DNA from: Rhodobacterales bacterium
Lineage (GTDB): Bacteria > Pseudomonadota > Alphaproteobacteria > Rhodobacterales > Rhodobacteraceae
DNA: 64,000 nucleotides
Assembly: GCA_003249215.1 (NCBI GenBank)
Contig: QKJR01000021.1
Coordinates: 1-64,000 of the forward strand
Direction: 5' to 3'
Part shown: positions 1 through 64,000 of the stretch, in pieces
Numbering within the stretch: position 1 is the first letter of the stretch
Layout of the letters: every line of letters begins with the position of its first letter
Notes under the pieces: generated by a model
Told to the model about the DNA's origin: nothing
Databases searched by the model: none
What the model saw: the letters and a program-made list of their open reading frames with translations, nothing else
Translations under genes and position numbers: made by a program

Positions 1-137
1 TCGTCGGCGACCCGGAAGATCAGCGCGCCGCGTTTCGAACAGATCGAGCAATCGCAGACCCGCGCGTGATCTATCTCGGCGTCGATCTCGAAGCGCACGG
101 CACCGCAATGACAGGAGCCGCTGTAGGTCTTGAGCAT
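1..137 (-). CDS. GFA-family protein, partial (C-terminus outside window)
   Basis: The first 45 codons of a gene that runs off the left edge. The reading starts [18 protein letters not shown] and continues to [10 protein letters not shown]. The CxC and CxCxxC cysteine pattern is the hallmark of the GFA (glutathione-dependent formaldehyde-activating enzyme, CENP-V/GFA) zinc-binding fold. Most members of this family are uncharacterised, so a formaldehyde role should not be assumed. The ATG at 137 is preceded by a GGAGG ribosome binding site about ten bases upstream, which supports the start. It lies 57 bp downstream of the AEC permease on the same strand and may be the last gene of that operon. 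The catalytic C-terminal half cannot be seen. Confidence 0.8.
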
Positions 138-194
138 CGGCGGGGTCCTCCGCAGGAGGGTTGAGGTGCTTGCATCAAGGGCACCCTGACGATC

Positions 195-1139
195 TCAGGG
201 CAGGATCGCGAGCCAGGCCCAGATCGTCAGGATCGAGAGCGCGGTCGCGATCAGCACGCTCGAGGCCGAGACGCGTTTCGCCGCGCCATACATGTTGGCG
301 AAGAGATAGGCGTTCACCCCCGGCGCCATCGCCGCCGTCATCACCGCCGAGCGCAGCCCCGCGGTGGGCAGTTGAAACACCCAATGCCCCAGCGCATAGG
401 CAACGCCCGGATGCACGATCAGCGACAGGATCGAGACCATGGTGATGGCGCGGGTGTCGCCCTCGGGCTTGTAGCGGTGCAGCACGCCGCCCAAACCAAA
501 AAGCGCCGCCGGCAGCGCCGCGCCCGCGACCATGTTCATCGCCGCCCAGACGGGTTCGGGCAGGTCGTGGCCGGTCACGGCAACGCCCGCCTTGATCGCA
601 AACCCGCACAGGATCCCGATCACCATCGGCGTGCGCAGCACCCCCTTCAGCGCGTTGATGCCCACCGAGCCGAGCCCGCCGCCCTGATTGCGCGCGGCCT
701 CCATCGCGAGGATGCCGATCGTGAACAGGATCGGCGAATGCACCGAGATGATCGCGAAATTGCCCGAGAGCGCCTCGTGGCCATAGGCGCGTTCGGTGAT
801 CGGGATCCCAAGCAGGAGCGAGTTCGAGAAGAGGCAGCAGAACCCGATCGCCGCCGCATCGACGGGCGAGCGCCCGAGCCAGACGCGCGAGAGCACGATG
901 CCGATGCCGAAGCTGAGGAACGCCCCGGCGTAGAAGCTGACCATCAGCCCCGCGTCGTAGGAGGCGCCCAGATCGAGCTTGGCGATCGAGCGCGCGAGGA
1001 GGACCGGCACCGCGAAGGTCTGGGCAAACCGCATCAGCCCCTCGACCGCGCCATCGGTGAAGAGCCCCCGCCAGACCGCCAGATATCCGAAGCCGATAAC
1101 CAGAAAGACCGGCAGGATGACGGTGACGAGAGCACTCAT
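195..1139 (-). CDS. AEC-family (auxin efflux carrier-type) permease
   Basis: A 314-residue integral membrane protein with about ten hydrophobic segments spread over its whole length, beginning with a segment at roughly residues 4-22. Length, topology and the N-terminal pattern (an ILPVF start followed by a FGYLAVWRG-like first loop) fit the AEC transporter family, whose bacterial members export or exchange small organic anions such as malate. The substrate cannot be predicted. The start codon overlaps the stop of the upstream MBL hydrolase gene by four bases (ATGA), so the two are translationally coupled at the end of the tmk-holB-tatD operon. Family assignment is fairly secure; function within it is open. 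Confidence 0.82.
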   Translation of the reverse strand: MSALVTVILPVFLVIGFGYLAVWRGLFTDGAVEGLMRFAQTFAVPVLLARSIAKLDLGASYDAGLMVSFYAGAFLSFGIGIVLSRVWLGRSPVDAAAIGFCCLFSNSLLLGIPITERAYGHEALSGNFAIISVHSPILFTIGILAMEAARNQGGGLGSVGINALKGVLRTPMVIGILCGFAIKAGVAVTGHDLPEPVWAAMNMVAGAALPAALFGLGGVLHRYKPEGDTRAITMVSILSLIVHPGVAYALGHWVFQLPTAGLRSAVMTAAMAPGVNAYLFANMYGAAKRVSASSVLIATALSILTIWAWLAILP

Positions 1140-1939
1140 GCGGAAAACTCCAGGATCAGTCCGTCATGGGCAGGGCGGATATGGGGGGGAAGTTCGGCCG
1201 CGAGCTGATCGTGGTCGAGGTCGATATGCAGGTTGGTCAGCACCGCGCTCGCGGGTTCGGCGCGGGCAATCCATTCGAGCGCAAGGGCCAGATGCGCATG
1301 CGTCGGATGCGGCGCGCGGCGCAGTGCGTCGAGCACCCAGCAATCGAGCCCCTGCAGATGCGCCCAGACCGGTTCGGGGATCTCGTTCACATCGGGCAGA
1401 TAGGCGAGCCCGCCGATCCGAAAGCCGAGCGCGTCGATATTGCCGTGGCGCACCTCGAAGGGCAGAAAGTCGATCGCCCCGCCCGCGCCCTCGATGGTGA
1501 AGGGGCGGCCGTCGCGGATCGAATTGAGCTCGCAGATCGGGGGGTAATTGCTGTCCGGGGGCTGCACGAAAGCATAGCCGAAGCGCGAGAGCAGCGCCTC
1601 GGTGGTGTCGCCATCGGCCCAGACGGGCAGGCGCTTGCGCATGTTGAAGGTGATCTGGCGCAGATCGTCGAGGCCGTGGACGTGATCGGCGTGCGAATGG
1701 GTATAGACGACGGCATCGAGCGTGCCGACCCCGGCGCGCAGGAGCTGTTCGCGCATGTCGGGCGAGGTGTCGATCAGCACCCGGGTGACGCCCTCGGGCG
1801 CGATCCGCTCGACCAGCATCGAGCAGCGGGTGCGCCGGTTCTTCGGGTTCGCGGGATCGCACTCGCCCCAGAACCCGCCGATCCGCGGCACGCCCCCGGA
1901 CGAGCCACAGCCGAGGATGGTGAAGCGCATCCGGCTCAT
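1136..1939 (-). CDS. MBL-fold metallohydrolase, PhnP-like
   Basis: A 267-residue metallo-beta-lactamase-fold hydrolase. The dinuclear metal motif is at residues 81-86 (HSHADH), with an N-terminal CGSSGGVPR loop typical of the PhnP/PqqB-like branch (phosphoribosyl cyclic phosphate phosphodiesterase and relatives). Further metal-ligand candidates are the His in RHGNIDALG and the His in NLHIDLDH near the C-terminus. The ATG at 1939 overlaps the tatD stop by four bases and is preferred; an internal ATG at 1930 three codons later is possible. In many alphaproteobacteria this gene sits directly after tatD, as here. The true substrate is unknown, and there are no phosphonate genes nearby to support a PhnP role. 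Confidence 0.85.
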   Translation of the reverse strand: MSRMRFTILGCGSSGGVPRIGGFWGECDPANPKNRRTRCSMLVERIAPEGVTRVLIDTSPDMREQLLRAGVGTLDAVVYTHSHADHVHGLDDLRQITFNMRKRLPVWADGDTTEALLSRFGYAFVQPPDSNYPPICELNSIRDGRPFTIEGAGGAIDFLPFEVRHGNIDALGFRIGGLAYLPDVNEIPEPVWAHLQGLDCWVLDALRRAPHPTHAHLALALEWIARAEPASAVLTNLHIDLDHDQLAAELPPHIRPAHDGLILEFSA

Positions 1940-2766
1940 TTCGCGCCTCCGAAGGCGGCGGCCTTGGCGAAGAGGCGGTCGAAATTGGCGCTGGTGGCGG
2001 CGGCGAAGTCGGGCAAGCTCAGGCCGAAGACCTTGGCGCCCACGGCCGCGGTCAGCGCGGTATAGGCGGGCTCGTTGCGGCGCCCGCGATGGGGTGGCGG
2101 CGCCAGATAGGGGCTGTCGGTTTCCACGAGGATCCGGTCGAGCGGGGCGGCGGCGAAGATGTCGCGCACCTCTTGCGATTTCGGGAAGGTCGCGATCCCC
2201 GACATCGACAGGTAAAACCCCATCTCGAGCGCGGCCCGCGCCAGATCCGGCCCCGAGGAGAAGCAATGCATCACGCAGGCATAGGGCGCGCGCTTCATCC
2301 CCTCGGCGAGGATCGCGGCCATGTCGTCATCGGCCGCACGGGCATGGATGATCAGCGGCAGGCCGGTTTCCTGCGCCGCCTCGATATGGATCCGCAGGCT
2401 GGTCTTCTGCACCTCGGCGCTGTCGCCCGAGTAATGGTAATCGAGCCCGGTTTCGCCGATCCCCACGAATTTCGGATGCGCCGCCAGCGCGACGAGTTCC
2501 TCGACCGAGGTCATCGGCTCTTCGGCCGCGCTCATCGGATGGGTGCCCGCGGCATAGAAGACGCCGGGATAGGCCTCGGCGATTGCGCGCACCTGCGGCT
2601 CGTTCCGCAGCCGGGTGCAGATCGTCACCATCCGCGTCACGCCTGCGGCTGCGGCACGCGCCACCAGATCGGGCAATTCGCCCTCGAAATCCGGGAAATC
2701 GAGGTGGCAATGGCTGTCGACGAGGGCAGGGGGCGCAGACACGGGCGGGGGGGCAGTCTCGGCCAA
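1936..2766 (-). CDS. tatD: TatD-family metal-dependent DNase/hydrolase
   Basis: A 276-residue TatD-type TIM-barrel hydrolase. Visible ligand motifs are VDSHCHLD at residues 16-23 (HxH), GIGETGLDYH near the middle, IHARAADDD, and LVETDSPYLAP near the C-terminus. The family has Mg-dependent 3'-5' exonuclease and deoxyribonuclease activity. No ATG is present between the holB stop and the conserved HxH. The TTG at 2766 is chosen because AAGGA lies about ten bases upstream; a GTG a few codons further in has no ribosome binding site. The gene lies 22 bp after holB and overlaps the MBL hydrolase start, so it belongs to the same operon. Confidence 0.9.
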   Translation of the reverse strand: MAETAPPPVSAPPALVDSHCHLDFPDFEGELPDLVARAAAAGVTRMVTICTRLRNEPQVRAIAEAYPGVFYAAGTHPMSAAEEPMTSVEELVALAAHPKFVGIGETGLDYHYSGDSAEVQKTSLRIHIEAAQETGLPLIIHARAADDDMAAILAEGMKRAPYACVMHCFSSGPDLARAALEMGFYLSMSGIATFPKSQEVRDIFAAAPLDRILVETDSPYLAPPPHRGRRNEPAYTALTAAVGAKVFGLSLPDFAAATSANFDRLFAKAAAFGGAK

Positions 2767-2788
2767 AGGGCTTGTCCTTGCTGTGGCC

Positions 2789-3913
2789 TCAGGCAGCCGA
2801 GGCCGTGATCTCCAGAACCATATCCATGACCAGGGCGGCAGGGTCAAGGTTGACCGCCCGTCCGTGGCGCGCCTTGGCGCCGAGCGACTGGTGCAGTGCC
2901 GCCCATTTCATCGCTGCGGCCCCGTCGGGCGCGAGCCGCGCGAGAATTTCGGCCTCGCCCGGCGCCGCCTCGGGTTGCGGCGGGCCGGAAAGGCCCGCGC
3001 GGGCGGCTCGTGCCAGGAACAATTCGATGAGCCCGAGGATCAGATCGAAGCGCCCCTCGGCGCCCCGGCCCGCGGCCGTTTCCGCGAGCGCCAGTGCCCG
3101 CACCCGGTCGAGCCGCGGCAGGCTGCCCATGACGGTGATCAGGCTGCGATAGGTGGTCAGCCCGTCGAGGTTCAAAAGCCGCACCGCCTCGCCCACGGAG
3201 CCGCCCGCGAGTGCCGCGAGCGCCGCCGGATCGTCGATTTCCTGCGCGCCTTCGGCCGCGAGCGCCTCGGCCATCTCCTCCGGCGCCAGAGTGCCGAGCC
3301 GAAGCTCGCGGCAGCGCGAGCGGATCGTCGGCAAAAGCCGCGCCGGTTGATGCGCGATCAGCAGGAACGTCACCCGCGGCGGCGGCTCCTCGAGCAGTTT
3401 CAGCAGCGCATTCGCGGCTTGGGTGTTCATCTCGTCGGCGGCGTCCACGATCACCACGCGCCGCCCGCCCTCGGTGGCCGACAGATGCAGAAAGCCCTTG
3501 AGCTTGCGCACCTCATCGACCCGGATGTCTTGCGAGAGCGCCGATCCGGTCGCATTCGCCCCGCGTTTCAGGACGAAGACCCCGGGCTCGGCGCCGGCGC
3601 GGATGCGGCGCGCGACCGGACTCTCGGGGTCGGTGTCGAGGCTGGTCGGCGGTTCGGGCGCGCCGAACAGGCCCGCGGGCACCTCTTCGACGGGCTGTGT
3701 CAACAGGAAGCGTGCGATCCGCCAGGCGAGCGTCGCCTTGCCGATGCCGCGCGGGCCGGTCAGCATCCAGCCATGGTGCATCCGCCCGGTGGTGAAGGCG
3801 TCGAGGAAATCGGCCTCGGCCCGCTCCTGCCCGACCAGTCGCGCCGTGTCGCGCGGGTGCGGCGCGCCCTCGATCTGCGTCGGATCGGGAAGCTCGGGCG
3901 CCTCCTTGCTCAT
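2789..3913 (-). CDS. holB: DNA polymerase III delta prime subunit
   Basis: A 374-residue clamp-loader subunit. A Walker A-like loop GPRGIGKAT is at residues 53-61, followed by the AAA+ fold (VVIVDAADEMNTQAANALLKLLEEPP, with RxxxLLPTIRSRC sensor region). Delta prime works with DnaX and HolA to load the beta clamp. The start codon overlaps tmk by four bases (ATGA), the standard tmk-holB arrangement of alphaproteobacteria, which confirms the assignment. The length is slightly above the usual 330-350 residues because of a charged N-terminal extension before the P-loop. Confidence 0.93.
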   Translation of the reverse strand: MSKEAPELPDPTQIEGAPHPRDTARLVGQERAEADFLDAFTTGRMHHGWMLTGPRGIGKATLAWRIARFLLTQPVEEVPAGLFGAPEPPTSLDTDPESPVARRIRAGAEPGVFVLKRGANATGSALSQDIRVDEVRKLKGFLHLSATEGGRRVVIVDAADEMNTQAANALLKLLEEPPPRVTFLLIAHQPARLLPTIRSRCRELRLGTLAPEEMAEALAAEGAQEIDDPAALAALAGGSVGEAVRLLNLDGLTTYRSLITVMGSLPRLDRVRALALAETAAGRGAEGRFDLILGLIELFLARAARAGLSGPPQPEAAPGEAEILARLAPDGAAAMKWAALHQSLGAKARHGRAVNLDPAALVMDMVLEITASAA

Positions 3914-4521
3914 GCGAGTGCCGCCCTGACGGTGGCCAGAACCTCGGCGGCCACGGCGTCGGAGGCGCGCGCCCCGTCGATCACCCGGAAGCGGGCGCTG
4001 AATTCCCGCGCGAGGTTCAGGAAGCCCGCGCGCATCTTCTCCTGCATCCCGAGGCCCATATCCTCGAAACGCTCCTCGTGCCCCTGCCGGCCCTTGGCGC
4101 GGGCCAGACCCACCGCCGGATCGATGTCGATCAGCAGCGTCAGGTCCGGCTCGCGCCCGATCATCAGATCGTGCAGCCGGTCGACGGTGGCGCGCAGATC
4201 ACCGCGCGAGAGGCCCTGATACATCCGCGTGCTGTCGGCGAAGCGGTCGCAGATCACGATCTTGCCCGCGGCCAGTGCCGGTTCGATCGTGCGTTCCAGA
4301 TGGTCGCGCCGCGCGGCGGTAAAAAGCAGGATCTCGGTTTCCGCCGACCAGCGCGCCGGATCGCCCTCGAGCACCAGACGCCGGATCTCCTCGGCGCCGG
4401 GGCTGCCGCCCGGCTCGCGGGTGAGCACGACGTCATGGCCCGCGCCCCGCAGCGCCTCGGCCAGCATCCGCGCCTGGGTCGATTTGCCCGATCCGTCGAT
4501 GCCCTCGAAGGTGACGAACAT
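3910..4521 (-). CDS. tmk: thymidylate kinase
   Basis: A 203-residue dTMP kinase, which phosphorylates dTMP to dTDP in pyrimidine deoxynucleotide synthesis. The P-loop is at residues 6-15 (EGIDGSGKST), followed by the dTMP-binding TREPGGSPGAEEIR segment and the DRFADST motif, all diagnostic. Length matches the family (about 200-215). It starts six bases after the stop of the upstream D,D-carboxypeptidase and overlaps holB, so it lies in the middle of a continuous minus-strand operon. Confidence 0.96.
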   Translation of the reverse strand: MFVTFEGIDGSGKSTQARMLAEALRGAGHDVVLTREPGGSPGAEEIRRLVLEGDPARWSAETEILLFTAARRDHLERTIEPALAAGKIVICDRFADSTRMYQGLSRGDLRATVDRLHDLMIGREPDLTLLIDIDPAVGLARAKGRQGHEERFEDMGLGMQEKMRAGFLNLAREFSARFRVIDGARASDAVAAEVLATVRAALA

Positions 4522-4527
4522 GGGCCC

Positions 4528-5724
4528 TCAGCTATTGGCGGCGCCAAGCGCGCGGTTCGCGATCAGGCCGATCGCGGTCTTCATCCGCACCATGAACCCG
4601 CCCTTGGCGACATCCGTCGCAGCCACGAGCGGCACGCGCCGCGGCTCGGCGAGGCCGGGGATGGTGATCACCAGCTCGCCCAGTTGGTCCCCCGCGGCGA
4701 CCGGTGCGGTGACCGGGCCGGTAAAGACGGCCTCGGCGGTGATGTCGGCGGCCGTCGCCGCGGGCACGAGCGCGGTCAGATCCTCGGCCGGCACGAGGCC
4801 CACACTATCGGCCGCGCCGAGCCAGACCGGCATTTCGGCAAGCTGCGTGCCCTTCGAGGCCAGCGTCTTCATCACGAATTGCCGGAAAGCCCAGTTCGCG
4901 ATCGCCTCGGCCTCCTGCGCGCGCTCGGTATCCGAGCCGAGCCCCGAAATCACGAAGACGATGCGCCGCTCGCCCATCACCGCCGAGCCGACGAGGCCAT
5001 ACCCCGCCTCTTCGGTATGCCCGGTCTTGAGCCCGTCGGCGTGCCAGTCGGCGGCCGCGATCTTCAAAAGCGGGTTGCGGTTGTGCGAATTGGCGGGCGC
5101 GCGGTCCTTGTAGTTGAACTGCGTTTCCGAGAAGACCGGGTAGAGATCGGGGAATTCGGTGATCAGGCGGATCGCGAGGATGCCAAGGTCATGCATCGAC
5201 ATCCGCTGCCCCGGATGCGGCCAGCCCGAAGCATTGGCGAACATCGAATTCTCCATGCCGAGCTGGCGCGCGCGTTCGGTCATAGTGCGGGCGAAGGCCT
5301 CTTCGGAACCGGCGAGCCCCTCGGCCACCGCCACGCAGGCGTCGTTGCCCGAGTTGATGATGATGCCGTGGATCAGATCTCGCACGCTCGGCCGGTCGAG
5401 CTCGTTGAGGAACATCGTCGAGCCGCCCATCGCCTTGGCGCGCGACGAGACCGCGAAGGTCGTGTCCATCGTCACGCGGCCATCGCGCAGCGCCTCGAAG
5501 AGCAGGTTGATCGTCATCAGCTTGGACATCGAGGCCGGCGGCAGCGGGATGTCGGCGTTCTTCTCGAGCAACACGGTCTGGGTTCCGAGGTCATAGACCC
5601 AAGCGGCCGTGGCGCGGGTTTCGAAGGCGCCGGCCGCGCGCGGCGACAGGCTCGCCAGCGGCACGAGCGCGAGCAGGAAGACGGCGACAAGGCGGAGCGG
5701 TCGGATCAACGGTTCGGTCCTCAT
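4528..5724 (-). CDS. D-alanyl-D-alanine carboxypeptidase (PBP5/6 family)
   Basis: A 398-residue periplasmic serine D,D-carboxypeptidase (peptidase S11, DacA/DacC/DacF-like) that trims the terminal D-Ala of peptidoglycan pentapeptides. The three catalytic motifs are visible: SxxK at Ser65-Lys68 (SMSK), SGN at residues 125-127 and KTG at residues 233-235. An N-terminal signal peptide covers about residues 1-33 (ending near RAAGA). The C-terminal region is the usual PBP5-associated beta domain. The start overlaps the stop of the SPOR lipoprotein by four bases, pairing two cell-envelope genes ahead of tmk. Confidence 0.93.
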   Translation of the reverse strand: MRTEPLIRPLRLVAVFLLALVPLASLSPRAAGAFETRATAAWVYDLGTQTVLLEKNADIPLPPASMSKLMTINLLFEALRDGRVTMDTTFAVSSRAKAMGGSTMFLNELDRPSVRDLIHGIIINSGNDACVAVAEGLAGSEEAFARTMTERARQLGMENSMFANASGWPHPGQRMSMHDLGILAIRLITEFPDLYPVFSETQFNYKDRAPANSHNRNPLLKIAAADWHADGLKTGHTEEAGYGLVGSAVMGERRIVFVISGLGSDTERAQEAEAIANWAFRQFVMKTLASKGTQLAEMPVWLGAADSVGLVPAEDLTALVPAATAADITAEAVFTGPVTAPVAAGDQLGELVITIPGLAEPRRVPLVAATDVAKGGFMVRMKTAIGLIANRALGAANS

Positions 5725-6851
5725 TTCGAGACGGCATAGGCGTCGGTGTAGCCCAGGCCCTTGATTTTCTTCAAAAGCGCGTCGCGCGCGGCGATGTCTG
5801 CGGCGGGGCCGGCGACGACCCGCCAGAAGGCCTTGCCCTGGGTTTCGCCCTTGTGGATCTGGGCGGCGATGCCGGCCTTGGCCATCTGATCGGCGGCGCG
5901 CTTGGCATTGGCCTCGACCGAAAAGATGCCGATCTGGGCCGAGAGCTTGGCGCCGGCGGGGGCCTTGGCCGGCGCGGCGGCGGGTTTCGCACTCGCTGCA
6001 GGTTTGGCGGCGGGTGCGGGCGTGGTGCCGAGCGCCTTCATCGTGGCGGCGGCGGTGGCCTCGGCGCTGCCCTCGGCGGGGGCGGCGGCGGTCGCTGCGT
6101 CGGTCGTGGCGGCCGCGGTCCCGGCGGCCTTGGCGGCGCGGGCGGCCTCGCGTTCGGCCTTGCGCGCGGCGCGGCGTTCCTTGGCGGTCATCGGCTTGGC
6201 TTCGGCCGCGGCCGTCGCGGTTTCTGCGCTGGCCCCGTCGATCGGGGTCGCGTCGATCTTCTCGGCGGCGATCGCGGCCGCGGCGGCCTCGGGCTTGGCC
6301 ACGACCGGCTCGCTGACCAGCGGCTCGACCGGGGTTTCCTCGCGGCGCAGCGCCACGACCGAGAGCTTGACCGGCGCGCCCGCGAGCATGTCGAGCGCTG
6401 CGGCGGCGTCCGAGGAGACCTGCAGTTTCGGCCCCGGGTTCTCGCGCTCGCGCCGGAACAGTGCGCCGATCACGAATTTTCCGTTCGCCGGGTTGCGGAT
6501 GATCACGCGCTCGGGGTCCTTCACGGTCGGATGCGCGACCCAGACCCCGCCGAGCGAGGGCCGCCCGTCCCAGAGCCCGGCCTCTTCGACGGAGAAGACC
6601 TCGGGCGCTTCGACGTCACGCTCGACGATGCGCGCGCTCGACGCGGGGGCTGCAGCCTCGCCTTCGACGGCCTCGCCCTTGGGCGCCGCCTTGAACGGGT
6701 TGACCCCGCCCTCCTGACAGCCCGCCAGCGCCAGACCGACACCGAGGATCAGCGCCGCGCGCGTCGATCCCTTTGCGCCCATGAAGCCCGTGCCCGTGAA
6801 GCCCGTGCCCGTGAAGCTCATGCCCGTGAAGCTCATGCCTGTGAAGCTCAT
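5721..6851 (-). CDS. SPOR-domain lipoprotein
   Basis: An envelope lipoprotein with a C-terminal SPOR domain (roughly residues 300-376, beginning AKLSAQIGIFSVEANAKRAA), the domain that binds denuded septal peptidoglycan. A lipobox LALAGC places the lipidated cysteine at residue 45. The central part is a low-complexity Ala/Pro/Glu-rich linker. The start is uncertain: five copies of a 15-bp unit carry in-frame ATGs at 6851, 6836 and 6821, and another ATG at 6782 would give a typical 21-residue lipoprotein signal. The 6851 start is taken because a purine-rich stretch precedes it. The stop overlaps the carboxypeptidase start, supporting a cell-wall/division role. It is not an RlpA: no double-psi barrel is seen. 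Confidence 0.85.
   Translation of the reverse strand: MSFTGMSFTGMSFTGTGFTGTGFMGAKGSTRAALILGVGLALAGCQEGGVNPFKAAPKGEAVEGEAAAPASSARIVERDVEAPEVFSVEEAGLWDGRPSLGGVWVAHPTVKDPERVIIRNPANGKFVIGALFRRERENPGPKLQVSSDAAAALDMLAGAPVKLSVVALRREETPVEPLVSEPVVAKPEAAAAAIAAEKIDATPIDGASAETATAAAEAKPMTAKERRAARKAEREAARAAKAAGTAAATTDAATAAAPAEGSAEATAAATMKALGTTPAPAAKPAASAKPAAAPAKAPAGAKLSAQIGIFSVEANAKRAADQMAKAGIAAQIHKGETQGKAFWRVVAGPAADIAARDALLKKIKGLGYTDAYAVSK
6777..6851 (-). repeat. five tandem copies of a 15-bp coding repeat
   Basis: Five in-frame 15-bp units on the minus strand read MSFTG, MSFTG, MSFTG, TGFTG, TGFMG. The first three differ by a single silent base. They sit at the very start of the SPOR lipoprotein gene, in front of its signal peptide. 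Near-identity at the DNA level suggests recent slippage expansion. Each of the first three units supplies an ATG, so copy number changes would add or remove alternative starts. Confidence 0.85.
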
Positions 6852-7060
6852 GCCTTCTGCCCCCTTGTCGCGCGAACTTGCCCCGCCCGCGTCTGTTGCA
6901 TCCCCGCCGCCACGCCGGTTGGGCCCGGAGGCGGGACGAAATCCCCGCGCGACTGTAGCGACTCGGCGCGGCCAAGAAAAGCGCCTCCCCCCGGCGCACG
7001 CGGATTTCGGCACGCCCCGGGCTTTCAGAATCGCGTGATCCGGTTTAGGGCAGCCCGATT

Positions 7061-7150
7061 GGAAGTGTGGCCGAGTGGTTTAAGGCTCTGGTCTTGAAAA
7101 CCAGCGAGGGGGAGACCCCTCCGTGGGTTCGAATCCCACCGCTTCCGCCA
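7061..7150 (+). tRNA. tRNA-Ser (anticodon UGA)
   Basis: A complete class II tRNA of 90 bases including an encoded CCA. The acceptor stem GGAAGTG pairs with CGCTTCC (one T-G pair), followed by discriminator G and CCA. The anticodon arm CTGGT-CTTGAAA-ACCAG gives anticodon TGA, which reads UCA-type serine codons. A long variable arm (GCGAGGGGGAGACCCCTCC region) is typical of tRNA-Ser, and the T-arm contains GGTTCGAATCC. It stands alone between the minus-strand operon and the DUF4394 gene. Confidence 0.97.
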
Positions 7151-7476
7151 TTCTCCTAAGTATTTTATATTAAAGGTGAAATGACAGTTTTTGGCGGGCG
7201 TCGAATCGCCTTATTGGAACTCCTGTCTGGGTGAGCGCGCGTCGGGTGGGAGTTGACGATCGCGCGCAGGGAAGTGCGACGTCGTAGAAAATTGATGTCG
7301 ATGCAGTGGGGATGCGTTCAGTGCCCGCAGGTGGGGGGATGAACCCTCCGGCTACGGATGTGCAGTTTGGGCGGGAGCGGGCTTCCATTCCGTTGCGGAA
7401 TGGGGATGCTCGGGCATCCAATGCCCTGGCCTCTCAAGAGAAAGCTTTCTCAACAAAAGCTGACGTTTAATTGGCA
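7151..7476. other. intergenic region without a recognisable gene
   Basis: The 326 bases after the tRNA begin with an AT-rich tract (around 7155-7180), which may end tRNA transcription, and are otherwise featureless. Short open frames here show no recognisable motif or ribosome binding site. I see no integrase or attachment-site duplication of the tRNA 3' end. Confidence 0.6.
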
Positions 7477-7502
7477 ATCCCCCGACGATGATGCCGGGGG
7501 AT
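7477..7502 (-). terminator. stem-loop downstream of the DUF4394 gene
   Basis: An 8-bp perfect stem (ATCCCCCG / CGGGGGAT) with a 10-base loop lies 36 bases past the stop of the DUF4394 gene. No T-tract follows directly on either strand, so this is a plausible but not classical intrinsic terminator. Confidence 0.5.
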
Positions 7503-7537
7503 CGGAGGGCGCGCCAGCGCTTGTGACCCCTCAGGGG

Positions 7538-8392
7538 TTACATGCTGTGCGAGACGGCGAAGCCCGTGAAGCCGCCCATGCCCAGATCGGCAAGCACGCG
7601 CACCGCACCGGTGCCGAGGTCGACCGAATAGAGGCCCGCGGTCTCTGCGCCATCAAGCTGAAGAATGGCATAGGCCATGTCCTTGCCTTCTTCCGGCGAG
7701 ACGATGTCGAACCCACCCCAGGCCGTGACGTCGATCGCTTTGCCATCCACCGTCAGATATCCCACGCTCTTCAGCGTGCCATCGTTGTTGGCCAGCGTGA
7801 TCAGCGCATTGGCGCGGCTGTCGAGCGCGAATTGCGCGGTCGCGCCCGCGGTCGCGCCGGCAATCGCGTTGGTGTAGGCATTCGCGAAGATCTCGGGCGC
7901 GGCGCCGGCCGACATGTCGCCCTCGGCGTAATAGGCATCGGTGAAGCGGCGGACCGAATTGGCGCGCTCGTCGCCCTTGCCGAAACCATCGGGGAAATAG
8001 ACGAGGTTTGCGCCGTCTGCGCCCACGGCGCGCACCGCGTCGATCGCATTATTGAAATCGAAGGCCACCGCGCCCTTGCCGATCATGGCGTTTTCCATGA
8101 AGTTTGCGCCGAGGTCGGTCAGGGCGCCGGTCATCGGGTCGATTTCATAGATCATGCGGTCGGCATAGCCCAGCAACTGCCCGGTGACCGGACGATAGGC
8201 GATCGCGCGCAGCGGCGTTTTCAGCGCATGGGTTTTCACTGCACCCGGCATCGCGATATCGGCCATGGTGACGAGGGTCGAGCCCTCTTCGGCAAGCGCA
8301 TAGCCCATCACGCCGGCATGATCGTTGGCCAGAGCAGGGGCCCCAAGAACAAGGGCGGCGGCAGTCAGGGCGAAAGAGGTGTTGAACAGCAT
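7538..8392 (-). CDS. DUF4394 domain secreted protein
   Basis: A 284-residue protein with a clear Sec signal peptide (about residues 1-22, ending APALAN) and a DUF4394 beta-propeller-like domain: repeated LxAIAYRPVTGQLLGY, YEIDPMTGALTDLG and YSVDLGTGAVRVLADLG segments. The biochemical function is unknown. The ATG at 8392 has AAGGA at the right distance, so the start is well supported. It is divergent from an ECF sigma/anti-sigma pair with only 108 bp between the starts, and is a natural candidate target of that sigma factor. Confidence 0.82.
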   Translation of the reverse strand: MLFNTSFALTAAALVLGAPALANDHAGVMGYALAEEGSTLVTMADIAMPGAVKTHALKTPLRAIAYRPVTGQLLGYADRMIYEIDPMTGALTDLGANFMENAMIGKGAVAFDFNNAIDAVRAVGADGANLVYFPDGFGKGDERANSVRRFTDAYYAEGDMSAGAAPEIFANAYTNAIAGATAGATAQFALDSRANALITLANNDGTLKSVGYLTVDGKAIDVTAWGGFDIVSPEEGKDMAYAILQLDGAETAGLYSVDLGTGAVRVLADLGMGGFTGFAVSHSM

Positions 8393-8500
8393 TGATAACG
8401 TCCTTTTTGCTTGCATTGGACCACTCCGTGCGGGCCAATTCGCTCCAGCCACGGCAGGACGCGGCCCAGAGTTTCAGCGCCTGCCAATTTTTTTAAAACG

Positions 8501-9121
8501 GTGATCGGAATCGAAGACCTGCAAGAGACACGGCGCGGCGAGGAGGGGCCTGCAAGCGGCAGTCCCGGGGCCGGTTTGTCCAGCCCGCAGGACAGGCTCG
8601 AGGGGCTTATTGCGCGCTGTGCCTTGGGGGACCGGTCTGCGTTCGATGCGCTTTATGAGGCCACCAGTGGGAAACTTTTCGCGGTCTGCTGTCGTATCCT
8701 TGATCGTGGGAACGCCGCCGAGGATGCCTTGCAGGATACCTATGTAAAGATCTGGACCCATGCCGGCCGCTACCGGGTGACCGGCCATTCGCCGATGACC
8801 TGGCTGATCACGATTGCGCGCAACACCGCCATCGACCGACTCCGCGCGCGCCGCGGCAGCGGCGATGTGACAGAGTATCACGACATCCATCCCGCCCCTG
8901 GGTCGAATCCGGAAACCGCGGTGCTCGCCCGCTCGGAGGCGGGGCGCATCCTCGCCTGCCTGAACGAACTGGGCGAGGCGCGCCGCAAGGCCATCACCGG
9001 CGCCTATCTTGAGGGGCTGAGCTACGAGGAGCTGGCAAGCTCTGCGGGAATTCCGCTGAATACGATGCGCACCTGGCTCCGGCGCGGGCTCGCGGCATTG
9101 AGGGAGTGCATGGCACGATGA
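8501..9121 (+). CDS. ECF-family RNA polymerase sigma factor (SigK-like)
   Basis: About 206 residues. Region 2 (DRSAFDALYEATSGKLFAVC to AEDALQDTYVKIWTHAGRY and MTWLITIARNTAIDRLR) and region 4 (YLEGLSYEELASSAGIPLNTMRTWLRRGLAALRE) are complete, giving an extracytoplasmic-function sigma factor of the type paired with RskA anti-sigma factors. The start is uncertain: no ATG lies upstream of region 2, and the GTG at 8501 is chosen although no good ribosome binding site precedes it. The stop overlaps the anti-sigma start by four bases (ATGA), so the two are made together. The activating signal cannot be read from sequence. Confidence 0.86.
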   Translation: MIGIEDLQETRRGEEGPASGSPGAGLSSPQDRLEGLIARCALGDRSAFDALYEATSGKLFAVCCRILDRGNAAEDALQDTYVKIWTHAGRYRVTGHSPMTWLITIARNTAIDRLRARRGSGDVTEYHDIHPAPGSNPETAVLARSEAGRILACLNELGEARRKAITGAYLEGLSYEELASSAGIPLNTMRTWLRRGLAALRECMAR

Positions 9122-9822
9122 GCGAGAGACCCGACGATCTTGTGCCCGATGATGACATGCTGGCGGCGGAATATGCGCTCGGCCTGTTGGTGCAGGACGA
9201 CCGCGAGGCCGCGCGGGCGCGCCTTGCGCGCGATCAGGCCTTCGCTGCGCGCGTCACAGCCTGGCAAATGCAACTGTCCGAGATGGCGGATCTGGCGCCG
9301 GTTCAGCCGCCCGCGGGACTGCGCGCGCGCCTGATGGACCGGGTTTTCCCGCGGCCCGCCCGCGTTCCGTTTTGGCAGCGGCTGGGTGTGTGGCGGGGCC
9401 TGACGGGCGCGGCCGTCGCTGTGGCGCTCGGGCTTGCCGTGGTGGCTTTCGGACCCGAGACCGCACCGGTGCCGCAGCACCTTTACTCCGCCGAGATCGC
9501 CTCGAGCGCCGGAGATTTCCGGGTCGTGGCGCTGGTCGACAAGGCGACCAACGAGGTGACGCTGACGCGCACCCTCGGCGCGGCGCCGGAGGGCCGCATC
9601 CTTCAGGTCTGGGCGCATGGGCCGGATAAGCCCGCGCAATCCGTCGGCCTGTGGCCCGCCGGCGAAAGCATACGCCTGCCGCTGCCGCCCGAGATCGCGG
9701 CGGTCAAGGGCGTCCTGACGCTGGGCGTCTCGGAAGAACCGCCGGGCGGGTCTCTGACGGGGCGGCCCTCGGGGCGCGTGTTCGGCACGGTCGACATCCC
9801 CGGCGTGACCTCGACACTCTGA
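9118..9822 (+). CDS. RskA-type membrane anti-sigma factor
   Basis: A 234-residue single-pass membrane protein. The N-terminal cytoplasmic part (about residues 1-85: DDDMLAAEYALGLLVQDDREAARARL) is the anti-sigma domain, a single transmembrane helix lies near residues 100-118 (GLTGAAVAVALGLAVVAFG), and the periplasmic C-terminal part matches the RskA domain (ILQVWAHGPDKPAQSVGLWP). No HxxxCxxC zinc motif is present, unlike ChrR. It is coupled to the sigma gene by an ATGA overlap and should hold that sigma factor at the membrane. The fold is recognised; the signal is unknown. Confidence 0.85.
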   Translation: MSERPDDLVPDDDMLAAEYALGLLVQDDREAARARLARDQAFAARVTAWQMQLSEMADLAPVQPPAGLRARLMDRVFPRPARVPFWQRLGVWRGLTGAAVAVALGLAVVAFGPETAPVPQHLYSAEIASSAGDFRVVALVDKATNEVTLTRTLGAAPEGRILQVWAHGPDKPAQSVGLWPAGESIRLPLPPEIAAVKGVLTLGVSEEPPGGSLTGRPSGRVFGTVDIPGVTSTL

Positions 9823-10504
9823 ACTGCGCCACAATTCGGCCCGGTCATCCGGGGCCCGCGGAGGCCGCCGCGTTCGGCCGACCTGTCTGCACCCCGTCGC
9901 GAATCCGTGCTCCCGGCGTCGCTGTCGCGTCAATCGTTTGCGGACCGCTTCGGACCGGGGGTGTCGATGAGGCGGGGGCATTCGGAAGGTGCGGAAGGCG
10001 GATTTTAAGGTCGCGGATCGCACCCGCGGCCATCGGCAATACCAGCCGTTCGCTGGCCCCGTGGAGAGAGGCGCAACGCGCAGGTTGCAGCCCTTCGCTG
10101 CGAAGGCGCAATCGACTTGGCCGCCCTGATCGCGAGGCTCGAGGTAAGGTCTGTGCCGCAGTGCTTCGTATCGAAGCCGGAGCGGGGATGGCTCCTCCTC
10201 CGACCGGCGTCACAATCATGTCCATTCCAGTGTCATCGGGGCGATCACCGCCTTAGGCGAACCCATTACCGCCCGGGCACGCAGGCTGGTCCGGAACAAC
10301 GGCTATGCCGCGAACGCGGTCGATGCCTTTGTGAACCATGGCTGCGTAACCAACCCAAATCAGCCTCTGGCAAAGCCGGGGCGGTTCAAACCGCGCCGCC
10401 GCTCTCGCCGGATGGCGCTGTCTCTGCCCGGGATCAGGGACCGCGCGACTGTCCTAGAGGAGACGGGTTCGAACCCGTCTGACATCACCCCGATGCGGGC
10501 GCGC
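9823..10504. other. 682-bp region with no supportable gene
   Basis: Several open frames cross this stretch, but none has a ribosome binding site, a coherent domain or codon use like its neighbours. One plus-strand frame around 10240-10440 looks vaguely protein-like (ITARARRLVRNNGYAANAVD) and may be a decayed mobile-element gene, which I cannot identify. A perfect 20-bp palindrome lies near its right end. Confidence 0.55.
10461..10480. repeat. perfect 20-bp palindrome
   Basis: AGACGGGTTCGAACCCGTCT is its own reverse complement. It lies 25 bp beyond the stop of the alpha/beta hydrolase gene. The core GGGTTCGAACCC resembles a tRNA T-arm, but no rest of a tRNA surrounds it. It could act as a hairpin at the transcript end or be a relic of a tRNA 3' end. 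Confidence 0.7.
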
Positions 10505-11464
10505 TCAAAACCTTGCCACGAAGTTGTCGACCACGTCGAAGAGAACGCTGCGCCGGGCTTCGACCATCGGGCCATGCGTCAGCCCGGCCAGCACATGGGT
10601 CTCCACATGTTCGGCATGGCTGAGGGCGCTGCGCAGCCCTTGGGACATTGCAATCGGGGTCTCGATATCCCATTCGCCCACGGCAAGCAGCACGGGGCAG
10701 GTGATCTTGCCCGGATCGTAAGGCGCGCGCCCCTGACACCAGTAGTTCAGCGAATCCGCGACAATGCCGTTCGGAGCGCGGATCGCCGGCGGGGATCGGG
10801 TGCCCGATTTCGGGTCGCTGGCGAGGAACGCCGCCTGCCACCGCGCGAGCCATTCCGGCGGTGCCAGAGCGGCGCGCGCTTGCTCGGGCACAGCGCGCAT
10901 CTTTCGCTCGAGCGCATCGGCGGCGGACACGTACCGATAGGCCGGGAGCCGGCCGCTCTGGCCCTCGGCGCTCACCGGCGGGGTCTTGCGCATCCATTGC
11001 GCCCCGATCAGAACCAGACCCGCCGCCCGCACACCCGCGGCAACGGTCGCGGCACAAATCGTCGTGCCCCAGGACCAGCCGAGCAGGATTGGCGGACGCT
11101 CCAGCGCGAGGGCCTGCAATACCACCCGCAGATCTGCGACGGCCTCGGACGTGGTGGTCTGCGGTCGGCCGCACTCGGGCGGGGCCTCCATCGTGGGGCT
11201 GCGCCACGACAGGCCGTAATTGCGCAGATCGACCGCGTGAACGTCATGGCCGCGCGCGGCCAGATGCGTCATCCACGACTGCCCGTCGAGCGACAGATCG
11301 AAGGTGCAATGCGCGGGGTAGCTCGCGCCGTGAACCATCACGATCGGGGCCCGCGCGGGGCCTTGGCCGCGGCGAGTGCGCACATTCACAAAGGCGTCCG
11401 GGGCCACATTGGGCAGGACGATCCGGCGGTCCTCGAAGCCCGGTTCGTAAAGCGGTGCCTCCAT
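10505..11464 (-). CDS. alpha/beta hydrolase
   Basis: A 319-residue alpha/beta-hydrolase-fold enzyme. The nucleophile elbow is GWSWGT with Ser131, the oxyanion-hole HG is at residues 45-46 (MVHGASYP), the acid is probably the Asp in VGEWDIETP and the base the His in LTHGPM. No secretion signal is seen, so it is likely cytoplasmic. The start is the ATG at 11464, two bases after the LysR stop, with GTGAGG upstream. It is co-transcribed with the LysR gene and divergent from a peptide-type ABC importer, so it may hydrolyse an ester or amide imported by that system. Substrate not predictable. Confidence 0.85.
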   Translation of the reverse strand: MEAPLYEPGFEDRRIVLPNVAPDAFVNVRTRRGQGPARAPIVMVHGASYPAHCTFDLSLDGQSWMTHLAARGHDVHAVDLRNYGLSWRSPTMEAPPECGRPQTTTSEAVADLRVVLQALALERPPILLGWSWGTTICAATVAAGVRAAGLVLIGAQWMRKTPPVSAEGQSGRLPAYRYVSAADALERKMRAVPEQARAALAPPEWLARWQAAFLASDPKSGTRSPPAIRAPNGIVADSLNYWCQGRAPYDPGKITCPVLLAVGEWDIETPIAMSQGLRSALSHAEHVETHVLAGLTHGPMVEARRSVLFDVVDNFVARF

Positions 11465-11466
11465 GT

Positions 11467-12360
11467 CTATTGCCTCACCTGAAGCTCGCGTCGCAGCGTA
11501 TCGCAAAACCGTTGCGTGGCCTCGCCGGGCGGGCGGTCCTTTGGCAGAAAGAGGTAATAGTCGAGCGGAATCGACGGCTCGAAATCCCGTGTCACGACCG
11601 CGGGCGATCCGAAACCCCGCGCACTCAAAGACCCCAGAAGCGCAACCCCAAGGCCCCCGGCCACCATGGCATAGGTCGAGAACACCCGTTGCGTGTCCAT
11701 GCGTTGCAGCGGGGTGATGTTGCGCCGCACCAGCATGGCCTGAATCTCCGACCAGAACACGCTGCCATCGCCCCAGCCGATGAACTCGACGCCGTCGAGA
11801 TCTTCGGGGCGGATCACCGTCTTTGCCTCGAGCGGATGGCCCGGGGGCAGGATGCAGACGATCCGATCCGAGATCAGGGGCACCACGTCGACCTGGGTGA
11901 AGCGGGTGGGCTGCAGGCCGATGCCGACATCGAAACTCCCCGCCTCGACCCCTTCGAGGATACTGCCCGATCCGCGCGACACGAACGAGACCCGGCTCTC
12001 GCTGTCTTCTGCGAAGAACCGCTTGAGCACCTGGGGCATGATCGAGAAGGACAGGCTCGGGAGGCATCCGATGCGCAGATGGCTGTCGCTGCTGCGTTGC
12101 AGCTCGCGCGCCTTGGCGGCGATGTCCGACATCCCGGTGAAATGCAGCAAGACGTAATCGTAGAAGGCGAGGCCCTTGGCGGTCGGGACGGCGCGGCGCC
12201 CCTGACGCTCGAAAAGCGCGAAGCCAAGCTCGAGTTCGAGATCCTGCAGGGTTCTCGACACCGAGGGCTGCGCCACATTCAGCAGCCGGGCCGCCGCAGA
12301 CACCCCCCCGGCGGATACTGTCGCGCGGAAGCATTCGATCTGGCGCGCGGTCAATCTCAT
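11467..12360 (-). CDS. LysR-family transcriptional regulator
   Basis: A 297-residue LTTR: winged helix-turn-helix at about residues 1-62 (RQIECFRATVSAGGVSAAAR followed by LNVAQPSVSRTLQDLE) and a periplasmic-binding-protein-like effector domain from about residue 92 (HLRIGCLPSLSFS). It is divergent from the ABC importer at 12471, with an AT-rich 110-bp intergenic region between, the classical arrangement for an LTTR that controls the divergent operon and itself. The effector is likely the transported compound or a breakdown product. Confidence 0.92.
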   Translation of the reverse strand: MRLTARQIECFRATVSAGGVSAAARLLNVAQPSVSRTLQDLELELGFALFERQGRRAVPTAKGLAFYDYVLLHFTGMSDIAAKARELQRSSDSHLRIGCLPSLSFSIMPQVLKRFFAEDSESRVSFVSRGSGSILEGVEAGSFDVGIGLQPTRFTQVDVVPLISDRIVCILPPGHPLEAKTVIRPEDLDGVEFIGWGDGSVFWSEIQAMLVRRNITPLQRMDTQRVFSTYAMVAGGLGVALLGSLSARGFGSPAVVTRDFEPSIPLDYYLFLPKDRPPGEATQRFCDTLRRELQVRQ

Positions 12361-12470
12361 TTCATAGCCTCAGCGTATGCGTTGATATTAAGATAGTATT
12401 TTTTGTTATAAGTTAAATCGTTAGAGTAAGACTGTCTAGAACAACAAGAACCACCTTCAGGGACCACGCC
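12361..12470. promoter_or_regulatory. divergent promoter region, LysR gene / ABC operon
   Basis: 110 bp, strikingly AT-rich (12380-12420) compared with its surroundings, between the LysR start and the substrate-binding protein start. It contains short imperfect dyads such as GATATTAAGATA and TTATAAGTTAA that could serve LTTR binding. A GGGA ribosome binding site lies before the ATG at 12471. Exact promoter elements cannot be fixed. Confidence 0.6.
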
Positions 12471-14072
12471 ATGAAAATGACCCTCCGTTCCGCCGTCTCG
12501 GTGATCGCGCTCAGCGCGGCCACAAGTGCCGGCGCGGCTGATCTCACGATCGGGATCGCGGCCGAGCCCAGCTCTCTCGATCCGCATTACCACAACCTGA
12601 CGCCGAACAACTCGATGCGGCTGCATGTCTTCGAAAGCCTGATGTCGCTCGATGCCGCGCAGCGCGTCGTGCCCACGCTGGCCGAAAGCTGGACCGCGGT
12701 GGATGACACGACATGGGAGATCAAGCTCCGCAGCGGGGTCAGCTTTCAGGATGGCAGCGCCTTCGACGCCGATGACGTGATCTATTCGTTCTGCCGCGTG
12801 CCGCAGGTGCCCAACAGCCCGTCGTCCTTCGCGGGCTATCTCAAGCCGATCGCCTCGATCGAGACGCCCGATCCGCTGACGCTCCGGGTTCACACCAACG
12901 CACCCTATCCGTTCCTGCCCGACGATCTGACGCGGATCGCGATCATCTCGTCCGGGGAAGCGAGCGGCTTGGTCTACAGCGAGGAGGGCTGTGCCGCGGC
13001 CGGGCCGTTCCCGACGACCGAGGCCTTCAACACGCTCGGCGCGAGTGTCGGCACCGGCCCCTACAGCTATGTCGGTTTCGTTCAGGGCGATCACGTCGAG
13101 CTCGCGAAGAACCCGACCTATTGGGGCGGTGCGGCGGAATGGGACAAGGTCACCTTCAAGCCGATCAGCAGTGACGGGCCGCGCGTGGCCGCCCTGCTCG
13201 CCGGGGATGTCGATCTGATCGAGAGCCCGCCCTCGCAAGACCTCGAGCGGCTGCGCAACACCGATGGGATCCATGTCGTCGACGGCATGTCGTCGCGGGT
13301 GATCTATATCGCGATGGATCAGGCGCATGAGCCGACGCCCGGCATTTCGGGGACCGATGGCAAGAACCCGTTGATGGACCCGCGTGTGCGCAAGGCACTC
13401 TCGATCGCGATTGACCGCACGGCGATTGTCGAGCGGATCATGGGCGGGCAGGCGGTGCCGGCCGGTCAGGTCACCGCGCCGGGCCTGTTCGGCTATCTCG
13501 AGGAGGCTGTGCCGCAGCCTGCCGACGGTGCGGCGGCCAAGGCCCTGCTGGCCGAGGCGGGCTATCCGGACGGGTTCAAGATCATCTTGGCGACCCCCAA
13601 CGATCGCTACATGAACGACGACCGCATCGCCCAGGCCGTTGCCCAGTTCTGGACCCGGATCGGGGTCGAGACCGAGGTCGATGCCCAGACCAACACCGTC
13701 TTCTTCTCGCGCCGCAACGATTTCGAGTTCAGTGCCTATCTGGCGGGCTGGGCCTCGGGCAGCCCGGGCGCGGCCTCGGCGCTGAAATCGCTGCTGGCCT
13801 GCCCGAACAAAGAGACCGGTTTTGGCAGTACCAACAAGGCGGGCTATTGCAACGCCGAGCTGGATGCCGATCTCGCGCAGGCGCTTCAGACGGTGGACAA
13901 TGCCAAGCGCGAGGAGCTGTTGAAGGCGGCGGTCGCCATCGAGGTCTCGGATAGCGCGATCATCCCGATCCACTACGAGAAGACCCCCTGGGCGATGCGC
14001 GACGGGCTGACGTATGAGCCGCGCGTCGATCAGTATACGCTGGCGGCCGGCGTCACCGCGGCATCCCGATAG
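12471..14072 (+). CDS. ABC transporter substrate-binding protein, family 5
   Basis: A 533-residue periplasmic binding protein of the peptide/nickel/opine class (SBP_bac_5), with a Sec signal peptide at residues 1-23 (ending TSAGA). Typical family landmarks are IAAEPSSLDPHYH at the mature N-terminus, ESWTAVDDTTWEIKLRSGVSFQDG, and DPRVRKALSIAIDRTAIVERI. First gene of a complete importer. Ligand cannot be told from sequence; the enzymes at the end of the operon suggest an N-acylated amino acid or related organic acid. Confidence 0.93.
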   Translation: MKMTLRSAVSVIALSAATSAGAADLTIGIAAEPSSLDPHYHNLTPNNSMRLHVFESLMSLDAAQRVVPTLAESWTAVDDTTWEIKLRSGVSFQDGSAFDADDVIYSFCRVPQVPNSPSSFAGYLKPIASIETPDPLTLRVHTNAPYPFLPDDLTRIAIISSGEASGLVYSEEGCAAAGPFPTTEAFNTLGASVGTGPYSYVGFVQGDHVELAKNPTYWGGAAEWDKVTFKPISSDGPRVAALLAGDVDLIESPPSQDLERLRNTDGIHVVDGMSSRVIYIAMDQAHEPTPGISGTDGKNPLMDPRVRKALSIAIDRTAIVERIMGGQAVPAGQVTAPGLFGYLEEAVPQPADGAAAKALLAEAGYPDGFKIILATPNDRYMNDDRIAQAVAQFWTRIGVETEVDAQTNTVFFSRRNDFEFSAYLAGWASGSPGAASALKSLLACPNKETGFGSTNKAGYCNAELDADLAQALQTVDNAKREELLKAAVAIEVSDSAIIPIHYEKTPWAMRDGLTYEPRVDQYTLAAGVTAASR

Positions 14073-14106
14073 GCGTTCCTCGACGTCGATCCTGGAGAGA
14101 TTTCGA

Positions 14107-15081
14107 ATGTTCGTGCATATCCTGACGAGGCTTTTCCAAAGCCTCGTCACCATGGCCGCGATGGCGGTCCTCGTCTTCGTCGGCGTTTTCGCCATCGGCA
14201 ATCCGGTCGATCTGTTGATCAACCCCGAGGCGGATCAGGCGGAAATGGCCGCCGCGATCGCGCGTCTGGGCCTCGATCAGCCGATGTGGCGACAGTTCCT
14301 CAGCTTTGTCTCTGGGCTGCTGCAGGGCAATCTGGGCACCTCCTTCGTCCACAACGCCCCGGCCCTGGGCCTGATCCTCGAGCGGATGCCCGCGACCTTC
14401 GAACTTGCGTTGCTCGCGATGATCTTCGCCATCGTGATCGGGGTGCCGGCGGGGCTTGTCGCGGGGCTCTACCCCGAGCGTCTCGTCGGGCGCGGCATCA
14501 TGGGGGCCTCGATCCTCGGGTTCAGCCTGCCGACGTTCTGGGTCGGCCTGATGCTGATCATGGTCTTTGCGGTCTGGCTCGGGTGGCTGCCCTCCACCGG
14601 GCGCGGCGAGACGCGGTCGCTCTTCGGGATCGAGTTCAGCTTCCTGACCCTAGACGGGCTGCGCCACATGTTCCTGCCGGCGTTGAACCTCGCGATCTTC
14701 AAGGTCAGCCTCGTCACCCGGCTCGCGCGGGCGGGAACGCGCGAAGTGCTGCTGCAGGACTATGTGAAATTCGCCCGCGCCAAGGGATTGTCGCCGGCGC
14801 GCGTGATCTTCGTGCATGTGCTCAAGAACATGATGATCCCGGTGGTGACCGTGATCGGGCTGGAATTCGGCTCGGTCATGGCCTTCGCCGTGGTCACGGA
14901 AAGCATCTTCGCCTGGCCCGGTATGGGCAAGCTCCTCATCGAGAGCATCACCCGGCTCGATCGCCCCGTGATCGTTGCCTATCTGATGCTCACCGTCCTC
15001 CTCTTCGTCACGATCAACCTCATCGTGGACCTCGTCTATTCGGTCTTCGATCCGCGCGTGCGCCTCTCGGAAAGCTCATGA
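14107..15081 (+). CDS. ABC transporter permease (DppB-like)
   Basis: A 324-residue inner-membrane permease with six predicted helices and the binding-protein-dependent transport signature in the last cytoplasmic loop (DYVKFARAKGLSPARVIFVHVLKN). The ATG at 14107 follows a GGAGA ribosome binding site and gives the normal N-terminus (MFVHILTRLFQSL). The stop overlaps the next permease by four bases. Confidence 0.93.
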   Translation: MFVHILTRLFQSLVTMAAMAVLVFVGVFAIGNPVDLLINPEADQAEMAAAIARLGLDQPMWRQFLSFVSGLLQGNLGTSFVHNAPALGLILERMPATFELALLAMIFAIVIGVPAGLVAGLYPERLVGRGIMGASILGFSLPTFWVGLMLIMVFAVWLGWLPSTGRGETRSLFGIEFSFLTLDGLRHMFLPALNLAIFKVSLVTRLARAGTREVLLQDYVKFARAKGLSPARVIFVHVLKNMMIPVVTVIGLEFGSVMAFAVVTESIFAWPGMGKLLIESITRLDRPVIVAYLMLTVLLFVTINLIVDLVYSVFDPRVRLSESS

Positions 15082-16019
15082 CCGACACATCCCCAGCCCG
15101 GGCCCCGGCGGGCCAGACCGCCGCTGCGCGCATGCGCAAGAGGGGCGGCGAACGCCCGATGCAACGCCTCTGGCGCCAGTTCCGGCAAAGCCCGGTCGCT
15201 CTGATCTCTCTTGCGGTGCTGGTTGCGATCATCGCCGCGGCGGTTCTCGCGCCACTGCTTGCGCCGCAAAACCCCTACGATCTGCGCCAGATCGACGTGC
15301 TCGACGGCACGCTGCCGCCCGGATCGCAGAGCCTGACCGGCATGACCTATCTTCTGGGCACCGACGGGCAGGGCCGCGACATGCTCTCGGCCATTCTCTA
15401 CGGGCTGCGCATCAGCATCGGCGTCAGCGCCACGGCCACGATCATCGCGCTCGCGATCGGCATGACGCTGGGCATGATGGCGGCCTATCTCGGTGGGCGG
15501 GTCGATGCGGTGATCATGCGCCTCGTCGATCTGCAGCTCAGCTTCCCCTCGATGCTGATCGCGCTCATTCTTCTGGCGCTGCTCGGGCGCGGGGTGGACA
15601 AGGTCATCGTCGCCCTGGTCACGGTGCAATGGGCCTATTACGCGCGCACCGTGCGCGGCGCGGCCCTTGTCGAGCGGGGCAAGGAATATATCGAGGCGGC
15701 GAAGTGCCTGCGGCTCTCGACGCCGAGGATCGTCTTCAGCCATCTGATGCCCAATTGCCTGCCGCCCCTGATCGTCGTCGCCATGGTGCAGATCGCCCAT
15801 GCGATCTCGCTCGAGGCGACGCTGAGCTTTCTTGGCGTCGGGGTGCCGGTGACGCAGCCCTCGCTGGGGATGCTCATCTCGAACGGCTTCGACTTCATGA
15901 TGAGCGGCAAATACTGGATCAGCTTTTTCCCCGGCATCGCGCTCGTCGTGACTGTCATGTCGATCAACCTCGTGGGGGACCGCCTTCGCGACCTGGGCAA
16001 TCCGAGGCTCAACCGATGA
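15078..16019 (+). CDS. ABC transporter permease (DppC-like)
   Basis: A 313-residue permease with an extended cytoplasmic N-terminus (about 40 residues), then six helices and the EAA-type loop (GKEYIEAAKCLRLSTPRIVFSHLMPN). The sequence LLGTDGQGRDMLSAILYG after the first helix is characteristic of DppC/OppC subunits. It overlaps its neighbours by four bases on both sides (ATGA at 15078 and 16016), so the importer is translated as one coupled unit. Confidence 0.93.
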   Translation: MTDTSPARAPAGQTAAARMRKRGGERPMQRLWRQFRQSPVALISLAVLVAIIAAAVLAPLLAPQNPYDLRQIDVLDGTLPPGSQSLTGMTYLLGTDGQGRDMLSAILYGLRISIGVSATATIIALAIGMTLGMMAAYLGGRVDAVIMRLVDLQLSFPSMLIALILLALLGRGVDKVIVALVTVQWAYYARTVRGAALVERGKEYIEAAKCLRLSTPRIVFSHLMPNCLPPLIVVAMVQIAHAISLEATLSFLGVGVPVTQPSLGMLISNGFDFMMSGKYWISFFPGIALVVTVMSINLVGDRLRDLGNPRLNR

Positions 16020-17026
16020 CCCTATCGCAAGATCTTTCTTCGGAGGTGCCGGTGCTCGACGTGCGCAACCTCTGCACCCGGTTCTTCACCGAGGCCGGGG
16101 TCGGCAAGGCGGTCGAGGATCTGTCGCTGTGCCTGCGCCGCGGGGAAATCCTCGGGCTTGTGGGCGAGAGCGGCTCTGGCAAGACCGTCGCCGGGTTTTC
16201 GCTGATGGGGCTGATCGACCCGCCGGGGCGCGTGGTCTCGGGGCAGGTGCTGTTCGAAGGGGTGGATCTGACCGCGCTGAACGAACGGGCCCTGCGCAAG
16301 CTGCGCGGCAATCGGATCGCGATGATCTTTCAGGACCCGATGATGACCCTGAACCCGGTTCTGACCATCGGCACCCAGATGATCGAGACCCTGCGCGCCC
16401 ATCGCCGCATCAGCCGGGCCGAGGCCTGGAGCCGGGCGCGCGACGGTCTGGCGCGGGTCGGCATCGCTGCGCCGGAAGAGCGGCTCGCGGCCTATCCGCA
16501 TCAACTCTCGGGCGGGATGCGCCAGCGTGTCGCCATCGCGATTGCGCTGCTGAACGAGCCGAGCCTGATCATCGCAGACGAGCCCACGACCGCGCTCGAC
16601 GTCACGATCCAGGCGCAGATCCTGGCCGAGGTGCAGCGGCTGTGCCGCGAAACCGGCACTGCGCTGATCTGGGTCACCCACGATCTTGCGGTGGTGTCGG
16701 GCCTCGCGGACCGGATCGCGGTGATGTATGCCGGGCGCCTCGTCGAGGAAGGCCGCACCGAGGCGATCATCGAGCAGCCCTTGCACCCCTATACCCGGGG
16801 GCTGATCGCCTCGGTGCCCTCGCGCAACCTGCGGGGCGAGCGGCTGCGCCAGATCCCGGGCATGACGCCGTCCTTGATGTCCTTGCCCGAGGGCTGCGCC
16901 TTTGCGCCGCGCTGCGATCGCGCCTCGGAGGCCTGCCGCGCGCGGGCCCCGGTCATGGAGACCCCCGCATCCGGCCGGATGGTCCGTTGCTTCCACCCCC
17001 TGACTGCACCGGAGGATCGGTCATGA
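16016..17026 (+). CDS. ABC transporter ATP-binding protein (DppD-like)
   Basis: A 336-residue nucleotide-binding subunit: Walker A GESGSGKT, signature LSGGMRQRV, Walker B LIIADEPTTALD and H-loop WVTHD. The C-terminal oligopeptide/dipeptide-transporter domain is present, with a four-cysteine-type iron-sulfur/zinc signature region (GCAFAPRCDRASEAC). It pairs with the following DppF-like subunit as a heterodimeric ATPase. Confidence 0.93.
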   Translation: MTLSQDLSSEVPVLDVRNLCTRFFTEAGVGKAVEDLSLCLRRGEILGLVGESGSGKTVAGFSLMGLIDPPGRVVSGQVLFEGVDLTALNERALRKLRGNRIAMIFQDPMMTLNPVLTIGTQMIETLRAHRRISRAEAWSRARDGLARVGIAAPEERLAAYPHQLSGGMRQRVAIAIALLNEPSLIIADEPTTALDVTIQAQILAEVQRLCRETGTALIWVTHDLAVVSGLADRIAVMYAGRLVEEGRTEAIIEQPLHPYTRGLIASVPSRNLRGERLRQIPGMTPSLMSLPEGCAFAPRCDRASEACRARAPVMETPASGRMVRCFHPLTAPEDRS

Positions 17027-18018
17027 ATGTTCACTCCCCAGCGGAGCAAACCGATCTGCTGTCGATCGACGCCCTGTCCAAGCGGTTCGAGCGCCAGCCG
17101 GGTCTGATCGCGCGGGCCGGGGCGCTCGTCGGGCATCCCCCCGACCGCCGCGCGGTTCAGGCGCTCAGCGACATTACGCTCTCGGTCCGGCGCGGCGAGG
17201 TCATGGGCCTCGTGGGCGAAAGCGGATGCGGCAAGTCCACGCTTGGCCGGATCGTGGCCGGGATCACCACGCCCAGCAGCGGCGCAGTGCGCTTCTCACG
17301 CTCGGGGCGCGCGGCGCCGGGGGGCGCACAGATGATCTTTCAGGATCCCTTCGCCTCGCTCAACCCGCGCAAGCGCGTGCGTGACATCATCGGTGAGGCG
17401 CCGGTCTTTCACGGTCTGACGACCCGGCGCGAGATGACCGCCTATGTGGCGCGCTACATGGAGCTCTGCGGGATCGATCCCGAGCTGCAGGACAGGTTCC
17501 CGCATCAGTTCTCCGGCGGTCAGCGCCAGCGGATCGGGATTGCGCGTGCCCTTGCGGTCGAGCCGGATTTCCTCGTCTGCGACGAATGCGTCGCCTCGCT
17601 CGATGTCTCGATCCAGGCCCAGGTCCTGAACCTGTTCATGGAGCTGCGGGAAAAGCTCAACCTCACCTATCTCTTCATCAGTCATGATCTGTCGGTGATC
17701 GAACATATCTCGGACCGGATCGCCGTCATGTATCTCGGGCGCATCGTCGAGACAGGCCCCACCGAAGAGCTCGTGCGCAATCCCCGCCATCCCTACACGC
17801 GGGCCCTGCTCGACGAGATGCCGGTCGTATCCGCCGCGCCCCGCGCGTTTCAGCCGATCCGCGGCGAGATCCCCTCGCCGCTGTCGCCGCCGCCCGGGTG
17901 CCATTTCCACCCGCGCTGTCCGCGCGCCGAGGCGATCTGCACGACCAACCAACCGGGGCTTGCCTCGGTCGGCCCGCAGCACCGCTGCGCCTGCCATTTC
18001 GCCACGACGGAGTCCTGA
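17023..18018 (+). CDS. ABC transporter ATP-binding protein (DppF-like)
   Basis: A 331-residue ATPase with Walker A GESGCGKST, signature FSGGQRQRI, H-loop ISHD and a C-terminal GCHFHPRCPRAEAIC segment as in DppF/OppF. The Walker B region reads FLVCDECVASLDVS: the expected DEP(T/V) is DEC here, but the catalytic Asp-Glu pair is kept. The start overlaps the preceding gene by four bases; the stop shares one base with the next start. Confidence 0.92.
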   Translation: MNVHSPAEQTDLLSIDALSKRFERQPGLIARAGALVGHPPDRRAVQALSDITLSVRRGEVMGLVGESGCGKSTLGRIVAGITTPSSGAVRFSRSGRAAPGGAQMIFQDPFASLNPRKRVRDIIGEAPVFHGLTTRREMTAYVARYMELCGIDPELQDRFPHQFSGGQRQRIGIARALAVEPDFLVCDECVASLDVSIQAQVLNLFMELREKLNLTYLFISHDLSVIEHISDRIAVMYLGRIVETGPTEELVRNPRHPYTRALLDEMPVVSAAPRAFQPIRGEIPSPLSPPPGCHFHPRCPRAEAICTTNQPGLASVGPQHRCACHFATTES

Positions 18019-18899
18019 TGACCACCAAGATTTGCCATATCGAGAATGTCCTCGACGTTCGTGACGCCGCCGTTGCCGTGCAAAGGCCGCTCGTCTTCGA
18101 CAGCCCGCACAGCGGCACGACCTATCCTCTGTCCTTCGATGCGGCGCTGCCCGTGTCGCAGCTGCGCCGTGCAGAGGACACCCATGTGGATGATCTCTAC
18201 GGCGCAGCACCTGCGCATGGTGGCGCGTTGCTGCGCGCCTTCTACCCACGGGCCTTCATCGACGCCAACCGCAAGCTCTCCGAACTGGACCCATCCTTGC
18301 TCGAGGATGGTTGGGCCGATCCGCTGCAGACCAGCAGCAAGACGGGCGTGGGCAGCGGGCTTATCTGGAGCCTATGTCCCCCCGATCAGGCGCCGATCTA
18401 TGACCGCAAGCTCTCGCGGGCGGAGGTGCAGGACCGGATCGCCCGCTACTATCGCCCCTATCACATGATCCTGCGCGATCTGATCCGGGAACGGCACGGC
18501 CGGTTCGGACAGGTTCTGCACGTCAATTGTCATTCGATGCGCTCGTCGAGCCGGCTTGACCGCGCGGATGGCGCCGAGAACCAGCGCCCCGATTTCATTC
18601 TGGGCGACCGTGACGGCACCACCTGCGATCCGGACTTCTTCGCATTCCTCCATGAGACGATTTCCGGCTATGGCTTCAGCGTGGGGCGCAACGAGATCTT
18701 CCGGGGGCAGGAGCTCGTCGCGGCCTACAGCGCCCCCGGCGCGGGGGTCAGCTCGGTCCAGATCGAGATCAACCGGGGGCTCTACATGAATGAGGAAACC
18801 ACCGAGCGCCGCCCGGATTACGATGCCTTCCGAGATGTGATCACCGACCTGATCGGCAAGATCGCATCCTACGCCGACGCCTGCGTCGCCCCTGCCTGA
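18018..18899 (+). CDS. N-formylglutamate amidohydrolase-family enzyme
   Basis: A 293-residue protein of the N-formylglutamate amidohydrolase fold (FGase, HutG-like zinc hydrolase). Visible motifs are VFDSPHSGTTYP near residue 26, AEDTHVDDLYG, and VLHVNCHSMRSSS, with His/Asp residues placed as metal ligands. The first and last genes of this operon (importer and hydroxyacid oxidase) and the absence of hut genes argue against a histidine-degradation role; cleavage of an imported N-acyl or N-formyl amino acid is a reasonable inference. The start shares one base with the ATPase stop. Confidence 0.86.
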   Translation: MTTKICHIENVLDVRDAAVAVQRPLVFDSPHSGTTYPLSFDAALPVSQLRRAEDTHVDDLYGAAPAHGGALLRAFYPRAFIDANRKLSELDPSLLEDGWADPLQTSSKTGVGSGLIWSLCPPDQAPIYDRKLSRAEVQDRIARYYRPYHMILRDLIRERHGRFGQVLHVNCHSMRSSSRLDRADGAENQRPDFILGDRDGTTCDPDFFAFLHETISGYGFSVGRNEIFRGQELVAAYSAPGAGVSSVQIEINRGLYMNEETTERRPDYDAFRDVITDLIGKIASYADACVAPA

Positions 18900-18900
18900 C

Positions 18901-20286
18901 ATGGAGCGGAGCGAATTCCTGACGGCCGCTCGCGCGATCTGTGGCCCGGCGGCCGTGCTGTCGGAGCCCGCGGACATGGCGCGGTTTCTGACCGACTGGC
19001 GCGGCATGTTTCACGGCGCCGCGCTCGCCGTCTTGCGACCAGCCTCTACCGCGGAGGTCTCGGGCCTGATGCGCCTGTGCCATGATCAGGGCATTGCGGT
19101 CGTGCCGCAGGGGGGCAATACCGGACTTGCGGCGGGCGCGACGCCGGACGAAAGCGGCCATCAGGTTGTGCTGTCGCTCGAGCGCATGACCGCCGTCCGC
19201 GAGGTCGATCCGCGCGCCATGCTCGTGATCGCCGAGGCCGGCGTCGTTTTGCAACATCTGCGCGAGGTGGTGGACGATGCGGGGCGGCTCTTGCCGATTG
19301 CCATCGCCTCGGAAGGGAGCGCGACCGTCGGCGGGGTGGTTTCGACCAATGCCGGCGGCTCAAATGTCCTGCGTTACGGAATGACGCGCGACCTGGTCCT
19401 CGGGCTCGAGGTGGTTTTGCCTGACGGCGCGATCCTCGACGGGTTGCGCCGCCTGCGCAAGGACAACGCGGGCCTTGACTGGAAGCACCTCTTCATCGGA
19501 ACCGAAGGCGCGCTCGGCGTGGTGACCGCCGCCGTGCTGCGGCTGGTTCCGCGGCCATCGACGCGGGCCGTCGCCTTCCTGCGCGTCGCCGGATTGTCGG
19601 CCGCCACCGATCTGCTCGACATGGCGAACACGCGGCTGGGAGAGACCCTGACCGCTTTCGAGGTGATGGCGCCGTTCGCCCTGAAGCTCGTGGGCACCCA
19701 CTTCCCGGTGCGGCCACCGGGAGATCCAGAGAGCTGGGCGGTGCTGATCGAGGTGGCCTCTTCTCTGCCCGGCGTTTCCGATGCGTTCATGGAATTCGTC
19801 GAAGCGGCGCTGGCCGAGGGGTTGGTCTCGGACGGGACGCTGGCCGCATCGGAGGCGCAATCCAACGAATTATGGTCGATCCGGGAACGTATCACCGAGG
19901 CGGAGGCACGGGCCGGGGCATCGCTCAAGCACGATATCTCGTTGCCGGTCGACGCCATGGCGCGATCGCTCCGGGAGATTGAAACAGCACTCTTGGCCTT
20001 GGACCCGAGGCTTCGGGTGAATCTGTTTGGTCACTTGGGCGATGGCAACCTGCACCTCAACGTGCTTCTGGCGCCCGAGTCGCCGCGGGCCGATATCACG
20101 ACCCTGATCCACGATCGCGTTGCCCGGGCAGGCGGGTCGATCTCCGCGGAACATGGTCTTGGGCAATATCGGCTTGCAGATTACGTTCGCCTTGCGCCAG
20201 ACGCCGAGACGGATATTGCGCGGCGGGTAAAAAGGGCACTGGACCCGGATGGCGGTCTCAATCCCGGCAAGGCGCTGCCAATGTGA
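18901..20286 (+). CDS. FAD-linked oxidase, D-2-hydroxyacid dehydrogenase-like
   Basis: A 461-residue PCMH-type flavoprotein of the GlcD/D-lactate/D-2-hydroxyglutarate dehydrogenase group. The N-terminal FAD domain has VVPQGGNTGLAAGA and SEGSATVGGVVSTNAGGSNVLRYG split motifs; the C-terminal oxidase domain has FGHLGDGNLHLNVLL and the terminal SAEHGLGQYR metal/substrate motif. These enzymes oxidise D-2-hydroxyacids to 2-oxoacids. It begins one base after the amidohydrolase stop and ends the operon, suggesting that the imported compound yields a D-2-hydroxyacid such as D-2-hydroxyglutarate. Confidence 0.9.
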   Translation: MERSEFLTAARAICGPAAVLSEPADMARFLTDWRGMFHGAALAVLRPASTAEVSGLMRLCHDQGIAVVPQGGNTGLAAGATPDESGHQVVLSLERMTAVREVDPRAMLVIAEAGVVLQHLREVVDDAGRLLPIAIASEGSATVGGVVSTNAGGSNVLRYGMTRDLVLGLEVVLPDGAILDGLRRLRKDNAGLDWKHLFIGTEGALGVVTAAVLRLVPRPSTRAVAFLRVAGLSAATDLLDMANTRLGETLTAFEVMAPFALKLVGTHFPVRPPGDPESWAVLIEVASSLPGVSDAFMEFVEAALAEGLVSDGTLAASEAQSNELWSIRERITEAEARAGASLKHDISLPVDAMARSLREIETALLALDPRLRVNLFGHLGDGNLHLNVLLAPESPRADITTLIHDRVARAGGSISAEHGLGQYRLADYVRLAPDAETDIARRVKRALDPDGGLNPGKALPM

Positions 20287-20491
20287 CCGTCGTCGGGCCT
20301 TTGATCAGACGGCGGCTGGTGGCGAAGGGGGGCCTTCCTGCGCGCGGTGGACGCCCGGATTGGACCCGCCCGATGACCTCGGGGGCCGCCCCCAACCGCG
20401 TCCATGCGCAACACCCGATCGCCGGTTTCCGAATCTCGCCATCGGCGCCGCGCCCGCCGCGATCCTCGGGCGTGGCAAGCGGCCAAGAGCT

Positions 20492-21550
20492 TCAGCGATA
20501 GAGAACGGGTCGCTGCGCCGTATCGCGGAATCTGCCACGGTAATTCCGAGGGGAGATACCGAAAGCCTGACCAAAGGATTTCGAAAAGGCGCTGGGCGCG
20601 GTAAAGCCGCAGATGATTGCGATTTCGACCACGGGCAGCCGCGAATAGAGGAGCAGATCCCGCGCGCGCTCCAGTCGGATCTTGAGAAAAAGCTGACCGG
20701 GCGACATCCCGAGCCGTCGCTGGCACAGGTACTCGAGTTTGCGCCGGGAGACGCCCAGTCGGCGTGCGATCGTTGCGATATCCAGAGGGTCCTCGATATG
20801 CGCGCGCATGAGAGCGCGGGTCCGATCGAGCATGTCTTCATGCGCGGCTCTGCTCGGTGGGTCAGGGGCGTCCTTCGAGGTCTGCGCGATCCCGGGGCGC
20901 GAGAACAAGAGTTCCGTCTCGACCGCGGAACTCAGCTGCGCGCCGAATTGTTCCCGGACGATCTCGATCGCCATCGGAGTCCCGGCGAGAAAACCACCGC
21001 AGCTATGCACCCGACCGTGCACCGAACTGGGCTCGGAGTTGAAGCTGATGTCGGGATACCGCTCTTCAAGTGATTTTGCCGCCTCCCAGTGACAGGAGAC
21101 CGGCGCATCGCCGGTGATCCCCGCTTCGATCAGCAGACAGACGCCAAGGTCGCAGCCGCAGACACGCCCACCGGCCCGAAAGGATCGGCGTATCGCATCA
21201 ATGATCGGCTGGCGGATGGGGGCAGGCTGTTCGTAGCTGAGCACTACGACCAGAACGTCCGGGCGCGCGATCTGGGCGACAGAGAGGTCGGGCTCGACCC
21301 ACATTCCATTCGCGCAGCAGACCCGCCCGCCGCTGACGGTCGCGATCCGGACGCGGTAGAGATCCGTGCCGTGCATCCGGTTCGCAGACCGGAATACGTC
21401 TTGCACAGCCACGATGGTCAGCAGCGAGGCGCTCGGTGTCACCACGATCTCGACGCTGAGCGGCGCGCTGCGTCCCGCGGCGTCCAATTCCGGGGAAACC
21501 GGACGAGTTTGCGTTTCTATTTTGCGCATGGGGACAATTATTTTGCGCAT
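20492..21550 (-). CDS. GlxA-family AraC-type regulator
   Basis: About 352 residues. The N-terminal DJ-1/PfpI-like amidotransferase domain (VEIVVTPSASLLTIVAVQDVF, CGCDLGVCLLIEAG) is followed by a C-terminal AraC double helix-turn-helix (DPLDIATIARRLGVSRRKLE and FSKSFGQAFGISPRNYRGRF). Members such as GbdR and CdhR control quaternary amine and carnitine catabolism. In-frame ATGs at 21631, 21550 and 21529 are possible starts; none has a strong ribosome binding site, and the latter two lie in a repeated ATGCGCAAAATA sequence. It is divergent from a trimethylamine-dehydrogenase-family gene, its probable target. Confidence 0.88.
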   Translation of the reverse strand: MRKIIVPMRKIETQTRPVSPELDAAGRSAPLSVEIVVTPSASLLTIVAVQDVFRSANRMHGTDLYRVRIATVSGGRVCCANGMWVEPDLSVAQIARPDVLVVVLSYEQPAPIRQPIIDAIRRSFRAGGRVCGCDLGVCLLIEAGITGDAPVSCHWEAAKSLEERYPDISFNSEPSSVHGRVHSCGGFLAGTPMAIEIVREQFGAQLSSAVETELLFSRPGIAQTSKDAPDPPSRAAHEDMLDRTRALMRAHIEDPLDIATIARRLGVSRRKLEYLCQRRLGMSPGQLFLKIRLERARDLLLYSRLPVVEIAIICGFTAPSAFSKSFGQAFGISPRNYRGRFRDTAQRPVLYR

Positions 21551-21655
21551 ATTCGCATAATGTCCAGAGAAATGCGCTCTAAGCTTTGGGGATAGAGCTT
21601 CGGCGCAACCCGCGTCCTCCCCGCATTCCAAAGGTTTTCCATGCTGCTTCCGCTG

Positions 21656-21672
21656 CTACCCATATGGGGTAG
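21656..21672. promoter_or_regulatory. inverted repeat in the glxA-type/TMADH-like divergent region
   Basis: CTACCC-ATATG-GGGTAG is a 6-bp perfect inverted repeat with a 5-base spacer, lying midway between the divergent regulator and flavoprotein genes (91 bp from the flavoprotein start). Position and symmetry suggest an operator, most simply for the GlxA-type regulator, although AraC proteins often use direct repeats. Confidence 0.45.
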
Positions 21673-21762
21673 GGGCAACCCGTTCTGGTCTCCGAATGGG
21701 CCCTGCTCCCTGCCTGAAACGATCCGGTGTCGGGCGATCGGTCCGCTATGCGGGGGCTTGTC

Positions 21763-23835
21763 ATGACGCTCCCTTCCTCGTCTTATGACGTGCTCTTCCA
21801 GCCCCTCCGGATTGGCCCCAAGATCGCGCCGAACCGCTTCTATCAGGTGCCGCATTGCAATGGCATGGGGCGCCAGTATCCGAGTTCCATGGCGCGGATG
21901 CGTGGGATCAAGGCCGAGGGCGGCTGGGGCGTCGTCTGCACCGAGATTTGTGACATCCACTGGACCAGCGACATGACCCGCGAGGTCCGGCTGTGGGATG
22001 ATCGCGATATCCCCTATCTGGCGCGAATGGTCGATGCCGTGCACGAACACGGCGCGCTTGCCGGGATCGAGCTTGCGCATATGGGCTATTCCGGGCGCAA
22101 CCTCTACAGCCGCGAACCCGCCCTGTCACCCTCGGGTCAGGTCGGGCCGACCCTCTATCCGGGGTATGCCCGGGCGATGGACAAGCAAGATATCCGGGAC
22201 CTGCGCCGCTGGCACCGCAAGGCGGCGCTGCGGGCCAAGGAGGCGGGCTACGACTGCATCGTCGTCTATGCCTCGCACAGCCTTTCTCTTGCGATGCACT
22301 TTCTGTGCGCGCGCCACAATCAGCGTGCCGATGAATACGGCGGCTCGATGGAAAATCGCGCACGCCTGCTGCGCGAACTCATCGAGGACACCAAGGAGGC
22401 GGTGGGCGACACTTGTGGCGTGGTTGTCCGGTTGGCCGTCGAGGAGCTGCTGGGGCCCAACGGGATCACGGCGGCCGAGGAAGGCAAGGATATTCTCAGC
22501 TTTCTGGCAGAGTTGCCTGACCTTTGGGATATCAATTGCAGTTCCTGGGAAAACGACTCGATCACCGCGCGTTTTGCCGACGAGGGGTTTCAGGAACCCT
22601 ATTTTTCCTTCGTGAAGAGCGTCACGTCGAAACCTGTGGTCGGTGTGGGAAGATACACTTCGCCCGACCGGATGGCCTCGCTCGTCCGCAAAGGTGTGCT
22701 CGACATGATCGGCGCGGCGCGGCCCTCGATCGCCGATCCGTTCCTTCCCGAGAAGGTCCGGCAAGGCCGCATCGACGAGATCCGCGAATGCATCGGATGC
22801 AATATCTGCGTGGCCTATTCGAACAGCGGCGTGCCGATGCGTTGCACGCAAAATCCCACCGCAGGCGAGGAATGGCGGCGGGGCTGGCATCCTGAATACA
22901 TCCGGCCAAAGGAAAGCAACGAGCGTATTCTCGTGGTCGGAGGTGGCCCCGCGGGCCTCGAGGCTGCGATGTGGCTCGGCAAACGCGGTTACGAGGTGCT
23001 CCTTGCAGAGGCAAGCGGGGTCCTCGGGGGCCGTGTGGCGCGCGAGAGCCGGCTTCCCGGGCTCGCTTCGTGGGGGCGGGTGCGGGACTATCGAAGCTAT
23101 CAGATTTCCCAGATGGCCAATGTGCAGGTCTATCTCGAAAGTCGTCTCGTCGCTGATGACGTTCTCGAGATGGACGTTTCGCGTGTCGCGATTGCCACCG
23201 GCGGGCTCTGGCGGCGCGACGGGATTGGCCGCGGACGTTTCTCCCCGCTGCCCGGTCATGAGCGGGCGCAGGTCTTCACGCCCGATGACATCATGGCGGG
23301 CGCCGAGCTTTCCGGACCTGTGGCGATCTATGACACCGATCATTATTACATGGGTGGCGTGATTGCCGAGGCGCTGCGGGCCCGCGGGCTCGAGGTTACG
23401 CTGATCACCCCGGCCGCCACGGTTTCGGCCTTCACCGAGCTGAACCTGGAGCACGACAGGATCCAGAAGCGCCTGTACGGCGCCGGCGTCAACCTGATGC
23501 CGCACCATACGCTCGAGCTGATCGGTCCGGATCATGTGTCGCTCCGGCATGTCCACGCCGGCACCGCTTTGCCGCTCGAGGCCGCCTCGGTCGTCCTCGT
23601 GACGACGCCCGTGCCGAATGACCATCTGTGGCGTGCGCTGCGATTGCGACAGGACGAATGGGAGGGGGCAGGTATCCGGGATATCAGCCGGATCGGCGAT
23701 TGCTGGAACCCGAACACCATAGCGCAGGCCGTCTGGGGCGGGCATCGCTACGCCCGAACGCTCGGTGCGCCCGAGACCGAAAACGACGAAGTGCCCTTCC
23801 GACGGGAAATTCTCGAACTCTCCAACGACTTCTGA
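21763..23835 (+). CDS. trimethylamine dehydrogenase-family iron-sulfur flavoprotein
   Basis: A 690-residue enzyme of the TMADH/dimethylamine/histamine dehydrogenase family: FMN TIM barrel, 4Fe-4S site, then FAD- and NAD-binding-like domains (GGGPAGLEAA near residue 390). The covalent-flavin cysteine is present (Cys32 in VPHCNG), as are Tyr169/His172 and Trp262-x2-Asp265, and the cluster cysteines 343, 346, 349 and 361. Two of the three aromatic bowl residues that hold trimethylammonium in TMADH are changed: Tyr60 aligns to Ile62 and Trp355 to Ser353. The real substrate is therefore probably a different amine. The ATG at 21763 matches the TMADH N-terminus; two in-frame ATGs further upstream are less likely. 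It leads an operon with an ABC importer. Confidence 0.87.
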   Translation: MTLPSSSYDVLFQPLRIGPKIAPNRFYQVPHCNGMGRQYPSSMARMRGIKAEGGWGVVCTEICDIHWTSDMTREVRLWDDRDIPYLARMVDAVHEHGALAGIELAHMGYSGRNLYSREPALSPSGQVGPTLYPGYARAMDKQDIRDLRRWHRKAALRAKEAGYDCIVVYASHSLSLAMHFLCARHNQRADEYGGSMENRARLLRELIEDTKEAVGDTCGVVVRLAVEELLGPNGITAAEEGKDILSFLAELPDLWDINCSSWENDSITARFADEGFQEPYFSFVKSVTSKPVVGVGRYTSPDRMASLVRKGVLDMIGAARPSIADPFLPEKVRQGRIDEIRECIGCNICVAYSNSGVPMRCTQNPTAGEEWRRGWHPEYIRPKESNERILVVGGGPAGLEAAMWLGKRGYEVLLAEASGVLGGRVARESRLPGLASWGRVRDYRSYQISQMANVQVYLESRLVADDVLEMDVSRVAIATGGLWRRDGIGRGRFSPLPGHERAQVFTPDDIMAGAELSGPVAIYDTDHYYMGGVIAEALRARGLEVTLITPAATVSAFTELNLEHDRIQKRLYGAGVNLMPHHTLELIGPDHVSLRHVHAGTALPLEAASVVLVTTPVPNDHLWRALRLRQDEWEGAGIRDISRIGDCWNPNTIAQAVWGGHRYARTLGAPETENDEVPFRREILELSNDF

Positions 23836-23889
23836 TCGACCGTGCAACGCGGTCACGACACTGGATCCATCCTCAAGAGGAGCTCTGAC

Positions 23890-25479
23890 ATGTCCGACTT
23901 CGAAAAATGGAAGGCTCTGCTGCTCGGCGGCGCCCTGAACCGCCGGGATTTCCTCGCGGGTGCTGCGGCGCTGGCGGGGACGGCGGGGCTGTCCGCTGGC
24001 CTGGCGCCGCGCGCCGCACATGCCGAACCCAAGCGCGGAGGGCATATGCGCCTCGGGCTTGGCAGTGGCTCCACCAACGACACGCTCAACCCGTGGAACT
24101 ACCCCGACGCCTTCACGACGATGCTGGGCTATGGCTGTCTCGGAAACTGCCTTGTCGAAGTGGATGCCGAGGGCAATGCCGTGGGCGATCTGGCCGAAAG
24201 CTTCGCTGCCTCGGATGATCAGAAGACCTGGACCTTCCGGCTGCGGGAGGGGCTGAGCTTCCACGACGGGCGTCCGGTGCGTGCCGAGGACGTGGTCGCC
24301 TCGATCCGCTTCCACATGACGCCCGAGTCGACTTCGGCGGCCAAGAGCCTGCTGGCCAACATTACCGACATCACGGCCACAGAGGCCGGCGAAGTGGTCT
24401 TCGTGCTCGGCGATGGGGCGACCGACTTCCCCTATTTCCTCGCGACGGTGCTGCTCGTCATCATGCCGTCCGAGGGCGGTGTCGTGGATTGGCAATCGGG
24501 CATCCGCACCGGCCCGTTCGTGCTGGAGGAGTTCGAGCCGGGGGTGCGAGCGAAACTGCGCCGCTTCGAGGGCTATCACAAGCCGGGCCTGCCCTATGCC
24601 GACAGTTGCGAATTGCTCTCGATCCCGGATACGACGGCGCGCACCAATGCGCTCCTGAGTGGCGATGTTCATTATGTGGACCGCCTCGACATGCGCACGC
24701 TCGGGCTGCTGGGGCGCAAGCCGGACATCCGGATCCTCAACATCCCCGGCTATGCGCATTACTACTTCTCGATGTTGAACGATGTGCCGCCCTTTGACGA
24801 TCCCAACGTGCGGATGGCGCTCAAATACGCGATCGATCGCGAGGATATCCTCGCCAAGGTGCTGCAGGGCTATGGCTCGGTCGGCAATGACAACCCGATC
24901 GCCGCATCGGTCAAATATGCCGTCGATCCGCAGCCGGTGCACAGCTACGACCCCGACACGGCACGGGAGTGGTTGAAGAAATCCGGGCTGGAGAGCCTGA
25001 CGGTTGATCTGCATGTCGCCGAGGTGGGCTTTCCGGGCTGTATCGATGCGGCCGTGCTGTTCAAGGAACATGCCGCAAAGGCGGGGATCGACATCAACGT
25101 CATTCGCGAGCCGAGCGATGGCTACTGGGACAACGTCTGGCTGAAGAAGGGCTTTTGCGCGACTTACAGCGATGGCCGCCCGTCCTGCGACTGGAATTTC
25201 TCGGTCTTTTACGCCGCCGATGCCGCCTGGAACGATTCCCGCTGGAAAAACGCCGAGTTCGACGCGATGCTCGCCGAGGGCCGTGCCCTGCCGGACGGGG
25301 AAGAGCGCGCCGCGCTCTATGCGAAGATGCAGGATCTGGTGCAAAAGGATGGCGGCAATATCATCGTGGCCTTCAATGACTTCGTGTGTGCCCATTCCGA
25401 CGCCATAGATCACGGCGCCGTCGTCGGTTTCCCGCTCAGCGATGGCTACCGGATCACCTCGCGCTGGTGGTTCAGCTGA
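23890..25479 (+). CDS. ABC transporter substrate-binding protein, family 5, Tat signal
   Basis: A 529-residue family 5 periplasmic binding protein. The N-terminus carries a twin-arginine signal (LNRRDFLAGAAALAGTAG, residues about 17-34, cleavage near AHAEP), so it is exported folded. Body landmarks are GSTNDTLNPWNY, LREGLSFHDGRPVRAEDV and NVRMALKYAIDREDILAKV. The ATG at 23890 follows a strong AAGAGGAG site. It lies 54 bp after the TMADH-like gene, so the ligand is probably the amine oxidised by that enzyme. Confidence 0.93.
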   Translation: MSDFEKWKALLLGGALNRRDFLAGAAALAGTAGLSAGLAPRAAHAEPKRGGHMRLGLGSGSTNDTLNPWNYPDAFTTMLGYGCLGNCLVEVDAEGNAVGDLAESFAASDDQKTWTFRLREGLSFHDGRPVRAEDVVASIRFHMTPESTSAAKSLLANITDITATEAGEVVFVLGDGATDFPYFLATVLLVIMPSEGGVVDWQSGIRTGPFVLEEFEPGVRAKLRRFEGYHKPGLPYADSCELLSIPDTTARTNALLSGDVHYVDRLDMRTLGLLGRKPDIRILNIPGYAHYYFSMLNDVPPFDDPNVRMALKYAIDREDILAKVLQGYGSVGNDNPIAASVKYAVDPQPVHSYDPDTAREWLKKSGLESLTVDLHVAEVGFPGCIDAAVLFKEHAAKAGIDINVIREPSDGYWDNVWLKKGFCATYSDGRPSCDWNFSVFYAADAAWNDSRWKNAEFDAMLAEGRALPDGEERAALYAKMQDLVQKDGGNIIVAFNDFVCAHSDAIDHGAVVGFPLSDGYRITSRWWFS

Positions 25480-25543
25480 TCCGCAGCCCGGCGCCCGGCG
25501 CAAGAGTGGCCGGGCCGATCACCTCTTGAGGACATGCGAACAT

Positions 25544-26533
25544 ATGAGATTGCATCCCATCACGCGGACGGTGTTGAGCAGGTTGATTCTCGGCCTGATG
25601 ACACTGGTCCTTGTCTCGGCGCTGATCTTCATGGTGGTGGCCCTGTTGCCCGGGGATTTCGCGCGGGCGATACTCGGCCCGAACGCAACCCCGGAGACTG
25701 TCGCGGCCTTTCGTCACGAGGTCGGCCTCGACCGGCCTGCGCTGGCGCGCTATCTGGAGTGGATCAGCGGCGCCGTGCGGGGCGATTTCGGGCTGTCGTT
25801 CTCGAGCCGTTCGGGAAATACGCGCACCGTGGCCGAAATGATCCTGCCGCGGTTTCGAAATACCCTGTTCCTCGCGGGATTTGCGGCGCTGATGGCCGTT
25901 CCCCTCGCGATTACCCTGGGCGTTCTGTCGGCCCTGTACCGCAACAGCTGGCTCGACCGGACCGTGAACGCGATGACGCTGACGTCGATTTCTCTGCCGG
26001 AATTCTTCGTCGCCTATCTGTTGATGTTCTTCTTCGTGGTGAAGATCCCGCTCTTCTACTCGTTGGCCAGCGTTGATGCGGGCACGCCGCTGGGTGAGCG
26101 TCTCTTGCGCACGGCGCTTCCCGCGCTGACCCTCGTCCTGGTCACCGTCGCCCATATGATGCGTATGGTCCGCGCCTCGATCATCGCCGTGCTGGCCAGT
26201 CCCTATATCGAGATGGCCCGGCTCAAGGGCCTGTCGCCGGCGCGGATCATCCTTCGCCACGCTCTGCCCAATGCCTGGGCCCCGATCGTTTCCGTCATCG
26301 CCGTGAACCTTGCCTATCTCATCGTCGGCGTTGTCGTGGTCGAGGTCGTCTTCGTCTATCCGGGTGTCGGGCAGCTCATGGTCGATGCGGTGTCCAAACG
26401 CGACGTTCCGGTTGTGCAGGCCTGCGCCCTGATCTTCGCGGCGACCTATATCCTGATGAACCTTGCGGCCGATATTCTGACGGTGGTGTCGAACCCGCGC
26501 CTTCTGCATCCCAAGGAAGGCGGTGTCCGATGA
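25544..26533 (+). CDS. ABC transporter permease (DppB-like)
   Basis: A 329-residue permease with six predicted helices and the EAA loop PYIEMARLKGLSPARIILRHALPN. The start at 25544 follows a GAGGA box about a dozen bases upstream. The stop overlaps the next permease by four bases. Second gene of the amine-linked importer. Confidence 0.92.
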   Translation: MRLHPITRTVLSRLILGLMTLVLVSALIFMVVALLPGDFARAILGPNATPETVAAFRHEVGLDRPALARYLEWISGAVRGDFGLSFSSRSGNTRTVAEMILPRFRNTLFLAGFAALMAVPLAITLGVLSALYRNSWLDRTVNAMTLTSISLPEFFVAYLLMFFFVVKIPLFYSLASVDAGTPLGERLLRTALPALTLVLVTVAHMMRMVRASIIAVLASPYIEMARLKGLSPARIILRHALPNAWAPIVSVIAVNLAYLIVGVVVVEVVFVYPGVGQLMVDAVSKRDVPVVQACALIFAATYILMNLAADILTVVSNPRLLHPKEGGVR

Positions 26534-27381
26534 GCAGGGCGCTCGTTTCGCACATGGTCAAGGCCTGGGGCGGTGCGCGCAACGCCCCGGTCATGGCGCA
26601 GGTCGGGCTCGTGGTCATGATCTTCTACGCGGCGCTCGCCCTTCTCGCGCCGCTGATCGCACCCTATCCGGAGACCGCGCTGGTCGGTGGGATGTTCGAG
26701 CCGTGGAGCGCAACTTTCCCCTTGGGGACCGATCAACTCGGGCGCGATTTTCTCTCGAGGCTTATCTATGGCGCGCGCAACACGATCGGTCTCGCGCTGG
26801 CCACGACGCTCTTGGCCTTCACAACCGGCGGGTTTCTCGGCCTTGTCGCGGCCGAGCGCGGGGGATGGGTCGACCAGGTGCTGAGCCGCATCGTCGACGT
26901 TCTCATGGCCATGCCACAGCTCATTTTCGCGCTCGTGCTGCTCACCGCTTTCGGCTCTTCGATCCTCAATCTGGTGCTGATCATCGCCGCGCTTGATGCA
27001 ACCCGTGTCTTCCGTCTGGCGCGCGCGGTCGCCCTGAATGTCGTTTCGCTGGATTTCGTCGAGGCCGCGAGGCTTCAGGGCCATGGGGCGCTGCGTATCA
27101 TCCTGTTCGAGGTGCTGCCGAACGTGATCCCCCCGCTCGTCGCCGAACTCGGCCTGCGTTTCTGCTTCGTCTTTCTCACGATCAGTGCGCTGTCCTTCCT
27201 CGGCATCGGGATCCAGCCGCCGACCGCGGACTGGGGGTCGATGGTGCGCGAGACTGCGGCGCTCATCAGCTATGGGGATGTGACGCCGCTGCTTCCGGCG
27301 GGGGCCATCGTCCTTCTGGCGATCGCGGTGAACTTTGTCGTCGACTGGTTTCTTCTCAAGGCAAGCGGGCTCAAGGAATGA
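26530..27381 (+). CDS. ABC transporter permease (DppC-like)
   Basis: A 283-residue permease carrying the DppC landmark FPLGTDQLGRDFLSRLIYGAR after the first helix and the EAA loop DFVEAARLQGHGALRIILFEVLPN. It overlaps both the preceding permease and the following ATPase by four bases. Confidence 0.92.
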   Translation: MSRALVSHMVKAWGGARNAPVMAQVGLVVMIFYAALALLAPLIAPYPETALVGGMFEPWSATFPLGTDQLGRDFLSRLIYGARNTIGLALATTLLAFTTGGFLGLVAAERGGWVDQVLSRIVDVLMAMPQLIFALVLLTAFGSSILNLVLIIAALDATRVFRLARAVALNVVSLDFVEAARLQGHGALRIILFEVLPNVIPPLVAELGLRFCFVFLTISALSFLGIGIQPPTADWGSMVRETAALISYGDVTPLLPAGAIVLLAIAVNFVVDWFLLKASGLKE

Positions 27382-29054
27382 CGCAGACTGCATCGCCGCT
27401 GCTGCGGATCAAAGGCCTCCACATCGAGGGCGAAAGCAACGGGGTCTGGCACGAGATCGTGCGCGGCATAGACCTGACGCTCAACCGGGGCGAGGTTTTG
27501 GGCCTGATCGGGGAGTCGGGGGCTGGCAAGTCCACGCTCGGCCTTGCCGCGATGGGATATACCAAGCCGGGGTGCCGGTTGACGGCGGGCTCGATCCACT
27601 TCGACGGTCAGGACCTTGCTCGGGCAGACACCCGCAGCCTGCGCGATCTGTGGGGGCGGCGGATCGCTTATGTCGCTCAGTCGGCGGCGGCGGCGTTCAA
27701 CCCCGCACACCGGCTGATCGAACAGGTGATCGAGGTGCCTGTCGTGCATCGCACAAGCCTGAGCCCGGCCGCGCGCGAGGACGCCGTCACCCTGTTCCGG
27801 GACCTCCAGCTCCCGGATCCTGAACGGATCGGGCGGCGTTTTCCCCATCAGGTTTCCGGAGGACAGCTTCAGCGTGCGATGACGGCCATGGCAATGACAT
27901 GCCGCCCCGATCTGATCATCTTCGATGAACCTACGACGGCACTCGATGTCAGCACCCAGATCGAGGTCATGGCCGCGATCCGAAGCGTTGTGCGCGAATT
28001 CGGAACTGCGGCGATCTACATCACGCATGACCTTGCCGTGGTGACGCAGATGGCCGACCGGCTGATGGTGCTGCGCCACGGGGAGCTTGTGGAGGAGGCG
28101 CCGACCGCAGAGATGATCGCGACGCCTCGGCAGAGCTATACCCGGTCGCTCTGGGCGGTGCAGGCGCTGCACAAGCCCGAGCGCCCGTCGGACGGGCGCA
28201 CCTTGCTCGAAGTCGACCATCTGGGCGCTCGCTATGGAAGCTTTCGCGTGCTCGACGATGTGAGCTTCTCGGTGCCCGAGGGCCGGACCGTCGCGCTCGT
28301 CGGGGAATCCGGTTCGGGCAAATCGTCGCTCGCGCGCGTGCTCACGGGGCTGTTGGCGCCCTGTGACGGACAGATCCGATACGACGGGCGGCCTCTGCCG
28401 GCACGTTTTCAGGATCGTGACCGCAGCCTGCTGCGCGAGATCCAGATGATCTACCAGTTACCGGATACGGCACTGAACCCGCGTCACCGGATCGGCGATA
28501 TCATCGGACAGCAAGTGACGCTGCATCTCGGTCTGCGCGGTGCCGCGCGTGAGCGGCGCGTCCGGGACCTGTTCGAGATGATCGAACTCAGCCCGCATCT
28601 CGCAAATCGCCTTCCCTCCGAATTGTCCGGTGGGCAGAAGCAACGTGTCTGCATCGCCCGCGCCCTTGCCGCCGAGCCCAGATTGATCATCTGCGACGAG
28701 GTCACTTCGGCTCTCGACCAGCTTGTCGCCGAGGGCATCCTGAAATTGCTGATGCGCCTGCAGGCGGAAGTCGGTGTCTCTTACCTCTACATTACCCACG
28801 ACATTGCGACGGTCGATGCCGTCGCCGATACGGTCGTTGTGATGCAGCAGGGCCGGATCGTCGAACAAGGCACCAAGGGCGATGTCCTCTCGGCACCACG
28901 GGACAGCTACACTTGCCGTCTGCTGTCATCCGTTCCGCGCATCGAGGTCGGGTGGCTCGATGCGGTGTTGTCGGGCCGCTCGGGTTCGGGTCCCCGAGCG
29001 AAAGCGGATGACGGCACAGTTTGGTCGTCGGCATGGCTGCCTCCTGCTCCCTGA
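27378..29054 (+). CDS. fused dual ABC ATP-binding protein (DppDF/GsiA-like)
   Basis: A 558-residue protein with two complete nucleotide-binding domains in one chain. Domain 1 (about residues 8-255) has GESGAGKST, VSGGQLQRA and FDEPTTALD; domain 2 (about 275-535) has GESGSGKSS, LSGGQKQRV and CDEVTSALD. The first importer of this window instead has two separate ATPase genes, so the two transporters are not recent duplicates. The final 25 residues (Gly/Ser/Pro-rich) show no family resemblance, and the stop codon abuts the relE-like remnant, so the C-terminal end may have been altered by an insertion. Confidence 0.92.
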   Translation: MTQTASPLLRIKGLHIEGESNGVWHEIVRGIDLTLNRGEVLGLIGESGAGKSTLGLAAMGYTKPGCRLTAGSIHFDGQDLARADTRSLRDLWGRRIAYVAQSAAAAFNPAHRLIEQVIEVPVVHRTSLSPAAREDAVTLFRDLQLPDPERIGRRFPHQVSGGQLQRAMTAMAMTCRPDLIIFDEPTTALDVSTQIEVMAAIRSVVREFGTAAIYITHDLAVVTQMADRLMVLRHGELVEEAPTAEMIATPRQSYTRSLWAVQALHKPERPSDGRTLLEVDHLGARYGSFRVLDDVSFSVPEGRTVALVGESGSGKSSLARVLTGLLAPCDGQIRYDGRPLPARFQDRDRSLLREIQMIYQLPDTALNPRHRIGDIIGQQVTLHLGLRGAARERRVRDLFEMIELSPHLANRLPSELSGGQKQRVCIARALAAEPRLIICDEVTSALDQLVAEGILKLLMRLQAEVGVSYLYITHDIATVDAVADTVVVMQQGRIVEQGTKGDVLSAPRDSYTCRLLSSVPRIEVGWLDAVLSGRSGSGPRAKADDGTVWSSAWLPPAP

Positions 29055-29244
29055 TCATCATCACCCGCAGGGCCCCCATCCTCAACCGAAGACCCTGCCG
29101 GCCTTTCAGGGGCTTCACGTTATTGGACGGCGAGATTGGGGCCTGCGCACAGGCTTCAATCTGGGCGCGGATCAGCGCAGCGGTATTCGGGGGCATCCGC
29201 CGCAAGGCCTTGATCGCGGCTTTCGTGTAGCTGATCTGCTTAAG
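29054..29244 (-). pseudogene. RelE-type toxin gene remnant
   Basis: Reading on the minus strand from 29244 gives LKQISYTKAAIKALRRMPPN, then ALIRAQIEACAQAP, then SNNVKPLKGRQGLRLRMGAL and RVMMI. This is the recognisable body of a RelE/ParE-superfamily type II toxin (YTKxAxKxLxRMP, NNVKxLKGRxGxRLRxGxxRV). The position of the expected start codon reads CTT instead of ATG, and the conserved C-terminal strand is lost: the frame continues into sequence antisense to the ABC ATPase gene. No antitoxin gene lies next to it. It is best seen as a decayed toxin gene. Confidence 0.7.
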
Positions 29245-29256
29245 AACACAGGAGAC

Positions 29257-29286
29257 TCATCCGATCCGGACGCTGGTGCGTATACA
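29257..29286 (+). promoter_or_regulatory. candidate ECF promoter of the gpx-cryB operon
   Basis: TCATCC, 18 bases, then TATACA. The spacing and the CG-TA step before the -10 match the TGATCC-N18-TA promoters flanking rpoE in this window, with one mismatch in the -35 hexamer. It ends 36 bp upstream of the gpx start. RpoE control is an inference. Confidence 0.4.
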
Positions 29287-29322
29287 TTCGACTCACATCG
29301 TTGGATTTAGGGGAGAGCTTCG

Positions 29323-29865
29323 ATGAATCGACGTCTTTTTTCGATGGGTGCACTCGCCGGACTGCTGAGCATGATGCAGCCGCTCAGCGCCGAACCCGCG
29401 CCTTCGTTCAGCTTCCCCTCGATCGACGGGGGCATCCTGGACACGGGCGAGTGGCGGGGCCAGCCGATTTTGGTGGTGAACACCGCTTCGATGTGCGGAT
29501 TCAGCGGGCAACTGGCCGACCTTCAGACGCTGCACGAAACCTATGGCCCGCGCGGGCTCGTCGTTCTGGCGGTGCCCTCCGACAGCTTCAAGCAAGAACT
29601 CTCCGACGCAAAACAGGTCAAGGAATTTTGCGCCTTGCAGTTCGGCATCACCCTGCCGATGACCGACATCCTGCCGGTGACCGGGGCGCAGGCGCATCCG
29701 TTCTATCGCTGGCTGCGCGAAACCCACGGCTTCACCCCCGGCTGGAATTTCAACAAGGTTCTGCTCGATGGCGAGGGGCAGGTGGTCGGCACCTGGGGGC
29801 CGATCACCAAACCACTCTCGGGCGCGATCACCGAAGCCTTTATCCCGCTGCTGCCTCGGTCGTGA
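29323..29865 (+). CDS. periplasmic glutathione peroxidase-family protein (Cys type)
   Basis: A 180-residue GPx-family thiol peroxidase with a signal peptide at about residues 1-23 (ending PLSA). The catalytic cysteine is Cys58 in NTASMCGFSGQ (selenocysteine replaced by Cys), with the catalytic Trp/Asn in WNFNK. It reduces hydroperoxides; bacterial Cys-type enzymes mostly use thioredoxin rather than glutathione. A GGGGAGA site precedes the ATG. Its stop overlaps the GTG start of the photolyase gene by four bases, tying peroxide defence to photo-repair in one operon. Confidence 0.9.
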   Translation: MNRRLFSMGALAGLLSMMQPLSAEPAPSFSFPSIDGGILDTGEWRGQPILVVNTASMCGFSGQLADLQTLHETYGPRGLVVLAVPSDSFKQELSDAKQVKEFCALQFGITLPMTDILPVTGAQAHPFYRWLRETHGFTPGWNFNKVLLDGEGQVVGTWGPITKPLSGAITEAFIPLLPRS

Positions 29866-31403
29866 GCGGCGCGCTGATCCTGATCCTCGGCGATCAGCTC
29901 TCGCCCGGGATGTCGTCGCTGGCCGGAGCCGATCCGCGCCGCGATGTGGTCCTGATGGCCGAGGTGCTTGCCGAAGCGCGCTATGTCGATCACCACAAGC
30001 AAAAGCTGGTGCTGGTCTTCGCCGCGATGCGCCACTTTGCCGAAGAACTGCGGTCCGCGGGCTGGCGCGTCGACTATCGGCGGCTGGGAGAGGGCTTGCC
30101 CGACCTCGAGACGGCGCTCGAACAGGCGATCGCCCGGCATGACCCGGATCAGCTCGTCGTGACCGAGCCGGGGGAATGGCGTCTGTGGCAGGCGATGCAG
30201 AGCTGGCCCGCGCGGTTCGGGCGGCCGGTCACGCTGCGCGAGGATACCCGCTTCCTGTGCAGCCGCACCGAATTCGCGGCGTGGGCCGAGGGGCGCAAGA
30301 CGCTGGTGATGGAGCATTTCTATCGCCTGATGCGGCGCAAGACCGATCTGTTGATGGAGGGCGATCATCCCGCGGGCGGGCGCTGGAATTTCGACGCCGA
30401 AAACCGCGCCCCGGCGCAGGGCAGCCTGTTCCTGCCCGCCCCGCCCGCGGGCGCGCGCGATGCGATCACCACCGAGGTGCTGGCGATGGTGGCGCGCGCG
30501 TTCCCCGACAGCTTCGGCCGGATCGAGCCGTTTCACTGGCAGGTTACCCGCGCAGGCGCCGAGGCCGCGCGGGACCGCTTCCTGCGCGAGGCTCTGCCCG
30601 AGTTCGGCCGCACGCAGGATGCGATGCTGGCCGATCGGCCGTGGATGTATCATTCGCTCCTCTCGCCCTATCTCAACCTCGGGCTGCTCGACCCGCTCGA
30701 CCTGTGCCGCCGGGCCGAGGCCGAATGGCGCGCCGGCCGCGCGCCGCTTGCCGCCGTCGAGGGCTTCATCCGCCAGATCATCGGATGGCGCGAATATGTG
30801 CGGGGTGTCTATTGGCTGAAGATGCCCGAGTATGTCGAGGAAAACGCGCTCGGGGCGCGACGCCCTTTGCCTCCGTTCTATTGGACGGGCGAGACCCCGA
30901 TGCGCTGTTTGGCGCAGGTGATCGGCCAGACGATCGACACGGGCTATGCTCATCACATCCAGCGCCTGATGATCACCGGCACCTATGCGCTGCTGATCGG
31001 GGCCGATCCCGCGGCGGTGCATCGCTGGTATCTGGGGGTTTATGTCGACGCCTATGAATGGGTCGAGCTGCCCAATACGCTGGGCATGTCGCAGCATGCG
31101 GATGGAGGGTTTCTGGCGACCAAGCCCTATGCCGCCAGCGCCAATTACATCGACCGGATGTCGGATTACTGTCAGGGCTGCGCCTTTGATCCCAAGGCCC
31201 GGACCGGGGTGCGCGCCTGCCCGTGGAATGCGCTCTACTGGGAATTCATCGCCCGCCATGCCGAGAGATGGGCCGGCAACCCACGCATGGCCTTGGCCCT
31301 GCGCAGCTGGCGCGCCAAGCCCGAGCCCGAGCAACTGGCGCTGCGCGCCGCCGCGGCCGCGCATCTGGCCGAGCTGGATGCCGCGCCCCCCTATGCGCCC
31401 TGA
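29862..31403 (+). CDS. cryB: iron-sulfur bacterial cryptochrome/photolyase (FeS-BCP)
   Basis: A 513-residue CryB/PhrB-class protein. The four cluster cysteines are at residues 349, 437, 440 and 453, in the spacing known for Agrobacterium PhrB (350, 438, 441, 454). The region [18 protein letters not shown] and [16 protein letters not shown] matches the FAD pocket of this class. Characterised members bind FAD, a 4Fe-4S cluster and 6,7-dimethyl-8-ribityllumazine, and repair (6-4) photoproducts or act as light regulators. The start is a GTG overlapping the gpx stop (GTGA). Neighbours are gpx upstream and a convergent DUF2256 gene whose stop lies inside its 3' end. Confidence 0.92.
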
Positions 31404-31555
31404 TCTGCACTGTGCTTCCCGCGCGCCCCACGGCAGCGATCCGAGCAATAGCGCACCTGCTCCCAGTCCCGCGCCCATTTGCGCCGCCAGCTGAACGGCC
31501 GTCCGCAGACCGCGCAGGTCTTGGTAGGCACGTCGGATTTGCGCCGGGCCTTCAC
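31391..31555 (-). CDS. DUF2256 small zinc-finger-like protein
   Basis: A 54-residue protein starting at a GTG that overlaps the SDR stop by four bases (GTGA) and ending at a TAG at 31391, inside the last 13 bp of cryB. The sequence has [19 protein letters not shown] then [13 protein letters not shown], with cysteines 14, 17, 37 and 41 forming a CxxC...CxxxC zinc-binding pattern. This is the DUF2256 family, which in many bacteria lies beside cryptochrome/photolyase genes, as it does here. Function is unknown. It is easily missed because of its size and non-ATG start. Confidence 0.85.
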
Positions 31556-32214
31556 CACTCCACCCTCTGCCCCTTCCAGTCCCAGAAGCTGCCGGTGTCG
31601 GCCGGGGTCAGCCGGTCGATGACCGCCAGAAGCGCCTGCGCCGACTGTTGCGCCGGGATCCGGGGATGAGTGGCGGCGTAGGGGGCGCTCAGATCGGTCG
31701 CGACGGTGCCCGGATGCAGGGCCACGACGATCGCCTCGGGGCGCTTGCGGGCGATCTCGATGGCGGCGGTGCGGATGATCTGGTTCTGCGCGGCTTTTGC
31801 GGCGCGGTAACTGATCCAGCCGCCCAGACGGTTATCCCCGATCGAGCCCACCCGCGCCGACAGCGAGGCGAAGACGCTCCGCCCCGATCGGTGCAGCAAC
31901 GGCGTGAAATAGCGCAGCGCCAGCGCGACCCCGGTTGCGTTCAACGCGAATTGCGCCGCCATCGCCTGAGCGTCGATCGCGTTCAGGCTCTTCTCGGGGC
32001 GATCGGCGCCGATCTGCAGGGCCCCGGTCGCGTTGAAGATCAAATCGAAGCTTCCCTCCAGCGTCCGGGCGATCCGCGCGACGCTGGCCTGATCGGTCAG
32101 ATCGAGCCCCTGATCGCGCCGCGACAGGCCAATCACCTCGGCACCACGCCCGCGCAACGCCTGCACGAGGGCGTCGCCGATCCCCCCGCTTGCCCCCAGA
32201 ACCAGTGCTCTCAT
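31552..32214 (-). CDS. short-chain dehydrogenase/reductase
   Basis: A 220-residue classical-type SDR: NAD(P)-binding GASGGIG at residues 8-14, NATG in place of the usual NNAG, catalytic Ser in SLSARVGS and YxxxK as YRAAK. It resembles the short CsgA-like SDRs found near photolyase genes. It is translationally coupled to the downstream DUF2256 gene and divergent from the fasciclin gene. Substrate unknown. Confidence 0.88.
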
Positions 32215-32305
32215 CGCCTTCTCCCCGTCCGCGCGCGCTTGGCGCCTTGCCGGTTCAAGTCTGCGTTACCCGGGCCGGTTTTGGCCCCAAAACGCCCGCG
32301 CCATA

Positions 32306-32335
32306 TGAACCGTTGCGCTCTCATCTCCGTAACCA
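32306..32335 (+). promoter_or_regulatory. candidate ECF promoter of the fasciclin gene
   Basis: TGAACC, 18 bases, TAACCA. The spacing and the CG-TAACC -10 match the lipid-operon promoter at 36982-37011, with one mismatch from TGATCC. It would give a leader of about 60 bases before the fasciclin start at 32402. Confidence 0.45.
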
Positions 32336-32401
32336 AACCAAGGAAAGCACGAGGGTGCTTCCTGTCCACAGCAGAGCTGACACAGAGAGAGGAGACTTCA
32401 G

Positions 32402-32887
32402 ATGCTGCGCAATTTCATGATGGCCACCACCGCCACGATGATGCTCGCCGGACCTGCCCTTGCCGATGGTCACAAGGTCGACATCGTCGATACCGCGGTT
32501 GCGGCGGGTGATTTCACGACGCTGGTGGCGGCGGTTCAGGCGGCCGGGCTGGCCGACACGCTCAAGGGTGAGGGGCCCTTCACCGTCTTTGCGCCGACCG
32601 ATGCCGCCTTTGCCGCGCTGCCCGAAGGCACGGTCGAGGGTCTGCTCAAGCCGGAAAACAAGGATCAGCTGGTCGGCATCCTGACCTATCACGTGGTGCC
32701 CGGCGCGGTGAAATCCACGGATCTGACCGAAGGCATGAGTGCCGCCACCGTGCAGGGCGCGCCGGTCACCTTCTCGCTCGAGGGCGGGGCAATGATCAAC
32801 GGCGCCAAGATCACGGCCGCCGATATCGAGGCGTCGAACGGCGTGATCCATGTGATCGACACGGTGATCATGCCGCCGGCCAATTGA
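32402..32887 (+). CDS. fasciclin (FAS1) domain secreted protein
   Basis: A 161-residue protein with a signal peptide (about residues 1-22, ending GPALA) and one FAS1 domain: [34 protein letters not shown] (H1 box) and [10 protein letters not shown], ending [15 protein letters not shown] (H2 box). Bacterial FAS1 proteins are secreted or surface-associated with poorly defined binding roles. A GAGGAGA site precedes the ATG. It is monocistronic: an intrinsic terminator follows. A possible ECF promoter lies upstream. Confidence 0.92.
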
Positions 32888-32910
32888 TCGGGGCATCAGG
32901 CAAGGCACGA

Positions 32911-32936
32911 GGCCCCGGGGTTCATCCGGGGCCTTT
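32911..32936 (+). terminator. intrinsic terminator after the fasciclin gene
   Basis: An 8-bp perfect GC stem (GGCCCCGG / CCGGGGCC) with a 7-base loop, followed by TTTCGT, 24 bp after the fasciclin stop. It lies between the convergent fasciclin and TspO-like genes. Confidence 0.8.
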
Positions 32937-32963
32937 CGTACAAAAGGACCGCAGGCAATCACC

Positions 32964-33677
32964 TCAGCCCCGCATTGCGCCAACCGGGACGAGGCGATGC
33001 GCGACGATGATGAGCGCCACCCCCTCGGCACAGATCCCCGCGATCACCCAATCCCCCGCCGAGGCATTGGCGACGATCACCCCGACCAGCGCCCAGATCA
33101 CCCCGGCGCGATAGCTCCAGATCGTGGGGCGACTGGCCGCGACCCCGACCGCAACCGCCAGCACGCCGCCGATCAGCGCGATGGCCGCGATCCGGGGCGG
33201 CAAAATGCCATAGCCCGTCAGCACGACCGATACCGCCACCCCCGAGGCCGCCGTCAGCCAGCCCGCATAAAGCCCGACCGCCGCCGTCTCGTGCAAGCTC
33301 GGTCGCAGCCGGCGCATCGCCATGATCGCGCCCGCCGCCATCGGCAGGATCATCACCGTCGCCAGCACGGGCGAGCGCATCGCCGCCTCGATCCAGAAGA
33401 GGCCGATGAAGAGGCTCACCCCCAGGGGCCATGCGGCGCGGCTCCAACCCGGGGTCGCGGCGGGGCGCGCCACCGCCCAGGCCGCCGTCGCGATCAGGGC
33501 CAGATAGATCAGCCCCCAGATCGAGAAGGCCCAGCCCACCGGCTGCGCGGGCCAACGATCGACCTGAACGGGAAAGCTCTCGCGGTAGAAGCCGCCAAAT
33601 CCGTTCGAGAAGATCGGCGAGGCGGCAAAACCCACCGCAAGAATCAGGATGGCAAGCCGCTTTCTGCGGTCAGTCAT
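32964..33677 (-). CDS. TspO/MBR-like tryptophan-rich membrane protein
   Basis: A 237-residue integral membrane protein with about seven hydrophobic segments. The stretch QPVGWAFSIWGLIYLALI and the Trp-rich pattern throughout resemble long TspO/MBR-related proteins rather than the canonical 160-residue TspO. A GGAGA site precedes the ATG at 33677. It lies 62 bp downstream of the cyclopropane-synthase-like gene on the same strand and is probably the last gene of that operon. In Rhodobacter, TspO is linked to tetrapyrrole and oxygen signalling; applying that role here is only a guess. Confidence 0.65.
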   Translation of the reverse strand: MTDRRKRLAILILAVGFAASPIFSNGFGGFYRESFPVQVDRWPAQPVGWAFSIWGLIYLALIATAAWAVARPAATPGWSRAAWPLGVSLFIGLFWIEAAMRSPVLATVMILPMAAGAIMAMRRLRPSLHETAAVGLYAGWLTAASGVAVSVVLTGYGILPPRIAAIALIGGVLAVAVGVAASRPTIWSYRAGVIWALVGVIVANASAGDWVIAGICAEGVALIIVAHRLVPVGAMRG

Positions 33678-33739
33678 GGTAAGTCTCCGAGTGTCAGGCG
33701 CGAAACGCCCGTGGCAGGATGCGGGTTCCCGACCGGGGC

Positions 33740-34900
33740 TCAGGTGCCTTCGTGGCGCAGCGTGACCTGAACCACGTCGCAGCGCCCCGTGGCGAAGGCC
33801 GCGGCGCAGCCCTCGAGATAGAATTGCCAGCTGCGCAGGAAGGCATCGCCATAGCCCAGCCGGTGGATCCGCGCGCGCTGCTCCATCATGCGCTCCGCCC
33901 AGATTCGGCAGGTGCGGGCATAATCCTGACCGAAGGCGAAGCTCTCCTGCACCCGCAGCCCGGCCTGCCCCGCGGCATGCGCGATGCTGGCCGAACAGGG
34001 CAGCATGCCGCCCGGGAAAACATGCTGGCGGATGAAATCCGAGCGCTGCCGATAGACCGAAAATTCGGCGTCGGGCACGGTGATCGCCTGCAGCACCGCG
34101 CGCCCGCCCATCGCCAGCCGCGCCTTGAGGGTGGCGAAATAGGTCGGCCAATACCGCTCGCCCACGGCCTCGACCATCTCGATTGAAACCAGATTGTCGA
34201 ACCGGCCCGTGACCGCGCGGTAATCCTGAAGCCGGATCTCGGCCCGTCCGTCGAGACGCGCATCGGCATAGCCCTTTTGCGAGGGCGAGAGGGTGATGCC
34301 CGTCACGCGATGGCCGTGCTCGGATGCCGCTTCGGCAAACCCGCCCCAGCCGCAGCCGATTTCCAGCAGGCTCTCGCCGGGGGCGAGCTGCGACAGGATG
34401 CGATCGTTCTTGCGCGCCTGTGCGTCTTCGAGATCCTCGGTGCCGGCGAAGATCGCCGAGGAATAGGTCATGCCGCGGTCGAGCCAGAGCTGATAGAATT
34501 CATTGCCCACGTCGTAATGCGCGCGGATGTTGCGCGACGAGCCGCGCAGGCTGTTGGCACGCAGGAGCCGGTCGATCAGCCGCATCCGCCAGCTTTGCAG
34601 CCGCGTGGGTTCGGACCACTGCGCAAGGCCCGCCTGATTGCGCATCGCGATGGCGAGCGCCCCCTCGAGCGTGTCGCTGTGCCAGTCGCCCGAGATCCAC
34701 CCCTCGGCTAACCCCACATCCCCGCGCATCGCGAGCCGCCGCAGCAGGCGCCAGTCGCGGATGCGGACCTCGGCCTCGGGCCCCTGCGAGCCGAAGTTCA
34801 GCCGCGCCCCGTCCGGAGTGGTGACGATCAGACGTCCCTCGCCGATCCCCTCGAGGGCCGAGAAGAAGCGGGTCTGGAGCGCGCGGGTCGCGATGGTCAT
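33740..34900 (-). CDS. cyclopropane-fatty-acyl-phospholipid synthase-like methyltransferase
   Basis: A 386-residue SAM-dependent lipid methyltransferase of the CFA synthase family. The SAM motif I is LLEIGCGWGGFAE (about residues 178-190); the upstream ISGDWHSDTLEG and NIRAHYDVGNEFYQLWLD segments and the downstream SIEMVEAVGERYW are family hallmarks. It acts on unsaturated acyl chains of membrane phospholipids. In R. sphaeroides, related RpoE-controlled enzymes make methylated and furan fatty acids rather than cyclopropanes. It overlaps the DUF1365 stop by four bases in an operon headed by an FAD oxidoreductase. Confidence 0.88.
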   Translation of the reverse strand: MTIATRALQTRFFSALEGIGEGRLIVTTPDGARLNFGSQGPEAEVRIRDWRLLRRLAMRGDVGLAEGWISGDWHSDTLEGALAIAMRNQAGLAQWSEPTRLQSWRMRLIDRLLRANSLRGSSRNIRAHYDVGNEFYQLWLDRGMTYSSAIFAGTEDLEDAQARKNDRILSQLAPGESLLEIGCGWGGFAEAASEHGHRVTGITLSPSQKGYADARLDGRAEIRLQDYRAVTGRFDNLVSIEMVEAVGERYWPTYFATLKARLAMGGRAVLQAITVPDAEFSVYRQRSDFIRQHVFPGGMLPCSASIAHAAGQAGLRVQESFAFGQDYARTCRIWAERMMEQRARIHRLGYGDAFLRSWQFYLEGCAAAFATGRCDVVQVTLRHEGT

Positions 34901-35676
34901 CGGCTGATCTCCTCATGGGGGGCGGGGGGAAGCGGGCGATAAGCGGCGCCCTTGAGTTTCAGGCGCGCCGCGTGCGAATAGATTTGCACGACGACCCGCA
35001 GCGCCCCGCCCGGACGGCGCAATGCGCCCGCGAGGATCGCCCCGGTGGTCAGCGGGCTGAGCGCGCCGGTCATCGCGGTCTCGACGCCCGCCTCGCCGTC
35101 GATCTGCGAGATCAGGATCGAGAGGCCGTCGGGGCGGAGCGCGAAGCGAAAGCGATACTCGCCCGCCACATCCTGAAACGGCGAGACGTGGAACACCTTG
35201 CGCGCGCTCATCCGTGTGGCTGGGGTGATCGGGGCGAAATCGGGTTGCGCCAGCAGATAGCTGTGGCGCTGGCCGAAAGTGTTGTTCACCTCGGCGATGA
35301 CGGCGCAGAGCGCATCCCCCTCGATCAGCATCCAGAAGCTGACCGGGTTGAACCAATAGCCCAGAAACCGAGGCTGCGTCAGCAGAGCGAGCACTCGGCC
35401 GGGCGCGCGCGCAAGACCCGCCTGCGCAAACTGATCCCAGGCCCAGTCGGTCCCACGGCCCGCTCCGCGCGGCCCTCCGTGATCGCGGCGGTAAAGCGCG
35501 AGCAGATTGAAGCGATCGAGTGACAGGCCACGCGGTGGGTGCGCGGTTTCGGGCGCCAGCAGGATGTGATCGGCCCGCGTGCGAAAGCTGTGGCGCAGCG
35601 GGCCGCGGCGGGCGTGCGTGATCTGGGCGCTGAAGGCGAGCACCTCGCCCGCGGCCAAGCGCGCGCCGAGCGTCAC
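34897..35676 (-). CDS. DUF1365 protein
   Basis: A 259-residue DUF1365 family member (family landmarks HARRGPLRHSFRTRADHILL, RFLGYWFNPVSFWML and EVNNTFGQRHSYLL). No membrane helix or signal is clear. The start is the GTG at 35676, which overlaps the stop of the FAD oxidoreductase by four bases (GTGA). DUF1365 genes nearly always lie between an FAD amine-oxidase-like gene and a CFA-synthase-like gene, exactly as here, implying a step in the same lipid modification. Its biochemical role is not established. Confidence 0.9.
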   Translation of the reverse strand: MTLGARLAAGEVLAFSAQITHARRGPLRHSFRTRADHILLAPETAHPPRGLSLDRFNLLALYRRDHGGPRGAGRGTDWAWDQFAQAGLARAPGRVLALLTQPRFLGYWFNPVSFWMLIEGDALCAVIAEVNNTFGQRHSYLLAQPDFAPITPATRMSARKVFHVSPFQDVAGEYRFRFALRPDGLSILISQIDGEAGVETAMTGALSPLTTGAILAGALRRPGGALRVVVQIYSHAARLKLKGAAYRPLPPAPHEEISR

Positions 35677-36956
35677 GTGCGCACCCGGGCGAAGGGCCGC
35701 GTGCGCGCGACGCGCCAGGCGCTGGCAAAGCCGTCCTCGTGGAAGCCGTTGCGCAACCACGCCCCGGCAAACCAGGTGTTGCGCTTGCCCTGCAGCGCGG
35801 CGATCTGCTTTTGCGCCGTGAGCGCCGCCAGATCGAAGACCGGATGGCTGAAAGTGACCTCATCATAGATTAGCCGTTCGTCGAGCACTTGCGTCGGGTT
35901 CAGACTGACGAAGAGGGGATCATCCTCGGGGATGTTTTGCAGCCGGTTCATCCAATAGCTGACGTCGACCGCGCCCGATCCGGTATCGCCGCGGCTGACC
36001 CACGAGCTCCAGCATTTGCGCCGCCGCGGCATCACCCGCGGATCGGCGTGCAGGACGGTGCGGTTGGGTTGGAAGCGGATCGCCGAGAGCGCGGCGCGTT
36101 CGCTCTCATCGGCATCGGCCAGCATACGGAGCGACTGATCGGGGTGGGTTGCCAGGATCACATGGTCGAAAGCCTCGGGCTCGGCTCCCTCGACGCGGAG
36201 TTGCACGCCCTTGCCATCGCGGCGGATTGCCTGCACGGGTGCGCTGGTGCGCAAGACAACGCCCGCGCGGATCAGAGCCGCCTGCAGCCGCGTGACGTAG
36301 GAGACCGAGCCGCCTTCGACCGTCCACCACTGATGGTGCTGGCCCTTGGACATGAGCCCGTGGTTGCGCATGAACCGCACCAACGCCTGCGCCGGGAACG
36401 CGCCGATGCCCTGATCGGGTGTCGACCAGATCGCGCCGCAGAACGGATAGAGATAGGCCTCGCGGAACTGCGCGCCGAGCCCCATCTGCGTGACCAGTTC
36501 GGCGATCGTCACATCCGGCGTGGCTGCGACCGCCGCCTCGGCCCCTGCGTTGAAGCGCAGGATATCGCGGATCATCCCGTAAAACCGCGGATCGACCAGA
36601 TTGCGGCGTTGGGCGAACAGCGTATCGAGCGAGCGCAGCGCATATTCGATCCGCCCCTGGTTCAGCGACACGCCAAAGCTCATGTCGGAGCGGATCACCG
36701 GCACGTCGAGATCGCGGAAAAGCCCGGTCAGATGCGGGTAATTGGTGTAGTTGAAGACGATGAAACCGGTATCGACCGGCTGATCGCCGCGCCGCCCCGC
36801 CACCACGGTGCGCGCATGCCCGCCAAACCGCGGCTCGGCCTCGAAAAGGGTCACGCTGTGATCGCGCGCCAGAAGCCAGGCCGCCGAGAGGCCGGAAATG
36901 CCACCACCAATGACAGCGACGCGTTGCGGGGCGCCTTGAGTGAGATCGAATGCCAT
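35673..36956 (-). CDS. FAD-dependent amine-oxidase-like oxidoreductase (COG2907 type)
   Basis: A 427-residue flavoprotein with an N-terminal dinucleotide fold (VAVIGGGISGLSAA, residues 13-26, then FEAEPRFGGHARTV) and a C-terminal FAD-binding segment (TWFAGAWLRNGFHEDGFAS). It heads the FAD/DUF1365/CFA-like/TspO-like operon, divergent from rpoE. A good TGATCC-N18-TAACCT promoter lies just upstream. By analogy with the R. sphaeroides singlet-oxygen regulon it may desaturate or oxidise a methylated acyl chain; that is inference. Confidence 0.9.
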   Translation of the reverse strand: MAFDLTQGAPQRVAVIGGGISGLSAAWLLARDHSVTLFEAEPRFGGHARTVVAGRRGDQPVDTGFIVFNYTNYPHLTGLFRDLDVPVIRSDMSFGVSLNQGRIEYALRSLDTLFAQRRNLVDPRFYGMIRDILRFNAGAEAAVAATPDVTIAELVTQMGLGAQFREAYLYPFCGAIWSTPDQGIGAFPAQALVRFMRNHGLMSKGQHHQWWTVEGGSVSYVTRLQAALIRAGVVLRTSAPVQAIRRDGKGVQLRVEGAEPEAFDHVILATHPDQSLRMLADADESERAALSAIRFQPNRTVLHADPRVMPRRRKCWSSWVSRGDTGSGAVDVSYWMNRLQNIPEDDPLFVSLNPTQVLDERLIYDEVTFSHPVFDLAALTAQKQIAALQGKRNTWFAGAWLRNGFHEDGFASAWRVARTRPFARVRT

Positions 36957-36981
36957 GGGACTTCTTCGGTTGCTTCGAAAG

Positions 36982-37011
36982 AGGTTACGGGCTTGGGCCG
37001 TCAGCGGATCA
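36982..37011 (-). promoter_or_regulatory. RpoE-type promoter of the lipid-modification operon
   Basis: On the minus strand: TGATCC, 18 bases, TAACCT, ending 26 bases before the FAD oxidoreductase start. The -35 hexamer is identical to that of the rpoE promoter 28 bp away and to the TGATCC element reported for RpoE in R. sphaeroides. Confidence 0.75.
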
Positions 37012-37038
37012 CTCCGCCGGAGATTTTTTGGCGCCGAG

Positions 37039-37068
37039 TGATCCGTGCGCGCCTGTGACGCGTAGGTT
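37039..37068 (+). promoter_or_regulatory. RpoE-type autoregulatory promoter of rpoE-chrR
   Basis: TGATCC, 18 bases, TAGGTT. A transcript would begin near 37075, about 90 bases before the favoured rpoE start. Position and sequence fit positive autoregulation of rpoE. Confidence 0.75.
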
Positions 37069-37165
37069 GATCATGGAAACCGTCATTGCGCCCGTTCGGG
37101 ACACAGCTCATACCTTGGAGACGCCCTTGCCCCCGCCGGGGCAACAGGGCGTTGCAAAGGCGCCG

Positions 37166-37735
37166 ATGACGCTGGAGGCCCCGGTGACGAAAGAGCTTTC
37201 CGACCTCAGCCGCGACCTGATCGCCGTGCGCGACCGGCGCGACCGCGAGGCCTTCGGGCGCCTCTTCGACCATTTTGCACCGCGGCTGAAATCCATGATG
37301 CTGCGGGGCGGGCTGACCGATGGAAGCGCCGAGGATGTGGTGCAGGACGTGATGCTGGCAGTCTGGCACAAGGCCGCGCAGTTCGACCCGCACCGCGCCG
37401 ACGCGGCCGGCTGGATCTATGGCATCGCCCGCAACCGCCGGATCGACCTCGCGCGCCGCAAGCCGCTGTCGCAGCCCGAGGAGATGCCCGATCTGCCGAG
37501 CCTCGATCCTGACGCCGGTCAGCTTCTGGCCCTGCAGCAGGAGGCGCATCACCTCGCCGCGGCCCTCGCCCGCCTCGCGCCCGAACAGGCCGAAGCTCTG
37601 CGCGCGGCCTATTTCGACGATATCCCCCACAGCCGCATCAGCGAGATGACCGGACTGCCGCTCGGCACGATCAAGTCGCGCATCCGCCTCGGCCTCGACC
37701 GCCTCAGACATGAGCTGAGGAGCATCGCACCATGA
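37166..37735 (+). CDS. rpoE: ECF sigma factor RpoE (singlet-oxygen response)
   Basis: About 189 residues. Region 2 (DREAFGRLFDHFAPRLKSMM to AEDVVQDVMLAVWHKA and GWIYGIARNRRIDLARRKP) and region 4 (YFDDIPHSRISEMTGLPLGT then IKSRIRLGLDRLRHEL) are complete and close to Rhodobacter RpoE. A start at 37073 is possible in frame, but it coincides with the expected transcription start of the TGATCC-N18-TAGGTT promoter. The ATG at 37166, with AAGG upstream, is therefore preferred and gives the usual length. RpoE drives the transcriptional response to singlet oxygen. The stop overlaps chrR by four bases, and the gene is divergent from the lipid operon it probably controls. Confidence 0.93.
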   Translation: MTLEAPVTKELSDLSRDLIAVRDRRDREAFGRLFDHFAPRLKSMMLRGGLTDGSAEDVVQDVMLAVWHKAAQFDPHRADAAGWIYGIARNRRIDLARRKPLSQPEEMPDLPSLDPDAGQLLALQQEAHHLAAALARLAPEQAEALRAAYFDDIPHSRISEMTGLPLGTIKSRIRLGLDRLRHELRSIAP

Positions 37736-38364
37736 CAGACATTCAGCATCATATCTCCGACGACCTTCTCGACAACTATCGCGCCGGGTCGCTACCCCAT
37801 GCCTTCTCGGTGGTGGTGGCCGCGCATCTGTCGCTGTGTGACGAATGCCGCGCCCGGCACGAGGCGCGCGACATGATCGGGGGCGCGTTGCTCGAGGGGA
37901 CCGAGGTGGCACCGCTCGGCACGGACGCGCGGGCCCGGATCATGGCCGCGCTCGACACGCCCGCGCCCGCCCCCGCGCCGCGCGGGTCGGGCGTGTTTCC
38001 GGCACCCGTGATGGCCGAGCTCGGTGGACGCCCGCCGCGCTGGCGGATGCTGGGTGGCGGGATCCGGCAACAGATCCTGTCCGCCGATCGCAGCGGATCG
38101 CTGCGGCTGCTTTACATCCCACCTGGCAAGGCGGTGCCCGAACATGGCCATCGCGGGCTCGAACTGACGCTGGTGCTGCAAGGCAGCTTCGCCGATAGCG
38201 AAGGTGCGTTCCGGCGCGGCGATGTCGAGACGGCACATGACGACATCAACCACCAGCCCATCGCGGGACCCGGTGAGCCCTGCATCTGTCTGGCCGCGAC
38301 CGACGCGCCGCTGCGCTTCCACGCGATGCTGCCGAGCCTGTTGCAGCCGATCTTCCGGATATGA
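37732..38364 (+). CDS. chrR: zinc anti-sigma factor ChrR
   Basis: A 210-residue two-domain anti-sigma factor. The N-terminal zinc anti-sigma domain has His6/His7 and HLSLCDEC with His32, Cys36 and Cys39, equivalent to His6, His31, Cys35 and Cys38 of R. sphaeroides ChrR. The C-terminal cupin has His138, His140, Glu144 and a later His (INHQP, about residue 174), matching the second zinc site (141, 143, 147, 177). The ICLAATDAPLRF stretch is near-identical to R. sphaeroides. ChrR binds and inactivates RpoE until singlet oxygen triggers release and proteolysis. The start overlaps rpoE by four bases. Confidence 0.95.
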   Translation: MTDIQHHISDDLLDNYRAGSLPHAFSVVVAAHLSLCDECRARHEARDMIGGALLEGTEVAPLGTDARARIMAALDTPAPAPAPRGSGVFPAPVMAELGGRPPRWRMLGGGIRQQILSADRSGSLRLLYIPPGKAVPEHGHRGLELTLVLQGSFADSEGAFRRGDVETAHDDINHQPIAGPGEPCICLAATDAPLRFHAMLPSLLQPIFRI

Positions 38365-39098
38365 GCGGCGCGCGGCCCCAACGTGTCTGGATCATTGGCG
38401 CGAGCGCGGGCATCGGTGCGGCGCTTGCGCGTGCCCTGGCGGCCCAGGGGGCGCAGCTCGTCCTGTCGGCGCGCGACGAAGCGGCCTTGGCCAGACTTGC
38501 CGCCGACTGTGGCAGGGCCGAGGTCGTCCCGCTCGATCTAGGGCAACCCGTTGACCTCGCCGCGGCCTGCGCGCGGCTGAGGGCGGCAGCCCCCTTCGAC
38601 GCGATCATCTGCACCGCTGCGCTCTATGATCCGGGGCGGGTCGCCGATCTGGACCCCGAACGGGTCGAGGCGATGGTGCGCGTCAACCTGCTGGGCACAC
38701 TCGAGGTTGCGCGGCTGTGCCCGCCGCTGATCCGTGACGGCGGGCAGCTCGTGCTCTTCGGGTCGGTTGCGGGCTATATCGGCCTGCCGGGTGGGCAGCC
38801 CTATTCCGCGACCAAGGCCGCGATCAACAACCTCGCCGAGAGCCTCGCCGTCGAACTGGCGCCGCGGGTCGATGTGCGGCTGGTCTGCCCCGGGTTCGTC
38901 GCAACCCGCCTCACCGCGAAGAACCGCTTCACGATGCCCGCCATCGTAACCCCCGAGCAGGCGGCCGAAGCGGTGCTGCGCGGCATGGCAGGGCGCGGCT
39001 TCGAGATCCATTTCCCCCGCCGCTTCACCCTCGCCATCAAGGCGCTGCGCCTGTTGCCCTACGCCTTCTCCCTGCCGCTCTTGCGTCGGCTGGGCTGA
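38361..39098 (+). CDS. short-chain dehydrogenase/reductase
   Basis: A 245-residue classical SDR: GASAGIG cofactor motif near residue 13, Ser in LFGSVAGYIG and catalytic YSATK. It overlaps chrR by four bases and so is the third gene of the rpoE-chrR operon. The C-terminal hydrophobic stretch (LAIKALRLLPYAFSLPLLRRL) is typical of SDRs acting at membranes. Linked to a lipid-modifying cluster, a lipid aldehyde or ketone is a plausible but unproven substrate. Confidence 0.88.
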   Translation: MSGARPQRVWIIGASAGIGAALARALAAQGAQLVLSARDEAALARLAADCGRAEVVPLDLGQPVDLAAACARLRAAAPFDAIICTAALYDPGRVADLDPERVEAMVRVNLLGTLEVARLCPPLIRDGGQLVLFGSVAGYIGLPGGQPYSATKAAINNLAESLAVELAPRVDVRLVCPGFVATRLTAKNRFTMPAIVTPEQAAEAVLRGMAGRGFEIHFPRRFTLAIKALRLLPYAFSLPLLRRLG

Positions 39099-39106
39099 AA
39101 CCCCGG

Positions 39107-39511
39107 TCAGGCCAGCTTGCCGCTCAGCGCCGCGACACCCACCCAGGCCGCGAAGCCGGTCAGCGCAATGCCCCAAAACCCGTCGACCACCACCTGCTGC
39201 ATCGACCAGTCGCGCAGCGTGGCGTAGTTGGTCATCTCATAGGTGCCATAGCACAGGAGCCCCAGCACCATCCCGCCCGCAAGCGCCTGCAACGGCGCCC
39301 CGGCCCTGAGCGCGGGGATCGAGACAAACCACATGAGCCCCGCGACATAGGCCAGATAGAAGAGCGCCGCAGGCCCAAGCCGCAACGGATCGGCCAGCAG
39401 ATGCCCGACATGACGCTCGAAGACGGGGCGGATCAGCAGACGGATGCCGACGATATCGGCCCCGAGGAACGCGGCCGTGGTGATCAGGTAAAGCAGGGCA
39501 TAGGTCGGCAT
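39107..39511 (-). CDS. DUF2177 membrane protein
   Basis: A 134-residue protein with four predicted membrane helices and the family stretch GLLCYGTYEMTNYATLRDW, which identifies DUF2177. Function unknown. It lies 24 bp downstream of folE on the same strand and convergent with the SDR of the rpoE operon. DUF2177 genes are common next to FAD/DUF1365/CFA clusters in proteobacteria, which ties it to the same island. Confidence 0.88.
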   Translation of the reverse strand: MPTYALLYLITTAAFLGADIVGIRLLIRPVFERHVGHLLADPLRLGPAALFYLAYVAGLMWFVSIPALRAGAPLQALAGGMVLGLLCYGTYEMTNYATLRDWSMQQVVVDGFWGIALTGFAAWVGVAALSGKLA

Positions 39512-39535
39512 CCGGGTCTCCGTCGGGCGCTCGGG

Positions 39536-40267
39536 TCAGACGCGCCCGGTGCGGCGCAGGCTCAGGAATTCGCGGCGCAGGTCCGAATTGGTCTGGAACG
39601 CGCCGCGCATCACCGAATTTGTCATCACCGACTGGTCGTCCTTGACCCCACGCCAATGCATGCAGAAGTGATCCGCCTCCATCACCACGGCCAGACCATC
39701 GGGGCGGATGCGCGCCTCGAGTTCATCGGCGAGCATCACCACAGCCTCTTCCTGGATCTGCGGGCGCGACATGATCCAGTCGGTCAGGCGCGCGTATTTC
39801 GACAGGCCGATCAGCTCGGATGAGGGATTGGGCAGAACGCCGATCCAGACCCGGCCGATGATCGGGCACAGATGGTGCGAACAGGCGCTGCGCACGGTGA
39901 TCGGCCCGACGATCATCAGCTCGTTCAGGCGCGACACGTTGGGAAAGGTGGTCATCTCGGGCGCCGGGCGATAGCGGCCGCCGAAGACCTCGTCGACGAA
40001 CATCTTGGCCACGCGCTTTGCGGTCTCGGCGGTGTTGTGATCCGAGCCCGTGTCGATCACCAGCGCGCTCAGCACGCCCTGCATATGCTGCGCCACCTCG
40101 CGCTGCAGCGCGTCGAGCTCGCCCTCGTGCAGGACCGCAGAGATATTGTCGTTGGCGTGAAACCGCTGCCCGCTCTCGATCAGGCGCGCGCGGATGCGCT
40201 CGGACACCGAGGTCGCTTCCGCGGCCTCAGGCTGGGTTTTCGCGTCAGTCGTGGAGCGGTCCAGCAT
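39536..40267 (-). CDS. folE: GTP cyclohydrolase I
   Basis: A 243-residue FolE (EC 3.5.4.16), which converts GTP to 7,8-dihydroneopterin triphosphate, the entry to folate. The zinc ligands are visible at Cys129, His132 (ACSHHLCP) and Cys202 (FCMHWRG), matching E. coli Cys110, His113 and Cys181. The N-terminus is about 20 residues longer than in E. coli and is disordered in composition. No TGATCC promoter was found upstream. It may share a transcript with DUF2177. Confidence 0.95.
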   Translation of the reverse strand: MLDRSTTDAKTQPEAAEATSVSERIRARLIESGQRFHANDNISAVLHEGELDALQREVAQHMQGVLSALVIDTGSDHNTAETAKRVAKMFVDEVFGGRYRPAPEMTTFPNVSRLNELMIVGPITVRSACSHHLCPIIGRVWIGVLPNPSSELIGLSKYARLTDWIMSRPQIQEEAVVMLADELEARIRPDGLAVVMEADHFCMHWRGVKDDQSVMTNSVMRGAFQTNSDLRREFLSLRRTGRV

Positions 40268-40926
40268 CTCTTCTATCCCTTTATCAAGCGGGCAGCGCCC
40301 GGCGCGTGTTTCGTTCCTGTAAGGGCCGGTGGCGGGGAGTTCGCTTTGCCGGTCAAGCCGGTTGCCGCAGGGCCCTTGGACTTCCTACGCAGCGAAGAGG
40401 GTTTCGGATCACTCCCGGCGATCGCGCGGTGCTCTCGGCGCCAGATCGCGGGGCCAATCCACCGCTTGGCGGTCATGGGATTTGTCCGGTTCCTGCTATC
40501 GCTACGCAACCTTGCCGAACTTCGGCACAAACGCAGTCTCGGCATCAACGATGACACCATCCGTTTTTGATGAACCGCTTCACGGCCCTCGGCATCCCGG
40601 TCACCGTGGCGCGCGGAGAAGTGTGCCCGGGGAAAGGGCGGCCGCGATCAGCAGATGATTTGCGCAACAGCGCCCTCTTCAGGCGTAGCGCGCCCCCGTC
40701 GACATCTGGAGGCTGGCCGTTCGCGACCGCGCGCTCAAGCGTTCCCACCGTATCGTCCGGCTGCGGCGCGCGGGCTTGATCGGCCGGGGCGGGCGAAGTC
40801 CGGTCCCGCCTCCGTGACCCGGTCGCCGGGGCGCCCTGATCGCTCGTCGGGGTCGCGGCGGCCGATCGCCGGGGCAGGTTGAGGGGCGTATCGCGGCCCC
40901 GCTGTCCCCGCTCCGGCGCTTGGCCA
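40268..40926. other. 659-bp intergenic region with decayed mobile DNA
   Basis: No intact gene. It contains a short IS6-type transposase remnant (40451-40570). The rest has open frames of no recognisable kind and no ribosome binding sites. The folE promoter should lie in the first 100 bases, but no clear motif is seen. Confidence 0.6.
40451..40570 (+). pseudogene. IS6-family transposase N-terminal fragment
   Basis: The frame reads GPIHRLAVMGFVRFLLSLRN, then LAELRHKRSLGINDDTIRF and a stop. This fits the N-terminal helix-turn-helix region of IS6/IS26-type transposases (RFxLSxRDxxELxxxRGIxVxxxTIRxW). The frame ends exactly where the conserved Trp should come, and no DDE domain follows. Terminal repeats are not visible. 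Assignment rests on 35 residues only. Confidence 0.5.
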
Positions 40927-42252
40927 TCAGGGGGCGGTTATCGCATCGACGGCGGCGCCGAGACGCGCGACGATCTCGTCCACCAGCTGTTCGGTCACGA
41001 TATAGGGCGGCGCGATCAGCAGGTGGTCGCCGATCGTGCCGTCGGCCGTCCCGCTTCCCGGATAGATCAGCAGCCCGCGCGCCCGACAGGCCGCCGAGAG
41101 CTTCGCGGCCATCCCGGCCTCGAGCGGGAAGGGGGTCTTGGTGGCGCGATCGGCGACGATCTCGATCGCCTGAAACAGGCCGCGCCCGCGGACGTCGCCG
41201 ACGAAGGGGTGATTGCCGAATCGCGCTTCGAGCCGCTGGCGCAGGTGCTGCCCCATGCGCGCGACGTTTTCGGCTAGCCCGTCCTCGACGATGACGCGCT
41301 GCACCGCCAAGGCCGCAGCGCAGGCCACCGGATGGGCCATGTAGGTGTGCCCATGCACGAAATTGTGCCCCGAGGCGGCAAAGGCGTCATGCACCGCGGC
41401 GGTGCACATCGCGGCGGCGATGGGTTGGTATCCCCCGCCGAGCCCCTTGCCGAGGGTCACGATGTCGGGGCTCGCCCCCTCATCCTCGATGGCGAAGAAG
41501 GGACCGCAGCGATGCACTCCGCACATCACCTCGTCGGCGATCAGCAAGATGCCGTAGCGGTCACAGATCTCGCGGATATGGCGGAAATATCCCGGCGCGG
41601 GGGCAACCGCCCCGGTGCTGGCCCCAACCACCGATTCCGCAAGGAAGGCCGAGATCGTCTCGGGCCCGAGGCGCAGGATTTCCGCCTCGAGGGCGGCGGC
41701 CGCGCGCTGGCCATAGGCCTCGGGGGCCTCGCCGGGTTCGGCGTAGCGATAGGGGAAGCAGGGCTCGATCAGATGCGCCTCGGTCAGCATCGGCAGATAG
41801 GGCAGACGGCGCCCGGCGCTGCCGCCGCGGGCCAGCGCGCCAAGTGTGTTGCCGTGGTAGCTCTGGCGCCGGGCGACGACGCGAAAGCGGCTCTCGTCGC
41901 CGCGGGCGAGGTGATAGCCGCGCGCCATCTTGATCGCGGTCTCGACCGCCTCGGAGCCGCTGCCGACGAGATAGACCTTGTCGAGCGGCAGGGCGGTCGC
42001 GTTGCACAGGGTCGTGGCGAGCTCTTCGGCGGGGGCCGAAGTGAAGGCGCCGGTATGAACGAAATCCACCGCTGCCGCCTGACGCGCGATCGCCTCGACG
42101 ACACGCGGGTCGCCATGCCCGATGCACGAGACCGCCGCCCCGCCCGACCCGTCGATATAGCGGTGCCCCGCCTCGTCGGTGATCTCGATGCCCCGGGCGC
42201 TGACGGCCATGGCGGGGCGTTCGGGCGTGCGGTGGAAGACGTGTGAGCTCAT
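40927..42252 (-). CDS. class III PLP-dependent aminotransferase
   Basis: A 441-residue omega-type aminotransferase. The PLP pocket is visible: GSGSEAVETAIKMAR, the YHGNTLGAL loop, LLIADEVMCG and the Schiff-base lysine in VTLGKGLGGGYQP. Such enzymes transfer amino groups from non-alpha amines or beta/omega-amino acids to pyruvate or 2-oxoglutarate. The start overlaps the RpiR gene stop (ATGA). It is the last gene of the M81/TRAP/RpiR operon. Confidence 0.9.
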   Translation of the reverse strand: MSSHVFHRTPERPAMAVSARGIEITDEAGHRYIDGSGGAAVSCIGHGDPRVVEAIARQAAAVDFVHTGAFTSAPAEELATTLCNATALPLDKVYLVGSGSEAVETAIKMARGYHLARGDESRFRVVARRQSYHGNTLGALARGGSAGRRLPYLPMLTEAHLIEPCFPYRYAEPGEAPEAYGQRAAAALEAEILRLGPETISAFLAESVVGASTGAVAPAPGYFRHIREICDRYGILLIADEVMCGVHRCGPFFAIEDEGASPDIVTLGKGLGGGYQPIAAAMCTAAVHDAFAASGHNFVHGHTYMAHPVACAAALAVQRVIVEDGLAENVARMGQHLRQRLEARFGNHPFVGDVRGRGLFQAIEIVADRATKTPFPLEAGMAAKLSAACRARGLLIYPGSGTADGTIGDHLLIAPPYIVTEQLVDEIVARLGAAVDAITAP

Positions 42253-43157
42253 CGGTTGGGTCTCCGTTCGGGACCCTTGGAGAAGTCCCAGTCCTGGTCG
42301 TTGGCGCCCGAATAGGTGCCGCTTGCATAAAGGCGGCGTTCGATCTCGCCGATGCGCTGACGCGCGGTTTCGCCCATGCAGGCGAGCATCGCCGCCAGCA
42401 GGGTCTCGACGGCCGCGGTGGCCGCGGTGAGGGAGGGGAAGAACGAGGGGCTGTCGGGGGCAAAGACCAGAACCGACTGCGCGAGCGGCGTGAGGGGTGT
42501 CGCGCGGCTGTCGCTCAGGCAGATCAGCTTGGCCTTGCTGAGCCGGATCGCCTCGGCCACCTGATCGATCTCTCGGCCATAGGGGCGGAAGTTGATCGCG
42601 AGCACGACATCCTCGGGCCCGAGGCTCTGCATGTCGGCCACGAGCGACGAGCCATCCCCCATCATCACCACATTGTCGCGCAGCATCCGGGCGAGATAGG
42701 CAAAGGTATGCCCCGGCCCCCGACAGCTCAGGAAGGCCGAGATGCAGACCCTGCGCGCCGAGGCGAGGATCTCGGCCGCGGCCGCGAATTCCGCCTCGGT
42801 ATTGGCGCCCTGTGTGTGCTCGAGGTTGACCTTGGCGGCCGAGAAACAGGCCTCGAACAACCCGCCCCGGTCATCGCGCGAGATCAGATGCGCGGCGCGG
42901 TCGGCATAGGCCGGCGGCACGCGCCGGAAATGCTCGGCATGCAATGTCTTGAGCTCGGCCCAGCCCGAGAGTCCGACCGTCTCGGTCAGCCGGGTCAACG
43001 TGGCCGGCGAAATCCGCGCCAGCCGCGCCACCTCGCGCATCGAGCGCGTGACCACATCGTCGGGGTGGTCGAGGATATAGCGCGCGCCTTCCTCGATTCG
43101 CCGGGGCAACTCGGGGATCGCCGCGATCAGTCGCTTGCGGAACGTGTCGTAGTCCAT
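42249..43157 (-). CDS. MurR/RpiR-family regulator
   Basis: A 302-residue regulator: N-terminal RpiR helix-turn-helix (about residues 1-78; VTRSMREVARLARISPATLT) and a C-terminal SIS domain (about 125-265; RVCISAFLSCRGPGHTFAYL) that normally binds a phosphosugar or related effector. It is embedded in the operon nine bases after dctM, so it probably autoregulates the whole transport/catabolic unit. Confidence 0.9.
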   Translation of the reverse strand: MDYDTFRKRLIAAIPELPRRIEEGARYILDHPDDVVTRSMREVARLARISPATLTRLTETVGLSGWAELKTLHAEHFRRVPPAYADRAAHLISRDDRGGLFEACFSAAKVNLEHTQGANTEAEFAAAAEILASARRVCISAFLSCRGPGHTFAYLARMLRDNVVMMGDGSSLVADMQSLGPEDVVLAINFRPYGREIDQVAEAIRLSKAKLICLSDSRATPLTPLAQSVLVFAPDSPSFFPSLTAATAAVETLLAAMLACMGETARQRIGEIERRLYASGTYSGANDQDWDFSKGPERRPNR

Positions 43158-43166
43158 CCTGCCCTC

Positions 43167-44474
43167 TCAGTTTGCCAGAAGGTCCGGCAACCAGATGACG
43201 GTCTGCGGGAAGGCGATCAACAGGATCATCACCACGAGATCGGCCAGAAGGAACCACAGCACCCCCCGAAACACCTGATCGGTGCTCATCATGTCGCCGA
43301 TCACGTTCTTGATGACGAAGACGTTGAGCCCGACCGGCGGGGTGATGAGCCCGATCTCGAGCAGCTTGGTCAGCACCACCCCCGCATAGATCAGGCTGAT
43401 GTGTTGCGCCTCGAAGACCGGCAGCAGCACGGGCAGGGTCAGCAGCATCACCCCGATCGGGTCGAGGAACATGCCGAGGATCACGTAGAGCACCGCGATG
43501 CTGACGATGATCGCAACCTGACTGAGGCCGGCATCTGCAAAGAGGCTCTGGACATAGTCGGGCAGGCCGGCGAAGGCGAAGAACCGGGTCAGGAGCGAGG
43601 CGCCGATCGCGATCAGGAAGATCGACGAGGTCGACTGGATCGTCTCGCGCATCGCGTCGCCCAACCCGCGCATCGAGAGCGTGCGCTTGGCGAGCCCGAT
43701 CAGGATCGCGGCCCCGGCGCCGACGGCCCCCGCCTCGGTGGCCGAAAAGAAGCCGCCGAAAATCCCGCCGAAGACGACGATGACCATCAGGAAGAGCGGC
43801 CAGGTCTCGCCCAGGGCTGCAAGCCGCTCGGCCCAGTCGGTGCCTTTCTCGCGCGGGGCAAGCTCGGGCTGGCGCAGGACGCGCAAGAGGATCATCGCGG
43901 CATAGGATAGCGCGGTCAGCAGGCCGGGGATCACCGCGCCAATGAAGAGCGAGGAGACCGGCACCTCGGCGAAGATCGCGTAGAGGAGCAGCACCGTCGA
44001 GGGCGGGATCAGCGAGCCCATGGTGCCCGCGGCCGCGATCGTGCCGACGGCAAGGCTCTTGTCATAGCCGCGCTCGACCATCGCGGGCACCGCAATCTTG
44101 CCCATCGCGGCGGCGCAGGCGACCGAGGAGCCGGTGACCGAGGAGAAAAGCGCAGCCCCGCCGACCGAGGAAATCGCAAGCCCCCCGGGCAGGAACGAGA
44201 GCCACGCACGGGCAAAGCGAAAGAGCCCGTCGGTGAGCCGCGCATTGAAGGCGACATAGCCCATGAGCAGGAAGAGCGGGATCGCCGAGAGGCTCCAGCT
44301 TGCGGCGAAGGCATGCGGCGTCGAGCGCAGCACCGCCCAGGTGGCCCGCTCGCCCTGCAGCGCCCAGATCCCGCCGATCGCGACGAGACCGAGGGCCGCC
44401 GCCACGGGCACGCGCAGCGCGAGAAGCACGGTCAGAATGGCCAGCCCGGTGAGGGCGATCGCAACACTATCCAT
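43167..44474 (-). CDS. dctM: TRAP transporter large permease (DctM)
   Basis: A 435-residue membrane protein with about 12 hydrophobic segments and DctM landmarks (GYVAFNARLTDGLFRFARAW, SSVACAAAMGKIAVPAM, GSLIPPSTVLLLYAI, LITPPVGLNVFVIK). It forms the sodium-coupled transport channel with DctQ. It overlaps the dctQ 3' end by eight bases. Confidence 0.94.
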   Translation of the reverse strand: MDSVAIALTGLAILTVLLALRVPVAAALGLVAIGGIWALQGERATWAVLRSTPHAFAASWSLSAIPLFLLMGYVAFNARLTDGLFRFARAWLSFLPGGLAISSVGGAALFSSVTGSSVACAAAMGKIAVPAMVERGYDKSLAVGTIAAAGTMGSLIPPSTVLLLYAIFAEVPVSSLFIGAVIPGLLTALSYAAMILLRVLRQPELAPREKGTDWAERLAALGETWPLFLMVIVVFGGIFGGFFSATEAGAVGAGAAILIGLAKRTLSMRGLGDAMRETIQSTSSIFLIAIGASLLTRFFAFAGLPDYVQSLFADAGLSQVAIIVSIAVLYVILGMFLDPIGVMLLTLPVLLPVFEAQHISLIYAGVVLTKLLEIGLITPPVGLNVFVIKNVIGDMMSTDQVFRGVLWFLLADLVVMILLIAFPQTVIWLPDLLAN

Positions 44475-44970
44475 GGCGCGGCTCCATCAGGCGCGGCACC
44501 GAGCGCAGGGCCTGCAAGACATAGACGATGGCCGTCAGCCCCCCCGCCAGCGGCAGGAAGAACCGGGCGGGCCAGGTGATGACCGGGATCATGCCCATGA
44601 TGAATTCGCCCTTGGCATAGGCGCGCATCGCCTGTTCCCAGGCGCCCCAGCTGACGAGCACGAGAAACAGCGCGAAGGCGAGGCCCGCAATCAGATCCGA
44701 GGCCGCCTGAAGGCGCGGCGGCAGCTTGTCGTAGAGGATATCGACCGCGATGTTCTCGCCGCGCTGGGCCACGAGGATCATCGGCAGGAAGATCAGCGCC
44801 GGCATCCACCATTCCGCGACGATCTCGATGGTCGAGGGAAGCGGATGGGCAAAGACGAGGCGGCCGATCACATCGGCGATCACCTGCAGCAACATCAGGC
44901 TCAGGCACAGCCCCGCGGCCCAGGCGAGTAGGCGCCCGAGACGGGCAAGGACGGTATCGAGAAGGGTCAT
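44467..44970 (-). CDS. dctQ: TRAP transporter small permease (DctQ)
   Basis: A 167-residue protein with four predicted helices and the DctQ pattern (LMLLQVIADVIGRLVF, AEWWMPALIFLPMILVAQRG, ENIAVDILYDKLP). It lies between the binding-protein gene and dctM, the usual order. Confidence 0.92.
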   Translation of the reverse strand: MTLLDTVLARLGRLLAWAAGLCLSLMLLQVIADVIGRLVFAHPLPSTIEIVAEWWMPALIFLPMILVAQRGENIAVDILYDKLPPRLQAASDLIAGLAFALFLVLVSWGAWEQAMRAYAKGEFIMGMIPVITWPARFFLPLAGGLTAIVYVLQALRSVPRLMEPRHG

Positions 44971-45024
44971 GCGGTGTCTTTCATCAGGGGAGGGGCGCCC
45001 GCACCGGGGCGCCCCGTGCCGGGG

Positions 45025-46146
45025 TCAGAGCCCGTAGCTGTTGGCGTCGAGCGGGTCGAAGACCTCGGATTTCAGCGTGGCGACCAGCTCGTCGCGCGAC
45101 ATGCCGGCCGCCGTGCGCGCGGTCCATTTCTTGAGGATTTCGCGATAGGCATTGGCGACCGCCTCGGGCTCTTTCACGCCATAGGTCGTGCCCGCCGCGG
45201 CGATGACCGTGCTCAGATCCTTGTCGTTGAACGCGGCAATCGAGCTTTCCAGAGCGGCGGGGGCGTCGATCACCTCTATCCCGTTGCCGGGGGCGGCGGC
45301 GCGGGCCTCGTCGTCCTGTTTCAGATAGCCTTCGGTCGTCGCGATCAGCGCCTCGGGCACCGCGTCGAGGATCGCCCGGCGCTGCGCCACGCTCAGAGCG
45401 GCCCAGCTGTCCTTGTTGAAGGTCAGCAGCGGACCCGCGTTATAGACGCCGTAGCTGCCCAGCGTGATCGATTTGGCCACGTCCCAGAGCGAATAGGTCT
45501 TGAGCGAGGCCGCCGGTTGCAGCGCCACGTCGATGATCCCCTTGTCGAGCGCCTCATACATCTCGGCACTGCCGGTATGCACCACGGTGCCACCGCTCGC
45601 GGTGACGAACCGGTCCCAGGCCGCGCCCGGCGTGCGCACGCGCTTGCCCTTGAGATCGTCGGGCGTGCGGATCGGGTCCTTCGAGATCAGCGCATAGGGC
45701 GCGGTCGCGTAATTGCCGGTGTAGACGACATTGCTGGCCGCAAATTCGGCCTGACAGGGTTCGCAGGCGGTGATGATGAATTCGGTCACCGCGGCCGCCA
45801 CCGCGAGCGCATCGCCCGATTGCATCGTCAGCTCGCTCACGATCTGCGCCGTCGGCAGATCCGAGGGGTTGTAGGTCAGCGCCAGGATCGAGGCGTCGGC
45901 GATCCCGTCGCCAAGCCCCTGCAGCGATTCCTTGGCGCCCATCAGCGCGCCGCCACCCACGATCTTGAACGTCAGATCGACGTCCTTCTCGGCAGCGAGC
46001 TTTGCAAACATCGGCTCCCATCCGGCCCATTGGGTCGGGTGCGAGGGCGCCGTCCAAGTCGCGACGCTGAGCTCGGTCGCGCCGACGGGCACGGCAAGGG
46101 CAGCGGTGGCAAGAGCGGCGGTGGCCGCAAGGAACATGTGTTTCAT
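45025..46146 (-). CDS. dctP: TRAP transporter substrate-binding protein (DctP)
   Basis: A 373-residue periplasmic binding protein with a signal peptide at residues 1-23 (ending PVGA) and DctP features (LKGKRVRTPGAAWDRFVTAS, followed by SAEMYEALDKGIIDVA). The conserved substrate-carboxylate arginine is probably in KGKRVRTPG, so an organic acid ligand is expected. It follows the M81 peptidase gene by 17 bp, which suggests that the imported compound or its derivative is the peptidase substrate. Confidence 0.92.
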   Translation of the reverse strand: MKHMFLAATAALATAALAVPVGATELSVATWTAPSHPTQWAGWEPMFAKLAAEKDVDLTFKIVGGGALMGAKESLQGLGDGIADASILALTYNPSDLPTAQIVSELTMQSGDALAVAAAVTEFIITACEPCQAEFAASNVVYTGNYATAPYALISKDPIRTPDDLKGKRVRTPGAAWDRFVTASGGTVVHTGSAEMYEALDKGIIDVALQPAASLKTYSLWDVAKSITLGSYGVYNAGPLLTFNKDSWAALSVAQRRAILDAVPEALIATTEGYLKQDDEARAAAPGNGIEVIDAPAALESSIAAFNDKDLSTVIAAAGTTYGVKEPEAVANAYREILKKWTARTAAGMSRDELVATLKSEVFDPLDANSYGL

Positions 46147-46163
46147 CCGTATCTCCTCAGTGA

Positions 46164-47621
46164 TCAGTCGAGTGAAAGCCGCTCGAGCGGCACGTTCTTG
46201 AAGGGCAGGGCGGTAGCATCTGCCTGAGCGGGTCCGGGCGTGTCGGCCTGGATGATGCGGGGGAAGGTCGCGCTGAAGGCGGCGGTGAAATGGTTCTTCG
46301 CCTTGACCAGCAGCAGCGGCACCTGCGCGATGTCGATACCGTGCAGGAGAAAATAGTTGCGGTCGTTGGGCGTGACGCAGATCGACGAGACGATGATGCG
46401 CAGCGGCCCGTGGCGCAGAACGGTGCTGTCGCCGATCGACATCCTTTGCCCCTTGAACATCGGTCCCGCGCTGACGAAGGCGCCATCGGTCAGCGTCTCG
46501 ACGCTCAGCTTCAGCGGCACCGGGGCGCCGAAGATCCCGGTGTGACGCGCGCCGAGTGCGGCCTCGATCACCGCGCCGGGGCCGGCCGCCGTGGCGCGCG
46601 CCACGAGCGCGGGGTCATGGAAGAAGGCGAAGATCGTGCCTTCGGGCAGGCTGTCGAGCGCCGCCACGGCCGCCGCAAGCAGCCCGGGCGTATCCGCGCC
46701 GCCGCCCGAGAGCGGGTTGTCGGATGGCTCCACGATGGCGGTCGGCCCCTGATCCCAGGGGCGCTGCGCGAGGATCTCGGCGGCGGAGGGCAGCACCGGG
46801 CGGAACCGCGCGCGCCGCGCCAGCATCGCCTCGCAGACGGTCTGCGCCACCTGCTCGCCCGCCGCCGCGTCGGTGCAGGTGACGAGAACGCCCGCGTCGG
46901 CCGCCGGAATATCGGCATAGGCGAAGGAGGCGAAGGGATAGGCGCATTTGACGCCCGGAACCGGGGCCGCCTGTGCGATCTGCTGAATTTCGGTCATCGG
47001 CAGGCCGGGCGCGGTGCGCATGTTGTGGCTCGGCAGGATCCGCCCGATCGTGCGCCGCAGCACCCGGAAGCGCGTGCCGCTCTCGACCATCTCGGCGAGC
47101 AGATCGAGCGCGTCACTGGCCGCGGTGTTCATGTCGACATGCGGATAGGTGCGGTAGACCGTCACCGCGTTGAGGGCTTCGGCCATTGCGTCGGTCGGGC
47201 AGGCATGCAGATCGAGCGAGGCAGTGATGGGCTTTTCGGGATAGCGGGCGCGCAGCGCAAGGCAGAGCGTCTCCTCGGGGGCGAGATCCCCGGTCGTGAT
47301 CCCCGCACCATGCAGCGAGAGATAGATCCCGTCGGCCGCATCGAAGACCGGATCGGCCAGAACTTCGGTGAGCCAGGCGTCGAAGACCTCCTGCTCGGCC
47401 GGACCGCCCGGCTCGACCGCGGCGCAGCGCGAGAAGAGCAACCCGATGCCCAACGTTTCGGCCCGCTCGATAGCGCCGCCGATCTCGGTCGCGGTGCCCC
47501 ACATCGCCGCCGGAACCGCGTCCCCGCGCAGCCACTCCCGGGATTGAAACTCCGGCAGGCCGACCTTGGTGGGGGCGAAGGAATTGCCTTCGTGCCAGAA
47601 ACGAGCGACGGCGACTTTCAT
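46164..47621 (-). CDS. M81 family metallopeptidase (MlrC-like)
   Basis: A 485-residue protein with the N-terminal M81/DUF1485 domain (RFWHEGNSFAPTKVG; later ASLDLHACPTDAMAEA, TYPHVDMNTA) and the C-terminal MlrC domain (VEPSDNPLSGGGADTPG, FAFFHDPALVARA). The founding member MlrC hydrolyses linearised microcystin products, but most members have unknown substrates. The start is the ATG at 47621 with GGGGG upstream. As first gene of an operon with a TRAP importer, a class III aminotransferase and an RpiR regulator, it may act on a small amide or dipeptide-like compound. Confidence 0.88.
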   Translation of the reverse strand: MKVAVARFWHEGNSFAPTKVGLPEFQSREWLRGDAVPAAMWGTATEIGGAIERAETLGIGLLFSRCAAVEPGGPAEQEVFDAWLTEVLADPVFDAADGIYLSLHGAGITTGDLAPEETLCLALRARYPEKPITASLDLHACPTDAMAEALNAVTVYRTYPHVDMNTAASDALDLLAEMVESGTRFRVLRRTIGRILPSHNMRTAPGLPMTEIQQIAQAAPVPGVKCAYPFASFAYADIPAADAGVLVTCTDAAAGEQVAQTVCEAMLARRARFRPVLPSAAEILAQRPWDQGPTAIVEPSDNPLSGGGADTPGLLAAAVAALDSLPEGTIFAFFHDPALVARATAAGPGAVIEAALGARHTGIFGAPVPLKLSVETLTDGAFVSAGPMFKGQRMSIGDSTVLRHGPLRIIVSSICVTPNDRNYFLLHGIDIAQVPLLLVKAKNHFTAAFSATFPRIIQADTPGPAQADATALPFKNVPLERLSLD

Positions 47622-47664
47622 GATACCCCCGGAACGTTTGGATTTTCTGAGATTTTTTCTGAAA

Positions 47665-47685
47665 CAAATGTTTTGCAAATGTTTT
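47665..47685. promoter_or_regulatory. two direct CAAATGTTTT repeats upstream of the M81/TRAP operon
   Basis: Two perfect 10-bp copies, one base apart (11-bp period, one helical turn), in an AT-rich stretch 44 bp upstream of the first gene. They are good candidates for regulator binding, possibly by the RpiR protein of the operon. The rest of 47622-47906 shows nothing further. Confidence 0.5.
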
Positions 47686-47906
47686 ATGATAGCGGCTGCG
47701 GAAAAAGTCGCTCCATGCAAGGCGCGCTTTGAAATGATGTTTTGGAACAGAGCGTTGAGCGCTTCTTGGCTGTTCTGCATCCTGCCTTCGCGCGGGCAAT
47801 GGGCCGCGCCGCCGGGCGCGCGCGACAGGGCGCTGAAACGTGATCGCGGTCAAACGAAACAGGTGTCTCGAATCCGGGCGCGGCCGGTCCTTGCCCGCGG
47901 AGCCGC

Positions 47907-48689
47907 TCAGCCCGGCAGCGGTCCGAACACGAGGTCGAGCTGGAGCTCGAAGAGCGATGCAATCTCGAGGCTGGCCTCAGGGTTCAGGGTCCCGTTGTGG
48001 ACGAGCCCGACCCAGAGCGGCGCCGCCAGCAGATAGGCCCCTTGCGCGGCACAGCGCGAGGAGGTTTCCCCGCGGGCGACGGCGCTCTCGATCAGCGACT
48101 GCAAATGCCCGATGAAGGGCAGGTAGACATCGCGGCGGTAGGTGACGGCCAGTTCCGGAAAGGCGCGGGCCTCGGTCAGGACGAGACGCGCGACATTCGC
48201 CCGGCCCGAATGTTCGATTACCGCCATCATCGGCACCAAGGTGCGTTGGCAATAGCTTCGGATCGTCTCGTCCGGGCGGACCGGCTCCTGATTGGCGGTG
48301 CGCAGCGGGTCGGTCACGATTTCCCGCAACAGGTCGAGAAACAGCGCCTCCTTGCTCTCGAAGTAGCGATAGGGCGTCCCCTTGGCGAGGCCGGCCCGCG
48401 CGGCGATCCGGGTCATCGTGCTGGCGCTGAAGCCGTGATCCATGAATTCGCTCATCGCCGCGCTCAGGATCTGGGCGCGGGTGTGGGCGGTCTTCTCCGG
48501 ACTCGGTCCACGGGTGCGCGGCCCCGGGCGGTCGTGCGTTTTGCCGTCGTCGGAGTGGAGCGCGGGGGGGCTGGCCTCGGGCTGCACAGGGTCCGATGCC
48601 GGACAAGCCTCGGGGGGCAGGGGCGGGCTCTGGGCTGGCGGTCGCATGGGGGCAGTATCCGAAAGCGCGGCTCCGCTTGCAAGCCGCAT
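47907..48689 (-). CDS. TetR/AcrR-family regulator
   Basis: About 260 residues if the ATG at 48689 is used; an ATG at 48647 is also possible. The first about 65 residues are Pro/Ser-rich and disordered, then comes the TetR helix-turn-helix (RAQILSAAMSEFMDHGFSAS followed by TMTRIAARAGLAKGTPYRYF) and an all-helical effector domain (TetR_C, AefR-like). It is divergent from an MFS exporter with a clear operator between them, the standard exporter-repressor arrangement. Confidence 0.88.
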   Translation of the reverse strand: MRLASGAALSDTAPMRPPAQSPPLPPEACPASDPVQPEASPPALHSDDGKTHDRPGPRTRGPSPEKTAHTRAQILSAAMSEFMDHGFSASTMTRIAARAGLAKGTPYRYFESKEALFLDLLREIVTDPLRTANQEPVRPDETIRSYCQRTLVPMMAVIEHSGRANVARLVLTEARAFPELAVTYRRDVYLPFIGHLQSLIESAVARGETSSRCAAQGAYLLAAPLWVGLVHNGTLNPEASLEIASLFELQLDLVFGPLPG

Positions 48690-48718
48690 CCGAGCGCACG
48701 TTTTCCACCTTGATTATA

Positions 48719-48769
48719 AATGACCATTAGGTCATTAAAGGTCGTTAAGCGGTATACAATCGTATATCG
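48719..48769. promoter_or_regulatory. operator region between the tetR-type and MFS genes
   Basis: AATGACC-ATTA-GGTCATT at 48719-48736 is a perfect 7-bp inverted repeat, followed at once by a third half-site (AAGGTCGTTA). A second, imperfect dyad CGGTATAC-AATC-GTATATCG lies at 48750-48769. The region sits between the divergent starts and is the likely TetR binding site. Confidence 0.65.
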
Positions 48770-48793
48770 ACGCCGATTTTATGGGAAACTGTC

Positions 48794-50071
48794 GTGCCTG
48801 AGGATGAGATGCGAGGCTGGTGGCCGTTCTGGCTGACCGCTTTGACGCTGCTGTGCGGGGCGATGGGCGCGACGATGGCGAGCCCGCTTTTCCCCCTCTA
48901 CGAGGCAGCCTGGGGGATCTCGCATGCGACGATCACGCTGCTCTATGTGGCCTATATGTTCGGTGTGCTCGGCTCGCTGATGTTCCTCACGCGCTTCACC
49001 GACAGGATCGGCGCGGTGCGGATGCTGCGGATCGGCAGCGGGATGCTCGCGCTGGGCCTCTTGCTGTCGGCGCTGATAGGCGGGCTGGTCGGGGGGCGGG
49101 AGACCGGGGTGGCGGCGCTGCTGCCGGTGCGGTTCCTGATCGGCATTGCCTCGGGGGTGCTGACCTCGGCGGCGACGGTCGGGCTGTTCCGGCTCGAACC
49201 TGCGCCGGGGCGCATCGCGGCGATGGTGGCCTCGCTGACGACGATGGCGGGCTTCAGCCTCGGGCCGATCGTCTGTGGCCTCGTGGCGCAGTTTGCGCCT
49301 GCGCCGCTGGTTGTGCCCTATCTTGTGGTGCTGGCGGTGGTCGGCCTGCTGGGGCTGGGGCTCATGCGCCTGCGTGCGGATCCGGGTTCGGCCGTGGCGC
49401 GTGACGTATCGAGTGGCGGACCAGGGAGCGGACCGGGCAGCCGTGCGGGCGGCGCGCGCAGCTTCCTGCCCAATCTCGCCCTGCCGGAACCGGGCCGGAT
49501 CGCCGGTTTCCTCGTCGTGGCTTCCGCCGTTTTCTCCGCCTATGCGCTTTTCAGCCTGCTGGCCTCGCTCGCGCCCTCCTTCCTGCCGATGATCCTGCCT
49601 TGGCACGGGCCGGCGGTCAGCGGCCTTGCGGTGGGCCTCGTGCTGACCTGCTCGGCGCTCGTGCAGCTGCCGGCGCGGCGGCTTTCGCCGCGGCCCTGCC
49701 TGCGGCTCGCGCTTGGCATCATGATCGTCGGCACGCTCACGCTGCTTGTTGCGATGCGTCTGGGCAATGCATCGCTCTTCATCGTGGCGGAATTCGCGAT
49801 CGGCTGCGGCCATGGGCTCGCCTTCCTCGCGGGGATGACGCTGCTCGGCCTGATCGCGACCGGCCCGCGCCGCGGGGCGATCCTCTCGACGCATCTGTCG
49901 ATCGGCTATCTCGGGGCGATCGTCCCGACCCTCGTCGTCGGCTGGCTGGCCGATCATCTCGGTCTCGCCCCGGCGGTGATGCTGTTCTGCGCCTCTTTCG
50001 CGCTGATCTGCGCGGTTCTGCTGGCCCTCTCGCGTCTCGTCGGCGCGATGCGGCTTGGCGAGGGCGTCTAG
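48794..50071 (+). CDS. MFS transporter
   Basis: A 425-residue major-facilitator protein with 12 predicted helices. The loop 2-3 motif is FLTRFTDRIGAVRMLRIG, a variant of the MFS motif A, and a charged central loop at about residues 195-222 separates the halves. The GTG at 48794 is used, although the in-frame ATG at 48809 with GAGG upstream is an equal candidate. It is divergent from a TetR regulator, so it is probably an inducible exporter. It lies only 29 bp before the PQQ dehydrogenase and the two may be co-transcribed. Confidence 0.88.
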   Translation: MPEDEMRGWWPFWLTALTLLCGAMGATMASPLFPLYEAAWGISHATITLLYVAYMFGVLGSLMFLTRFTDRIGAVRMLRIGSGMLALGLLLSALIGGLVGGRETGVAALLPVRFLIGIASGVLTSAATVGLFRLEPAPGRIAAMVASLTTMAGFSLGPIVCGLVAQFAPAPLVVPYLVVLAVVGLLGLGLMRLRADPGSAVARDVSSGGPGSGPGSRAGGARSFLPNLALPEPGRIAGFLVVASAVFSAYALFSLLASLAPSFLPMILPWHGPAVSGLAVGLVLTCSALVQLPARRLSPRPCLRLALGIMIVGTLTLLVAMRLGNASLFIVAEFAIGCGHGLAFLAGMTLLGLIATGPRRGAILSTHLSIGYLGAIVPTLVVGWLADHLGLAPAVMLFCASFALICAVLLALSRLVGAMRLGEGV

Positions 50072-50100
50072 GTTTCAACAAGGATAGGGAGATCCTGATA

Positions 50101-52449
50101 ATGTCTGACACGCAACAGGGCCTGCGATTAGGCTGGCTCGTTCCCGTCTATGGCGTGATCCTCGCCGTGGTCGGGTTGATCCTGGGCGGCGGGGGCCTCT
50201 GGCTCGTGTCGCTCGGGGGCTCGTGGTATTACCTGATTGCCGGGCTCGCGCTCATCGTGACCGGTGGTCTGATGGCGCGGCGCAAGCCGGCGGGCTTTGC
50301 GCTCTTTGCGCTGGCGGCGGCGCTCACCGTGATCTGGGCGTTGTGGGAAACCGGTGGCGCCTTCTGGGGCCTCGTGCCGCGGCTCGCGCCTTGGCTTGTG
50401 ATGGCGATCGTGGCGGCGCTGCTCTACCCGCTGATCGGTGGCACGACCGCGCGCAAGGGCGCCTTCTCGCTGGCCGCTGTGCTGGTTCTCGTGGGCGTCG
50501 CGGGGGCTGTTGCCATGTTCTACCCGCATGGCGTGATCCGTCCGGCCAAGGTGGCCGAGGCCGCGATCCCCGCCGCGCCGGGCGCCCCGTCGCGCTGGCA
50601 ATATTACGGCTACAGCCCCGAGGGCACGCGCTTCGTGCCCTATACCGGCATCACCCGTGACAATGTCGACAAGCTCGAGCTCGCCTGGACCTTCCGCACC
50701 GGCGAAGAGCCGGTGAAGGGGACCGAGTTCCAGAACACCCCGATCCAGATCGACGACAGCCTCTATGTCTGCACGCCGCTCAATCAGGTGATCGCGCTCG
50801 ATGCCGACACCGGTGCGGAGAAATGGCGCTTCGACCCCAAGGTCACGCCGAACAAGTTCTGGAACCGCTGCCGCGGCGTTGGCTATTATGAGAGCAAGCT
50901 GATCCCGGCGGGCGAGCCCTGCCATGCGCGGATCATCCTGACGGTCAGCGACGGGCGGATGATGGCGCTCGACGCGGAAACCGGCGCCACCTGCGAGGCC
51001 TTCGGTGCGAAGGGCGAGGCGAACCTGACCGACGGGCTCGGCGAGGTGAAACCGGCCTATTACATGCCGACCTCGATGCCCACGGTGATCGACGATCTGG
51101 TGATCGTCGGCGGCTGGGTCTTCGACGGGCGCGAAGTGGGCGAGCCCTCGGGCGTGGTGCGGGCCTATTCGGCCGAGACCGGCGCGTTGGTCTGGGCCTG
51201 GGACCTCGGCAATCCGGCGATTACCGGCCTGCCGCCCGAAGGCGAGACCTATACCCGCGGCACGCCGAACATGTGGTCGACCCCGTCGGTCGATCCGGCG
51301 CTCGGGCTGATCTATCTGCCGCTCGGCAACGAGACGCCCGACTTCTGGGGCGGCGAGCGCTCGGCGGCGTCCAAGGAATATGGCTCGTCGATCGTGGCGC
51401 TGGATTACCACACCGGCCGCGAGAAATGGCACTTCCAGACGACCCATTACGACGTCTGGGATTATGACGTGCCCGCGCAGCCCGCGCTGGTCGATCTGCC
51501 CGACGACAAGGGCGGCACCGTTCCGGCGGTGGTTCAGGTCACCAAGACCGGCTATGTCTATGTGCTCGACCGTCGCACCGGCGAACCGATCAAGAAAGTG
51601 GTCGAGACCCCGGTGAGCCAGGACGGCGAAGAGGGCGCGGCACTCTCGCCCACCCAGCCGCTCTCGGTCGAGATGCCGCATTTCGGCGGCGACCGGCTGA
51701 CCGAGGCGGATATGTGGGGCGCCACCTTCTTCGATCAGATGGCCTGCCGGATCGCCTTCAAGTCGATGCGTTACAACGGCGCCTTCACCGCGCTCTCGTC
51801 GAAGGACAAGGCGCTGATCTATCCGGGCTTCTATGGCGGGATGAACTGGGGCTCGGTCTCGATCGACGAAAATCTCGGCTACATGATCGTCAACGATATC
51901 CGGATGCCGCAGCAGGCGACCTTCATCAAGCGTGAGGATGTCACCCCGGAGATGACCGCGAACATGAGCCATGACGCGGGCGTCCATCCGCAGGCGGGCA
52001 CGCCCTGGGCGGCGCTGCGCGGCGGGTTCTATTCGCCGCTTGGCATTCCCTGCCACATGCCGCCGTGGGGCACGATCTCGGCCGTCGATCTGAAGACCGG
52101 CGATCTGGTGTGGCAGCGCCCGGCGGGCGGGATTCAGGATTCGACCCTCTCGAACGGGATGAAACTGCCGCTGCCAATGCCGATCGGGATGCCGACGCTG
52201 GGCGGTCCGCTCTCGACCGCGGGCGGGGTGACCTTCTACGCCGGGACGCAGGACTATTACCTGCGCGCCTATGATACCGCCTCGGGTGACGAGCTCTGGA
52301 AGGGCCGGATGCCGGTGGGCGGTCAGGCGACCCCGATGAGCTACGTCTCGCCCAAGACCGGCACGCAATATGTGCTGATCGCGGCGGGGGGCGCGCGGCA
52401 ATCGCCCGACCGTGGGGACTACGTGATGGCCTATCGCGTCAAGCCCTGA
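50101..52449 (+). CDS. membrane-bound PQQ-dependent dehydrogenase, glucose/quinate/polyol family
   Basis: A 782-residue quinoprotein: five N-terminal membrane helices (about residues 10-145), then a periplasmic beta-propeller with repeated W-docking motifs (ALDADTGAEKWRFD, AYSAETGALVWAWD, AVDLKTGDLVWQRP, AYDTASGDELWKGR). Length and plan match E. coli Gcd, which oxidises a sugar with PQQ and passes electrons to ubiquinone. The Asp in VLDRRTGE is kept. The E. coli His262 position (HVTCRG) appears as WNRCRG near residue 254, so the substrate may not be glucose. A GGGAGA site precedes the ATG. No pqq synthesis genes are in the window. A terminator follows. Confidence 0.9.
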   Translation: MSDTQQGLRLGWLVPVYGVILAVVGLILGGGGLWLVSLGGSWYYLIAGLALIVTGGLMARRKPAGFALFALAAALTVIWALWETGGAFWGLVPRLAPWLVMAIVAALLYPLIGGTTARKGAFSLAAVLVLVGVAGAVAMFYPHGVIRPAKVAEAAIPAAPGAPSRWQYYGYSPEGTRFVPYTGITRDNVDKLELAWTFRTGEEPVKGTEFQNTPIQIDDSLYVCTPLNQVIALDADTGAEKWRFDPKVTPNKFWNRCRGVGYYESKLIPAGEPCHARIILTVSDGRMMALDAETGATCEAFGAKGEANLTDGLGEVKPAYYMPTSMPTVIDDLVIVGGWVFDGREVGEPSGVVRAYSAETGALVWAWDLGNPAITGLPPEGETYTRGTPNMWSTPSVDPALGLIYLPLGNETPDFWGGERSAASKEYGSSIVALDYHTGREKWHFQTTHYDVWDYDVPAQPALVDLPDDKGGTVPAVVQVTKTGYVYVLDRRTGEPIKKVVETPVSQDGEEGAALSPTQPLSVEMPHFGGDRLTEADMWGATFFDQMACRIAFKSMRYNGAFTALSSKDKALIYPGFYGGMNWGSVSIDENLGYMIVNDIRMPQQATFIKREDVTPEMTANMSHDAGVHPQAGTPWAALRGGFYSPLGIPCHMPPWGTISAVDLKTGDLVWQRPAGGIQDSTLSNGMKLPLPMPIGMPTLGGPLSTAGGVTFYAGTQDYYLRAYDTASGDELWKGRMPVGGQATPMSYVSPKTGTQYVLIAAGGARQSPDRGDYVMAYRVKP

Positions 52450-52469
52450 GCCCGGCAGGGCGTGTCATC

Positions 52470-52496
52470 GGGCCGGGCTCCTTCGGGGCCCGGCCC
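52470..52496 (+). terminator. intrinsic-type hairpin after the PQQ dehydrogenase gene
   Basis: GGGCCGGG pairs perfectly with CCCGGCCC across an 11-base loop, 20 bp after the stop codon. Only CTTG follows, so the U-tract is poor, but stem strength and position suggest a terminator. Confidence 0.6.
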
Positions 52497-52656
52497 TTGC
52501 AGGTGGTCCGCCCGCGCGGCGACCAGACCCTCGCGCAGGCCGGAAGCGGATCAGGCAGGTTGGGCACATGCGTCTGAAGAGGGGGCACGAAAGCCGCGCC
52601 GCGCGGAACAGAGCCGCCGCGCGCGCCGCAGGTGGTGGGCGATCCTTCGTCCCTCT

Positions 52657-53811
52657 TCAGCTTCCGGCATACCAGGCGATGAAATAGCCCGCGACGACCG
52701 CGGTGCCGATCACGCCCGCCACATTCGGCCCCATCGCATGCATCAAGAGGTAATTGCCCGGGTCGGCCTTCTGCCCCTCGACCTGACTCACGCGCGCGGC
52801 CATCGGCACCGCCGAGACCCCGGCCGAGCCGATCAGCGGGTTGATCTTGCGCGCCGAGAACAGGTTCATGAATTTCGCCATCAGCACCCCCGAAGCGGTG
52901 GCGATGCCGAAGGCGACGACGCCGAGCGAGAGGATCTTGAGCGTCGAGGCATTCAGGAAGGCCTCGCCTGTCATGGTGATCCCGACCGAGGTGCCGAGCA
53001 GAATGGTGACCACATTGACGACCTCGTTTTGCGCGGCCTTCGAGAGGCGCTCGGTCACCCCGCTCTCGCGCAGGAAATTCCCGAGCATCAGCATCCCGAT
53101 CAGCGCCGAGGCCGCCGGCACCAGCAAGATCACCACGATCGTCACGAGCACCGCGAAGATCAGCTTTTCGAGCCGCGACACCGGGCGCAGCGACTGCATG
53201 CGGATCTTGCGCTCGGCCTCGGTCGTGAGCGCGCGCATGATCGGCGGCTGGATCATCGGCACAAGCGCCATATAGCTGTAGGCCGCGACCGCGATCGGTG
53301 CGAGCAGATGCGGCGCGAGCTTGTTGGCGAGGAAGATCGAGGTCGGCCCGTCGGCGCCGCCGATGATGCCGATCGCGCCGGCCTCATGCGGCGAGAAGCC
53401 GAGGAAGGCCGCGCCAAGGAAGGTCGCGAAGACCCCGAACTGTGCCGCGGCGCCAAGGAGCAGCGTGCGCGGATTGGCGATCAGCGGCCCGAAATCGGTC
53501 AGCGCGCCGACACCGAGGAAGATCAGCGGCGGGAAGATTTCGAGCTTCACCCCCATCGAGATGTAATAGTAAAGCCCGCCGACCTCGGTGCCATGGGGCG
53601 CATTCACCAACCCTTCGGTCGGCAGGTTGGCCAGAAGCGCGCCGAAGGCGATCGGGATCAGGAGGAGCGGCTCGAACTTCTTGGCGACGGCGAGGTAGAA
53701 GAGCACACCCACCACCAGCCACATCACCATCATCTGCCAGGTGACATCGGGAATGGCGGTGAGGTTCCAGAGCTGCACGAGCTTGGAGCTTTCCGGGGTG
53801 GCACCTTCCAT
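52657..53811 (-). CDS. sodium-pumping decarboxylase beta subunit (OadB/MmdB/GcdB)
   Basis: A 384-residue, highly hydrophobic protein of the sodium-ion-translocating decarboxylase beta family. The signature [10 protein letters not shown] places the sodium-binding aspartate at residue 154 (equivalent to Asp203 of Klebsiella OadB), and the C-terminal [18 protein letters not shown] is conserved. It decarboxylates carboxybiotin and pumps sodium ions outward. It lies 24 bp downstream of the biotin carrier gene and ends the four-gene operon. Confidence 0.93.
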
Positions 53812-53835
53812 CGCGGCGGGTTCCTTGTCTTCGGG

Positions 53836-54225
53836 TCAGGACAGCGTGACGAGCACCTGGCCCTCGACCACGGTGGCGCCGGCGGCGACCCCGAGCGAGG
53901 CCACGGTGCCGGCCTGCGGCGCGGTGATCGAGGTGTTCATCTTCATCGCCTCGAGCACCAGAAGCTGTGTGCCGGCCTCGACCTGCTGGCCCACGCTCAC
54001 ATCGACGCTGACCACGGTGCCGGCAAGCGGGCTCGGCACGGCGCCGGGGCCTGCGGCCATCGGGGCGGCGGCGGGAGCCGCGGCAGCGACCGGGGGCGCG
54101 ACGCGGGGGGCGGCGGCCGGACGCGGCACCGGGGCCGGGCTCGGCGCGGCGGGGCTGGTGGCGTCGATCTCTTCGACGGTGACATCGTAGGCGACGCCTT
54201 CCACGGTGATCCGCAAACGTTTCAT
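53836..54225 (-). CDS. biotin carboxyl carrier subunit
   Basis: A 129-residue protein: short N-terminal beta segment (MKRLRITVEGVAYDVTVEE), an Ala/Pro linker (about residues 22-62) and a biotinyl domain with the biotinylated lysine at residue 95 (EAMKMN). It carries CO2 from the carboxyltransferase to the membrane beta subunit. The start shares one base with the stop of the OadG-like gene. Confidence 0.93.
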   Translation of the reverse strand: MKRLRITVEGVAYDVTVEEIDATSPAAPSPAPVPRPAAAPRVAPPVAAAAPAAAPMAAGPGAVPSPLAGTVVSVDVSVGQQVEAGTQLLVLEAMKMNTSITAPQAGTVASLGVAAGATVVEGQVLVTLS

Positions 54226-54617
54226 CAGCTCTTTCCTCTCGGGTTCCCGGTCACCGGTGGCGCGGGCATGGGCAGGATCTTGCCCCAGTCGGTATGGGTG
54301 GCATGGCCGGTGATGAAGGTGGCGAGCCGCCCTTCGAGCGGCCAGTTGTCGGTCTGATGCGCGGGCGCGACGACGCGGTTCACGCGGTAGCCGGGGCCCA
54401 TCACCGTGGCGACGGCGGCCGCGATCGCGGCAAGGTGGTGCGGCGGCACGCCCTCGGCGGCCGGGGGCATGGGCGCAGGCACCGGCGCGGGGGCGGCCGC
54501 CTGCGCCGCCGCGCGGATGAAATAGGCCCCGACGAGCGCACAGGCGCCCCAGATCAGCGCCAGCACCGCGAGCACCGCGACGAAACCGGTGCCGATCAGT
54601 TCGAGATCGTCGATCAT
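54225..54617 (-). CDS. OadG/MmdD-like small membrane subunit
   Basis: A 130-residue protein with one N-terminal membrane helix (about residues 9-35), an Ala/Pro-rich linker and a short soluble tail (HHLAAIAAAVATVMGPGYRV), the architecture of OadG gamma/MmdD delta subunits that assemble the complex. Sequence conservation in this family is weak; position between the carboxyltransferase and biotin carrier genes decides the assignment. Confidence 0.8.
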   Translation of the reverse strand: MIDDLELIGTGFVAVLAVLALIWGACALVGAYFIRAAAQAAAPAPVPAPMPPAAEGVPPHHLAAIAAAVATVMGPGYRVNRVVAPAHQTDNWPLEGRLATFITGHATHTDWGKILPMPAPPVTGNPRGKS

Positions 54618-54633
54618 GCGCGGCCCCCTTTGC

Positions 54634-56187
54634 TCACAGCGGAATGTTGCCGTGTTTCTTGGGCGGCCGGGTCTCGCGCTTGGACAGAAGCCCGCGCAGG
54701 GTCAGCGCGATCTGCGCCCGGGTCTGATGCGGCTGGATCACGTCGGACACAAAGAGCATCCCGGCCGAGAGATAGGGCGAGGCGAATTGCTCGCGATACT
54801 CCGCCGCCAGCTCCTTGACCTTGGCGCCGCGATCCTCGGCCTCGGCCAGCTCCTTGTGATAGAGCACGTTGACCGCGCCCTCGGCGCCCATCACCGCGAT
54901 CTCGGCCGAGGGCCATGCCAGCACCATATCGGCGCCCATATCCTGACTGCACATCGCCAGATACGCCCCGCCATAGGCCTTGCGCAGGATCACGGTGACC
55001 TTGGGCACCGTCGCCGAGGCATAGGCGAAAAGCATCTTGGCGCCGTGGCGGATGATGCCGCGCCGCTCCTCGAGCACGCCGGGCAGGAAACCGGGCACAT
55101 CCACGAGCGTCACCAGCGGGATGTTGAAGATGTTGCAAAACCGCACGAAGCGCGCCGCCTTGTCCGAGGCGTCGATGTCGAGCGCGCCGGCCTTGACCGC
55201 GGGCTGGTTCGCGACGAAGCCCACCACCACGCCGCCGACCCGCCCGAAGCCGATCACGATATTGGCCGCGAAAGTCTCCATCACCTCCATGAAATCGCCC
55301 TCATCCGCGATCCGGGCGATCACCTTGCGGACGTCGAAAGGCATCTTCGGATCGTCCGGCAGGATCGCGTCGAGTTCGAAATCGTCGCCCAGCGAGAGCT
55401 CGGTCTCGGTCCGGTGCGGCGGGTCGGACATGTTGTTCGAGGGCAGGAACGAGAGCAGCCGGCGTGCGATCTCGAGCGCATGGGCATCGTCCTCGGCGAT
55501 GAAATGCACATTGCCCGAAACCCCGGCCTGCGTCTCGGCCGAGCCGATCTCGGCCATGGTCGTGGCCTGCCCGGTGACCGAGCGGATCACCTCGGGGCCG
55601 CAGATGAACATATGCGCATTCTCGCGCGTCATGATCAGGAAATCGGTCAGCGCCGGGGAATAGGCGGCCCCGCCCGCGCAGGGCCCGGCGATCACCGAGA
55701 TCTGCGGCACCAGCCCCGAGAGCTGGACGTTGCGGTAGAACACCTGCCCATAGGCCGAGAGCGCGCCGACGCCCTCCTGAATCCGCGCCCCGCCCGAGTC
55801 GTTGAAGCCGATCACCGGGATCCCGGCCTTGGCGGCGTAATCGAGCGTGTGGCAGATCTTGCGCGCGTGGATCTCGCCCAGCGAGCCGCCCGAGACCATG
55901 AAATCCTGACTGAAGGCCGCGACCGGACGGCCGTCGACGAAGCCGGTGCCGGTGATCACCCCGTCGGTGGGGATCTCCCTGTCCTGCATGCCGAAATGGC
56001 GGGTGTTGTGGCGCGCGTGCAGGCCGAATTCCTGAAACGTGCCGGCGGTATAGAGCGCCTCGAGCCGCTCGCGCGCGGTCAGTTGCCCCTTGGTGTGGCG
56101 CTTGTCGATCTTCTCGACGCTCGCACCACCCTGCGCCTTGGCGCGCCGTTTCTCCAGTTCTTCGGAGAGTGCCTTGGAAATCGCCAT
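54634..56187 (-). CDS. acyl-CoA carboxyltransferase subunit (MmdA/PccB-like)
   Basis: A 517-residue biotin-dependent acyl-CoA carboxyltransferase with both crotonase-fold halves (GGSLGEIHARKICHTLDYAA, FNDSGGARIQEGV, GPCAGGAAYSPAL; LVDVPGFLPGVLEERRGIIR, AYGGAYLAMCSQDMGAD) and the terminal KKHGNIPL seen in methylmalonyl-CoA decarboxylase and propionyl-CoA carboxylase subunits. With OadB, OadG and a free biotin carrier but no biotin carboxylase in the operon, a sodium-pumping decarboxylase (methylmalonyl-CoA type most likely) fits better than a carboxylase. Confidence 0.88.
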   Translation of the reverse strand: MAISKALSEELEKRRAKAQGGASVEKIDKRHTKGQLTARERLEALYTAGTFQEFGLHARHNTRHFGMQDREIPTDGVITGTGFVDGRPVAAFSQDFMVSGGSLGEIHARKICHTLDYAAKAGIPVIGFNDSGGARIQEGVGALSAYGQVFYRNVQLSGLVPQISVIAGPCAGGAAYSPALTDFLIMTRENAHMFICGPEVIRSVTGQATTMAEIGSAETQAGVSGNVHFIAEDDAHALEIARRLLSFLPSNNMSDPPHRTETELSLGDDFELDAILPDDPKMPFDVRKVIARIADEGDFMEVMETFAANIVIGFGRVGGVVVGFVANQPAVKAGALDIDASDKAARFVRFCNIFNIPLVTLVDVPGFLPGVLEERRGIIRHGAKMLFAYASATVPKVTVILRKAYGGAYLAMCSQDMGADMVLAWPSAEIAVMGAEGAVNVLYHKELAEAEDRGAKVKELAAEYREQFASPYLSAGMLFVSDVIQPHQTRAQIALTLRGLLSKRETRPPKKHGNIPL

Positions 56188-56549
56188 TCCGCTTTCGTCC
56201 CGTCGTCATGGCCGGCCCTCGGCGGGTAGGCCCGTTTCCTGTCGCGTTCGTGCGCGGCCTCTGCAACCGTCTTTTGCGCGCGTGTCCGGCGGTGTCGCCG
56301 GACGCCCGGAGCGGCGCTCTCGGCCCGAGGCTACGCCGCGCACAACCGGGAGTTAAAGCGAAAATCTCCCGAGTCGCTTTGACTTGCCGCAATGCAGCAC
56401 CGCCACAATGCCGGTTGCCCGCTATTTCAGCACCGACCGGGGGGCCGGATCGGGGGCGTCCTCGGCGCTTGCGCGACCCGGGTCGCCGCGACCGCGCATG
56501 CGCTTGGCCGTCCGATCCTGCGCCCCGAACGGAGGTCGCAGGGGCGCGT
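56188..56549. other. 362-bp intergenic region upstream of the decarboxylase operon
   Basis: No gene. It holds the presumed decarboxylase operon promoter and a TGC/GCA dyad at 56385-56399. The acyltransferase gene ends at its right edge on the same strand. Confidence 0.6.
56385..56399. promoter_or_regulatory. TGCCGCAATGCAGCA dyad upstream of the decarboxylase operon
   Basis: The 15-bp sequence is symmetric at all but the variable positions (TGCnGCAnTGCnGCA). It lies 198 bp upstream of the carboxyltransferase start. It resembles the CTGC/GCAG dyads bound by PhaR-type regulators in Rhodobacterales, but that link is speculative. Confidence 0.35.
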
Positions 56550-58640
56550 TCAGCGCGTCTCGCTCAGGGCCGCGCGCAGGCGCGGCGCAAGGCTGCGCGA
56601 GAGCGGCGCGGAGATGTGATCTGAGTCCATATAGGCCGGAATGCCGCCGATGATCGAATGGCAGGTGGTGGCGTCGCAGAAGACATCCTTGAACGAGATC
56701 AGCCGCGCCCGGTCCGAGCCGAGCCGCCGGAAGGCCCGGGCAAGCGGTGTCTCGGGCGGCACCTCCGCCGCCGGGTGGGTGCAGGCCTCGGCGTCCTGTC
56801 CGGGACGCGCCAGGCAATCGGGCAGTTTCCAGGGCAACATCGGCACGTCGTCGATCACCAGCACGCGCTTGCCGGCCGCGATGAACCGCGCCCAGACCCG
56901 TGCGAGCCCCGCGCCGTCGTCTTCGACCCAGCCCGCCTCGGTCCAGCGCTTGAGCTGATAGGCATTGCCCGAGACGATGACCGTGTCGATCGCCGGATCG
57001 TTCAGGATGATCCCGGTCGCCTCGGCGCGCAGCGACAGGCAGGCCGCGCGGTTCTCGGGGGCGAGATAGGTCGCGAAGACATCCGGGGCGTCGGTCGTCG
57101 GGCAGGAGGAGGCGAGGAAGGTCTCGACCCGGATGCCGTCGGTGGCGACGAACTGGCCAAGCGCGGAGGCCCACATCCCGGCATGGGAATCGCCCAGGAG
57201 CGCGACCCGCCGCGTGGCGGTCTCGGGCGGCGCGCCGAAGGCACAGCGCGCGAGCGTCGCCTCGCCCGGCTCGCTCTGGCAGCTCGTGCCGTTCGGCAGG
57301 GCGATGATCTGGCTCGCCCAGGTCTGCAGCGCGAAATCGGGATCGGCGAGGCGGTGCGAGGCGGGGCAGTCCGCGCCGGGTTCGCTCGCGCGGGCGCCGA
57401 AACAGGGTGCGGGATCTTGCGAGAGCGCAAAGAGCCGGGTGGCCACCTCGGCGCTTTTGCCGCTCTGATGCCGGGCGAGGCCGAAGGCGAGGCCCGCGAG
57501 CGCGAGCGAGAGCGCGACGAAGGCCGCGAGCCGGCGTCCGGTCGTGCCGGCGCGGTGCGGCGCGGCGCCGGGGCTGCGGAAGCGGGTTTCGATGAAGCGC
57601 CACGACAGGGCCGAGAGGATGAGCGTCGCGCCGAGAAGCGCCAGACGTTGCACGACCGAGAGCGCCTCGACCCCGAGCGCGAAGGGCGCGAGGATCAGGA
57701 GCGGCCAGTGCCAGAGATAGACCGAATAGGAGATGTCGCCGAGCCGTTGCACCGGTGCCCAGGCGATCACGCGGTGCAGCGGCCGCGCGCCGTGTCCGTC
57801 GCCGATGATCAGGAGCCAGGCCGTGGCGAGCACCACGGGCAGGGTGACCGGCCCCGGCACGCCCGAGCGCGGCGAGAGGAGCCAGCCCGAGGCGACGAGC
57901 ACCGCCCAGCCGAAGAGGACGGAGAGCGCCCGCGTCCGCGTCCAGCCACCGCGCGTGCGGGCGAGCCGCGGCACCGCAAGCGCCGAAAGCCCGCCGAGCG
58001 CGAATTCCCAGGCGCGGGTGTAGGTCAGGAAATAGGCGGGGCCTGGATCGTGGCGCGTGGCGAGCGTCGCGGCGAGAAGCGACAGCGCGAAGACCCCTGT
58101 GAGCAGCGCCGCAACGGTGCGGCGCAGGGCCGGGGCGCCACGCCTGCCAAAGAGGCGCCACCCCGCCCAGAGCAGCGCGGGCCAGACCAGATAGAACTGT
58201 TCCTCGACCGAGAGCGACCAGAAGTGATTGACCGGCGAGATGACGCCACTGTCGGCGAAATAGTCGACCGCATGGGCCGCGAGCCACCAGTTCACCCCAT
58301 AGATCGCCGCCGCGCCGATCCCGCCCAGCGTCTCGGCCGTCCAGGCGGGCGGCAGCAGCCAGAGCGTGCCGATCAGCGTGAGGATGAGCACGCTCAGCGC
58401 CGCGGGCAGCAGCCGCCGCGCCCGGCGCAGGTAGAAGCGGGCGAAGGTGAACTCGCCCCGCGCGAGTTCGCCGATCAGATGCGCGGTGATCAGATGCCCC
58501 GAGATCACGAAGAAGATGTCGACGCCCACGAAGCCCCCGGGCAGGAGCCAGGGAAAGGCGTGATCGAGCACAACCCAGCTCACGGCGAAGGCGCGCAGCG
58601 CCTGGATGGCGGCGATCGGGCTGGAGGGACGAGGGGTCAT
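56550..58640 (-). CDS. OafA-like acyltransferase with C-terminal SGNH domain
   Basis: A 696-residue membrane acyltransferase. The N-terminal acyltransferase-3 domain (about residues 8-345, ten or so helices) has AIQALRAFAVSWVVLDHAFP with the conserved His, and FFVISGHLI and FWSLSVEEQFYLVWP. The C-terminal periplasmic SGNH hydrolase-like domain has LLGDSHAGMW (nucleophile Ser) and a final DSDHISA with Asp-x-x-His. Such proteins O-acetylate lipopolysaccharide, capsule or peptidoglycan. The start at 58640 is chosen by the family N-terminus; the ribosome binding site is weak. Confidence 0.9.
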   Translation of the reverse strand: MTPRPSSPIAAIQALRAFAVSWVVLDHAFPWLLPGGFVGVDIFFVISGHLITAHLIGELARGEFTFARFYLRRARRLLPAALSVLILTLIGTLWLLPPAWTAETLGGIGAAAIYGVNWWLAAHAVDYFADSGVISPVNHFWSLSVEEQFYLVWPALLWAGWRLFGRRGAPALRRTVAALLTGVFALSLLAATLATRHDPGPAYFLTYTRAWEFALGGLSALAVPRLARTRGGWTRTRALSVLFGWAVLVASGWLLSPRSGVPGPVTLPVVLATAWLLIIGDGHGARPLHRVIAWAPVQRLGDISYSVYLWHWPLLILAPFALGVEALSVVQRLALLGATLILSALSWRFIETRFRSPGAAPHRAGTTGRRLAAFVALSLALAGLAFGLARHQSGKSAEVATRLFALSQDPAPCFGARASEPGADCPASHRLADPDFALQTWASQIIALPNGTSCQSEPGEATLARCAFGAPPETATRRVALLGDSHAGMWASALGQFVATDGIRVETFLASSCPTTDAPDVFATYLAPENRAACLSLRAEATGIILNDPAIDTVIVSGNAYQLKRWTEAGWVEDDGAGLARVWARFIAAGKRVLVIDDVPMLPWKLPDCLARPGQDAEACTHPAAEVPPETPLARAFRRLGSDRARLISFKDVFCDATTCHSIIGGIPAYMDSDHISAPLSRSLAPRLRAALSETR

Positions 58641-58859
58641 CGGCGGGCCTGTGCGAGCAGAAAGGGGCGGGCGCCGATGGCGCAGCCCCGGCGAGAGCGC
58701 ATATGCCCCGGATCGGGGGGGCACTGCAACGGCTGCGGCATGGTGGAGGGCACGGCAGACGGCACGGCGGACGATGAGGCAGAGGGCGGGGCAGAGGGCG
58801 GGGCGGTCGAGAGAGGCCGCGTGCGGCGAGCTGTGGCGACGCTCTGGCGCCGCGGAGGC

Positions 58860-59510
58860 TCAGCCCGGCAGTCCGAGCCCCGCGCGGAACCGGGCGAGCT
58901 CGGTCTCGGGCGGGATCGCCCCGGTGTAGATCTCGACGTAATGCGCGATCCGCTCGAGCCGGGTGGCGAGGCTCTCCTCGGTCTGCATCGAGATATAGCC
59001 GATCTGCACCAGATAGATCGTGCGGGCGCGCACATCGGCATCGCCCGGCGCGTGGCCCCAATGCGCGAGCAGCGCGCCGAGCGCGTCGAGCCGCGCGGCA
59101 TCGGCGGCATGGAGCCGCGCCCGGATCGCCGGATCGGTGAGCGCCCAGCCCCGCACCGCGAATTCGAGCCGGGCATCGAACCGCGCGCTCAGGAAGGCCG
59201 CGAGCACATTGAGCATCGCCTCGGTCCGGGTCTCGGCATAGGCCCGGGTGGCGGCCACGAGCGGGGCGGTGGTCTGCGCCTCCCAGCGTTCGGCCAGCGC
59301 CGCGAGCAGCGCCGCGCGATCCTTGAAGAACCAGTAGAACGAGGTCCGCGAGAGCCGCAGCCGCGCGGCGAGCGGCTGGATCTTGACCGCCTCGATACCG
59401 CCCTCGATCAGCGCCTCATAGGCGGCGTCGAGCCAGAGCTCGGGCGAGCCGCGCCAGCCGCTTTCGCCCTCCGGCGCGCCGTCGACTGCCTGTTTTTCAC
59501 TCTGTTCCAT
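58860..59510 (-). CDS. TetR-family regulator
   Basis: A 216-residue TetR protein: helix-turn-helix at about residues 28-72 (LDAAYEALIEGGIEAVKIQP then LAARLRLSRTSFYWFFKDR) and a helical C-terminal domain. The ATG at 59510 is chosen; an in-frame ATG at 59588 would run the gene through the operator. It is divergent from an N-methylproline-demethylase-like flavoprotein and most simply regulates it. Confidence 0.88.
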   Translation of the reverse strand: MEQSEKQAVDGAPEGESGWRGSPELWLDAAYEALIEGGIEAVKIQPLAARLRLSRTSFYWFFKDRAALLAALAERWEAQTTAPLVAATRAYAETRTEAMLNVLAAFLSARFDARLEFAVRGWALTDPAIRARLHAADAARLDALGALLAHWGHAPGDADVRARTIYLVQIGYISMQTEESLATRLERIAHYVEIYTGAIPPETELARFRAGLGLPG

Positions 59511-59545
59511 GGCGGCAGGGTAGAGAAAAGGCGGCAGCGCGGCAA

Positions 59546-59592
59546 GAAAATGTTCATCCGCGACTGGAAACTTGACACATGTGAACATTTTC
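59546..59592. promoter_or_regulatory. long inverted repeat between the TetR and flavoprotein genes
   Basis: GAAAATGTTCA (59546-59556) and TGAACATTTTC (59582-59592) form perfect 11-bp inverted arms with a 25-bp spacer. The spacer holds a TTGACA -35-like hexamer at 59572-59577, and an inner CACATGTG palindrome (59576-59583) overlaps the right arm. This is a strong operator candidate overlapping the flavoprotein promoter. Confidence 0.65.
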
Positions 59593-59622
59593 GGAATCGT
59601 CGGTCTGTCACAGGAGGTTCCG

Positions 59623-61659
59623 ATGTCATCCGATCCGCTTCTTCAGCCCTTCGATCTTGGCGCGCTGCGGCTGCGCAACCGCATCCTGATCACCGCGCAC
59701 GAGCCCGCCTATACCGAGGATGGCATGCCTAAGGCGCGCTATCGGGCCTATCACGCGGAGCGCGCGCGGGCGGGCGTGGCACTGACGATGACGGCGGGCT
59801 CGGCCTCGGTCTCGCGCGACAGCCCGCCCGCCTTCGGCAATATCCTTGCCTGGAAGGACGAGGTGACGCGCTGGATGACGGAGCTGACCGACGAATGCCA
59901 CGAGGCGGGCGCCGCGGTGATGGTGCAACTGACCCATCTCGGGCGGCGCACGCGCTGGGACAAGGGCGACTGGCTGCCGGTTCTGGCGCCCGGGCCCGCA
60001 CGCGAGGCCGCGCATCGCGCCTTCCCCAAGGTGATCGAGGATTGGGATATCGCGCGGATCATCGAGGATTATGCCGATGCCGCCGAGCGGATGCAGGCCG
60101 CGGGCCTCGACGGGATCGAGCTCGAGGCCTATGGCCATCTGATGGATCAGTTCTGGTCGCCAGCGACCAATGCGCTGGCCGCGCCCTATGGCGGCAGTCT
60201 CGAGAACCGGCTGCGCTTCGGCTTCGACGTGCTCGAGGCGATCCGCAAGCGGGTCGGGCGCGATTTCATCGTCGGCATCCGCTGCGTCGCCGACGAGCAG
60301 TTGGAGGGCGGGATCGACGCCTCCGAGGGGGCCGAGATCACCCGGCGGCTCGCGGCCTCGGGGCTGGTCGATTTCCTGAACGTCATTCGCGGTCATATCG
60401 ACACCGATCCCGGCTTGACCGATGTGATCCCGGTGCAGGGGATGCGCAACGCGCCCCATCTCGATTTCGCCGGGCAGATCCGGGCGGCTTCGGGCCTGCC
60501 GACCTTCCACGCCGCCAAGATCCCCGATATCGCCACCGCCCGCCATGCGATCGCCGCGGGCAAGCTCGACATGGTCGGCATGACCCGCGCGCATCTGGCC
60601 GATCCGCATCTGGTGGCCAAGCTGATCGCCGGGCGCGAAGAGGATATCCGGCCCTGCGTGGGGGCGAATTACTGCCTCGACCGGATCTATCAGGGCGGGA
60701 TGGCGCTTTGTCTGCACAACCCCTCGACCGGGCGCGAGATCGAGATGCCGCATACCATCGCGCCCGCGCCGCGTGCCCGCCGGGTGACGATCGTCGGCGC
60801 GGGGCCCGCGGGGATGGAGGCCGCCCGCGTCGCGGCCGAGCGGGGCCACGCGGTCACCGTCTTCGAGGCCGCCGATCAGCCGGGCGGGCAGATCCGCCTG
60901 ACCGCCCTGCAGGAGCGCCGCCGCGAGATGGGAGCGATCATCTCCTGGCGCTACGAGCAATGCCTCAAGCACGGGGTGAACTTTCATTTCAACACCCTGG
61001 CCGAGGCCGACACGGTGCTGGAAACCGCGCCCGATGTGGTGATCGTCGCCACCGGTGGTTTGCCCGATACCGAGGTTCTGGCCGCGGGCGATGATCTGGT
61101 GGTTTCGGCCTGGGATATCCTGTCGGGCGAGGCGCGGCCCGGGCGCGAGGTGCTGATTTTCGACGATGCGGGTGATCATGCGGGGTTGCAGGCGGCCGAT
61201 CTGCTGTCGGCCGCCGGGGCGCAGGTCGAGATCGTGACGCCCGACCGCGCCTTCGCGCCCGAGGTGATGGGGATGAACCTCGTGCCCTATCTGCGCGCGC
61301 TGCAGGGGCGCGAGACGCGGTTCACCGTGACCTGGCGACTGATCTCCGTGGCGCGCGAGGGCAACCGCCTGCGCGCCACTCTGGGCAGCGATTATGGCCC
61401 CGCGCGGGAGGAGCGGCTGGTCGATCAGGTGGTGGTGAACCACGGAACGCGCCCGCTCGACGACCTCTATTTCGAGCTCAAGCCGCTTTCGTCGAACCTT
61501 GGGGCGGTGGATTACGAGGCGCTCATTGCGGGGCGCGATCCGGCGCTCGCGGGCAATCCGGCGGGGGCGTTTCAGCTCTTCCGGATCGGCGATGCGGTGG
61601 CGGCGCGCAACACCCATGCGGCGATCTATGACGCGCTGCGGCTCCTGCGCGGGCTCTGA
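59623..61659 (+). CDS. FMN/FAD oxidoreductase, N-methylproline demethylase-like
   Basis: A 678-residue old-yellow-enzyme/FadH/TMADH-type flavoprotein: FMN barrel (about residues 1-370; NRILITAHEPAYTEDGMPK, MVQLTHLGRRTRWDKGDW, YGGSLENRLRFG), then a dinucleotide-fold domain (VTIVGAGPAGMEAAR, about residue 388). It closely resembles proteins annotated as N-methylproline or stachydrine demethylases. The cluster motif has Cys345, Cys351 and Cys363, but the second position is Ala348 (CVGANYC), and the TMADH flavin cysteine is Glu, so FMN is not covalently bound by that bond. GGAGG precedes the ATG. Confidence 0.85.
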   Translation: MSSDPLLQPFDLGALRLRNRILITAHEPAYTEDGMPKARYRAYHAERARAGVALTMTAGSASVSRDSPPAFGNILAWKDEVTRWMTELTDECHEAGAAVMVQLTHLGRRTRWDKGDWLPVLAPGPAREAAHRAFPKVIEDWDIARIIEDYADAAERMQAAGLDGIELEAYGHLMDQFWSPATNALAAPYGGSLENRLRFGFDVLEAIRKRVGRDFIVGIRCVADEQLEGGIDASEGAEITRRLAASGLVDFLNVIRGHIDTDPGLTDVIPVQGMRNAPHLDFAGQIRAASGLPTFHAAKIPDIATARHAIAAGKLDMVGMTRAHLADPHLVAKLIAGREEDIRPCVGANYCLDRIYQGGMALCLHNPSTGREIEMPHTIAPAPRARRVTIVGAGPAGMEAARVAAERGHAVTVFEAADQPGGQIRLTALQERRREMGAIISWRYEQCLKHGVNFHFNTLAEADTVLETAPDVVIVATGGLPDTEVLAAGDDLVVSAWDILSGEARPGREVLIFDDAGDHAGLQAADLLSAAGAQVEIVTPDRAFAPEVMGMNLVPYLRALQGRETRFTVTWRLISVAREGNRLRATLGSDYGPAREERLVDQVVVNHGTRPLDDLYFELKPLSSNLGAVDYEALIAGRDPALAGNPAGAFQLFRIGDAVAARNTHAAIYDALRLLRGL

Positions 61660-62002
61660 TCTTCGACGCGTCGCGGCCTCGCGCGGCGCTGCGTCGTTCT
61701 GTCGCAGGGTCCGGTGCGAGGGCGAATCAGCGCATCGAAGCGATTCGCTTTGCTGACTGCGGGGTAAGGAATCCCCGACCAGGGGCAACCGAGCATCGCG
61801 CGAGTCACCGCGCGGGTGGGTTCGGGGCTGGTAGGGAATTCCCGACCTCGCGAAACGACAAGGTTAAAAAAGCGTTTAGTTTCAATGAACGCGTGATTGT
61901 TTCCATTTTGGATAGTTGACGCTCGGGCAGGCTGCGCCTCAGGCTTTCGCCGTCGGGAAGGGGCGCGTGCCAGCGTGCCTTGGATCTACTGGGGGACATG
62001 TT
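61660..62002. other. 343-bp region upstream of the giant repeat protein
   Basis: No gene. It contains a possible hairpin around 61728-61752 (CGAAGCG/CGCTTTG), a pair of near-identical 18-bp dyads (61763-61780 and 61830-61847) and an AT-rich tract at 61860-61915 that probably holds the promoter. Confidence 0.6.
61763..61847. repeat. two 18-bp dyad repeats, 67 bp apart
   Basis: GGTAAGGAATCCCCGACC (61763-61780) and GGTAGGGAATTCCCGACC (61830-61847) agree at 16 of 18 positions. The second is a palindrome apart from one base pair. They lie 156-240 bp upstream of the repeat protein gene and may bind a regulator. Confidence 0.6.
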
Positions 62003-64000
62003 ATGACGATTATCGCCGCCACCGGCGTCGTGAATATTTTCACGGCCGGGGATCAGGAAAGTGTTGTGTTGTCGCGTCTTGCCGGGGGTGGCTATGTCGC
62101 GATCTGGCAATCCTACGACCAGAATGGCAGCAACTTCGGCCTCGTGGGGCAGATGTTCAATGCCTATGGCGAGCGGATCGGCGACGAGTTCTTCGTAGAG
62201 ACGACGACGGCGGGATCGCAGAATTCCGCGACGGTGACCGGGCTCGAGGGCGGCGGTTTCGTGGTGAGCTGGCAAGACGCCCCCTCGGGCGATGTCTTCG
62301 CGCAGGTCTTCGACGCGGCGGGCGCCCCGGTCGGCACCGAAGTTCAGGTCAATACCGAGACCTATTCCACCCAGAACGAACCGACGCTGGTCGCCCTCGC
62401 CGATGGCGGCTTCACCGTGCTCTGGTCGAGCTACAACAACGAAACCAATAGCTACGACATCCGCGCGCAGCGCTATGACGCGAGCGGTGCCGCGGTCGAC
62501 GGCGAATATACCGCCAACACGACCACCGCAGGCACGCAATCGGCCTCGGATGCCGCCCCGCTTGGATCGGGCTATGTGGCCGTCTGGTCCTCGGCGGGCA
62601 CGATCATCGCGCAGCGCGTCGCCGCGGATGGCACGCTCTCGGGCGGTGAGATCACGGTCGGCACCTCGGTGCCCGGCAGCCAGAGCGATCCGCAGGTGAC
62701 CACGCTCGCCGGCGGGCGCTTCGTCGTGGTCTGGACCGCCTATGGTCCGGACGGCAGCGGCTACGGCGTGATGGCGCGGGTCTACGAGGCCAACGGCACC
62801 GCCATCGGCGCCGAATTCATCGTCAACGCCTCGACCCTGTCGACGCAGTTTCAGCCGAGCGTGACCGCAACGCCCGACGGCGGCTTCTTCGTCACCTGGT
62901 ACAGCGACCAGTTCGGGGGCAGCTACACCTACGACATCCTCGGGCGCAAATTCGACGCAAGCGGCGTGGCCGATCCCGAGGGCGAGATCCGGGTTTATGA
63001 CAGCGTGAGCTCGAATGTCGCCAATCCCGATGTGGTGGCGCTCGACAACGGGCTGATCATCGTGGCCTTCGATGGCGGTTCGAGTGATGGCGATGGCTCG
63101 GGGCGCGGGGTCACGCAGGTCGTGCTGATGGACGAGGCGGCGCCGGTGGCGCTGCCCGTCGCACCCCAGATCGAGGGGCTCTCGAGCATGCTGTCGGTCA
63201 GCGAGACCGAGCTGCAATCGGGCGGCGTGCTGCTCGATTCGGCGGTGGCGGTGTCGGATGCCGACAGCGCGGATTTCGCGGGCGGGCGGCTGGTGATCGG
63301 CCGGATCACCGCCGAGGGCGACGCGATCCCCTTCGGCCAGCAGATGCATGATGCGATCTCGATCCGCGATCAGGGCAACGGGCCGGGCCAGATCGGGGTG
63401 AGCGGCAGCGCGGTGAGCTTCGGCGGCGCGCTGATCGGCACGATCGTCTCGGACGGGACGGAGGGGGCCGATCTGGTGATCGCGCTGACCGCCGCGGCCG
63501 ATCCTGCGGCGGTTGAGGCGCTGATCGAGAACCTCGTCTACAGCGCGACGGACGACGATCCGGCGGCGCAGGTGCAGCTTGCGCTCCTGCTCGAGGACGG
63601 GGCGGGGGCGACCTCGGCGCCGCATGTGATCACCATCGACATCACGCCCGAGACGGATGCGCCGCAGCCGGTGCTGGCCGAGCCCGAACAGGTCAACACC
63701 ACGACCGAGAACGACCAGACCGCGCCGGATGTGGCGGCGTTGAGCGACGGCGGATGGGTTGCGGTCTGGCAATCCTACCTGCAGGACGGCTCGGGCTGGA
63801 GCATCCATGCGCAGCGCTACGATGCGACCGGCGCCCTCGTCGGGCCCGAGCTGCGGGTCAATACCACGATCGGCGGCAGCCAGACCGAACCGGCGGTCGC
63901 CGCGCTCTCGGGCGGCGGCTTCGTCGTCACCTGGTACGATCCCAATCATAGCGCGGCGGACGGTTTTGTCCGCGCGCAGCTCTACGACGCCACGGGCGTG
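62003..64000 (+). CDS. giant repeat-containing secreted/adhesin-like protein, partial (3' end outside window)
   Basis: The first 666 codons of a gene still open at the window end. The ATG at 62003 has GGGGGA upstream. There is no Sec signal peptide. About seven degenerate repeats of roughly 50 residues (pattern xxGGGFVVxWxSxxxDGSxYxIxAQRYDAxGxxVGxExxVNTxTxxxQxxPxVxxL) fill residues 20-385. A cadherin-like domain follows (about 395-560; VLLDSAVAVSDADSADFAGG), and then the repeats resume. Rhodobacteraceae proteins of this kind are usually large, calcium-binding and exported by type I secretion through a C-terminal signal, which lies outside the window. Confidence 0.87.
   Translation, partial: MTIIAATGVVNIFTAGDQESVVLSRLAGGGYVAIWQSYDQNGSNFGLVGQMFNAYGERIGDEFFVETTTAGSQNSATVTGLEGGGFVVSWQDAPSGDVFAQVFDAAGAPVGTEVQVNTETYSTQNEPTLVALADGGFTVLWSSYNNETNSYDIRAQRYDASGAAVDGEYTANTTTAGTQSASDAAPLGSGYVAVWSSAGTIIAQRVAADGTLSGGEITVGTSVPGSQSDPQVTTLAGGRFVVVWTAYGPDGSGYGVMARVYEANGTAIGAEFIVNASTLSTQFQPSVTATPDGGFFVTWYSDQFGGSYTYDILGRKFDASGVADPEGEIRVYDSVSSNVANPDVVALDNGLIIVAFDGGSSDGDGSGRGVTQVVLMDEAAPVALPVAPQIEGLSSMLSVSETELQSGGVLLDSAVAVSDADSADFAGGRLVIGRITAEGDAIPFGQQMHDAISIRDQGNGPGQIGVSGSAVSFGGALIGTIVSDGTEGADLVIALTAAADPAAVEALIENLVYSATDDDPAAQVQLALLLEDGAGATSAPHVITIDITPETDAPQPVLAEPEQVNTTTENDQTAPDVAALSDGGWVAVWQSYLQDGSGWSIHAQRYDATGALVGPELRVNTTIGGSQTEPAVAALSGGGFVVTWYDPNHSAADGFVRAQLYDATGV

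Follow-up and report, generated by a model that had tools for sequence, protein, structure and literature searches.

The question raised by this locus is whether two TGATCC boxes, lying on opposite strands between rpoE-chrR and a divergent lipid-modification operon, form one linked control element or two separate promoters, and where the rpoE message and its protein begin. The answer that we strongly favour, from comparison of sequences, is that they are two independent and opposed RpoE promoters, both of which would fire on removal of ChrR to give a positive loop with a brake, and that the rpoE message is leaderless and encodes an N-terminally extended RpoE. The two operons are arranged as follows in the window, by which we mean the whole 64,000-nucleotide stretch of DNA that was analysed.

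37073..37735, plus strand: rpoE from the predicted leaderless ATG, 220 residues, of which residues 2-37 are a poorly conserved extension
37184..37735, plus strand: rpoE from an internal GTG, 183 residues, preceded by GGAGG at 37174-37178
37732..38364, plus strand: chrR, zinc anti-sigma factor, from structure and family matches
38361..39098, plus strand: short-chain dehydrogenase (SDR), overlapping the end of chrR and probably in the same operon
35673..36956, minus strand: UfaD-like FAD amine-oxidase-type protein, from its domain; first gene of the divergent operon
34897..35760, minus strand: UfaO-like DUF1365 protein, from its domain; exact start uncertain
33740..34900, minus strand: CMAS-type methyltransferase, probable UfaM, from domain and context
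32964..33677, minus strand: membrane-type protein of 237 residues, last in the divergent operon, with no Pfam match

Pfam and structure matches bear out the gene assignments of the initial annotation, namely rpoE, chrR and an FAD/DUF1365/CFA-like operon. RpoE matches the solved R. sphaeroides complex (2q1z_A, E 3.6e-45) and contains the Pfam Sigma70_r2 and r4 domains, regions 2 and 4 being close to those of R. sphaeroides RpoE. ChrR matches 2z2s_B (E 1.3e-61), TIGR02451 (192 bits) and Cupin_7, and has a zinc anti-sigma domain (HxxxCxxC) and a cupin domain with metal ligands. Aligned to 2z2s_B, its ligand motifs are HLSLCDEC, HGHRGLE and a later histidine; the metal ligands of ChrR are named in PMC6852236. 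The divergent operon encodes, in order, FAD amine-oxidase-type, DUF1365 and CMAS domains (Pfam), and the likeness to UfaD and UfaO is one of domain and order. In R. sphaeroides, UfaD (RSP1091) and UfaO (RSP1090) are described as turning the product of UfaM into furan fatty acids (PMC7380195).

The R. sphaeroides system (RSP_1091-1087/rpoE-chrR, ECF11, singlet oxygen) has a gene pair of the same type ahead of rpoE-chrR, with the same promoter motif and enzyme types. The third divergent gene is different, being a CMAS here and a symporter (RSP_1089) in R. sphaeroides, where UfaM is RSP_2144 and is numbered next to phrA, whereas the probable UfaM of the window is inside the divergent operon. Downstream of chrR the window has an SDR gene; R. 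sphaeroides has one (RSP_1087) in the ufa operon, which amounts to a change of gene order within the regulon. For the CMAS of the window there is a single match at E<=1e-30 both in its own, incomplete genome (G000) and in the congener G046. Six genomes encode the CMAS elsewhere (L229-L234, 42-45% identity), preceded by a photolyase-like frame that was recognised by eye; since this resembles the arrangement of RSP_2143-2144, the CMAS of the window is probably UfaM. Exact RpoE-type sites were absent from the flanks of CMAS loci L228-L235, which may stop short of the photolyase-CMAS promoter.

Read directly off the window, the minus-strand TGATCC lies at 37011-37006 and is followed after 18 nucleotides by TAACCT (36987-36982), and the plus-strand TGATCC lies at 37039-37044 and is followed after 18 nucleotides by TAGGTT (37063-37068). 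The pair is therefore present on opposite strands between rpoE and the lipid operon, as first described, although the boxes are separated by 27 bp (37012-37038) rather than the 28 bp given. The TAxxxx hexamers that had been put forward as the second element fare less well: their TA dinucleotide holds, but they overlap only the second half of the conserved -10 element, which is CGTA (at 36989-36986 and 37061-37064), and in the consensus from relatives the bases 3' of TA are weakly conserved at most. The initial annotation also lacks the predicted leaderless start of rpoE and the additional RpoE-type sites close by. The interval from the ufaD ATG to the rpoE ATG is 116 bp and holds both promoters.

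36986..37011, minus strand: ufaD-side RpoE-type promoter, TGATCCG-N15-CGTA, predicted +1 near 36977
37039..37064, plus strand: rpoE-side RpoE-type promoter, TGATCCG-N15-CGTA; its predicted +1, 37073, is the A of an ATG in the rpoE frame

The sequence TGATCC-N18-TA occurs four times in the window, against 0.70 expected from shuffles, and TGATCC-TA with a spacing of 16-20 occurs nine times, against 2.86 expected. A refined motif, TGATCY-R-N15-CGTA, was derived from relatives as the consensus of 101 rpoE-side and 53 ufaD-side sites. It has three exact matches in the window, upstream of ufaD, rpoE and folE, where 0.05 are expected, and none of 100 shuffles reached three. The own-operon promoter of the window and its relatives, TGATCC-N16-CGTA, matches the R. 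sphaeroides RpoE promoter consensus in print, TGATCC(N15)GCGTA (PMC5036791).

A third exact site and two weaker ones lie outside the divergent pair.

40386..40411, minus strand: third exact RpoE-type site (refined motif), upstream of folE and the DUF2177 gene
39536-40267, minus strand: folE, GTP cyclohydrolase (PF01227)
39107-39511, minus strand: DUF2177 gene (Pfam)
32306..32331, plus strand: site with one mismatch (TGAACC), 96 nt upstream of the fasciclin gene (32402-32887)
29257..29282, plus strand: one-mismatch site (TCATCC), 66 nt before the glutathione peroxidase gene (29323)

The glutathione peroxidase gene is followed by a photolyase-related gene (genes 29323-31403, plus strand). Matches with one mismatch or better number nine in the window against 2.39 expected, so that some of the nine are chance. 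Among 110 loci, with duplicates removed, an exact site precedes folE in six of the seven loci where this gene was found; the corresponding figures are 13 of 16 for fasciclin and 20 of 34 for DUF2177, the latter including several near-identical Paracoccus loci. The RpoE regulon of R. sphaeroides lists fasciclin (RSP_1409), folE2 (RSP_1852) and cfaS (RSP_2144) (PMC7074977, table). The window differs from R. sphaeroides in having folE, a fasciclin gene and a peroxidase gene in the neighbourhood, each preceded by an RpoE-like site. Its GTP cyclohydrolase (PF01227) presumably belongs to a different family from FolE2.

Across its own genome, which is 82% complete, the motif without the purine rule has 15 matches, three of them in this island. 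Four of the other 12 (L178, L179, L180 and L184) are apparently inside coding stretches according to the frame listing; long frames are a poor guide in this GC-rich DNA, the island promoters themselves being mostly inside long spurious frames. In complete relatives, three of the four exact matches are at this locus in G046, and three of six in G016.

To what extent is the divergent pair a general feature? Among 120 genomes of the family, 92 have a ChrR match at E<=0.001, that of the window included. The family set comprises 80 loci (79 genomes) and excludes 12 genomes in which the match was weaker or partial. Public genome records contributed a further 33 loci, of which three duplicates were dropped; L165 has no RpoE match. 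Nearly all the family loci come from different genera, and related genomes are still not independent observations. In 69 of the 80 family loci ufaD is divergent from rpoE. The rpoE-side site is present in 74 of the 80, comprising 65 of the 69 divergent loci and nine of the 11 others. On the ufaD side a canonical site is found in 32 of the 69. Most of the remaining 37 (24 loci) have a site within one mismatch, against 0.8 in shuffles; in the other 13 the best match has two mismatches, a number that shuffles nearly equal (10.4) and that is unconvincing by count alone. Of the divergent family loci, 66 have an rpoE-side site, and in 63 of these the pattern ATCY-R-N14/15-CGTA also finds a site on the ufaD side.

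In 31 of these 63 ufaD-side sites the first two bases of the -35 element are changed, mainly to TCATCC or GCATCC, while the rpoE side stays TGATCY. This suggests that the 31 family loci, which fall between L090 and L139, have a lipid promoter that is weaker or differently tuned.

The distance between the boxes ranges from 4 to 136 bp in the 50 loci with two canonical sites, many being at 23-28 bp. Such variation implies two independent promoters and not one composite element, and the proposed link between the operons should not be read as a coupled element. The boxes are identical and inverted, as would be expected of a palindromic operator for a dimeric regulator; this reading is scarcely credible, and is rejected because of the same range of distances, the CGTA spacing being moreover fixed for each box, and single sites preceding other genes. 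Shared or overlapping -35 boxes were also considered for the altered relatives and rejected: no gap is below 4 bp in 83 classified loci, and the gaps for the 31 altered ufaD-side sites are 11-142 bp.

For R. sphaeroides it is reported that both divergent operons are under RpoE (PMC3818230), and that rpoE-chrR and the furan fatty acid genes belong to a core RpoE regulon (PMC6852236, citing Dufour 2008). The conservation of the pair, together with this literature, fits the proposal that both operons have RpoE-type promoters and that the lipid operon is a core output. The co-control of rpoE-chrR and the lipid operon is thus supported by the comparison, and is mostly known, being already in print for a relative. 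The two operons would thus be switched on together, but the lipid operon is more than an output: in R. sphaeroides it is also an input through positive feedback, the UfaD and UfaO genes being described both as RpoE output and as a requirement for degradation of ChrR (PMC3818230, PMC6852236, PMC7380195).

It could nevertheless be argued that many relatives have a ufaD-side site of little or no activity, and that the lipid operon is therefore not a universal output. We regard this as rather unlikely. It would be consistent with the altered -35 bases, with the three of 66 loci in which no ufaD-side site was found, with the 11 of 80 that lack a divergent ufaD, with the 13 two-mismatch loci that hardly exceed shuffles, and with the listing of R. 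capsulatus as having no homologue of RSP_1091-1087 (PMC7074977, table). Against it, the site of the window is itself canonical, and the 24 loci within one mismatch far outnumber the 0.8 of the shuffles.

The new feature of the locus is on the rpoE side, where the predicted +1 coincides with the A of an ATG. The rpoE-side consensus of the 101 loci runs on to this ATG at a fixed position: it lies 34 nt from the first T of TGATCC in 79 loci and 35 nt in 12, and in 72 of the 74 family loci with the promoter it is at one or other of these positions. Although the ATGs were counted in any frame, all 91 of them are in the rpoE frame, with no stop. Reading on from the ATG to the folded domain, the rpoE frame stays open at all 91 loci, the other two frames at four and 12 of them. 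Within up to an equal length upstream of the ATG, the same frame meets a stop in 54 of 91, and downstream in none. A Shine-Dalgarno match of at least three bases is absent ahead of the ATG in 75 of the 91, compared with 55% of random stretches of these regions, and is present in 16. The ufaD-side sites and those of folE, DUF2177 and fasciclin have an A at positions 34-35 in 51-60%, and the genes there mostly start later; the offset of the ATG therefore agrees with the transcription start that these other sites suggest.

When 30 loci were ranked by similarity to R. sphaeroides RpoE, 27 had the same arrangement. Among these 30, 19 of the 21 genomes labelled new are positive; L198 is labelled old, though it is outside the 80. 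There are exceptions. One genome (L074/L186) has no in-frame ATG at this position, and its RpoE is the nearest found to R. sphaeroides RpoE, with 79% identity. L203 has an ATG at +37, and L089 an in-frame ATG at the same offset; in L189 the +34 ATG is out of frame or interrupted, and eight loci from public genome records, mostly outside the family as titled, have no ATG at +34/35. A search of 394 family genomes did not recover R. sphaeroides itself, the best RpoE identity being 79%. Since the start predicted to be leaderless in the window is missing from L074, the nearest available relative, and R. sphaeroides is not in the set, the model organism may lack the extension.

We infer from this architecture that the rpoE mRNA is self-induced and leaderless and encodes an N-extended RpoE. 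The leaderless, N-extended start is a well-supported prediction, and it is new here: a literature search limited to openly accessible papers found no report of a leaderless or N-extended RpoE, and the accessible portions of PMC9031893 and PMC10673084 contain nothing on rpoE starts.

The extension amounts to 37 residues ahead of the internal start in the window; from the ATG to the reference codon there are 48 codons in the window and 34-70 in relatives. In 35 aligned sequences no residue from M1 to residue 57 is invariant or nearly so, structure prediction gives pLDDT <50 across most of residues 1-38, pointing to disorder, and the codon-position bias is weak (0.345/0.273/0.349). Of 92 sequences, 53 have an in-frame internal start with a Shine-Dalgarno sequence of at least four bases, where codon shuffles give 11.6 +/- 2.8; it lies near the folded domain, most often 11-15 codons ahead of the reference codon. 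In the window this is the GTG at 37184, after GGAGG, giving 183 residues, close to the 184 of the R. sphaeroides chain. As judged by its architecture, the predicted transcript can encode an N-extended sigma factor in frame with a shorter form.

At position 2 of the predicted long RpoE, 57 of 92 sequences have L, F or M. This may perhaps be a degradation signal, or reflect a preference in initial transcription.

Could the stretch simply be a conventional untranslated leader, some 110 nt long, with only the internal start in use and the ATG at +1 a coincidence of the initiator sequence? The near match of 183 to 184 residues, the enrichment of the internal Shine-Dalgarno, the lack of conservation and predicted disorder of the extension, and the unusable ATG of L189 would all be compatible with this. 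Nevertheless, one would not expect an untranslated stretch to stay in frame across 34-70 codons, and the 91 in-frame, stop-free ATGs of the 101-locus set, with the other frames open in so few, make such a leader improbable. Another reading retains the leaderless start, proposing that only the long RpoE is made, the internal start being a relic and no isoform switch existing. We consider this quite possible, though not what we expect: the ATG at +34/35 is nearly universal in family loci with the promoter, but in-frame internal starts with a Shine-Dalgarno are over-represented, most often 11-15 codons before the reference codon, which speaks against a relic.

We put forward tentatively, as plausible if somewhat short of probable, that most Rhodobacteraceae make two forms of RpoE. 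Basal transcripts would yield the short form, through the internal start, and the long form, with its disordered tail, would be made only from the leaderless mRNA that stress induces. This tail would mark the long form for fast removal or would alter ChrR binding, resulting in a transient pulse, as a convergent counterpart of sigma-R'. The long form may have been overlooked, as the model R. sphaeroides could lack the leaderless start.

The counterpart in question is sigR/RsrA of Streptomyces coelicolor. There too an ECF sigma factor controls its own gene and is paired with a zinc anti-sigma factor, and the transcript that it induces can code for an N-extended form. We take its ECF group to be different from that of the RpoE studied here. 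It also belongs to a different phylum, and the fixed placement of an ATG on the predicted +1 is the feature observed here. The N-extension of Streptomyces sigma-R' is given as 55 residues (PMC4921905). A precedent closer in phylogeny is acuR-acuI-dddL of R. sphaeroides, where again a regulator gene is first in its operon and the mRNA starts at the AUG; the leaderless acuR message is reported to be translated in this member of the family (PMC3017554). AcuR is however a TetR-family repressor and not a sigma factor, and the description in PMC3017554 mentions no internal second start.

The mechanism that we propose would operate as follows. Stress would remove ChrR, and the freed RpoE would transcribe both sides. 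Leftward transcription would produce UfaD, UfaO and the probable UfaM, and hence furan fatty acids; if degradation of ChrR depends on UfaD and UfaO, as it does in R. sphaeroides, this would close a positive loop. Rightward transcription would produce RpoE itself, ChrR and the SDR, with ChrR acting as the anti-sigma brake. The rightward transcript would begin at the A of the in-frame ATG, and would thus be leaderless and add 37 probably disordered residues, while short RpoE could come from the internal start with its Shine-Dalgarno. The sequences themselves establish the motif and its conservation, the constant place of the ATG, its agreement with the rpoE frame and the rarity of a Shine-Dalgarno ahead of it. 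Control by RpoE and the feedback loop are known from R. sphaeroides and carried over here by analogy; the exact +1, leaderless translation in vivo, and the two forms with their roles are what we infer for this family.

The divergent pair confirms a known feedback design in another genus. The start of rpoE may have wider consequences, and a word of caution is that R. sphaeroides may not represent the Rhodobacteraceae in this respect. A leaderless and N-extended rpoE, if true, would add a translational layer, and perhaps one of protein stability, to the textbook sigma/anti-sigma switch, and would mean that the annotated start of RpoE may in some cases lie too far downstream. It would also bear on whether ECF sigma factors have repeatedly evolved self-induced, tagged isoforms.
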